A stretch of DNA of 32,500 nt from a virus. The translations under genes were made by a program, and so were the position numbers. The notes beneath the pieces are model-generated. The model worked only from the letters and a program-made list of their open reading frames with translations. It was not told where the DNA came from and made no database searches. Of this stretch, positions 1 to 32,500 are shown piece by piece (the first letter of the stretch is position 1; each line of letters opens with the position of its first letter). The stretch lies in IMG/VR virus record IMGVR_UViG_3300037882_000046, positions 1 to 32,500 of that record; one strand, written 5' to 3'.

Positions 1-99
1 CTCACCAAACTGTGCAAAGATACCTAGCACATCATCCTCACTGAATTTCAATGCCTGTGTCTGCTCATCCTCACCTAGCCATGTGTTCACCTCATCATC
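1..99. repeat. Terminal direct repeat, left copy
   Basis: These 99 bases are identical to 32402-32500. The reading frame of the portal gene passes through the join without interruption when the two copies are merged. The length of 99 is what a de Bruijn assembler leaves when it closes a circle with k near 99, so this is more likely an assembly overlap of a circular or circularly permuted molecule than a biological terminal repeat. Confidence 0.95.
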
Positions 100-1425
100 A
101 GTCAAAGCATAGCCGCCTTTCAGCATAGCTGTAGCCTGATCCCTGGTGATCTTACCTTTCACATATTCTCTGATGATTCTCTGCATGTTCTGCCACTCTC
201 TACCTTTCATGCCTTTCAAATGCTCATTTACTGACTGATCCTGTGGTGCTACTGCCCCATCAGGTACTGGCAAATATTTAGATGCATCAATACCCATTTT
301 TTCTAAGATCCATTCTTTTGGTGCTACCTGAGCAATGATATTTTCACTGAACTCAAAACTGATAGGCTCTACAGGCTGAATGTACAGTTCCTGTGTCACA
401 CCTTTCAATCTAGCTAACATATTAAAAATGCTTTCTAAAAATTGCTGCTTATCGTTTACATAGGTATTTTTAAAAATCTCATAGCCATCTCTCATCTCTG
501 ATCTGCTGCCTAATTTACCAGGCTCTGCAATACCAAACAATGCAGGTGTAGTGATCTGATGCCCTGCAAATATATTCTGCTGGATCATTGTATCTACTCT
601 GCTGAAATCCTCTTTTGTCAAATCAGATGCCCCTAGATCCTCAACAATAGGCTTTCTGTCTGCATTCTGCACAAAGGATAGGATGAACTTTTTGCCATCA
701 GATCCTGTGAATCTATTTTCAAATCTCTTTTCAATGTTTCTTTTCTCATCAGGTGTAGGCTCACCATTTGGCAATGTGATCAGTTTGCTAGCAGAAAACC
801 CTGTCTGAGCATTCCCTAGTACATGTCTAGATACCTCAATGTCTGATTCAATAAAATTCAATGCCCCCATGTATCCAGGTAGTGCATAGGTTTCTAGTCC
901 TGGTCTGTATTCCTTAATGTACAAAATCTGCTTTCCTTGTCTGTTTTGTGTATTAAATGCAGGCAGCACAATCTCTTTTTCTTTTCTATCAGACCAGTCC
1001 TGTTTATACCAGAAAGATGTATTGTCTTTGTTTGATCTGATCTTTGTGTAATCAATATGACCTATCTCAGTAAGCTGTCCACCAAACTCTGACCAGATCA
1101 CCTCCAAATATGCCCCACCAAAAACCTCAATGTCAATGTCTACTTTTCTAGTCAAATCATTCAATGATTCATCAAAGCTGTTCACCTTATTGATGAACTC
1201 CTGAGCAGCTGGATCAGCCTCTTTTGTAGCCCATCCATTGCCTATGATATAGTTCACTTTGCCCCTTACAATAGCATTGTGCTTCGCACTCTTATTGTAA
1301 AGGCTTAATAGGTAGCCAGGATAGTCATTTCTTTCTCCGAACTCTATATATCCACTGCCCTTTTTTTCTCTGTACTCAGGCTGTCTAGCCTCAGCAAAAT
1401 TCAATATTACTAGATCATTTGTCAT
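1..1425 (-). CDS. Phage portal protein, N-terminal part (gene continues across the circle junction)
   Basis: The ATG at 1425 overlaps the stop of the preceding gene as TAATG. The frame is open for 475 codons to base 1 and, because 1-99 equals 32402-32500, continues in the same frame at 32401 to a stop at 31802, giving about 674 residues. My translation shows portal-like stretches such as FGGAYLEVIW, RHVLGNAQTGFSASKLIT and FAGHQITTPALFGIAEPGK. The portal forms the dodecameric channel at the capsid vertex through which TerL pumps DNA. It sits downstream of the capsid gene and upstream of connector genes, which fits. The protein is longer than a typical 400-500 residue portal because of a C-terminal extension (see the 31802 entry). 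The family call is from recognition of sequence style and context, not from a search. Confidence 0.8.
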   Translation of the reverse strand, partial: MTNDLVILNFAEARQPEYREKKGSGYIEFGERNDYPGYLLSLYNKSAKHNAIVRGKVNYIIGNGWATKEADPAAQEFINKVNSFDESLNDLTRKVDIDIEVFGGAYLEVIWSEFGGQLTEIGHIDYTKIRSNKDNTSFWYKQDWSDRKEKEIVLPAFNTQNRQGKQILYIKEYRPGLETYALPGYMGALNFIESDIEVSRHVLGNAQTGFSASKLITLPNGEPTPDEKRNIEKRFENRFTGSDGKKFILSFVQNADRKPIVEDLGASDLTKEDFSRVDTMIQQNIFAGHQITTPALFGIAEPGKLGSRSEMRDGYEIFKNTYVNDKQQFLESIFNMLARLKGVTQELYIQPVEPISFEFSENIIAQVAPKEWILEKMGIDASKYLPVPDGAVAPQDQSVNEHLKGMKGREWQNMQRIIREYVKGKITRDQATAMLKGGYALTDDEVNTWLGEDEQTQALKFSEDDVLGIFAQFGE

Positions 1426-1805
1426 TATCGTACTATGTATGTGTTATTTGTTGAATATTCAGTGAAACTGAAACTGTCTGTATCTGATAGCCTCATGATG
1501 CCTGTTTCTAGTAAATTAGTAGCTAGGGCAGGATTCACATTTGTAGTGCTGGTTTGCTCATAGATCATGTACTCCCATTCACCTGCTAATTCACTAGCAA
1601 AGTATGTCACACCATTTATGCTGAATTTATTGTATCTGTCTTTGTATGCAGATAGATCAGCTGCATTCAATACCACAAATGCTACTACATCATTGCTAGA
1701 TCTCTGTTTAAAATAGAATAGATAGTTTGGCACTGATAGTGTTTGCTTTTCTTTCAAAGTCAATATCACATGATCTGTATGTCCTTTTCTTAGATATATC
1801 ATCAC
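1425..1805 (-). CDS. Hypothetical virion-associated protein upstream of portal
   Basis: A 126-residue protein starting MMIYLRKG, with mixed beta-type sequence and no membrane segment or signal peptide. Its stop codon overlaps the portal start (TAATG), so the two are probably translationally coupled. It lies between the tail-tube candidate and the portal, behind a terminator-like hairpin at 1841-1871. The setting suggests a structural or assembly role (head decoration, connector or tail), but I recognise no domain. The start could be either of the two adjacent Met codons. Confidence 0.75.
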   Translation of the reverse strand: MMIYLRKGHTDHVILTLKEKQTLSVPNYLFYFKQRSSNDVVAFVVLNAADLSAYKDRYNKFSINGVTYFASELAGEWEYMIYEQTSTTNVNPALATNLLETGIMRLSDTDSFSFTEYSTNNTYIVR

Positions 1806-1840
1806 TGATAAATAGCATCTGCACTGACTTTTACCACAAT

Positions 1841-1871
1841 AAAAAAGCCAGCCCCCTTTTGAGAGACTGGC
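1841..1871 (-). terminator. Rho-independent terminator-like hairpin
   Basis: On the minus strand GCCAGTCTCT pairs with GGGGGCTGGC (several G-T wobbles) around a five-base loop, followed by six T residues. It lies after the stop at 1903 and before the start at 1805, so it could end or attenuate the capsid/tube transcript before the portal genes. Confidence 0.7.
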
Positions 1872-1902
1872 CGACTACCTACTATTTGAAAACCACGAAA
1901 GC

Positions 1903-2415
1903 CTAAGCTGTCAGTGCTGCAATGATTCCACTAGCTACCTCAGGTGCTAATGCTTTTTCACCAGAACTGAATGTCAAAGTGTAGCCGTTTCTGTCTGCCT
2001 GAGCAGTACCAGTTGCACTAGATCCAGCAGTCAGGTCTAAGCCGTTCTCCTTTCCTATTAACCAGTATTTGCCGTTCGCATCTTCTACTACAGCCAACAA
2101 ATTGTTTTTAGCTAATAACAAGATTTCATTTCTTGTATTTGCTTGCATCTTGTTTAAGACTACAGCTAACTCCTGAACATAGAACACAGTGCCATTTTGC
2201 ACATTTGCGTTCACATTCTCAGTCAATGAACTGCTTTGCTTTACAAGCTGATATTTATAGAATACTTTGCCAGATGCTTTTGTGATAGCTGTCACTACTC
2301 CTGATGCCTCAGCTACTGCTGTCACATCACCAGCAGCAATAAACCAAACAGCTTTAATGCCGCCTATGCTATCCTTGCAATCTAGTGTATATCCCTGTGT
2401 TAATGCACATGACAT
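1903..2415 (-). CDS. Major structural protein, candidate tail tube protein
   Basis: A 170-residue protein beginning MSCALTQGYTLDCKDSIGG with a segment KNNLLAVVEDANGKYWLIG and, near the C-terminus, DRNGYTLTFSSGEKALAPEV. This pattern matches small structural proteins I have seen in Bacteroidota siphophages, directly downstream of the capsid gene. Size and beta-rich, Ala/Gly/Thr-rich composition fit a tail tube subunit, though a head decoration protein is not excluded. Hairpins on both sides (2445-2470 and 1841-1871) set it off as its own expression unit, as expected for an abundant virion protein. Confidence 0.7.
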   Translation of the reverse strand: MSCALTQGYTLDCKDSIGGIKAVWFIAAGDVTAVAEASGVVTAITKASGKVFYKYQLVKQSSSLTENVNANVQNGTVFYVQELAVVLNKMQANTRNEILLLAKNNLLAVVEDANGKYWLIGKENGLDLTAGSSATGTAQADRNGYTLTFSSGEKALAPEVASGIIAALTA

Positions 2416-2439
2416 ATTTTGAATGTTTTATTTTTTTTT

Positions 2440-2470
2440 AAAATAGGGCAGTAAACCTAATTACTGCCCT
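2440..2470 (-). terminator. Perfect 10-bp stem hairpin between capsid and tube genes
   Basis: AGGGCAGTAA and TTACTGCCCT form a perfect stem with a six-base loop, followed on the minus strand by ATTTT and an A-rich leader running to the start at 2415. The T-run is short, so it may act as an attenuator or mRNA-stabilising stem rather than a strong terminator. Confidence 0.6.
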
Positions 2471-2476
2471 GTATAA

Positions 2477-3427
2477 TTATACTGTGAACTTTACGATTTC
2501 CGCTGGGAATGCAAAGTTTACACCCATTTTGAACTCAGATACAAAACGCACTTGATCAGCTTCTTTTGCATAGAAAATTTCAAATCTTTCTTCTTCATTC
2601 AATAAGTCTGTACCAATGAATAAATTAGAAACTCTCATTGAATAGATCTTGTTTGTTCCGTTCAAACCTTGTACAGCAATCACCTTGATAGATGTACCTG
2701 GCAATACGAACTCAGAATCAGCTTTGCCATCATATGAATAGCTGAACATGTTTGCATTCTTTAATGCAATTGTGTAAGTTCTGAAAACATCCATACCACA
2801 GAAAATTGCAGTATCATCCTTTGCTACTACCTCAGCTGGGATTGCTTTATAAACTGCATCAAATACAGATATAACATTTGCAGCAGTGATTGCAGTTGCA
2901 GGTGTACCGAAATAAGTAGTAGTGTTTGCATCTACAATAGCACCGCCAGCAGCAGTTGCTAATTTGATCACACCATCAAACTTGTTTAAGTTACCATTTG
3001 CAGATGCTGTATCACCTTGCCATAAACCGATTTCTAATTGACTAGCAATTTTTTCAGTTTTTCTAGTTGAATACTCCTCAGCAAATACTACTGAATCATA
3101 TTGAGATCCAGCTGGTAAAGCCTTTTGCAAATATGTTCTTTCTAAATCTTTAGGACATAAAGCCTCATTTACTTTCATTTTACCTACAGTCACAGTTCTT
3201 TGTGTGAAAGTAGTAGTACCACTTGCATTGAAACCGCAAGATGATCCATCCTGAAAAAATGCGTCTGTGTCCATGATGTTAATCTTCTCAGAAGATTTAA
3301 CACCTACCATCACATTGCCCTGTGATTTGATTAAGCTAGCAGTTTTGCTACCTAATACAGATGAAGCTACCAAAAGATCTTGATTCTCTTTTGTGTAGGT
3401 TGCTAATGCTGATACATCAAATGCCAT
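2477..3427 (-). CDS. Major capsid protein (probable HK97 fold)
   Basis: A 316-residue protein starting MAFDVSALATYTKENQ. It directly follows the scaffold candidate and the XkdF-type protease, the standard head-gene order. Visible features are a long polar segment with EEYSTRKTEKIASQLEIGLW (about residues 120-140), a variable loop, and a C-terminal EADQVRFVSEFKMGVNFAFP. These are consistent with capsid proteins of Bacteroidota siphophages with an HK97-type fold, but the fold is inferred from context and not from conserved catalytic residues. It would assemble the icosahedral shell around the scaffold. Confidence 0.8.
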   Translation of the reverse strand: MAFDVSALATYTKENQDLLVASSVLGSKTASLIKSQGNVMVGVKSSEKINIMDTDAFFQDGSSCGFNASGTTTFTQRTVTVGKMKVNEALCPKDLERTYLQKALPAGSQYDSVVFAEEYSTRKTEKIASQLEIGLWQGDTASANGNLNKFDGVIKLATAAGGAIVDANTTTYFGTPATAITAANVISVFDAVYKAIPAEVVAKDDTAIFCGMDVFRTYTIALKNANMFSYSYDGKADSEFVLPGTSIKVIAVQGLNGTNKIYSMRVSNLFIGTDLLNEEERFEIFYAKEADQVRFVSEFKMGVNFAFPAEIVKFTV

Positions 3428-3459
3428 GTTATTTGTTTTTTGTTTGTTTTAAAAAAAAT

Positions 3460-4101
3460 TTACTTGTTTATATTCTTAGCTAAATCTAAAAATCTTTTCA
3501 TTTTGTCATCTTTGCTTTCTACATGCTGATTGAATTTGTCTTTTGGATTCTCAGTTGCATTAGATGATGATGTGTTAATCATGCCAACAATTACATCAGA
3601 TAAATCACTGATAGCCTTGCTGAATTTTGCATCTGCAGCAGACATCATTTTCTTTTTCATTTCAGCATCTTTCTTTATTTCATCAATAGCAGCTTCTAAT
3701 TCTTTGATCTTCAATTCTGCTACTGTTGGCTCTACTGGTGCAGTGATCTCTATTTCTACCTCAGGTGCTTCTACCTGTGCAGATTTGATCTCTAAAATTT
3801 TACCAGCCTCATCTAAAATGATGATTGTGCCATCTACTAACTCATGTTCACCAACAGGTGCAGGTGCAGTATTTCCAGCTTCATCAATCAATGTAACTAA
3901 GCCGCCAACTTCTAGCATGTCAATCATTACTTTTCCGCCAGACTTTAAATCATATTCTTTTGCCGCTTCAATAGGTAAAACAGCAGGCTCTGCAGCAGGT
4001 GCAGCAGCAGGATCAATAGCAGGCAAAACAGGATCAGCGAAATTCGCCCCAGCTTGCTCAAACATTGCTTTGATCTTCAATACAGCTTCTAATGGTGTCA
4101 T
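3460..4101 (-). CDS. Candidate head scaffolding protein
   Basis: About 213 residues from the ATG at 4101 (MTPLEAVLKIKAMFEQAG). An Ala/Pro-rich acidic linker (PAIDPAAAPAAEPAVLP) is followed by a small beta-type region and then a charged helix-forming segment (AELKIKELEAAIDEIKKDAE) near residues 140-165, a design common in scaffolds. It lies between protease and capsid genes. An in-frame ATG at 4152 would add 17 residues (MWSYCHVHSIYG...), but that start sits on the T-run of the hairpin at 4154-4179, so I prefer 4101. Scaffold function is inferred from position and composition. Confidence 0.7.
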   Translation of the reverse strand: MTPLEAVLKIKAMFEQAGANFADPVLPAIDPAAAPAAEPAVLPIEAAKEYDLKSGGKVMIDMLEVGGLVTLIDEAGNTAPAPVGEHELVDGTIIILDEAGKILEIKSAQVEAPEVEIEITAPVEPTVAELKIKELEAAIDEIKKDAEMKKKMMSAADAKFSKAISDLSDVIVGMINTSSSNATENPKDKFNQHVESKDDKMKRFLDLAKNINK

Positions 4102-4153
4102 ATAATACTTGTTTAAACCATAAATAGAATGCACATGACAATATGACCACATA

Positions 4154-4179
4154 GAAAAAGGGCAGCATCTCTGCTACCC
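4154..4179 (-). terminator. Rho-independent terminator between protease and scaffold
   Basis: On the minus strand GGGTAGCA pairs with TGCTGCCC (one G-T pair) around a GAGA loop, then TTTTT. It lies just after the protease stop at 4206 and before the scaffold start at 4101. It would separate scaffold/capsid expression from the upstream tail operon unless read through. Confidence 0.75.
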
Positions 4180-4205
4180 TCTATTCAATTTTTTTTGCTC
4201 AGTTT

Positions 4206-4811
4206 TTATTTTACCTGGCTCAGTATCTGCTGAATCTGTGACCATAGATCCTGCACCTGGCTTTGTTGTATGTCAGCTTTTTTGTAGCTAAATAAACCCT
4301 CTACTGAAAAGCCTTTTACTTTGCCATCTTTGATCATTTTCCATACCTCAGGATTGTTCACTTTGAATGATCCAAACCAGCTGCCATCAGGTACATCCTC
4401 AAAGCCTTTCATGGCCATGATGCCTCTTTTGCTGTCAGTGATCCAGGATTCAAACATAGTCAGCCCCTCTAGTTTTGTGCCACTATCATGCATCAGATTC
4501 ACATTTGACTGATAGCCCTTAGCAAAGAATTTTTGAGCAATTTGCTTGATCGTGTCTTTTGTGAACACTACATAGTATTCACCGTTCTCATCATTTCTAT
4601 AGATCGGTTTGTCAGCCAGCATCAATGCACCTGTGATGATCTGCTCATCCTCATCCTGGATGGCAAATGACATCTGTACATTATTTTCATTGAATGCCAA
4701 AAAGTTTTTGTCTATTGCAGGCCTGTCTACCAGTGCCACATAGTCCACCTCCATGTCACTGTCTACATCAGACAGGATCTCTAAATTGTATATTGGTAAG
4801 TTTCTTTCCAT
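4206..4811 (-). CDS. XkdF-type prohead protease
   Basis: A 201-residue protein with the run typical of the XkdF family of putative phage serine proteases: DYVALVDRPAIDKNFLAF near residue 25, GALMLADKPIYRNDENGEYY near 60-80, LMHDSGTKLEGLTMFESWI near 107-125, then GSFKVNNPEVWKMIKDGKVK and GFSVEGLF near 150-175. The His in LMHD is a plausible catalytic residue by analogy with herpes/HK97-type head proteases. It would cleave scaffold and capsid during maturation. Unusually it follows the tape measure gene and not the portal. Confidence 0.88.
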   Translation of the reverse strand: MERNLPIYNLEILSDVDSDMEVDYVALVDRPAIDKNFLAFNENNVQMSFAIQDEDEQIITGALMLADKPIYRNDENGEYYVVFTKDTIKQIAQKFFAKGYQSNVNLMHDSGTKLEGLTMFESWITDSKRGIMAMKGFEDVPDGSWFGSFKVNNPEVWKMIKDGKVKGFSVEGLFSYKKADIQQSQVQDLWSQIQQILSQVK

Positions 4812-4827
4812 TCTTATAAATAGTTTT

Positions 4828-6855
4828 TTAAGTTAATCTTGCTGCTCTGTTAATTCTAGTGATCCTTTCCTGGCTATTGGTGACATCTGATTCTAGCACA
4901 TAGGCTCTGTTTGTAGCAGATCCCATCTGATTGATTGATTGCTGATCTAGCTGTGTCACTGTGTTTTGAATAGGTGATGCTGGCAATACTGGTGCTGCTG
5001 ACAATGCAGGTGCTGATGGTGTAGATCCACCTCCACCGCCACCTTTCACCTGTGTCATGATCTGCTTTGCCCTAGATGCTGCACCTAATACTGCTGCTAT
5101 TTGTGTAGCATAGAATATAGGAAATGCAAATGCAGCAGCTGGCCCTGTAGCCTTAGCTGATTTTTGTGCAATGTCCAAACCTTGTACAAATCCCACACCT
5201 GTGCCTATTGCAATTTCAGCAAGCCCTGCCACCTTTGCAGCTGTAGTGCCTTGCTCAAATAAACCTGATAAGCCGGCAAACACCCCACCTATTGCGTTTG
5301 CAAATTGTAGTTTGGCTTGCAATTCTGCATCCTGGTATGCTATCCTCTGATCAGTCAATGCCTTTGTCTTATCGTTAAAGTCTTTTTCAGTGATTAACTT
5401 TTTATCATATGCCTCTTGCACTAATACTTGTTCAGCATCTAGTGCTGCTAGTCTAGCCTCATATTCTACACCTCTAGCTGTCTGCAATCTGTCTAGATCC
5501 TCAATCTCTCTAGTGTACTTTGCTACTGCTATCTGATTTTCTAGTGATTCAAGCTGTAAGTCTATTTCCTGTTTCTTTTCAGCATAGGCAATCTCTGCAT
5601 CTACCCTGGCCTGTGTGCCTGCATTTGTATTGCTTATATTTTGCTGCAATCTAGCTAGTTCTAGATCTGCTTCCTCTTTTGCAATCTGTTTCTGTGTTTC
5701 TAATTTTAGGATCTCATCTTTGATCAATTCAGCATTTGCCTTTTTACGATCTACTAGCAATTTGTTTTCACTAGCTGAAATGGATTGATCCAGGGCTAGT
5801 TTCTCTTTTGTCAATGCAGTTGCATTCACTAATTGTTCTGATCTTAAACCTGCAATCTGTGCCTCCACAGCTGCCACCTCATTCTGTGCCTCTATCAATG
5901 CAGCTTGTAATTCTACTGACTGTTTGTTTTGTGCTAATTCAGCAGCAGCAGCAGCAACTCTTTGCTGTGCCAGGGCTTTCTGTGCTTTTTCCTGCTGATC
6001 TAATACTTTGCCCAGGGCAGCATTGGCAGCAATTCTTTCATCAATACTTTTGAACTCATCATCTCTGATCTGTCTAAGCTGTTCAGCCTGTCTGTCATAT
6101 TTCTCTACCAAACCAGCTAACTGTGCAGCAGCAATCACTGCATTGTTTTTTAGTGCAATGGTAGCCTTTGATTGCTCATAGATGGCAGCCACATTCATTT
6201 TGCTAGCTTTGTCTACAGTCTTACTGACTACATCCACCACAGATGATGCAGCCTCTCCAAAATTGTTGTATATATCTTTTCCTGCCTGTACTGCATTTTT
6301 GCCTGTCTTTGACAAACTCTCTTTTGTAGCCTCAATGTCAGCAGTTAATTCCTTTATGACATTTTGTTCCTTATCACCAAATGGTGATTTTTCCCAGGCT
6401 AGCTGCACCTCTTTGATCACTAATTTGATACCATCAAATGCTAGTTTCAATGGTGTGATTGCTAGTGTAAAAATGCCACTCAATACCTTTCCTAGTGCCT
6501 CAAATCCGTTTGTGCTTTTGCCTACCTCTGATGTCACACTGATAAAAATATCTATCAGGTTATTTATGATAGTAGATATTGTATTGAATACAGCAGCTAC
6601 TCCATCAGCTACTTTCTGATTCTTACTCAGTGTCTCTTTGAAAAAATTAAATGCACCTGCAATCACTGTGATGATCCCCAGTGATTTCAATGTATTGCCT
6701 AATGATCCAAATGCACTGCTTGCTTGCTTGGCATCTTTCTCTGATTTTTTGGCACTATCACCTAGCCCATCAATCTGCTGTTTGGTGTCTTTCAGCTTTT
6801 TGTCCGAATCACCAGTATTGACTTCAATGTCTACACCTACTTTTTCATTTGCCAT
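4828..6855 (-). CDS. Tape measure protein
   Basis: A 675-residue protein starting MANEKVGVDIEVNTGDSDKK. The N-terminal part is charged and helical, followed by hydrophobic stretches (residues about 55-75 and 90-110, ITVIAGAFNFF and INNLIDIFISV). A long Ala/Gln/Glu/Lys-rich coiled-coil region runs from about 200 to 500, a hydrophobic Gly/Ala segment from about 520 to 600, and a GGGGGGS linker sits near 610. This is the classic tape measure architecture; it sets tail length and is ejected with DNA. At 675 residues it predicts a tail of roughly 100 nm by the usual 1.5 angstrom per residue rule. It ends the tail block, directly after a 711-residue tail protein. Confidence 0.88.
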   Translation of the reverse strand: MANEKVGVDIEVNTGDSDKKLKDTKQQIDGLGDSAKKSEKDAKQASSAFGSLGNTLKSLGIITVIAGAFNFFKETLSKNQKVADGVAAVFNTISTIINNLIDIFISVTSEVGKSTNGFEALGKVLSGIFTLAITPLKLAFDGIKLVIKEVQLAWEKSPFGDKEQNVIKELTADIEATKESLSKTGKNAVQAGKDIYNNFGEAASSVVDVVSKTVDKASKMNVAAIYEQSKATIALKNNAVIAAAQLAGLVEKYDRQAEQLRQIRDDEFKSIDERIAANAALGKVLDQQEKAQKALAQQRVAAAAAELAQNKQSVELQAALIEAQNEVAAVEAQIAGLRSEQLVNATALTKEKLALDQSISASENKLLVDRKKANAELIKDEILKLETQKQIAKEEADLELARLQQNISNTNAGTQARVDAEIAYAEKKQEIDLQLESLENQIAVAKYTREIEDLDRLQTARGVEYEARLAALDAEQVLVQEAYDKKLITEKDFNDKTKALTDQRIAYQDAELQAKLQFANAIGGVFAGLSGLFEQGTTAAKVAGLAEIAIGTGVGFVQGLDIAQKSAKATGPAAAFAFPIFYATQIAAVLGAASRAKQIMTQVKGGGGGGSTPSAPALSAAPVLPASPIQNTVTQLDQQSINQMGSATNRAYVLESDVTNSQERITRINRAARLT

Positions 6856-6856
6856 C

Positions 6857-8992
6857 TTATTGGTATGTTGTTTCTATTACTTTTAAAAATTCTGCTTTTG
6901 TAGTGCTTATATCCATAGGATTGAAATCCTGTATATTGTTAAGCCTCCACAATGCCCCATCTATCCATATCAATTTTGAAAAGTCTAAATTGAAAATGTC
7001 TTTTGTTTTTAAATAGATAAATGCTGACAATAGTCTACTGTCTTTGTCTGTTATCTCTGCCACATATTCTGACCAGTATGCATTGAATAGGTTTGCTGTA
7101 GGGTAGTCTGTAGCTAATTCAAAATATAGTTCACCAGGTACACTGAAATTCAAATCTGCATTTGGTGCATCTGGATCATCTAGGTGACCTGCATACCCAT
7201 AGGTAGTCAATGTATCTAATACTGTATCCCCGTTTTTTATAGAATAATTTGTGACATCAGTGATCTTTTTTGCCTGTAGTATTCTGATCACATGTTCTGT
7301 AGGATCTTCTACATTGTTATTCAATTTGAATATTGTGCTGAATATTTTGTCCTCACCACTGTACCCCACTAATGGTGTAGGGGCAAAAATGATTTCAGCT
7401 GTCTGCTTTTCCTTTGCAAAATCAAACCCACTATCCTCAATTCTAGTGCCATAGGCCTGGCTGTATTTCTTTTGATACTGCTCATTGTAGTAGTCAGTGT
7501 CATTCTTATATTTAAACTCAAAGTATCTACCATTCAATTCACTCATTGGTTTCAACTTCATTGGCTTTGATCTGTCAACTTTGTATGTCCAGTCTAGGTA
7601 TTGAATGCTGCCATCTAACAATAAAAGAAAATCTTGATCATTTACTTTTAGCAAGCTATTGAAATCATCAATGGCTAGCAATGACTGACCATCAAAATCA
7701 TAGAACTCAATGTATGGCTTTATGATCAAATGCTTTGATCTAGTGGTGTCCTCTACCACATACATGTTGAACATTTTTATGATAGATGCAAAAAAGTCTT
7801 TTTTGAAAATGCCTTTTGGCAATGTGCTATTCATTGATATTGCCTCACCGTAATTGATAGGCACTGGCTCACTAGCATCTGACAATATTTTTAAACTGCC
7901 ATCAATAATAAGTAAATCATTTGGCTGTGTTCTGCCTGCCCCACTCACCACAAACTGCACTCTAAATGTGTCACCATTTTGAAAGTTTGCAGGATCTATT
8001 TCTGTATTCACTGTGAAATAGTTGTTGCTATTCCCTGTTCCTACTGATACACTATAGATTTGTGCATTGTTTTTCAAAATAGATATTGCACCTGGATATG
8101 GTGTCTGCCATAAACCTTGAATAGTTAATTGCATGCTACCAAATAACTGACTAGCCCCTGTGTATGTGAATAGTGTATCAGTTTGTGATGCCACAAAATT
8201 CCCTAATTGTGAAACAGTGAACTGCAAAGGAAATGATGCTGAATCATTAGTGTATGTCATTTCTGTTGGCACTGCCTGAAATCCGTTTGTAGTATATCCA
8301 GAAAGCTGTTTCTGATTGTTTGGTATTACTAGCCTCCTAAATACAGCACTATTGAAAAAACTAGATTCATATGTATATCCTGAATCAGTGATTAATTTGT
8401 CCATGTATTCTCTGACATATAGTGCAGGCCTGTAGGCTTTCACATCCCAGTCATGCTTGTTTGCTGAACTTACTTTGCCATAGTCAACTAATGGATAGAA
8501 ATAACCTGTGCCATCTACACTATCCCATGATGCCTCAATATTTGCTACTGTCCAGTCATGATCATAATCTGAAAAATCTAATTCCTCAATTTTTTCATTT
8601 CCTAATGCTGCCACAAACCCACCTAGTTCACCAAATACAGCACATTCATATTCTATTGTGCCATTGTCTATGACAATCTCTAAAAGTCTGATGATCCCTT
8701 TAAATATCTGTACCTTGTCAATGAATACGATACAGCCTGCAGCTTTTGATGCATTGAAATTATAGCCTACATTTGGCTGTGTTTCATCATAGAAATTAGA
8801 TGATCCAAACTCAAAGATGTGGCCAAACAATTTATTATTCACTGCATTGCCTGGTAATACTATTGTTTTTGAAAAGTTAGTATTCCTGGATGCAAAGTCT
8901 TTGATGTCATCTATATTGTATGTAAATTCAGTAGATAGATCCTTTGACAGATCTAGCCGCTGATTCTCTATGTATATCTCTGTGCTTATCAT
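6857..8992 (-). CDS. Tail tip / baseplate-type structural protein
   Basis: A 711-residue protein starting MISTEIYIENQRLDLSKDLS, with the stretch FASRNTNFSKTIVLPGNAVN near residues 33-52 and NKLFGHIFEFGSSNFYD following. I have seen this N-terminal signature in tail proteins of many Bacteroidota phages and prophages. The rest is beta-rich. The start ATG at 8992 overlaps the upstream stop (TAATG), and the stop is two bases from the tape measure start. A role in the distal tail or baseplate is inferred from size and neighbourhood. Confidence 0.75.
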   Translation of the reverse strand: MISTEIYIENQRLDLSKDLSTEFTYNIDDIKDFASRNTNFSKTIVLPGNAVNNKLFGHIFEFGSSNFYDETQPNVGYNFNASKAAGCIVFIDKVQIFKGIIRLLEIVIDNGTIEYECAVFGELGGFVAALGNEKIEELDFSDYDHDWTVANIEASWDSVDGTGYFYPLVDYGKVSSANKHDWDVKAYRPALYVREYMDKLITDSGYTYESSFFNSAVFRRLVIPNNQKQLSGYTTNGFQAVPTEMTYTNDSASFPLQFTVSQLGNFVASQTDTLFTYTGASQLFGSMQLTIQGLWQTPYPGAISILKNNAQIYSVSVGTGNSNNYFTVNTEIDPANFQNGDTFRVQFVVSGAGRTQPNDLLIIDGSLKILSDASEPVPINYGEAISMNSTLPKGIFKKDFFASIIKMFNMYVVEDTTRSKHLIIKPYIEFYDFDGQSLLAIDDFNSLLKVNDQDFLLLLDGSIQYLDWTYKVDRSKPMKLKPMSELNGRYFEFKYKNDTDYYNEQYQKKYSQAYGTRIEDSGFDFAKEKQTAEIIFAPTPLVGYSGEDKIFSTIFKLNNNVEDPTEHVIRILQAKKITDVTNYSIKNGDTVLDTLTTYGYAGHLDDPDAPNADLNFSVPGELYFELATDYPTANLFNAYWSEYVAEITDKDSRLLSAFIYLKTKDIFNLDFSKLIWIDGALWRLNNIQDFNPMDISTTKAEFLKVIETTYQ

Positions 8993-10164
8993 TATCTGTA
9001 CTGGCTATTTATTTTTTGAGCAAATTGGACATTCAATTCAAAATTGAACATCTTATCTGCTGCCCTGATCTTTTCCTGCCATGTGTTTGTTCCTAATGCT
9101 ACTGGGTAGTAGTACCCACCTTGCTCATAGTAAACCTCAGGGCTAGTGATCAGGTCTTTCAGCCATAAATAGTCAGTTTGATTAATATAGTCACTCACCA
9201 GTTTGAAACTCACTGTCTCATTGACACCGAATGTGCTATTCCCTGGATTGATTCTTTTGTAGCTGTCATATCTAGTCATGGCTGCATTATTGTATTGCCA
9301 TGTCATTTGCTCAAATGATTTTTTCTCTACAGATGCCTCTCTCCTATTCACTAGTCTAAATGTGATGCTGTCATATCCACCCAAACGATTCAGGAAATGC
9401 AATGTCACAGGTGTCCATCTAGGCTGACATGCCAGTGTCACTTTGAACTCATCAGATTGATTCCCTCCATAGTTAACTTTCACCCCATACTGATATGTAG
9501 ATGCTGTAATGAATGAACTGCCTAGATATGCATTGATGGCAGCAGGTGAAAGATCAAACAAAACAAATGCACTACATGTGACACTGCCACCTGTAGATGG
9601 AGATCCATCTGCACCGCTTTGTGTGTACTTTTGAACTGTCAATGTCAGGTTTGTAGTAGTGCCTGCTGTATTCATCCAGCCTGCAAATAGCCTTTCAGTC
9701 ATAGTACAGTCTGCCTTTGTCACATCTCTGCCTGTTAGCCAGCTGCTTATTTTAGGCTGATAGTATGATGTGCTGAAATCCCTGAAAATAGGATTTGCAA
9801 AGTTGAATGCTTTATATGTGCCTGATGCCAGGTTTGTGTATGTAGTGCCACCATAGTCCTCACCGAATCTCACCTCATAGTCTATGTACAGATCATTGCC
9901 TGTGTAGCTGAATGCTGTAGATGTAGCATTTGGTTTGAAATAGCTGTACAGGTAATCTCTCACAATCCCACCTGCATTGAAAATGCCTTTTGTATTCACT
10001 GGATCAGGAAATAGTTTAATTCTAGAAACTAGAACACTGCTGATGTAAACATCAAACACAAATTTGAATCCTGCCTGTGCCACATTTGTAGATGTAGCTA
10101 CAAAGTACAGATCATCATGTGCTGATGGATATGCCTCAGGTGTGCTGTTTATTGTTATTGCCAT
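8992..10164 (-). CDS. Tail structural protein (distal-tail candidate)
   Basis: A 390-residue beta-rich protein (MAITINSTPEAYPSAHDD) with no membrane segments. It contains many aromatic and Asn/Thr residues, and motifs such as FDVYISSVLVSRIKLFPDP and SFEQMTWQYNNAAM. It is coupled to the 711-residue tail protein by a TAATG overlap and is part of the tail block between chaperones and tape measure. Its partner and exact location in the virion are not determinable from sequence alone. Confidence 0.7.
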   Translation of the reverse strand: MAITINSTPEAYPSAHDDLYFVATSTNVAQAGFKFVFDVYISSVLVSRIKLFPDPVNTKGIFNAGGIVRDYLYSYFKPNATSTAFSYTGNDLYIDYEVRFGEDYGGTTYTNLASGTYKAFNFANPIFRDFSTSYYQPKISSWLTGRDVTKADCTMTERLFAGWMNTAGTTTNLTLTVQKYTQSGADGSPSTGGSVTCSAFVLFDLSPAAINAYLGSSFITASTYQYGVKVNYGGNQSDEFKVTLACQPRWTPVTLHFLNRLGGYDSITFRLVNRREASVEKKSFEQMTWQYNNAAMTRYDSYKRINPGNSTFGVNETVSFKLVSDYINQTDYLWLKDLITSPEVYYEQGGYYYPVALGTNTWQEKIRAADKMFNFELNVQFAQKINSQYR

Positions 10165-10167
10165 GTC

Positions 10168-10875
10168 TTATTTTTTTTCGTTTATTTTGTTATTTGCCTG
10201 TCTGATTGCTATTTTCACATCCTGGCCTACTACCTTAGATAGTGCATCCAGAAAACTTTGTCCAAACACACTATTGATAGTGTTATCAAAGAATCCTGAT
10301 CGTTTAATACCTTTCTTTTTAATGTTCACAGCTGTAGCATAGGCCATTGATTTCAACCTAGTTGCTGCATCCACCTGTCTTTTTATGCTTCTATTTTTCC
10401 TTTGTGTAGCTGACAGCTTTTTTGTTTGATCATCATTTCTAGCTGCATTGCCTCTTTTCCTGTACCATAGCAGAATACTTCGCTGCATGTTTCTAGATAC
10501 TTTCAGATTTCTAAATGCATAGGGGCTGCTAGATGGATTCCCAGAGACTACACCTTTCACACCCTTATTTACAAAATCATAATATTTAGATGCAGGATCT
10601 GATGAATCCCATCCTATGCTGATCTCATAGCCATTGACTGTATTATTCAGGCTGCCTGATGATATGCCATCCTCTAAGCCTCCACTAGATACCTTTCCCT
10701 GCCTATTCAGCACCTCTTTGATTTGTAGGACAAATGCAGCAGCAGATCTGATCATGAATTGTTCTACTGATGGAAATTCACCCATGCCAGCATAGTCTGT
10801 AGAATCATCACCTAGACTATCCAGAAAGCCATCATTGACTATCTCATCTTGTAATTGCTTAATGCTTTTTGCCAT
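10168..10875 (-). CDS. Tail or neck morphogenesis protein, basic
   Basis: A 235-residue protein starting MAKSIKQLQDEIVNDGFLDS. The middle is very basic (RNMQRSILLWYRKRGNAARN, TQRKNRSIKRQVDAATRLKS) and the C-terminal motif IKRSGFFDNTINSVFGQSFL resembles neck/tail completion proteins with an FxDxTINxxFG-type ending. It overlaps the frameshifted chaperone extension by 17 bases. The position between tail chaperones and tail structural genes supports a tail or head-tail joining role; no firm family assignment. Confidence 0.65.
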   Translation of the reverse strand: MAKSIKQLQDEIVNDGFLDSLGDDSTDYAGMGEFPSVEQFMIRSAAAFVLQIKEVLNRQGKVSSGGLEDGISSGSLNNTVNGYEISIGWDSSDPASKYYDFVNKGVKGVVSGNPSSSPYAFRNLKVSRNMQRSILLWYRKRGNAARNDDQTKKLSATQRKNRSIKRQVDAATRLKSMAYATAVNIKKKGIKRSGFFDNTINSVFGQSFLDALSKVVGQDVKIAIRQANNKINEKK

Positions 10876-11146
10876 ACGATTTTTTTATCTGCTCTTTGTC
10901 ATATTCCGCTTTTGCTTTCAAATAGGATAGATCGTTCAAAAATTGTATTGTCATCATTTCATAGACTTGTTCTAGTTTGATTTTCTCATGTTCTGCCACA
11001 ATTGTGGCTTGATAAATCCATCCAAAACGCTGCATAAACCCTGATGCAGTATCTCTGCTTGCAACCTGCTCATCTTCGCTGTCATCATCATCTGACATAT
11101 CAAATAGTCCTTTGAAATTTTTATCCAGTTCCTGTACACTTGACAA
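10859..11146 (-). CDS. Tail assembly chaperone T extension, probably made only by -1 frameshifting (GT)
   Basis: This frame is open over 95 codons from a TTG at 11146 to a stop at 10859 and lies exactly -1 relative to the 218-residue gene upstream. Before the overlap both frames share a run of nine T residues (11153-11145). The extension is acidic (MSDDDDSEDEQVAS) then helical, typical of the T part of lambda-like GT proteins. Its only start in the overlap is TTG with no leader, so expression as a fusion of about 256 residues (161 from G plus 95) is far more likely than separate initiation. Confidence 0.75.
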   Translation of the reverse strand: MSSVQELDKNFKGLFDMSDDDDSEDEQVASRDTASGFMQRFGWIYQATIVAEHEKIKLEQVYEMMTIQFLNDLSYLKAKAEYDKEQIKKSYGKKH

Positions 11147-11628
11147 AAAAAAACCACAGATCCCAGCACCTCAGTGATAGGTGCAGCCAATATATCATTT
11201 GCATAGTCCTCATGCTTAGATGCATCAAATGGCATGTCTACCCATTTGCCGTACCAGTTCCTCTTTTGTGGGATGACCATACTAGCTGCAATCCTGTGGA
11301 TGTTCTCATTGAAATTAGATGCAAAATGCTTTGATTCTACATACCTAGATGTAGGCATATTTTTCACATCATAGACACATCTGTATCTTTTGCCTTTTGT
11401 GTGGATGTACTTTTCATGTTTCACATCAAAATTCTTTTGCAAAAATCTAGTCTTTCCCACAATCTTAAACAGCTTTCTGTCATCCATTTCTTTGATCTGC
11501 TGCTCAGTCAGATTTGTGATGATTGCAATAGTCTTGATAGACAGATCCTCATCTGTCATTCCCTCTTTCGTGTTTTGTAGTTCAGCCAGTTGCTGCCACT
11601 GAAATACATTTATGTTTTTCCATGTCAT
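10972..11628 (-). CDS. Tail assembly chaperone (G-like), first gene of the tail/head block
   Basis: A 218-residue protein starting MTWKNINVFQWQQLAELQN. The N-terminal region (TDEDLSIKTIAIITNLTEQQ and IKEMDDRKLFKIVGKTRFL) is of the kind found in Bacteroidota phage tail-tube chaperones. After residue 158 the gene runs into a T9 slippery run, and its last about 57 codons overlap the -1 frame that continues to 10859. It is the first gene after the repeat-rich intergenic region, so it probably heads the late operon. The G/GT pair would coat the tape measure during tail assembly. Confidence 0.7.
   Translation of the reverse strand: MTWKNINVFQWQQLAELQNTKEGMTDEDLSIKTIAIITNLTEQQIKEMDDRKLFKIVGKTRFLQKNFDVKHEKYIHTKGKRYRCVYDVKNMPTSRYVESKHFASNFNENIHRIAASMVIPQKRNWYGKWVDMPFDASKHEDYANDILAAPITEVLGSVVFFCQVYRNWIKISKDYLICQMMMTAKMSRLQAEILHQGLCSVLDGFIKPQLWQNMRKSN
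11143..11155 (-). other. Probable -1 programmed ribosomal frameshift site
   Basis: The minus strand reads G GTT TTT TTT TGT in the zero frame (codons GTT at 11154, TTT, TTT). Slippage by one base back on the T run places the ribosome in the frame that starts TTG TCA AGT GTA and stays open to 10859. This agrees in position, frame and overlap with the G/GT chaperone frameshift of siphophages. Efficiency cannot be estimated here. Confidence 0.75.
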
Positions 11629-11676
11629 ACCAATAAATAGAAAATGCCATCTGTTTAGACTGGCTGCGAATATGAA

Positions 11677-11706
11677 TACAGATAAATACAGATAAGTACA
11701 GATATT
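11677..11706. repeat. Three tandem 10-bp iteron-like repeats
   Basis: TACAGATAAA, TACAGATAAG and TACAGATATT follow each other without gaps about 50 bp upstream of the late operon's first start codon (11628). One copy per helical turn places all three on the same DNA face, as for cooperative protein binding. Confidence 0.75.
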
Positions 11707-11723
11707 ATAAACTATTGATGTAC

Positions 11724-11739
11724 CAAAATTATAATTTTG
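11724..11739 (-). promoter_or_regulatory. 16-bp palindrome containing a TAATTTTG -7-like box
   Basis: CAAAATTATAATTTTG is its own reverse complement. On the minus strand its second half reads TAATTTTG, which fits the Bacteroidota -7 consensus TAnnTTTG, but I find no TTG at the right distance upstream. It lies about 100 bases before the start at 11628 and could be the late promoter, perhaps requiring an activator. Confidence 0.4.
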
Positions 11740-11758
11740 TACGGATAATAACCGTACA
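11738..11758. promoter_or_regulatory. Operator-like inverted repeat TGTACGG-N7-CCGTACA
   Basis: Perfect 7-bp arms with a 7-bp spacer, centred just upstream of the possible late -7 box. It is one of the few CpG-containing sites in a CpG-poor genome, in keeping with a protein-binding site under selection. Confidence 0.55.
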
Positions 11759-11837
11759 CTTGTTATACTTTATGTATTAAAGTAGCATATATTCGTATGA
11801 ATAAATGTGACATCCTTACATAAAGTAAAGGTAAAAC

Positions 11838-11886
11838 TTGACTTATGTTGTAATAAAGTAAGTCAATAACTTTACTTTTTGACTTA
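11838..11886. repeat. Three TTGACTTA elements at 20-21 bp spacing
   Basis: TTGACTTA occurs at 11838-11845 and 11879-11886, and inverted (TAAGTCAA) at 11859-11866. Start-to-start distances are 21 and 20 bp, two helical turns. A wider inverted pair AAAGTAAAG/CTTTACTTT flanks part of the array. Confidence 0.65.
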
Positions 11887-11899
11887 TATGATCCGTAAA

Positions 11900-11932
11900 T
11901 GATTGATAAATGGCTCATAATTGATTGATAAA
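11900..11932. repeat. Two TGATTGATAAA direct repeats 22 bp apart
   Basis: Exact 11-base copies at 11900-11910 and 11922-11932 in the A/T-rich region between terL and the late operon. They are part of the same repeat-dense block. Confidence 0.6.
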
Positions 11933-11988
11933 ATCAGTAGTAATACTACTCTATTATCAAAAAATGTAAACTGTTCAAGTTTTGATAG

Positions 11989-12007
11989 TGTTCACGATTC
12001 GTGAACA
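11989..12007. promoter_or_regulatory. Operator-like inverted repeat TGTTCACG-ATT-CGTGAACA
   Basis: Perfect 8-bp arms around a 3-bp spacer, 16 bases downstream of the terL stop (12023). No T-run follows on the minus strand, so it is more like a repressor/activator operator than a terminator for terL. Confidence 0.55.
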
Positions 12008-12022
12008 TAAAATAAAAATGAA

Positions 12023-13192
12023 CTAGCCAAATGAATACCTGCCTGTGCCTCGTTTCATGTTAGTATTATTCCAGGCCAGTGCCAGTGCCATCACACAGTC
12101 ATCATGAAATCCACTAGGTGCAGAATATTTGACACCTGTAGCAGTGAACTCATATTCAAAGATGTTCAGTTCAGCTGTGATAGCACCATCAGGAAATGCA
12201 ATCTTTCTCTGCTGGATAGCTGCTGCTAGTCCTGTCATCAGTTGCTGCTTTGATGTTTGGCTAAACTTAAAGCCTGTGACATCCAGCCCCTCTGCCTGTA
12301 GATCCTCAAAGATAGGATCACCCACACCAGTGCTATCCATCAGGATAGGTGCAGCTGGCAGGTTTTTAATTCGCTGTTTGGTAGTTCTCCAATCCTCTTG
12401 AAATCTGTCAAAGTATGATACTGTGCCATTGCTGTCTAGGCCTATGATCACTGTGTAGTCAAATGACTTTGCTAGGTCAATGCCATAGCATACAGTGGGC
12501 TGTGTACTCATTGGATATGTACACTGCTGTATGAACATAGCACCAAATGGATTTGCTACATTCTCATTGAACTCTGCCATGTATTCCTGGCTAAATGCTA
12601 ATTCAGGCAGATCACCTCTGGCCTCATCTATCTCATTGGGATCTATGTATGGATTGTCATAGGTAGACATCTGCCAGCTAGTCCATCCTGGATCACCTGA
12701 TTTGCCCCTCTGCCATATTTTGTGAAAATCATTTTTGCCCTTAGGTGTAGACAGAAAGAATGCATCCCCTCTATAGTCAGTCAGTGTAGGTCTGATTGAT
12801 TCAGTCCATCTGTGCCATAGGTTTTTAACGAATGCAGCCTCATCAATGATGTTTCTGTGATACTTTCTAGATCTACCTGCCAGTTCATTCTCTAAACTCC
12901 AAAACTCTATTTTGCCACCTGTGATCAATTCAATGAACTGATGATCATTTTTCCTGGATATGATAGGCTCTAATGCATGCAGGCATTCATTGTATGTGCC
13001 ATCTAGTAGTTTGTATGTAGGTGTGAAATACCCTGCTAGTTTGCCAGCTATAGCAGTCTCAGATAGTAGATTGATAGCCAGGGCAGATTTGCCCCATCTC
13101 CGACCACAGGATAGCACAGAAAACCTTTTATGGCCATCCACTACTTTCTGCTGATTGATATGCAGTTCATTCAGGTGTACTGTCTTATCCAT
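12023..13192 (-). CDS. terL: Terminase large subunit
   Basis: About 389 residues from the ATG at 13192, which overlaps the stop of the upstream 42-residue gene as TAATG (an ATG at 13204 would add four residues). Walker A is GRRWGKS at residues 30-36, Walker B is IIDEAA at 115-120, and the ATPase motif FFLSTPKGKNDF follows. The C-terminal RNase H-like nuclease shows YGIDLAKSFDYTVI, ILMDSTGVGDP and HDDCVMALALA with the expected acidic residues. TerL powers DNA packaging into the prohead and cuts the concatemer. The small subunit gene lies a little upstream. Nothing is missing from the active sites. Confidence 0.96.
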   Translation of the reverse strand: MDKTVHLNELHINQQKVVDGHKRFSVLSCGRRWGKSALAINLLSETAIAGKLAGYFTPTYKLLDGTYNECLHALEPIISRKNDHQFIELITGGKIEFWSLENELAGRSRKYHRNIIDEAAFVKNLWHRWTESIRPTLTDYRGDAFFLSTPKGKNDFHKIWQRGKSGDPGWTSWQMSTYDNPYIDPNEIDEARGDLPELAFSQEYMAEFNENVANPFGAMFIQQCTYPMSTQPTVCYGIDLAKSFDYTVIIGLDSNGTVSYFDRFQEDWRTTKQRIKNLPAAPILMDSTGVGDPIFEDLQAEGLDVTGFKFSQTSKQQLMTGLAAAIQQRKIAFPDGAITAELNIFEYEFTATGVKYSAPSGFHDDCVMALALAWNNTNMKRGTGRYSFG

Positions 13193-13320
13193 TAGTCCAT
13201 CCATTTGCCATGTGTTCTCAAATGCCAGAATCTATGCTTCAATACTTCACATACTAATTGAAAGAATGTGTCAGCTTCATAGATCCCTGCTTTGCATGTT
13301 AGTTTAAAATTTGCTTTCAT
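13192..13320 (-). CDS. Small protein coupled to terL (42 aa)
   Basis: ATG at 13320 and TAA at 13192, with the last stop base forming the terL start codon (TAATG). The product begins MKANFKLTCKAGIYEADTFF and ends in HLRTHGKWMD. It has a mixed composition with many aromatic residues and no membrane segment. The tight coupling and leader (AAACTAAAACATG) like those of neighbours argue that it is translated. Function unknown; proximity suggests packaging. Confidence 0.6.
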   Translation of the reverse strand: MKANFKLTCKAGIYEADTFFQLVCEVLKHRFWHLRTHGKWMD

Positions 13321-13402
13321 GTTTTAGTTTATTTATTGATTAGTTTATAAAATAACCATTTGCAAAATTCCCATGTAGCTATTGAAAGAATGATGATCAT
13401 GT

Positions 13403-13747
13403 CTAGTCTTTTATGATATTGTAATTTTTATCAATTAATGATTTTACCACAAATGCATCATGTGATGTAGCTGATGGATCAATAGTCATTGCAAATGCAT
13501 CCATGAACTCTCTAGCTGTTATTGGTTTATCTAGCCATCTTTCATCAGGCAATTCCTCCCAGTTGCTATCAGCTAATATCAATTCACCTGGTATATGAAA
13601 ATGAACTTTTCTACCCTCAGTTTCCATTGTACAGGTAATTGATGACCTAGGCATTTCATAGTATGCCGTTTGTGCTGTCCATCCAGTTGTTTTGTGTTTC
13701 CATTTCATAGGTATTGGTTTAGTCTTTTGGTGTTTCTTTCTTTTCAT
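13403..13747 (-). CDS. Hypothetical protein between terS and terL
   Basis: A 114-residue protein with a very basic start (MKRKKHQKTKPIPMKWKHKT) and a mixed alpha/beta body (WTAQTAYYEMPRSSITCTME). Its start overlaps the end of terS by 29 bases. It has no recognised domain. The position within the packaging block suggests an accessory packaging or DNA-binding role, which is inference only. Confidence 0.7.
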   Translation of the reverse strand: MKRKKHQKTKPIPMKWKHKTTGWTAQTAYYEMPRSSITCTMETEGRKVHFHIPGELILADSNWEELPDERWLDKPITAREFMDAFAMTIDPSATSHDAFVVKSLIDKNYNIIKD

Positions 13748-14213
13748 ACTTCACTTTGATGGTCACCTCTTTGCTGCCATCCTCTTGTATCTTTTCAGTC
13801 AGCCCATTTAGTCTCTGTGTGATGGATGCATTGTAGATCCCTGCCATGCCACCTGCTATCTGATCCTCTCTGATATTTTTCCTTATGCGTGAACAGACAG
13901 ACACAAAATTTGTGTACCTGCCCTCTCTATTTGCGAAATACTGATCTAGATCTGACATGTCTAGTTTGTCCATCACAAAGATCTCAAAGCCCTCCAATGT
14001 CAATGGCCTTTCCTTTTCTCTGTACACCTCTTTTGCTATGCCACCTACCCAGTCTTTCACTATCAATGGTTTGCCTTTTATTTCTTTTGCATATTGACAG
14101 AATAGCTGCCACATGATCTCAGGTGTTTCTATATTCTTAGGCCTGCCTACTGGCTTTGTTTGTGCCTTTTTTGGTGCAGCCTTTTTAGTTGCTTTTTTAG
14201 TTGCTTTTGCCAT
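13719..14213 (-). CDS. terS: Terminase small subunit
   Basis: A 164-residue protein. The Lys/Ala-rich N-terminal tail (MAKATKKATKKAAPKKAQTK) precedes GRPKNIETPEIMWQLFCQYA near residues 24-43 and KERPLTLEGFEIFV near 67-80. The C-terminal half contains FVSVCSRIRKNIREDQIAGG and AGIYNASITQRLNGLTEK near 105-140. This SRI...DQI.GGM.G.YN.SITQRLNGL run is the recurrent signature of small terminases of Bacteroidota phages. The protein would recognise the packaging site and recruit TerL, encoded two genes downstream. Confidence 0.85.
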   Translation of the reverse strand: MAKATKKATKKAAPKKAQTKPVGRPKNIETPEIMWQLFCQYAKEIKGKPLIVKDWVGGIAKEVYREKERPLTLEGFEIFVMDKLDMSDLDQYFANREGRYTNFVSVCSRIRKNIREDQIAGGMAGIYNASITQRLNGLTEKIQEDGSKEVTIKVKYEKKETPKD

Positions 14214-14457
14214 ACATAAATGTCTTGTTTACAATATCCTGAAATTGTTTAAATGATAGACTGCTCACAAATGAATCCTCACCTGATACTATCTCTGTGT
14301 ATTCTTTCCCATCCTGTTCATACCTGCATGCAAAATCTATAGTGAAAAACATGAAATCTACCTCAGTCAGTCTGGTGTAGGTAGTTTTGACATCTAAGTC
14401 TCTCAGCACTATAGTCTCATCATTGTGGCACAGTATAGGTATCACTATTGGTATCAT
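14197..14457 (-). CDS. Hypothetical protein
   Basis: An 86-residue protein (MIPIVIPILCHNDETIVLRD), probably a small soluble alpha/beta domain with several aromatic and acidic residues. It overlaps terS by 17 bases downstream and the 116-residue gene by four bases (ATGA) upstream. No recognised family; expressed with the packaging genes. Confidence 0.7.
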   Translation of the reverse strand: MIPIVIPILCHNDETIVLRDLDVKTTYTRLTEVDFMFFTIDFACRYEQDGKEYTEIVSGEDSFVSSLSFKQFQDIVNKTFMYGKSN

Positions 14458-14804
14458 TCTAGTTTGCTTTTAAAATGTTCACAGATCTTTTCCATCTTTG
14501 CCTGGTAGTATGTAGCAAAGTCTTTGTAGCCCTCAGCCTTTTGCTGGTAGTTCACATAAAGGATGCCCCTCAGTCTTTGGCTGGGTGTCTTTTCTGTGTC
14601 TAGATCAGTTTTCAATGCATTGATCTCATCTGCCTCAGTAGTGGTGAATAGTTCCTCTTTGATTGCCATGTAGCAAAATTTCTGATTCATCTGAAATATC
14701 TCAGCTGCCTGTGCAGGTGATAGTTCCTGTGTGCCTAGTGTGATCCTGACTGTCTTATCTTTCCTAGATGCTATGCTTTCAATCTGTGCTGGTAGTATGA
14801 TCAT
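14454..14804 (-). CDS. Hypothetical conserved phage protein
   Basis: A 116-residue protein starting MIILPAQIESIASRKDKTVR with a middle segment LSPAQAAEIFQMNQKFCYMA and a C-terminal helix ending YYQAKMEKICEHFKSKLE. The pattern of a small N-terminal beta region and a C-terminal S-Q-R-L-R-hydrophobic helix recurs in Bacteroidota phages near packaging or recombination genes, but I know no function. It has four-base ATGA overlaps on both sides. Confidence 0.72.
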   Translation of the reverse strand: MIILPAQIESIASRKDKTVRITLGTQELSPAQAAEIFQMNQKFCYMAIKEELFTTTEADEINALKTDLDTEKTPSQRLRGILYVNYQQKAEGYKDFATYYQAKMEKICEHFKSKLE

Positions 14805-15025
14805 TGTACTTTGTTTAAAATATTCTTTGCTTCATCTAGTGCTAGTTCCTGCATTTCATCTATGACTATCAAATCAGTCAGATTATATGCTATTGTATTA
14901 GCCATCCCCTTTGTCATCAAACTCACTTGATTCATTGTATCATTATGCTGACCTGTTTTGCAGGTAGCTACATAGTAGCATTTGTGTGTTAAGATATGCC
15001 AAATGGCTAAAAGTTTGTTTCTCAT
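14801..15025 (-). CDS. Hypothetical protein
   Basis: A 74-residue protein, MRNKLLAIWHILTHKCYYVA at the start and LDEAKNILNKV near the end. The N-terminal segment is amphipathic rather than clearly transmembrane. It starts with ATG in a four-base overlap with the 40-residue basic gene upstream. Function unknown. Confidence 0.65.
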   Translation of the reverse strand: MRNKLLAIWHILTHKCYYVATCKTGQHNDTMNQVSLMTKGMANTIAYNLTDLIVIDEMQELALDEAKNILNKVQ

Positions 15026-15144
15026 CTACCCTGGCCTCTGTAGGCCTTTGGCCTGGGTGAATGTTTGTTGAAACTCTTTTTTGCATGCCCTGCCTTTCTC
15101 TTTCCAAAATTTACCTTTGTGCTACCTGTGCTACTTTTTGCCAT
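15022..15144 (-). CDS. Very basic small protein (40 aa)
   Basis: ATG at 15144 and TGA at 15022. The protein begins MAKSSTGSTKVNFGKRKAGH and ends PKAYRGQGR, with about 13 Lys/Arg in 40 residues. It overlaps the methyltransferase end by 14 bases and the next gene by four (ATGA). I recognise nearly the same KVNFGKRKAG...YRGQGR peptide from other Bacteroidota phages, which supports it as real. Likely nucleic-acid binding; role unknown. Confidence 0.75.
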   Translation of the reverse strand: MAKSSTGSTKVNFGKRKAGHAKKSFNKHSPRPKAYRGQGR

Positions 15145-15658
15145 ATAACTTTGACCAGTTTGTAGGGTGTGTCATTGGTTTGATTAATTGATACCCCTGT
15201 GTGTTAAAATATGCATCCCATTCATCCTGCTGTTTTATATTAATATGCCCCCATGCCTCATCATTGTCTGTCACCTGTGATGTAGAACTGAACAGGATGT
15301 ATTTAGGCTTGATCTTTTTAAACAGTGCATCTAGTTCCTTATCAGTCATGTGTTCTGCTGTCTCTATAAATGACAATAGATCTGTAGTGATAGGCTGATC
15401 AATGATCTGAATGTGTGGCACTTTCTCAGCCATGTAGTCTCTGTGTGACTGAAATATCTCAAAGGCCTTGATCTCATATCCTGCTTTGTGATATGCATCA
15501 GCATACACCCCTGTGCCTGCACCAAAGTCTAGCACTGTCCTGATGCCTAGATCTTTCACCTGTTCAGCTGTAGCAAAGCCCAATGCCCTGAATGCAGGAT
15601 TGTCTATGCTGATCCCCATGCTTAATTCAGTAGCTAAAAATTCTGCATCACTTATCAT
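15131..15658 (-). CDS. SAM-dependent methyltransferase (class I fold)
   Basis: A 175-residue protein. The glycine-rich SAM-binding loop VLDFGAGTGVYADAYHKAGY lies at about residues 42-61, followed by FEIFQSHRDYM with the acidic residue expected at the end of strand 2. A later segment ILFSSTSQVTDNDEAWGHIN is typical of small-molecule or sugar methyltransferases rather than the DPPY/PC motifs of DNA methylases. With a glycosyltransferase and an HNH nuclease nearby it may modify a glycan, capsid component or nucleotide. The substrate is unknown. Confidence 0.8.
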   Translation of the reverse strand: MISDAEFLATELSMGISIDNPAFRALGFATAEQVKDLGIRTVLDFGAGTGVYADAYHKAGYEIKAFEIFQSHRDYMAEKVPHIQIIDQPITTDLLSFIETAEHMTDKELDALFKKIKPKYILFSSTSQVTDNDEAWGHINIKQQDEWDAYFNTQGYQLIKPMTHPTNWSKLYGKK

Positions 15659-15902
15659 CTAGTTTGTTTTTATGCTTATCAATTAAAAAATCCATCCATT
15701 GTTTTTTGTCACCGAAATCCAGGTGACATTTTCTGCACAGTGCCTGTAGATTTTCAATCACATCCTTTGTGTTTGATCCACCCATGCCCCTAGCTTTGAT
15801 ATGATGGATGTCTACTGCCTTAGCCCCACAAACCTCACATGGTATAAAATCATCTGTATCATAATTAAAATGATCCAGGTAGACTACTATGTGTTTTTTC
15901 AC
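15648..15902 (-). CDS. HNH endonuclease
   Basis: An 84-residue protein starting with GTG at 15902, overlapping the upstream stop (GTGA). The HNH core is complete: CEVCGAKAVDIHHIKARGMG, then ENLQALCRKCHLDFGDK, with two CxxC knuckles and the catalytic HH pair. Small HNH nucleases near terminase genes are needed for packaging cleavage in several siphophages, so a role beside TerL is plausible, though two kb and several genes separate them. Confidence 0.88.
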   Translation of the reverse strand: MKKHIVVYLDHFNYDTDDFIPCEVCGAKAVDIHHIKARGMGGSNTKDVIENLQALCRKCHLDFGDKKQWMDFLIDKHKNKLDDK

Positions 15903-16324
15903 TTTCTGTCAATTTGCTCTAGCTTTCTGATAGCCCACTCAATCCCTGCATCACCGCCCCATGCATCCCACATCAATCCACCACATCCCTCAGAATATGG
16001 CACATCCTTATACTGCTGATGTCTTTTGAAAGATGCCATCCTTGCTATTGTATCTCTAGATATTGGCTCTCTATTTGCTAGCTGGTTTGCCCTGGCTTTG
16101 CCTGTAGCTTCACCACATGATCCCCAGCCATTCTCATCAGCCCATTTCAATGCTCTTTTTGCATTGTTTGTGGCAGCCTCAGGATAGTCAGTGAATGAAT
16201 CCTCTGCAAACTTACCTGATGCCAGTATGGCCTGCCACACCTCTATGGCTTTCTCTTTTGTGTCATAGATACATTCACCTGTTCCCACTCTCCATTTCCC
16301 ATTTGTGCATTGTTTTACTGGCAT
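15899..16324 (-). CDS. Conserved protein with a RANQLAxxEPIS-type domain
   Basis: A 141-residue protein. The N-terminal MPVKQCTNGKWRVGTGECIY resembles short lead-in modules in phage proteins. The middle and C-terminal part has NNAKRALKWADENGWGSCGE, KARANQLANREPISRDTIAR and YSEGCGGLMWDAWGGDAGI. I have seen this RANQLA...EPIS...R.ASF.RH...WGG.AG..WA pattern in phage and plasmid proteins, sometimes fused to head-protease or portal-linked proteins, but know no biochemical activity. It is sandwiched between the glycosyltransferase and HNH genes. Confidence 0.75.
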   Translation of the reverse strand: MPVKQCTNGKWRVGTGECIYDTKEKAIEVWQAILASGKFAEDSFTDYPEAATNNAKRALKWADENGWGSCGEATGKARANQLANREPISRDTIARMASFKRHQQYKDVPYSEGCGGLMWDAWGGDAGIEWAIRKLEQIDRK

Positions 16325-17325
16325 AAACTTTTATATAATTGTTCCCTTAATTTATTTATTTTGTCCAGGTGAAAATTCTGAATGCACCATTCATAGTTTG
16401 CCTCACCTAGTTCCTTTCTATAAATAGCATCATTTACTAGTTTTTTTAGTTCCTTATACCAGTCTGTTTGATTATTCACCTTTGCCACATAGGGGCATCC
16501 GCTGTATGGATCTACATTGCTCACCAATACTGCTATTTTCTTTGTAGCAGCTTCTAGCACTTTCAGGTTTGATTTCATGCCATTGAACTTGCTAGATACC
16601 AGTGGCACTACTGAAATGTCAGCCTCATTGTAGAAATTCATATATTCCATGATAGGCAATGCTTTTTTGACTGCACCTGGCATTTTCAGCCCACAGGTGA
16701 AATCATGGATCATTCTGTGCCATATCATTTTGCTGTACTCATTGGCAGGATCATAGCCACACAATGTGAAATGCATTTTGTTAACTAATGATTTGTCAGA
16801 TAGAATCTTTTTGAATGGATTGCCTAGCAATGCCACATCCTTTTGATGAGTGATAGATCCTGTGTAGACTACCCTGACATTTTCACCTGGTACATGTACA
16901 TCTATGAACTGATCTTTCCCAAATGGCAAAGCATTAGGGATCACATGTACATTCTGATTCATTTGACTGATCTCATATCTTAGCTTCATGTTTGTGCAGG
17001 TCACCATGTCTGCTGCCTTAATATGATCAATGATAGGCTGTGCATCATATTGGCCATATAGTATATGCCATGGATCTAGATCCCAGTAGTCATCTACATC
17101 TAGAATCAATTTGAATCCATACTTTTCTTTGTATGCAATTAGATCAGTGATGTGACATGTAGGTATGTATCTATTGACTACTATTAGGTCAAATCCCTCA
17201 GATAGTATTTCATCATTGATAGTGTCTGTAAAATATGCATAGTCTTTTGCCATGTAGTAGATAGGCAGCATCAATCTATGATACCCCACCCCACTGTTTT
17301 GCTGTGTGATTACTAGTAGTCTCAT
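16315..17325 (-). CDS. Glycosyltransferase (GT-B type, GT4-like)
   Basis: A 336-residue protein starting MRLLVITQQNSGVGYHRLML. It shows LILDVDDYWDLDPWHI near residue 93, VIPNALPFGKDQF near 148, VRVVYTGSITHQKDV near 169, and the C-terminal sugar-nucleotide region NGMKSNLKVLEAATKKIAVL near 257-276. These are the features of GT-B glycosyltransferases that act on a nucleotide sugar. The start overlaps the stop of a 36-residue membrane peptide (ATGA). It may glycosylate virion protein, phage DNA or a host surface glycan; nothing here decides. Confidence 0.85.
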   Translation of the reverse strand: MRLLVITQQNSGVGYHRLMLPIYYMAKDYAYFTDTINDEILSEGFDLIVVNRYIPTCHITDLIAYKEKYGFKLILDVDDYWDLDPWHILYGQYDAQPIIDHIKAADMVTCTNMKLRYEISQMNQNVHVIPNALPFGKDQFIDVHVPGENVRVVYTGSITHQKDVALLGNPFKKILSDKSLVNKMHFTLCGYDPANEYSKMIWHRMIHDFTCGLKMPGAVKKALPIMEYMNFYNEADISVVPLVSSKFNGMKSNLKVLEAATKKIAVLVSNVDPYSGCPYVAKVNNQTDWYKELKKLVNDAIYRKELGEANYEWCIQNFHLDKINKLREQLYKSLCQ

Positions 17326-17432
17326 TTCTTAATTAGGCTGAATATTTTTTGTAAACTCACAGCTGTCACATAAACTATGCATGCTAGTGGCAGACAGATA
17401 AAAATAAAATGCAGGAATTGTATTGCTTTCAT
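17322..17432 (-). CDS. Short membrane peptide (36 aa) coupled to the glycosyltransferase
   Basis: ATG at 17432 and TGA at 17322. The product begins MKAIQFLHFIFICLPLACIV and continues YVTAVSLQKIFSLIKK, so it is one hydrophobic helix with a basic end. Its stop overlaps the glycosyltransferase start by four bases. It might anchor or target a partner at the membrane or simply provide translational coupling. Confidence 0.5.
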   Translation of the reverse strand: MKAIQFLHFIFICLPLACIVYVTAVSLQKIFSLIKK

Positions 17433-17444
17433 AGTAGTAGTTTT

Positions 17445-17521
17445 AAAAATGTCACCCCAGGATTTCCCCCAATTACTATCTGGTTATTAATTTTTATTTT
17501 TTAAATAGATCCCAGGGTGAC
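17445..17521 (-). terminator. Long-looped inverted repeat followed by T5, possible terminator
   Basis: GTCACCCTGGGAT (minus strand, 17521-17509) and ATCCTGGGGTGAC (17463-17451) pair at 11 of 13 positions across a 45-base A/T-rich loop, followed by ATTTTT. It fills most of the gap between the 117-residue gene and the membrane peptide. The long loop is odd for a simple terminator. Confidence 0.4.
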
Positions 17522-17528
17522 AAAGTCT

Positions 17529-17882
17529 TTATTTCTTTTTTGCTTTCGGTTTTTTTGCTTTTGGTATTTCATCTGATACAAAAACTGGCTTTGATGCCTC
17601 TACTGCCAGCTGATGCAATTCCTCAGATACAGGTACTGTCACAGTCAATGTTTCAGACTCTGCTTTTGGTAGCCCCTCATAGTAGTACAGCAATCGTTTC
17701 AACATGTCAAAGACACAATCACCACACCAGTATGTCAATACATAGCTAGGATTCAAATACAGGTGATAGATATGCTCATACATTTGTAGATCCTGAATAG
17801 GTATATTTCTAGTGTAGCCTAGTTTGACAGTGTCAAAGTTTATTTTGTTACTTTCTATAAAATCAATGTGTTCCTGTTTCAT
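17529..17882 (-). CDS. Hypothetical protein with Lys-rich tail
   Basis: A 117-residue protein (MKQEHIDFIESNKINFDTVK) with LTYWCGDCVFDMLKRLLYYY at about residues 49-68 containing a CxxC pair, then an acidic/Val-rich linker and a tail ending KAKKPKAKKK. It overlaps the upstream membrane protein by 20 bases. No known function; the basic tail suggests nucleic-acid contact. Confidence 0.7.
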   Translation of the reverse strand: MKQEHIDFIESNKINFDTVKLGYTRNIPIQDLQMYEHIYHLYLNPSYVLTYWCGDCVFDMLKRLLYYYEGLPKAESETLTVTVPVSEELHQLAVEASKPVFVSDEIPKAKKPKAKKK

Positions 17883-18117
17883 ATGCTTTGTTCATTATTG
17901 TTTTAAGTAATACAGAAAAAATTGCTGCACCCATCATCACTATGATCACATCAGTGACATACATAGGCAATAGATACAGTGCTAATGCTACCCATGCAGG
18001 TAGACATACCAGGCAATTAAATGGCCTGAAATCTAGCTTCAATTTTTTGTGAAATCTAGCCATCTCAATAAAATAGAAACTAAAAAGTCCAGCAGCTAAA
18101 ATGTTTAAAATTATCAT
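17863..18117 (-). CDS. Small membrane protein with FNCxxCxxAW motif
   Basis: An 84-residue protein with about three hydrophobic helices (residues 4-20, 40-54, 56-72). A short loop RPFNCLVCLPAWVAL carries a CxxC pair, as in small membrane proteins I recall from other Bacteroidota phages. The start overlaps the sigma-like gene's stop (ATGA). Function unknown. Confidence 0.7.
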   Translation of the reverse strand: MIILNILAAGLFSFYFIEMARFHKKLKLDFRPFNCLVCLPAWVALALYLLPMYVTDVIIVMMGAAIFSVLLKTIMNKAYETGTH

Positions 18118-18815
18118 ATTACAGTTTTAATTCTTAGTCCACCAATAGATTTGATGCAGACATCATCTTTTGATCTGCCCTCAATCTTTTCTCTGATATA
18201 TTCATTCACCTCATCCATGATGTCTAGTAGTGCATCCATGTCAGTCTCTTTGTTTATGTCAATGACTACATCTAGGCCTGCATGTATATAATTGCCTATC
18301 AATTTTTTTTGTGTGTTATCCTCTTTTCTCACTGCTTTTGAAAGTTTCTTTTTAACCTTTGTTACAGTTTTAAATAGGGATCTGTATGGTATTTTCGTGT
18401 CTCTGCTTAGTTTCAAAATATTTCTGCCATTGTCTGCATACAGTTCAAATACATTTTTTTCATACCAGTGCAACTCACCCATTGATTTTTTCACCTTACT
18501 ATCCATCTCATCATCTATGCCAGTGCTGTCATCAGCTTTCTCATAGTTATCACAGTATTCAGTAAATGACTTTCTGAACTGGTTAAAAAATGTAGATCTG
18601 TCACTCTTTGCCATGTTCAGCATTGTCCTGACAATGAAATATTTTAGATAGCCGCTTGTCCACATGCCGCAAAGTCTTTCATCATTCATTTCACATAGTA
18701 CTAGGAAAATTTCCTGTCTTAGATCATCCTGCAGTTCTGATGGCTGCATTTTGCTGATTGCCTGGTTTATGTCTTTGTCCAGGTACATCTGTGTGATGAT
18801 CGTTTCTTTGTTCAT
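18114..18815 (-). CDS. Sigma-factor-like transcription regulator
   Basis: A 233-residue protein. The N-terminal part SELQDDLRQEIFLVLCEMND with LKYFIVRTMLNMAKSDRSTF (about 27-80) resembles sigma-70 region 2, and a C-terminal helix-turn-helix-like segment (about residues 117-155, LHWYEKNVFELYADNGRNIL followed by LSRDTKIPYRSLFKTVTKV) resembles region 4. A phage sigma-like factor here could switch transcription to the late genes headed by the region at 11629-12022. The gene sits at the end of the replication block. Divergence is strong, so the call is moderate. Confidence 0.7.
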   Translation of the reverse strand: MNKETIITQMYLDKDINQAISKMQPSELQDDLRQEIFLVLCEMNDERLCGMWTSGYLKYFIVRTMLNMAKSDRSTFFNQFRKSFTEYCDNYEKADDSTGIDDEMDSKVKKSMGELHWYEKNVFELYADNGRNILKLSRDTKIPYRSLFKTVTKVKKKLSKAVRKEDNTQKKLIGNYIHAGLDVVIDINKETDMDALLDIMDEVNEYIREKIEGRSKDDVCIKSIGGLRIKTVI

Positions 18816-18818
18816 AGG

Positions 18819-19133
18819 TTAGTTATTTGGCCATTCTTTTAAAATTACAGCACCATCACTTTCTGTAGCTATCAGGCAATGGCATCCTGATGTTTTTGCT
18901 TTGTTCATGAAATCTATTTGATACTGGCTCATTTTGTCATTGATTGTTTTCACCTCACAATAAACGCTAATTCCTGTGAACTTATTGTACCCAATGATGT
19001 CAGGTACACCTTTCAAACCATTGAATGTCCTGCCCTTGACAGCCAGATTGTTTTGCCTCCATACAAAACAGAATCTAGATTCTAGTGTTTTGATAGCCTG
19101 TGATGTGATCTGTGATACTGTCAATTCTTTCAT
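18819..19133 (-). CDS. VRR-NUC-type nuclease
   Basis: A 104-residue protein with the compact PD-(D/E)xK layout of VRR-NUC domains: FNGLKGVPDIIGYNKFTG (Asp of the PD motif near residue 44), then VYCEVKTINDKMSQYQIDFM (Glu/Lys of EVK near 60-62 and a Gln). Stand-alone domains of this size in phages act as structure-specific nucleases, possibly on replication or recombination intermediates. It is three bases from the sigma-like gene start and downstream of a palindromic site at 19160-19179. Confidence 0.88.
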   Translation of the reverse strand: MKELTVSQITSQAIKTLESRFCFVWRQNNLAVKGRTFNGLKGVPDIIGYNKFTGISVYCEVKTINDKMSQYQIDFMNKAKTSGCHCLIATESDGAVILKEWPNN

Positions 19134-19159
19134 ATTTCAAATTTGATTCAAAATTCTGA

Positions 19160-19179
19160 TAGTAAAAAATATTTTACTG
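19160..19179. promoter_or_regulatory. Palindromic site TAGTAAA-N6-TTTACTG (third copy)
   Basis: Matches the palindromes at 24291-24310 and 23427-23446 with 13 of 14 arm bases paired. It overlaps the stop of the helicase-loader candidate and precedes the VRR-NUC gene at 19133. Unlike the other two it lacks a good -7 or -33 motif. Confidence 0.45.
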
Positions 19180-19713
19180 ATTATTTTTTGCATTTGTTTG
19201 CATGTAGTTTTTCATTGCATCCCTAAATGATTCTTTTTCTGTATCTAGTGTCATTCTGTTTGTATCACCCATCCCCTTAAATTGCGAATGCTGCTCATCT
19301 TTTCTACTGATAAATGCCTGGTGTCTTTGCTCTCTATAGACTTCTAGCATCTCAAAAAATGTAGGCATATCCATACGATCATAGACTTTGCCATACTTGA
19401 ATCTAGGCATACCATCCAGGAATAGCATGATGTCCTCAAATGCCAACTGATCCTCAGAAGATGAATCAATCAATGCATAGGCCAATTCAAGCACCTGGTC
19501 TGCATTCATGCCTACTCTTAGATTGAAATTTGACAATGCCTTTGTGATAGCTTTTGCCACTACAGCTGCAATCTTATCTGTGCCATAGCTTACAGCTAGT
19601 GCTGGCAATCTGCTGCTCACAGGTATGTTCTCAATGATTGCCAGTGGCATTGGATTGCCTTTATCCTTGTACCTGCATAGTTCATTGTGTACTTTGCCAG
19701 TGCTACCCACCAT
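19174..19713 (-). CDS. Candidate helicase loader / replication protein
   Basis: About 179 residues from the ATG at 19713 (MVGSTGKVHNELCRYKDKGN), overlapping the replisome organiser by 11 bases. An in-frame ATG at 19821 would add 36 residues inside the upstream gene and looks less likely. The protein has helical segments and FEDIMLFLDGMPRFKYGKVY, FEMLEVYREQRHQAF. The pairing with a replisome organiser and the D..LF...... F.YG..YDR.D pattern resemble the DUF6633-type replication partner proteins of Bacteroidota phages. Helicase loading is inferred from this context. Confidence 0.65.
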   Translation of the reverse strand: MVGSTGKVHNELCRYKDKGNPMPLAIIENIPVSSRLPALAVSYGTDKIAAVVAKAITKALSNFNLRVGMNADQVLELAYALIDSSSEDQLAFEDIMLFLDGMPRFKYGKVYDRMDMPTFFEMLEVYREQRHQAFISRKDEQHSQFKGMGDTNRMTLDTEKESFRDAMKNYMQTNAKNNQ

Positions 19714-20470
19714 GACTGCGTTTAAAAATTGCCTCGTTAAGCTGCTCGTCTGTGATATGGCTAGTTCGTGTTTGGTATGTTTTTGAATTTCCATTTGTAT
19801 TTGGTTTGAATTTGTTATCAATAAATTTTCCTTTTGTCATATCTGATGCCATCCAGTTTTTAGCTGTAGCAATCCAGTCCTTTTTTTTGTTTCCGTTTGA
19901 TGCTGACCAGTTATTGATCACCTCATGGTAGTAGTTAAAATTTGCACCCTCATACTGTGTACCTGTGAACTGGTTTTTAAAAGTTTCTAATTCAAAAAAT
20001 GGTGATTCTGAAAATAGATGATCTGTTTTTTTTGTTTTCCTTTCCTTATCCATTACCATAACCTTATCCATTTCCTTATCCTTATCCATATCCTTGTCCC
20101 CTTGCAAGGGGCTTTCAAGGGGCTTAAATTCATTTATTTGGTTTTGATATTTTTCTAAAATTTTAATGATTCCAGTGTGTGCCTTGTTATTTTCACTAAG
20201 GCCTGATGGATATTGAAACTCTATGAAAGCTGGTATAAACCATTTTGTCCCTCCATCAATAGGTATAACCTTATCACCAAAAAATTGTAGTGCTTTTTTT
20301 TCATCTACTTTTTCCCCCACTCTAATTTGTGCCACTTCAATGTCTACCTGCCAAATTCCTGCATGATCACAATCATCACAGATGTACAGCCATAATAGTT
20401 TGTATGTGGCTTGTAAACCCCTAATAAATGGCTTTTTCCATTTCTCTGTATCAGTAAATCTTTTACCCAT
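19703..20470 (-). CDS. Replisome organiser (replication initiation protein)
   Basis: A 255-residue protein. The N-terminal winged-helix region (KWKKPFIRGLQATYKLLWLY and CDDCDHAGIWQVDIE, residues 11-45) is the pattern of phage replisome organisers. A low-complexity linker DKDMDKDKEMDKVMVMDKE follows near 125-145, and then a helical C-terminal domain NNWSASNGNKKKDWIATAKN WM (about 188-210). It would bind the origin and recruit the host helicase through the next gene. It is preceded by a regulated leader (20471-20597). The repeat-rich region at 11629-12022 is a candidate target. Confidence 0.82.
   Translation of the reverse strand: MGKRFTDTEKWKKPFIRGLQATYKLLWLYICDDCDHAGIWQVDIEVAQIRVGEKVDEKKALQFFGDKVIPIDGGTKWFIPAFIEFQYPSGLSENNKAHTGIIKILEKYQNQINEFKPLESPLQGDKDMDKDKEMDKVMVMDKERKTKKTDHLFSESPFFELETFKNQFTGTQYEGANFNYYHEVINNWSASNGNKKKDWIATAKNWMASDMTKGKFIDNKFKPNTNGNSKTYQTRTSHITDEQLNEAIFKRSHGG
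20041..20100 (-). repeat. Low-complexity hexamer-like repeat encoding the DKDMDK linker
   Basis: The plus strand shows repeated CCTTATCCAT-type units. They encode alternating Asp/Lys/Met/Glu in the replisome organiser. Such runs are prone to slippage and often vary between related phages. Confidence 0.6.
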
Positions 20471-20475
20471 AGTTT

Positions 20476-20514
20476 AAAAAAAAATGCCCCAGTGCTGTGG
20501 ATCGCAAAGGGGCA
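20476..20514 (-). terminator. Hairpin with T9 tract just upstream of the replisome organiser
   Basis: TGCCCC and GGGGCA form a six-pair stem with an 18-base loop, followed by nine T residues, ending six bases before the start at 20470. A strong terminator so close to a start codon implies either a premature stop for the upstream transcript or a conditional attenuator. Confidence 0.6.
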
Positions 20515-20535
20515 GGTTATTACAAACCAATAAAC

Positions 20536-20595
20536 TCATACAGTCATCCACTACTGTATGAATCGTGTTTCAAATATGTTTCAATAAATTGAAAC
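20536..20595. promoter_or_regulatory. Leader with inverted repeats upstream of the replisome organiser
   Basis: CATACAG and CTGTATG flank a 10-base loop (20537-20560). GTTTCAAT-AA-ATTGAAAC (20578-20595) is a perfect 8-bp arm palindrome, and another GTTTCAAAT half-site precedes it. These could be operator sites controlling replication gene expression. Confidence 0.45.
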
Positions 20596-20864
20596 TACAA
20601 AATAAAATTTGATATTTTCCAAAAATTTACTGTCCTGCCTGTTTCAAAATCTTTGCCCCTGAATGCAATATGTATCTTTCCTGCATCTACCAGTTCACCC
20701 CTCCTAGGTGTCACCCTATTGATAGGCCAGACTAAATGTTCAGCAATTTGATGATCACAGCACACACCTAGTTTTTCAATGGCATCTAGGACATCCTGCT
20801 GTTTATTGTTTATGTTTTGCTTTGCCTCCTTGTATGCAGGTAGACTGGTTTGATAATCGTACAT
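20595..20864 (-). CDS. Winged-helix DNA-binding protein
   Basis: An 89-residue protein starting MYDYQTSLPAYKEAKQNINN. The segment QDVLDAIEKLGVCCDHQIAE followed by HLVWPINRVTPRRGELVDAG and a short KIHIAFRGKDF hairpin is a typical winged helix-turn-helix. Such short proteins occur in early regions of many phages. It lies directly before the replisome organiser, separated by an operator-like leader, so it may be its regulator. Confidence 0.78.
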   Translation of the reverse strand: MYDYQTSLPAYKEAKQNINNKQQDVLDAIEKLGVCCDHQIAEHLVWPINRVTPRRGELVDAGKIHIAFRGKDFETGRTVNFWKISNFIL

Positions 20865-20865
20865 T

Positions 20866-21063
20866 TTAAATTTCTAGTTTTATGTCAATGTAGTAGCTGT
20901 CTGGTGTGCCTATTTTACAAACTTCAATAAATTCTTTCATCCATTGCCTCCTAAATTTCCTAGTATGAAATGGCCTATCTCTGATCAATTTATCATTTTT
21001 ATACAGGTAGATCCAGCCTTTTGTTTGATCATTTTTTATATTGTAATTCCTACTTGCTGCCAT
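20866..21063 (-). CDS. Hypothetical basic protein
   Basis: A 65-residue protein (MAASRNYNIKNDQTKGWIYL) with many Lys/Arg residues and the segment DRPFHTRKFRRQWMKEFIEV. It is one base away from the winged-helix gene and follows a hairpin at 21077-21099. No recognised family. Confidence 0.65.
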   Translation of the reverse strand: MAASRNYNIKNDQTKGWIYLYKNDKLIRDRPFHTRKFRRQWMKEFIEVCKIGTPDSYYIDIKLEI

Positions 21064-21071
21064 TGTAAATA

Positions 21072-21099
21072 ATTAAAGCCCAGCCATTTAGACTGGGCT
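21072..21099 (-). terminator. Hairpin with weak T tract after the SSB-like gene
   Basis: AGCCCAG/CTGGGCT form a perfect 7-bp stem with a nine-base loop, followed by TTAATT on the minus strand. It lies between the SSB-like gene (stop 21107) and the start at 21063. The weak T tract suggests partial termination. Confidence 0.5.
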
Positions 21100-21106
21100 A
21101 GTTAAA

Positions 21107-21406
21107 CTAAAAAGGTAGATCACCATCAATGATTTCAGCATCTATTTCCACCGCCTTTGGTGCAGCTTTTTTCACTGGTACATTTGATGATTTGTTCTGA
21201 TCAGGTTTGTATGTATCTAGTGTCACATGTACATCTTTGCCGTATTGATTAGGCTCAGGAAATACATTGATGTCTACCTTTACATACCTTTTACCATTGT
21301 ACTCAAATGAATGCTCTATAGCATCATCTATGCACAAAGATGTTTTAAACCATGATTCACTTTTTTTCTTTCCACTACCTAAGCGGATCTTTTCTTGCTT
21401 TTCCAT
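21107..21406 (-). CDS. Small protein with SSB-like acidic tail
   Basis: A 99-residue protein (MEKQEKIRLGSGKKKSESWF) with a compact beta-type body (VKVDINVFPEPNQYGKDVHV) and a flexible Lys/Pro linker ending EIDAEIIDGDLPF. The terminal DGDLPF resembles the acidic D-D-D-I-P-F tail by which single-stranded DNA-binding proteins recruit partners. It lies in the recombination/replication block beside the ERF-type gene. An SSB-like role is a reasoned guess; no OB-fold signature is provable by eye. Confidence 0.6.
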   Translation of the reverse strand: MEKQEKIRLGSGKKKSESWFKTSLCIDDAIEHSFEYNGKRYVKVDINVFPEPNQYGKDVHVTLDTYKPDQNKSSNVPVKKAAPKAVEIDAEIIDGDLPF

Positions 21407-21408
21407 TT

Positions 21409-21585
21409 TTATTTGTTTTTGATTTTTTTGCCTAAAATTTTTCTGTCTTTTTCAATCCATATTTTGTCACCTACGAATACTAATTCAATTTCATTGTGAC
21501 TTTTGATATTGTATTCTGCCATGATTTTTTTAACATGATCATCAAGCAATTTGGCCTTTGGGCTTAACCCAGTTTGATCTGTCAT
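21409..21585 (-). CDS. Hypothetical protein (58 aa)
   Basis: ATG at 21585, four bases after the previous stop (TAATCTATG), and TAA at 21409, three bases before the next start. The product begins MTDQTGLSPKAKLLDDHVKK and ends GKKIKNK. It is basic, with alpha then beta content and no membrane segment. It fills an otherwise empty 180-base slot exactly, which supports it being a real gene. No known function. Confidence 0.7.
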   Translation of the reverse strand: MTDQTGLSPKAKLLDDHVKKIMAEYNIKSHNEIELVFVGDKIWIEKDRKILGKKIKNK

Positions 21586-21588
21586 AGA

Positions 21589-21801
21589 TTAGTCATTTGA
21601 TATGTAGGTCATGAAATAGTATTTATTGCCATCACAGTCATTGCTAGGATAATTTTTAGCACTATCATAGGCATTTGCAATCTGATAGCTTTCTAGCTGT
21701 ATGTGATTTTTTATGACTTCTATAAGCCTTTGATTTGTGACTACCAAAGCATCTGATTTCTCAAAATGATCTAGTAGTATTTGCATTGCTGTCTTTTCCA
21801 T
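21589..21801 (-). CDS. Hypothetical protein
   Basis: A 70-residue mostly helical protein (MEKTAMQILLDHFEKSDALV). It starts one base after the stop of the preceding gene. No recognised motif. It belongs to the same transcript as the recombination genes. Confidence 0.65.
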   Translation of the reverse strand: MEKTAMQILLDHFEKSDALVVTNQRLIEVIKNHIQLESYQIANAYDSAKNYPSNDCDGNKYYFMTYISND

Positions 21802-21802
21802 T

Positions 21803-22243
21803 TTATTTTGGTATTTGAATTTTGAATGTCACTGTACTTGATTTGATAGGCAGATCACCTTTGTGATATGTTTTTTCATGATCCTCAATAGCTTTCCTTT
21901 TCTCAGTCAGTTCAGCTATTTGCTGATCTAGTTCATCCCATCCTGGTAGATGGCTGTAGTCATATTTGACACTGCTAAACTCTGATACCTGGACACCATT
22001 GATTTCAGCTTTCTGCTTAGGATGTTTATACAGTTCATCCATCACATCCTTGCTGATTTTCTCTTTTATCATCTTTGTCAACTGTTCCATAGCATTCAGC
22101 CTGATGGCTGTCTCTAATGCGTTTAAATTGCCATTCTGTACCTGTTCTGCTATAGCCTCAGCCATTAGATCCAGGCCAAATTTAGTGGGTGAAATCTCAC
22201 CCACTCTAATGTCATCTAGTCTAGATAGTTTTTCTGATTGCAT
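21803..22243 (-). CDS. Hypothetical protein downstream of ERF
   Basis: A 146-residue acidic, helix-rich protein (MQSEKLSRLDDIRVGEISPT) with LPGWDELDQQIAELTEKRKA as a probable coiled coil near residues 99-118 and a beta-type end (STVTFKIQIPK). It overlaps the ERF-type gene by 23 bases. It resembles short partner proteins often found next to phage recombinases, but I do not know a function. Confidence 0.7.
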   Translation of the reverse strand: MQSEKLSRLDDIRVGEISPTKFGLDLMAEAIAEQVQNGNLNALETAIRLNAMEQLTKMIKEKISKDVMDELYKHPKQKAEINGVQVSEFSSVKYDYSHLPGWDELDQQIAELTEKRKAIEDHEKTYHKGDLPIKSSTVTFKIQIPK

Positions 22244-22886
22244 CTTTTTTGATTGTGAATTGTGATTTGATATTGTTTTCCTCTACTAGCTTACTGTTCA
22301 TGTGATACAGTGTGTTAAGCTGTCCAATGGTTTCACAGCTGTCTAGCACTAGCAATAGATCATCAGTAGTAGTGTAGACTTTTCTAGCCATTAAATCAAT
22401 TTCATTCAATACTGGCTCAGGCTCTTTCACTGTCTTTGCTACTACCTCATGGCTGTGATATTCAGTGTCTAGTTTTTCCTCTGTAGGGATCAGAAACATC
22501 TGCATCAAAGCATATTTCAATGCAGTAGACATTGCCTTGTTTGTAGACTTGTCACCTGAATCCATTGCCTCACCCTCTAGGACAGATTCAATGAATGATC
22601 CATCAATGGTGAAAAACTTAAACTGACATTTCGCAATGGTGTAGATCAATGCCCCACCTGATTTTGTCAGTCTTTCCTCTCTCTTAGATTCTAGTACATT
22701 GCTAGTGATGAACACTGCATGTTTTTTGAACAGGGGCTGCAGTGCATTGTACATGTCATCAATGCCTCTGAATGAATAGCCCTGCTGTGCATTCTTTTTG
22801 TTTTTACCTATAGCCTCAATGTCTTGCATGATGCTATTGATTGCCTGGTAGATTGTTGGATTTGCCATTTGTTTATTGGTTTTCAT
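22221..22886 (-). CDS. erf: ERF-family single-strand annealing protein
   Basis: A 221-residue protein. The N-terminal domain has NPTIYQAINSIMQDIEAIGK and AQQGYSFRGIDDMYNALQPL (residues 8-56), then VLEGEAMDSGDKSTNKAMST (about 100-120) and ALKYALMQMFLIPTEE. These are the hallmark segments of the ERF superfamily of phage recombinases, which anneal complementary single strands during recombination or circularisation. The likely start is ATG at 22886; a second ATG at 22868 begins MANPTIYQ. No exonuclease partner is visible other than the VRR-NUC protein. Confidence 0.9.
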   Translation of the reverse strand: MKTNKQMANPTIYQAINSIMQDIEAIGKNKKNAQQGYSFRGIDDMYNALQPLFKKHAVFITSNVLESKREERLTKSGGALIYTIAKCQFKFFTIDGSFIESVLEGEAMDSGDKSTNKAMSTALKYALMQMFLIPTEEKLDTEYHSHEVVAKTVKEPEPVLNEIDLMARKVYTTTDDLLLVLDSCETIGQLNTLYHMNSKLVEENNIKSQFTIKKDAIRKTI

Positions 22887-23073
22887 TTGTGTATTTGTTA
22901 TCTGGTAGAATTGTAGATCTCACATATCCGTTTTTCTTAAAGCCTTTTACTATGCTTTGTATTGTCATCACTGCCACTGGACTGTAGATCATTGCATCTA
23001 CTAATTCACCTAGCAATTGATGTCTTTCGTGTGGCACTAGGTCACACCATGTAGGTAGTTTATTGTCCTGCAT
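22873..23073 (-). CDS. Hypothetical protein
   Basis: A 66-residue protein (MQDNKLPTWCDLVPHERHQL) with helical segments and no recognised domain. It overlaps ERF by 14 bases and the upstream gene by 14 bases, so it is co-translated with both. Function unknown. Confidence 0.65.
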   Translation of the reverse strand: MQDNKLPTWCDLVPHERHQLLGELVDAMIYSPVAVMTIQSIVKGFKKNGYVRSTILPDNKYTNENQ

Positions 23074-23398
23074 ATTGTGTAGTCATTTTAGTGATTGAAT
23101 TTTTGATGCCTTTGAATGGATCTACAAAGTGAATGACAATGAACTCATAGATGTCATGTTTGACAAATGCATGTGCCATCTGCCAGTACTGATCTAGTGA
23201 ATACTCACCAGTCTCCTGGCAATGATCACCATCATGATCTGACCAGTCATGCACCCATTGCAGTCTGTCAGTTCGTTTAAGCCATGCCTGAAACTTATCT
23301 AGTGGGATGTGGCATCTGTTGTCTGTACTAAGATCAACAGTCAATACATTGCAGTCTGTGTCTGCATTGTAGTCAATGATTTCAAATAGTGTTTTCAT
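23060..23398 (-). CDS. Hypothetical early protein, start of a promoter-bearing unit
   Basis: A 112-residue protein beginning MKTLFEIIDYNADTDCNVLT, with an acidic His-rich stretch VHDWSDHDGDHCQETGEYSL near residues 49-68 and helices after it. No family recognised; His/Asp/Cys density may bind a metal. It is preceded by an 87-base gap with promoter-like motifs (23421-23450), so it likely begins a transcript. Confidence 0.7.
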   Translation of the reverse strand: MKTLFEIIDYNADTDCNVLTVDLSTDNRCHIPLDKFQAWLKRTDRLQWVHDWSDHDGDHCQETGEYSLDQYWQMAHAFVKHDIYEFIVIHFVDPFKGIKNSITKMTTQYAGQ

Positions 23399-23420
23399 AG
23401 TGTTTTGTGTTATTGTTCTA

Positions 23421-23450
23421 CTAAATTAGTAAAAGATTTTATACTAGCAA
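23421..23450 (-). promoter_or_regulatory. Promoter-like element with TAGTAAA palindrome (second copy)
   Basis: On the minus strand TTG (23450-23448) is followed after 19 bases by TAATTTAG, one mismatch from the -7 consensus TAnnTTTG. Between them lies TAGTAtA-N6-TTTACTA (23427-23446). The layout copies the element at 24285-24315, and the leader ACAAAACACTATG also matches. Confidence 0.55.
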
Positions 23451-23485
23451 AATATTTTATCACTTTTTTTAAAAATATTTTTAGA

Positions 23486-23686
23486 CTAGAATTTGACATT
23501 TGCCAGATCTTTGCCTAGTTTGGCTGCACATTTGGCCATGTACTTTTTTTCCTGGTCTGTGAAATCAATTTGTTTTTTGTTCCCATCATAGCCCCTCAGT
23601 TTGTGATAGTAGTTTGTGATCCCTGGACAGTATTTTGTGAAAAACTGTTTGGCAGGTACTATCCTGAAAAATTCCTCTCTACTCAT
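23486..23686 (-). CDS. Hypothetical protein
   Basis: A 66-residue basic protein (MSREEFFRIVPAKQFFTKYC) with an aromatic/Lys-rich core (NYYHKLRGYDGNKKQIDFTD). It overlaps the upstream gene by four bases (ATGA). No family assignment. Confidence 0.62.
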   Translation of the reverse strand: MSREEFFRIVPAKQFFTKYCPGITNYYHKLRGYDGNKKQIDFTDQEKKYMAKCAAKLGKDLANVKF

Positions 23687-23907
23687 ATTGTAAATGTTTT
23701 ATAGTTATCTACATCAAAGATGTCAGATTTTGTTTTGATTTTGGGCTTTGCTTTGACAATGTGTGCAGGGCTGTAGCCCATATCCCTGCAGTAGTTTTCA
23801 ATGTCTCTGTACATAATATTTAAGACATTTTGCATTCTAGTGATTGGCTCATACATATAGTTTTGATCTATGTAATGCTTATCATATAGTGATATTCTTT
23901 TGCTCAT
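23683..23907 (-). CDS. Hypothetical protein
   Basis: A 74-residue basic protein (MSKRISLYDKHYIDQNYMYE) with helical middle (RMQNVLNIMYRDIENYCRDM) and a Lys-rich tail. It has the four-base overlap typical of this block. No known function. Confidence 0.62.
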   Translation of the reverse strand: MSKRISLYDKHYIDQNYMYEPITRMQNVLNIMYRDIENYCRDMGYSPAHIVKAKPKIKTKSDIFDVDNYKTFTI

Positions 23908-23917
23908 GTTTAATTTT

Positions 23918-24169
23918 TTAAAAAAAGTTATACATTGCTTTTCTCTGTTTGATCTTTATGTGCAGCAGTTTGATGCAGTGCTTGCACTGATGGTAGTGGC
24001 CATCTACTGAATCCCACCGCTTATAGAAATCATCTTTCAGCTTTGTCTCAGCACATTTATTGCATGTTTTATAGGGGCAGTTTTTGCACCCATTATGGCA
24101 GCAGTGTCCTCTGCTTTTAAGATACTCACCTGTGAATACCTTATAGCCATTCTCAATAGTGTAGTCCAT
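23918..24169 (-). CDS. Cys-rich protein: DUF5522-like motif plus zinc-ribbon-like knuckles
   Basis: An 83-residue protein. Residues 1-34 (MDYTIENGYKVFTGEYLKSR then GHCCHNGCKNCPYKTC) resemble the short DUF5522 family of Bacteroidota, YxFTxxYxxxRGxCCxxGCxxCP. Residues 36-64 (CNKCAETKLKDDFYKRWDSV ... QCKHC) add two CxxC knuckles like the zinc-binding part of endonuclease VII-type proteins, without an evident HNH catalytic part. The start overlaps the stop of a 31-residue membrane peptide (TAATG). A zinc-bound regulatory or nucleic-acid role is likely but unproven. Confidence 0.75.
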   Translation of the reverse strand: MDYTIENGYKVFTGEYLKSRGHCCHNGCKNCPYKTCNKCAETKLKDDFYKRWDSVDGHYHQCKHCIKLLHIKIKQRKAMYNFF

Positions 24170-24264
24170 TATTTACAGAAAGGATCTTGCAAGATAGCTA
24201 ATACTGAAAATGCAGTGATCAGGATGATGATGGCTTGAATGCCATAGTTTGTTTTCTTTTTCAT
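24169..24264 (-). CDS. Short membrane peptide (31 aa)
   Basis: ATG at 24264 and TAA at 24169 overlapping the next start (TAATG). The product starts MKKKTNYGIQAIIILITAFS and ends VLAILQDPFCK: basic start, one hydrophobic helix, then a short tail. It is the first gene after the promoter-like element at 24285-24315. Possibly a membrane effector or just a coupling leader. Confidence 0.55.
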   Translation of the reverse strand: MKKKTNYGIQAIIILITAFSVLAILQDPFCK

Positions 24265-24284
24265 AGTGTGTTTTGTTTAGAAAT

Positions 24285-24315
24285 CAAAAATAGTAAATGA
24301 TTGTTTACTAGCCAA
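24285..24315 (-). promoter_or_regulatory. Promoter with overlapping palindromic operator (first copy)
   Basis: On the minus strand TTG (24315-24313), a 20-base spacer, then TATTTTTG (24292-24285), an exact match to the Bacteroidota -33/-7 consensus. The spacer holds the perfect palindrome TAGTAAA-N6-TTTACTA (24291-24310), so a protein bound there would block or activate RNA polymerase. The first start codon is at 24264. Confidence 0.65.
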
Positions 24316-24329
24316 ATCTTTTTTAAAAT

Positions 24330-24357
24330 AAAAAAGCCCAGCATAGAAATGCCAGGC
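24330..24357 (-). terminator. Rho-independent terminator after the HExxH protein gene
   Basis: On the minus strand GCCTGGCA pairs with TGCTGGGC (two G-T wobbles) around TTTCTA and is followed by TTTTTT. It lies 25 bases after the stop at 24382 and before the promoter at 24285-24315, which makes a clean transcription boundary. Confidence 0.75.
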
Positions 24358-24381
24358 CTATTACACTATGAAAAACAAATT

Positions 24382-24969
24382 TTAAATATTTTCCTCTCTA
24401 TAGATCTGCTCTATATGTTTAGGCAGTATGGTGTAGTCATTATCAAAATGACCAGGCATCACCTCCATCAGCCTTTGATTCTTATAGGGGCTATTGCTAG
24501 ATTTGCACCATCTTTTGCTGATCACCATCCAGTTGTAAAAATAGATATATGTGTTTGCCTTTTTGATGTATTGCTTTTTATCTATAGGCAGTTTAAATTT
24601 CTTAATCAGTGACACAGATCTGATCTCATTGTCTAGTTCTAGATCCCTGCACAGCCCCAGGTACAGCTTTAAATTTCGCACCTTTTTGCCCTCTAGCATG
24701 TCATTAAATTTCTCATAGGCTTTGCCATCCATGGCATTTTTCCAGGCATCACATTGTTCAGCCCACTGTGTGAAATGTGCAAATTCATGCACTAGTATTT
24801 CCAGGGCATCAGGTCTGTCCATGGCACAGGCTAGCAGTGGCACAGTCTCATCAAAGAATCCTGCACATCTATTTTTCGCATCTAGTTTTAGATACTTTGT
24901 GTTTCTCAATTCGCACTTGACATCAAATGTCTTGCATGTGTTTTTGACATGCTGCACAAAGTCTATCAT
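24382..24969 (-). CDS. Putative zinc metalloprotease-like protein (HExxH)
   Basis: A 195-residue protein. The motif VHEFAHFTQW near residues 60-69 has the HExxH zinc site of metalloproteases. Upstream lies KNRCAGFFDETVPLLACAMD, downstream a conserved-looking LCRDLELDNEIRSVSLIKKF that could supply the third zinc ligand (Glu). This resembles phage/plasmid SprT- or M78-like early proteins. It could cut a host repressor or a phage protein, or have lost activity. The start overlaps the upstream stop (TAATG). Confidence 0.75.
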   Translation of the reverse strand: MIDFVQHVKNTCKTFDVKCELRNTKYLKLDAKNRCAGFFDETVPLLACAMDRPDALEILVHEFAHFTQWAEQCDAWKNAMDGKAYEKFNDMLEGKKVRNLKLYLGLCRDLELDNEIRSVSLIKKFKLPIDKKQYIKKANTYIYFYNWMVISKRWCKSSNSPYKNQRLMEVMPGHFDNDYTILPKHIEQIYREENI

Positions 24970-25151
24970 TATAGATCTTTTAGTATGGCTTCATCAGGTC
25001 TGTCAATCTCTTTTACTTCTACTTTATTCCCACCCCTGACAGTAGCTAGCATTCGTTTGTAGGTGTCAGCTATGTCTACAGTTTCCTGGTACTTTTTAAC
25101 TAGCCATATCTCTTGATCGTGTCTTGTCATTTTATTCCAATTCTTTGGCAT
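24969..25151 (-). CDS. Hypothetical protein
   Basis: About 60 residues from the ATG at 25151 (MPKNWNKMTRHDQEIWLVKK). ATG at 25163 would add four residues, but MPKNWNxMTRHxQ is the start I remember for this small family in Bacteroidota phages. Helical, charged; the stop overlaps the next start as TAATG. Function unknown. Confidence 0.7.
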   Translation of the reverse strand: MPKNWNKMTRHDQEIWLVKKYQETVDIADTYKRMLATVRGGNKVEVKEIDRPDEAILKDL

Positions 25152-25356
25152 TTTCATATTCAAACTGTATTAATAAATCAATGTAGTGTCTAGCTTTTTT
25201 TAGATCCTCAATTCCATTCTTTTGTCTATGTCTCATCACATACTTGATCACATTGCCCTCAATGAATGGCACACCATTCGCATGAATGAACTCTGTGGGC
25301 TGTATCTTTAAACTGGCATAGTGGCCACCTCCTATTTGAATCTCACTTGCTTTCAT
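25132..25356 (-). CDS. DUF3310 family protein
   Basis: About 74 residues from the ATG at 25356, one base after the metallophosphoesterase stop; an upstream in-frame ATG at 25413 lies inside that gene and is less likely. The sequence IGGGHYASLKIQPTEFIHAN, GNVIKYVMRHRQKNGIEDLK and KARHYIDLLIQFEYE is the DUF3310 signature, common in phage early regions and sometimes linked to nucleotide kinases. The biochemical role is not established. Confidence 0.88.
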   Translation of the reverse strand: MKASEIQIGGGHYASLKIQPTEFIHANGVPFIEGNVIKYVMRHRQKNGIEDLKKARHYIDLLIQFEYENAKELE

Positions 25357-25357
25357 C

Positions 25358-26221
25358 TTATAGTATTTTTGTGCCATCATACACCACACCATTGTACAGG
25401 CATTTGCCATCAATCACCTGGTGTGTTTGTGCAAAAAAGAATATTTCTTTATTGACTGTATAAAAATGAATAGTAGCAAACCCATGCTGCCAGTCAGGGA
25501 TCTTTCCTGTAGGAAAATACTCCACCTCTGTCCTCACCCTGCCACATCCTATTTCTAGCCATACATAGGGATTGTTTCTGTTTGTGATCGGTTTGTAGTT
25601 AAGTCTATGGCTATGCCCTGATGCACCACTACCCATGTACTCATAGATGTTTTTCTCACCTGCATTCTTTGACAGGGATAGACCATGCACACCTGTAAAA
25701 ATGTCAAACCAGTTTATGAAATCTTTGCCATCCCATTCAATGCCATAGTCAGCAAATGAAAGGATGTTTTGCAATTCTGTAGATTTGTACTCTTTGAATA
25801 AAACAGCTAATCTAGCCAGCTGGCTTTTGCTGTTCATGTGGGGCTTTGTGATCCTTTCATCATGATTGCCTGGGATGAATCTGATCTTTGCATCAGTTGA
25901 CAATCTCAAAGGATGTAGGATCTGCTCTTTTGTATATTCCACCTCTTTGATCTCACTGTACCCAGCCAGGATGCCATCATCAAATAGTTTTTTCTCATGC
26001 CTAGATACATAGGGCAGATCCATCAGATCCCCTAGCAATGCCACCTCATCAAATTGATTGGACTGCAGTACCCTATTGATGCATCTCTGCACATTCAAAT
26101 CAGTCAGCCATCCATGCTCATCTGATTTCAGTAGTACTGAATAGATTTTTTTGTCAGTCAATTTTTTTAACTGCCACCAGTTATACTCTTTTTCTGATAG
26201 TCTAGGCCTGTTGTTTTTCAA
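25358..26221 (-). CDS. Metallophosphoesterase (calcineurin-like)
   Basis: A 287-residue protein with the metal-binding motifs in order: KSDEHGW near residues 32-38 (with Glu between D and H), LLGDLMD near 62-68, IPGNHDER near 115-122, TGVHG near 174 and SGHSHRL near 198-204. It could act as a nuclease or phosphatase; similar enzymes are common in phages. The only available start is a TTG at 26221. A short ATG frame at 26249 runs into it one base out of phase (see findings), so the true N-terminus may be MGDKPLKANIEKNNRPRL. Confidence 0.85.
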   Translation of the reverse strand: MKNNRPRLSEKEYNWWQLKKLTDKKIYSVLLKSDEHGWLTDLNVQRCINRVLQSNQFDEVALLGDLMDLPYVSRHEKKLFDDGILAGYSEIKEVEYTKEQILHPLRLSTDAKIRFIPGNHDERITKPHMNSKSQLARLAVLFKEYKSTELQNILSFADYGIEWDGKDFINWFDIFTGVHGLSLSKNAGEKNIYEYMGSGASGHSHRLNYKPITNRNNPYVWLEIGCGRVRTEVEYFPTGKIPDWQHGFATIHFYTVNKEIFFFAQTHQVIDGKCLYNGVVYDGTKIL

Positions 26222-26252
26222 TGTTTGCTTTCAGTGGTTTGTCACCCATTTT

Positions 26253-26759
26253 TTAAATTAGCACAAAGCCGTTTTTGTCTACTTTTCCAGCTGTGTGCAA
26301 TGCTCTCAATTCATATATAGATTTTCCTAGTGATTTTTGAAAATGTGGATCATCTTTGAATTTCCACTCACCGCCCCATTCATAGCCGTATCTCTTAAAG
26401 ATCTGCACTACCTCCATCCAGTCTGCTTTTGCATCTTTGTCAAAGTCTGTTTTGACATCCCATGATGCTGTCTCAAATGATCCATTTTTGTCTTTGTCTA
26501 CTAGCAGCACAATGTCAATGGCTAGGCCGTAATTGTGATAAGACTGCCCACCTTTCGCATTTGTGACCACTTTGCCAGGCTTTGATCTGCCCTGAGCATA
26601 AAGTACATCCTGCTCTGCAAATGTCCTTAAAGTGTACGCAAACCTGCATGCCGCTGATCCTGTCAGTGCCTCTACTATTTCATCATACATTTCTAGTGCT
26701 TCATCTCTTAGTTTAGGATGCAGCAGCTGAATCCTCTCTATTGTCTTTTGATCTTTCAT
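26253..26759 (-). CDS. Endolysin, M15-type peptidase
   Basis: About 168 residues from the ATG at 26759 (MKDQKTIERIQLLHPKLRDE); a TTG at 26777 gives a longer, less likely form. Zinc/active-site motifs of the VanY/M15 family are intact: QSYHNYGLAIDIVL (SxHxxGxAxD) near residues 73-86 and DDPHFQK near 137-143, with WGGEW before it. It would cut the peptide crosslinks of peptidoglycan at lysis. No signal peptide, so it needs a holin. It overlaps the holin candidate upstream. Confidence 0.92.
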   Translation of the reverse strand: MKDQKTIERIQLLHPKLRDEALEMYDEIVEALTGSAACRFAYTLRTFAEQDVLYAQGRSKPGKVVTNAKGGQSYHNYGLAIDIVLLVDKDKNGSFETASWDVKTDFDKDAKADWMEVVQIFKRYGYEWGGEWKFKDDPHFQKSLGKSIYELRALHTAGKVDKNGFVLI

Positions 26760-26949
26760 TCTTAGTAAATTTTTCAAATGCAGTCACCCCAAACACAGCA
26801 GCTGAATACCAAAGAAATCCCTCAAATACATATTGTTTTGAATTTGGCAGGTAGCCCAGCACTATGGCATTGATGAATGCAGCTATGCCAGCAAACCTTT
26901 TGCTGCTGACTAGGCCATCATTAGATAGTAAATGCTTTATAAATTGCAT
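26713..26949 (-). CDS. Holin candidate
   Basis: A 78-residue protein (MQFIKHLLSNDGLVSSKRFA) with two hydrophobic helices (about residues 18-34 and 43-58, GIAAFINAIVLGYLP and FLWYSAAVFGVTAF) and a charged C-terminal tail. The size and placement directly before the endolysin, overlapping it, fit a holin. The gene overlaps the spanin candidate by 29 bases. Holin function is inferred, as sequences diverge too much for proof. Confidence 0.72.
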   Translation of the reverse strand: MQFIKHLLSNDGLVSSKRFAGIAAFINAIVLGYLPNSKQYVFEGFLWYSAAVFGVTAFEKFTKNERSKDNREDSAAAS

Positions 26950-27409
26950 AGATCTTTTTTCTACTTATATATAGCAGAATACTGGCAATTATCAATAAAG
27001 CCCAGATCCAGCTGATCCTGGTGACAATTTTATCCTTTGTCACATTTCTTTCTTTGACTGTCACCTTTTGCCTGGTGTCAGTTAATATTGCCACATCTTT
27101 CTGTAGTGTGGATGATCCCTGGCTTTCTTTGCTCTTTGTCTTTTTCTGCCTGATCTCTTTGATAGCCTGTACTGGTATGCTCATGCTGTCACCTTTTAAC
27201 ACAAAAAACCCAGTGACAGAATCTTTGAATACTATCACCAGGTCTGATGTTTCTATTTGTTTTGTAGATGTTTGGCTTGTACTGTCTATTGACACAAATT
27301 GTTTTGACTGATCTACTGATACTGCTGTACTGTCTTTGATCTGCTTATTGGTAGCTTTATGCACCATTGAGCATGAACATAGTAAAACAGCTAGTAGAAT
27401 GAATCTCAT
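26921..27409 (-). CDS. Candidate unimolecular spanin (lipoprotein with C-terminal TM)
   Basis: A 162-residue protein. The start MRFILLAVLLCSCSMVHKAT is a lipoprotein signal with a Cys at residue 11 or 13. The middle is a Lys/Asp/Ser/Thr-rich periplasmic-type region. The C-terminus ISWIWALLIIASILLYISRK is a transmembrane helix with a basic end. Outer-membrane lipid plus inner-membrane helix in one chain is the u-spanin layout (as in T1 gp11). The lysis cassette position supports this. Confidence 0.7.
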   Translation of the reverse strand: MRFILLAVLLCSCSMVHKATNKQIKDSTAVSVDQSKQFVSIDSTSQTSTKQIETSDLVIVFKDSVTGFFVLKGDSMSIPVQAIKEIRQKKTKSKESQGSSTLQKDVAILTDTRQKVTVKERNVTKDKIVTRISWIWALLIIASILLYISRKKIYAIYKAFTI

Positions 27410-27624
27410 CTATCTTGTTTATTTTGCAGTGCTATGGCTAGCTTGTTTATTGTTTCTAGGATGTGGTCTAACTTTTTAGTGATCATGTCCTCTTGCTTTT
27501 CTACCATGCTCACTCTGACCTCTAATTCTTTCAGTTTTAAACTTACTTTTACATAGATGCTGATCAGTCCTATGATTATCATAATTGCTTGACCAGCCAT
27601 GAATACTGCAATGTTTTGTGTCAT
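27406..27624 (-). CDS. Small membrane/coiled-coil protein of the lysis cassette
   Basis: A 72-residue protein: an N-terminal hydrophobic helix (AVFMAGQAIMIIIGLISIYV, about 6-25) then a coiled coil (LKELEVRVSMVEKQEDMITK onward). One TM plus coiled coil recalls XhlA-type lysis accessory proteins, with inverted order. It has a four-base overlap with the spanin candidate and starts directly after the 138-residue gene. Could be a holin or lysis regulator. Confidence 0.6.
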   Translation of the reverse strand: MTQNIAVFMAGQAIMIIIGLISIYVKVSLKLKELEVRVSMVEKQEDMITKKLDHILETINKLAIALQNKQDR

Positions 27625-28041
27625 CTACTTAATATCTATCAATTTTAAAAATACTGGATAGATCTCATCAGTTTCAATGTCAGCTACTGAATCAATAGTC
27701 AAATCACCTGACCACAAAGTAGACACATCAATGTCTTTTTCTGCTGTCAATAGATCCTCTCTTTCTTTTGTTAACTCAGAAATCTTTTCATTTTGTATTG
27801 TGATCATACCATCCTTTTCCTCACCATACTTTTTGAATAGTTCTTGTTCAGCCTCAGAATACAATTTAAACTCAGCAGATACTACAGCATTCAATCTCTG
27901 CAAATACAGCTTTGTTTTCATGTTTGTCTTTTGCTTCATTAGCCCCTGACTGATGACCTCTGATGATCCATCTTTTGATTGCTTTGTGATCCCATTTAGT
28001 TCATAGTGTAAAGCCACTATTTCGTGTAGTTTTAAATTCAT
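27625..28041 (-). CDS. Hypothetical coiled-coil protein
   Basis: A 138-residue charged helical protein (MNLKLHEIVALHYELNGITK). Residues about 40-100 are Lys/Glu/Leu-rich and probably coiled coil. A C-terminal acidic beta segment (STLWSGDLTIDSVADIETDE) follows. It is located between the fibre module and lysis genes. No domain recognised; a tail or lysis link is possible. Confidence 0.68.
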   Translation of the reverse strand: MNLKLHEIVALHYELNGITKQSKDGSSEVISQGLMKQKTNMKTKLYLQRLNAVVSAEFKLYSEAEQELFKKYGEEKDGMITIQNEKISELTKEREDLLTAEKDIDVSTLWSGDLTIDSVADIETDEIYPVFLKLIDIK

Positions 28042-28070
28042 GCTTTCGTGTTTTTTATATATAGATTTTT

Positions 28071-28406
28071 TTAAACTTTTTGCGGATTTGTAAAAGGTAA
28101 CGGAAGTACAACAATAGGAGGGTTAACTTGATTCTCTATTTGAGCATCTAAATTAAGGTCTAAAGCCTCTACATCTATTGAAGCATCAAGCCACGAACAA
28201 ACTATGTCATATGTTAAGTCCTCGTAAGGTATAAAGTTAGTTACATCATCCTTTGAGAATGATTGACTTCCGTAAACCGAAGCAAAGTACTCTACTCCGT
28301 TAATTGTTTCTTTAGCGTTACGATTCCAATGAACATTTATGACAAAATCTGTAAGTGTTCCATCAGTTGGGATTGAGTCCATTTGGTTTATGTACCAATA
28401 TTTCAT
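28071..28406 (-). CDS. Fibre-associated protein within the imported module
   Basis: A 111-residue protein (MKYWYINQMDSIPTDGTLTD) with FVINVHWNRNAKETINGVEY and an acidic Leu-rich tail (LDLNLDAQIENQVNPP). This looks like the short protein commonly found directly after tail fibre genes of Bacteroidota phages. It overlaps the fibre stop by four bases (ATGA). Base composition is like the fibre's C-terminal half and unlike the rest of the genome, so the two were probably acquired together. Confidence 0.72.
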   Translation of the reverse strand: MKYWYINQMDSIPTDGTLTDFVINVHWNRNAKETINGVEYFASVYGSQSFSKDDVTNFIPYEDLTYDIVCSWLDASIDVEALDLNLDAQIENQVNPPIVVLPLPFTNPQKV

Positions 28407-29600
28407 ATTATTTTATTTTCTAATTGTTTAATTCTTGATTCTAATTCTTGTATGCTTTTTACTAATATTGGGACTAATTTAGAATAGTCAACACCTTGTA
28501 TATTTTCTCCATCCTTTTCTCCACTTACTGCACTTGGTAATACCTCTGCTAATTCGTGTGCTACAACTCCATATGTTCTTGTATTGTCTAATTTCCAAGC
28601 AAAGTCATATACTTTAATATTTGATAGTAAACTTAAGCCACCAAAATCTTTTAAATCTTCTTTTAATCTATAATCCGAACTTGTATTGTATGCAACACTT
28701 GAAGCATTTACTACAATAGAAGCAACATAAGTTTCACTTTGATTAAAAAAGTTAATCATATTGTTTCCGTTAGTTGCAACCCTCATATACACTGCATCAT
28801 CAACTGCTAATTTATAAGCCGAACTTGGTGCAGATGTTCTACCAATACAAACACTACCCCCCGATGTGATTCTCATTCGTTCGGTATCTTGTGTCAAGAA
28901 GATAAATGGAACTGCTGAAGTTGTATTAAATTGTGCAGCACCTACTGAATACATATTAAAACCCGAACTACCATCTGCTGCGGTTATTCTTACAACTCCA
29001 CTATTACTACCACTTTTTCCGTTTATATGCAAAGTAGTATAACCACTATAATCTGTTGGGCTACTCGTTCCGATTCCAACATTGCCACCGCTTGTGATAG
29101 TTAACTTAGGAGTTCCAAAAGATATTGTCGCTCCAGCCGTTCCACTTGCTGCACTATAAAACAAATGCTGACCACTTACTTGTCTATATTGTGAAGCAAA
29201 GTTTGTAGTGATGTATTTATTATTGTCGCCGGAGTCTACAAAAACATTATTTGATAAAATAGATTCATCTGTTGGTGCATATAAAGCAGCAGTATTGTTT
29301 AACTGCAAAACTTTTGCACTTGAAATCCAAGCACTTAAAGTCGCACCTATTGCAAGATTATTTGTAAATCTTCCTGTCCCATTCACATCTAACTTCGCAG
29401 CAGGAGCCGTGTTACCTATTCCAACATCACCAGCACTTGTTGCAAAGAATACCTCAAAGGCAGTTCCACTTGAATTGTAAGTTCTAATTCCAAAGTCAGT
29501 AATATAGTTACCGCCATATCCTTTTGCCTCTAAATAAGTTGTAGGACCATTACCCGCTGCGAATGTTATTTGTCTTGGAGTAGCAAAGCCTGTACCTGCT
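28071..29600. other. Compositional island (CpG-rich, GATC/CTAG-free)
   Basis: Reading 60-base lines, I count 32 CG dinucleotides in 28081-29580 against 5 in 1-1440. GATC and CTAG, which are frequent elsewhere, appear absent here by eye. The boundary falls inside the fibre gene near 29600 (about residue 350) and just before 28071. It signals horizontal exchange of the fibre tip module. Confidence 0.75.
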
Positions 29601-30667
29601 CTAAATACTACATTTTCAGATGCTACATTTAACCCTGTGCCACTAGCTACATTAATGTTTAATGCACCTGTAAGTGTGCCACCTGCTAATGGTAGATAGG
29701 ATGCTAAATCAGATGTCAATGCAAGTGTGCCATCAGCAGCAGGAAAATTATATGTGTAAGTAGTATTATTTGATAGTAAACTAGCAGAAAATGTTGCTGT
29801 CCTGATTAAAGCTGGGCCTTGACTATATTGGAAACTTAAACTATTTGATCCTGATGCAAAAATTGATGTGTACCCATTTAGTCCTGTACTGCCACCACTA
29901 AACTGTTTAAATCCTAAATATCCAAAACTGCTTGTATTATCTCCATTGATAAATGTACTACTATTTGATAGTGCATATATCCCTAAATTAAGTCCACCAG
30001 TTGCACCTGAATATGGCACATATGTAGATGCTGCACTTGATGTAGTCAAATATGTGCTAGAATCTACTGATCCATCTGCCTTTAAAAATTGACTTGATGT
30101 GCCGCCTGTTTTGACTAATGTAGTAGCTTCTAATGTTCCTACAATAGTAGCAGCATTCCCTGATCCCCCTGTTTTGTTTACATAGATTCCCTCACTATTG
30201 CCACCCTTTGTGATGTTCAAAGCTATGCCGCTGCCACTTGAATGATTAATAGCAAATGTATTACTACCCCCACTTGATGCAAAGCTACCAGTTGCACCTG
30301 TGATCACATCAGCAGTCAAATCAAAAGTACCCAAATTCACATTTGCAGTTGCACCTGTGTATGGCACATACCCACTCAAATCAATAGTAGCATTCACCCA
30401 ATTAGATCCATTATATTGTAGCACCTGACCATTGCTTGCACTAGTGATGATCACATCACTCAGCTGTGTCAATGAATAGTCACCCTCAGCAGGTACTACA
30501 GATCCAAATCTGCCATTGAATGAAACTACCCCTGCACCTGTCAATGTTTTTAAATCACTGATGGTAGTCTTGTATAAATATCCAGTACTAGGATCACCCA
30601 CAGCCATCAAATCTGATAGGCTCAATGATGCCCTACTGTCTAATTCGTTTATTTTCTTATTTGCCAT
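28403..30667 (-). CDS. Tail fibre with C-terminal S74 chaperone domain
   Basis: A 754-residue protein. The N-terminus (MANKKINELDSRASLSLSDL) and repeated YVPYTGATANVNLG / YVPYSGATGGLNLG segments at about 100 and 215 are virion-side and shaft features. The long Gly/Ser/Asn-rich beta shaft ends in an S74 intramolecular chaperone: NTSSDYRLKEDLKDF at about 661, then YDFAWKLDNTRTYGVVAHEL and KSIQELESRIKQLE. S74 domains trimerise the fibre and self-cleave before a conserved Ser. The fibre would bind the host receptor. The part after about residue 350 has foreign base composition. Confidence 0.88.
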   Translation of the reverse strand: MANKKINELDSRASLSLSDLMAVGDPSTGYLYKTTISDLKTLTGAGVVSFNGRFGSVVPAEGDYSLTQLSDVIITSASNGQVLQYNGSNWVNATIDLSGYVPYTGATANVNLGTFDLTADVITGATGSFASSGGSNTFAINHSSGSGIALNITKGGNSEGIYVNKTGGSGNAATIVGTLEATTLVKTGGTSSQFLKADGSVDSSTYLTTSSAASTYVPYSGATGGLNLGIYALSNSSTFINGDNTSSFGYLGFKQFSGGSTGLNGYTSIFASGSNSLSFQYSQGPALIRTATFSASLLSNNTTYTYNFPAADGTLALTSDLASYLPLAGGTLTGALNINVASGTGLNVASENVVFRAGTGFATPRQITFAAGNGPTTYLEAKGYGGNYITDFGIRTYNSSGTAFEVFFATSAGDVGIGNTAPAAKLDVNGTGRFTNNLAIGATLSAWISSAKVLQLNNTAALYAPTDESILSNNVFVDSGDNNKYITTNFASQYRQVSGQHLFYSAASGTAGATISFGTPKLTITSGGNVGIGTSSPTDYSGYTTLHINGKSGSNSGVVRITAADGSSGFNMYSVGAAQFNTTSAVPFIFLTQDTERMRITSGGSVCIGRTSAPSSAYKLAVDDAVYMRVATNGNNMINFFNQSETYVASIVVNASSVAYNTSSDYRLKEDLKDFGGLSLLSNIKVYDFAWKLDNTRTYGVVAHELAEVLPSAVSGEKDGENIQGVDYSKLVPILVKSIQELESRIKQLENKII

Positions 30668-30681
30668 GCTTATAAATAGTA

Positions 30682-31143
30682 TTAACTAGGATATTGGTAT
30701 GATGTAGGTACTTGACATCTGTCAGATGTGAATGGTAAATTCAGGCTGATGTCAGCTTTCCATGCCACTAGATTGTCTGGTGTGTCCTCAGTGATAGGTG
30801 TCAAACTCACATTTGTACTCATTTCAAATTCAAATTCATTGTACATCAGCTGTGCCAGGATGTCCTGTGCTACTGATAGCATATCACTCAATGCCTCTGT
30901 CTCATTTACTTTCTCTGCTAGCATTCTATCAAAGAAATACAAAGTGAAATTCAATGTCAATGTCCTAGTAGATATATTGCTAGGCACTACATCAAAGTAC
31001 ATGGCAGGATAGATATTGTCAGCACTCTCACCTAGAAACTCATCAAAGTCACCAAAATAAACTGTATTAATTTGTTCGTGTGCCTCTGCTATTGCTTTGA
31101 CCTGGTTTACTATTTGGTTTAATGTCAATGTTTTTGCTGCCAT
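30682..31143 (-). CDS. Tail completion/terminator candidate
   Basis: A 153-residue protein (MAAKTLTLNQIVNQVKAIAE) of alpha/beta type with NTVYFGDFDEFLGESADNIY and FTLYFFDRMLAEKVNE. Its size and place after the portal and connector gene and before the fibre match the tail terminator/head-tail joining proteins of siphophages. No diagnostic motif is seen. Confidence 0.62.
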   Translation of the reverse strand: MAAKTLTLNQIVNQVKAIAEAHEQINTVYFGDFDEFLGESADNIYPAMYFDVVPSNISTRTLTLNFTLYFFDRMLAEKVNETEALSDMLSVAQDILAQLMYNEFEFEMSTNVSLTPITEDTPDNLVAWKADISLNLPFTSDRCQVPTSYQYPS

Positions 31144-31202
31144 TTTTTGTTTGTTTTTCTAGATAAACCTTTAGCTTATCCTGATTTTTTCTACTATATG
31201 TT

Positions 31203-31796
31203 TTATTCGCCATCACAGCATCTGTTTATGTTACCCTGATATTTTTCCTCAAATGTCATTTTCTTATCACAGCAATCATCACCCAGCCAAATGCTAGTAG
31301 TGTATGATTGATTGTCTGGCAGGATAGTATCTACACCGTTCCCTGGATTGTTATACAGCGGAAATAGTACACTGGTAGATGCCTGTTTCAAATATTTTAC
31401 CAGTCTTTGTTTGTAAAATTCAGCCCTTGATCTGTATCTGTCTGCTACATCAATCATGTCCTGTGCAGATGGCAGATCAGTATTTTCACTGCTCTTTCTC
31501 ACCACACCTTTATTGTAAAACTGATAAGACAGCCCCATTGGCAATTCACTCATCACATAATACACCAGGCAGTTTGTGATATATCTGTCAATTAGATCAG
31601 CTTCATTTGCTGTCAAATTATTTGCTGCCACACCATCCTGCAATCTCTCATATAGTCCTGTGCCTAATGCTGGCAAAATGTACATGTCCTGTGCAGTCAG
31701 GATCTCAGGCAATACTAGTTTTTCATCTACATTTGCATGCAATCCTGTTCTTTCCTTTATTGTGTCTACTGAAATAAAAAGTATATTTCTGCTCAT
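31203..31796 (-). CDS. Head-tail connector candidate
   Basis: A 197-residue mostly helical protein (MSRNILFISVDTIKERTGLH, NVDEKLVLPEILTAQDMYIL, then GTGLYERLQDGV). Residues about 75-140 form helices, and the Cys-rich tail GDDCCDKKMTFEEKYQG with CC pairs near the end is unusual. It follows the portal by five bases. Helical proteins of this size right after the portal commonly form the connector ring. Confidence 0.68.
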   Translation of the reverse strand: MSRNILFISVDTIKERTGLHANVDEKLVLPEILTAQDMYILPALGTGLYERLQDGVAANNLTANEADLIDRYITNCLVYYVMSELPMGLSYQFYNKGVVRKSSENTDLPSAQDMIDVADRYRSRAEFYKQRLVKYLKQASTSVLFPLYNNPGNGVDTILPDNQSYTTSIWLGDDCCDKKMTFEEKYQGNINRCCDGE

Positions 31797-31801
31797 TGTT
31801 C

Positions 31802-32500
31802 TTATTTTTTAATTACTATGTTACTCACCCATGTATGTCTGCAGCTAGGGCTGTGCTGACCTGTAGGCATTGTCCACCAGCCGCCTCTCCTATCAAATAC
31901 ACTGTAGCCTAGTCTAGCAGTGATCTGTTGAATATCTGATCTGCTGTACACCTTATTTATTGCCATCAATCTTTTGCAGAATGATCTAGATGTAGCAGAA
32001 TCTGCCACTGCACCCACTCTTGCAAGTTTTTCAAAATCCCAGTCATATTTGTAAACTACTTTAAAATTTGTAGTCTGTGCAGGCTCACCTGGTGTCAATC
32101 TACTCAATGGCTTGACTGGCTGTCTTTCAATGATCCCACCTACTACCTTTTGTTTTAAGATGCCAGCTTTGTCTAGTCTTTCCATCACTTTGATGATAAT
32201 AGCCAGTTCAGTCTTTGTCACATCAGCCAAAACCTCAGGTGTGATCCTTTTATCCTTAGTCACCAAATCAATCACATTCTTTTCTAGATCACTCAATACC
32301 ATATCAGCAAATTCCATGGACATTGTCTCATTGTCATCCATTGCCTCTATTGAATGGAATTTCACATTCTTTTTTTTTAAAATACTATAGTCATCAGCAC
32401 TCTCACCAAACTGTGCAAAGATACCTAGCACATCATCCTCACTGAATTTCAATGCCTGTGTCTGCTCATCCTCACCTAGCCATGTGTTCACCTCATCATC
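31802..32500 (-). CDS. Portal protein, C-terminal part (continues from base 1-1425)
   Basis: The frame runs to the stop at 31802 and joins the 1425-1 frame through the repeated 99 bases. The final about 200 residues contain a charged helical region (MSMEFADMVLSDLEKNVIDL, TKTELAIIIKVMERLDKAG) and an end module VADSATSRSFCKRLMAINKV ... RRGGWWTMPTGQHSPSCRHT. This last part, with Cys/His/Trp residues, resembles the C-terminus of MuF-type minor head proteins attached to Bacteroidota phage portals. No separate MuF gene is visible, so the portal probably carries it as a fusion. Confidence 0.75.
   Translation of the reverse strand, partial: DDEVNTWLGEDEQTQALKFSEDDVLGIFAQFGESADDYSILKKKNVKFHSIEAMDDNETMSMEFADMVLSDLEKNVIDLVTKDKRITPEVLADVTKTELAIIIKVMERLDKAGILKQKVVGGIIERQPVKPLSRLTPGEPAQTTNFKVVYKYDWDFEKLARVGAVADSATSRSFCKRLMAINKVYSRSDIQQITARLGYSVFDRRGGWWTMPTGQHSPSCRHTWVSNIVIKK
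32402..32500. repeat. Terminal direct repeat, right copy
   Basis: Identical to 1-99. The unique circular length is therefore 32,401 bp. It lies within the portal coding sequence. Confidence 0.95.

Follow-up and report, generated by a model that had tools for sequence, protein, structure and literature searches.

The tail-fibre gene of the virus genome analysed here appears to be chimeric, with a native base joined to a distal tip that, together with the DUF7936 gene behind it, was very probably (probability about 0.9) acquired by recombination from another phage lineage. The window that we analysed, 32,500 bases long, is the entire virus record and carries a 99-nt direct repeat at both ends, indicating a complete circular genome of 32,401 bp. 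This genome codes for a terminase, a putative major capsid protein, a prohead protease, an endolysin, a glycosyltransferase and an ERF-type annealing protein, and the genes treated here (fibre, DUF7936 and their neighbours) lie on the minus strand (Table 1). A near search of a phage collection with positions 1-25,000 as query gave no match and hence no close named phage, a distant search with 28,071-30,667 as query returned Pelagibacter phage matches only, covering 3% of the query, and a search of genome contigs with the putative major capsid protein, seeking the host, found no relative.

Table 1. Features of the fibre locus and the candidate recombinase gene
Feature	Position	Strand	Evidence
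ERF-type single-strand annealing protein, candidate recombinase	22221..22886	-	PF04404, E 3.7e-20; PHROG 155 Erf-like, E 2.4e-30
Clade-conserved gene, downstream side of module	27625..28041	-	97-99% aa in closest relatives
DUF7936 gene, 111 aa, probably imported with the tip	28071..28406	-	PF25590, E 2.9e-19, 70.1 bits, cut-off 27
Right junction at DUF7936 stop codon	28072..28084	.	Ends of clade and donor-pool matches
Tail-fibre gene, 754 aa, chimeric (native base, probably imported tip)	28403..30667	-	PHROG tail fibre families; Peptidase_S74
Probably imported fibre tip, residues 351-754	28403..29617	-	Composition against recoding; pieces up to 82-95% aa in other-backbone phages
Peptidase_S74 intramolecular chaperone domain, residues 664-714	28526..28678	-	PF13884, E 1.3e-8, 35.5 bits, cut-off 22
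Conserved linker YLPLAGGTLTGALNI..., residues 324-340	29648..29698	-	93% nt over 41 bp with clade L009/L010; also in L071/L074
CpG-poor exchanged segment, residues about 219-323	29699..30013	-	Best protein match L134, 50-57%
Native fibre base, residues 1-218	30014..30667	-	94.7-96.5% nt with L003, L004, L005; backbone-like composition
Clade-conserved gene, upstream side of fibre	30682..31143	-	94-99% aa in close relatives; 46-49% in most donor-pool phages having it

Results

An earlier note on this DNA had described the C-terminal half of the fibre and the following 111-residue gene as a CpG-rich module free of GATC and CTAG, and a recount of positions 28,071-29,600 returned the same 32 CpG, 0 GATC and 0 CTAG. 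CpG odds are 0.66 within 28,071-29,620 against 0.11 elsewhere, and about 0.65 over the block that runs from about fibre residue 350 to the DUF7936 stop. A scan for CpG richness recovered 28,017-29,560 as the best segment, with a log-likelihood gain of 30.8 against a permutation maximum of 10.9 (n=100). The longest stretches of the genome without GATC (27,988-29,847) and without CTAG (27,456-29,643) both span the block (P ~3e-4 each under even spacing), which also lacks CATG, AGCT and GGCC and so holds none of the five palindromes tested. The description "CpG-rich" is right relative to the backbone but not in absolute terms, as odds of about 0.65 are ordinary; the extreme part is the backbone, in which the CpG shortage is accompanied by TG/CA odds of 1.48 and by an abundance of GATC, CTAG, CATG and AGCT. 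The whole window contains 157 CpG, 235 GATC and 202 CTAG.

The backbone (1-28,070 and 29,620-32,500) bears a C-to-T mark: at fourfold sites, third-codon C goes from 0.151 to 0.010 before G and T from 0.198 to 0.395, with A steady at 0.49. Its CpG shortage looks more like decay of methylated CpG than like general avoidance. No recognised DNA methyltransferase was found among the genes scanned, which held only a generic SAM methyltransferase domain at 15,131-15,658.

Gly, Ser, Thr and Asn abound in fibre proteins, and the tips are palindrome-poor in every relative tested, which could mean that the base composition merely reflects an unusual amino-acid make-up of the tip protein. As a control, the same proteins were rewritten with backbone codon usage conditioned on the next two bases; an initial model, conditioned on the previous codon, failed to yield CpG counts as low as those of backbone genes, and was dropped. 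Recoding of residues 351-754 predicts 7.3±2.4 CpG and 27.0±4.3 occurrences of the five palindromes, against 23 and 0 found, and recoding of DUF7936 predicts 1.5±1.2 and 4.4±1.5, against 9 and 0. Jointly, about 31 palindromes and 9 CpG are expected where 0 and 32 occur, so amino-acid content is not the cause of the composition, and we regard this explanation as exceedingly improbable. The fibre base (residues 1-218), which is equally fibre-like, is native in composition by the same test, as are the backbone genes left out of the model, with the exception of the gene at 2,477-3,427, which has a mild CpG excess (10 against 4.1). The module also lacks ACGT, TCGA and GCGC, but with only 1.0, 2.5 and 0.9 expected we dropped the idea that this records early purging after entry.

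The two halves of the fibre have different relatives. Ten contigs of the same clade as the window were found with the fibre (L003, L004, L005, L007-L010, L014, L015 and L025); over the compared segments they are 82-97% identical to the window in DNA, with conserved flanks and unrelated tips. Clade members, L003, L004 and L005 among them, match fibre residues 1-210 and both flanking genes at 81-100%, and backbone genes at 89-100% in these three, with lower values in distant clade members (58-90% in L006). In the closest relatives the match stops at 28,072-28,081 and restarts at 30,014, with nothing between; unrelated tips sit between conserved flanks in L004, L005, L007, L008, L010, L025 and others, and behind these tips DUF7936 is either missing or diverged (40-54%), or a different small gene stands there. 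By contrast, the matches of the window's tip and DUF7936 are in phages whose backbone is different (L071, L074, L085, L110 and others; hereafter the donor pool). Pieces of the tip are up to 82-95% identical in amino acids in L074, L024, L075, L110, L012 and others, and DUF7936 is 82-92% identical in most of the 80 contigs that were kept out of 121, as against 40-54% or absence in clade members. The virion genes tested in donor-pool phages are 40-67% identical to those of the window or give no match. Ancestry of the tip is therefore at odds with ancestry of the backbone, and comparing the fibre halves separately, as the earlier note had advised, gives different best-matching phages for each. 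No one donor fits the whole tip: its best pieces come from different phages, and residues 541-600 (60 aa) find matches of only about 40%, which suggests either that the direct donor is unsampled or that the tip is a stepwise mosaic.

The donor pool avoids the same palindromes genome-wide (observed/expected: CTAG 324/2020, CATG 275/1856, GGCC 14/452 and GATC 597/1737), and the module thus bears the word signature of the donor pool. As a separate observation, the GATC (235) and CTAG (202) of the window's backbone are about twice the expectation from base composition, while the phages that are partners in tip exchange avoid both words; either the clade of the window is protected from such restriction or exchange goes via intermediates.

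The switch within the fibre gene, which had been placed near residue 350, lies between residue 341, with the last native palindrome, and residue 369, where the module has its first CpG. The left join lies at a conserved fibre linker, YLPLAGGTLTGAL, with the crossover in or next to it at 29,640-29,755, a position resolved to the linker zone; the motif common to donor and recipient is the linker, carried by L009/L010 and L071/L074 alike, and the match to donor-pool L071/L074 runs inward at 82-83% nucleotide identity from 29,724/29,755. On the right, where the block had correctly been said to end at the next gene, clade members match from 28,072/28,081 onward and the donor pool from 28,080/28,084 inward, so that the last codons and the stop of DUF7936 are in clade-type DNA. 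The exchanged stretch is larger than the block that the earlier note described (28,080-30,014) and consists of two layers. Since 30,014 is where the window departs from its closest relatives, a second segment (about 29,700-30,014) has also been exchanged; it is CpG-poor but has no nucleotide match in L003, L004 or L005, and it looks like an earlier exchange or one of native-style composition. Separately, a domain at fibre residues about 96-199 (30,072-30,380) is 88-94% identical in donor-type L116 and L140, and exchange between lineages thus extends to this portion of the base.

The presence of an S74 domain identifies the C-terminal end as a fibre tip bearing a trimerisation chaperone, predicted to be self-cleaving. 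In phage fibres the receptor is bound by the part that precedes the chaperone domain, and receptor binding by the tip is likely here. DUF7936, which the earlier note had rightly counted into the foreign block, is also found downstream of the fibre gene in three further phages, either adjacent to it or separated from it by one gene, a position that would suit a tip partner. Its predicted fold (mean pLDDT 83) best matches other DUF7936 proteins or unnamed viral proteins; comparison of the model with the PDB gave nothing significant (top match LptE, E 0.08), a sequence search of solved structures matched neither DUF7936 nor the S74 region of the fibre, and DUF7936 was not found in the literature searched. 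As the predicted fold leads mainly to other DUF7936 proteins and to nothing solved, we can only infer its role, which would be in the function or assembly of the fibre tip.

Foreign composition of the tip was seen again in each relative tested. All nine relatives with enough sequence have palindrome-poor tips that are unrelated in sequence to that of the window, although only L025 and L006 among them have tips that are clearly CpG-rich too. According to the earlier note, a single lineage matching both halves, with the same composition shift in all relatives, would speak against exchange; the relatives do have the composition jump at the tip, but their tip sequences are unrelated, and this combination points to repeated import. 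The close relative L025 (6,800-8,300) has a strong foreign tip of its own at about residues 346-852, with CpG odds up to 1.04 and palindromes absent.

For 105 contigs, we regressed composition in the final 1.2 kb of the fibre gene on backbone composition. Slopes for the tip are 0.27 (CpG) and 0.22 (palindromes), compared with 1.01 and 1.06 for control genes and 1.04 and 0.82 for the initial 450 bp of the fibre. Relatedness makes the contigs non-independent, so that plain regressions of this kind exaggerate precision; after very coarse backbone clusters, one of which held 81 of the 105 contigs, had been replaced by tighter ones, a bootstrap over 16 clusters put the CpG slope of the base at 1.05 [0.67 to 1.37] and that of the tip at 0.20 [-0.09 to 0.45]. 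The base-tip difference for palindromes is weaker (0.57 [0.10 to 0.97]) and becomes unclear with 12 clusters. The slope of the downstream DUF7936 gene is about 0.8; DUF7936 usually tracks the backbone, and its co-transfer in the window is therefore rarer than exchange of the tip only.

In the endolysin gene (26,253-26,777) CpG odds are somewhat elevated (0.34), and the encoded protein shares 81-83% identity with that of donor-pool L098, L131 and L146, whose other virion genes are at 41-67%; this is perhaps another exchanged gene. A noncoding element of 65-70 bp at 11,820-11,890, which carries repeated TTGACTTA/AAAGTAAAG words, is 84-88% identical in L094, L102 and L160 at loci that are otherwise unlike; an Rfam search of 11,500-12,200 gave no match, the element folds weakly, and it may be an operator or an origin. 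Lastly, an 84-bp stretch at 18,981-19,064 is about 80% identical in L099, L117, L126 and L149; apart from it, the only DNA-level similarity of these contigs to the window is in the DUF7936 region.

Discussion

The exchange of a receptor-binding module that the earlier note had proposed is supported by discordant ancestry, by the junctions and by composition. We suggest that the distal tip (residues about 341-754, with its S74 chaperone) and DUF7936 were taken from phages of another lineage through crossovers at the conserved fibre linker, where the frame would be kept, and at the end of DUF7936. This would have happened too recently for loss of CpG and accrual of palindromes to have erased the composition of the donor. 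The likeliest agent would be the phage's own Erf-like protein, although we put the odds that it acted in this exchange at about even. Proteins of the ERF family carry out single-strand annealing, and Erf could have joined the DNA at the 41-bp island of homology. The acquired block would be expected to alter which surface receptor is bound, while the base would stay matched to the tail.

Since the record is of metagenomic origin, a join of two phages from one metagenome during assembly has to be considered. It would have had to fall in frame at a conserved linker on one side and at a stop codon on the other, both functional boundaries, in a genome that closes on its terminal repeat and at a site that varies among relatives from independent samples, and we judge such a chimera most unlikely. 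Similarly small is the chance that tips diversify in place under selection, losing similarity while their composition drifts without any import. The fact that tips are unrelated, and composition jumps, in all relatives at 82-97% identity would suit this explanation, but DUF7936 and several tip pieces are far more similar across lineages (82-95% aa) than the backbones are, and drift is unable to create shared sequence or to delete all sites of five words.

Identity alone gives no direction of transfer, and one could suppose that the lineage of the window was the source from which others took the tip, with the module retaining an ancestral composition. The word avoidance of the module is, however, that of the donor pool and unlike that of the window's backbone, and this type of DUF7936 occurs in about 120 contigs of other phages and was seen in no other clade member, which leaves a reversed direction with hardly any credibility. 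Acquisition of the tip and DUF7936 by the window's lineage is accordingly the reading that we adopt.

A broader proposal, which we hold tentatively and at somewhat less than even odds, is that the fibre tips of a broad group of aquatic phages make up a single common gene pool owned by no lineage. Tips would move between backbones faster than their composition adjusts, so that the composition of a tip would scarcely depend on that of its backbone (slope about 0.2-0.3 rather than about 1). In a CpG-poor lineage, early CpG decay and later palindrome return would then serve as two residence clocks, older imports being poor in both CpG and palindromes (L005, L008, L010) and fresh ones keeping both marks (the window, L025). 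A comparison of donor CpG sites with the window depended too much on related sequences to serve as proof of decay after transfer.

Tail-fibre tips decide which bacteria a phage infects. Avoidance of restriction sites by the donor lineage allows the imported DNA to be delimited with a precision of tens of bases, and tip exchange thereby becomes readable from sequence alone, with no need of the donor, and perhaps datable. If the decoupling over 105 contigs holds, the parts that recognise the host are common property of many lineages in these communities, and relatedness between phages tells little of host range.

Tip exchange itself is already known, and the present case is an unusually clean one. 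Tetart, Desplats and Krisch reportedly described in 1998 how the gp37 tip and the gp38 adhesin of T-even phages are exchanged by recombination between conserved motifs. T-even exchange of the fibre tip and the small gene behind it via conserved motifs is cited in PMC7468147 and PMC6027323. The loci are alike in that a fibre tip and a small following gene are exchanged with crossover at conserved motifs, but the proteins are unrelated: the 32-kb phage studied here has a tip with an S74 chaperone, followed by DUF7936, for which an adhesin role like that of gp38 would be hypothetical. In marine metaviromic islands, of which variable fibre tips are a main content, the fibre C-terminus and adjacent recognition genes vary and the N-terminus is kept among near-identical phages (PMC3909814); those islands rest on read recruitment, whereas here the donor lineage, the junctions and the restriction-word signature are identified. 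Pan-genomes of cryophages and other cryoconite phages combine a stable Bacteroidetes phage core with independently shuffled fibre variants (PMC7468147), a comparison among variants of one phage, while in the window the incoming piece has the composition of another lineage. Two points may be new, namely that restriction-word signatures are used to mark the foreign piece and that the compositions of tip and backbone are nearly independent.
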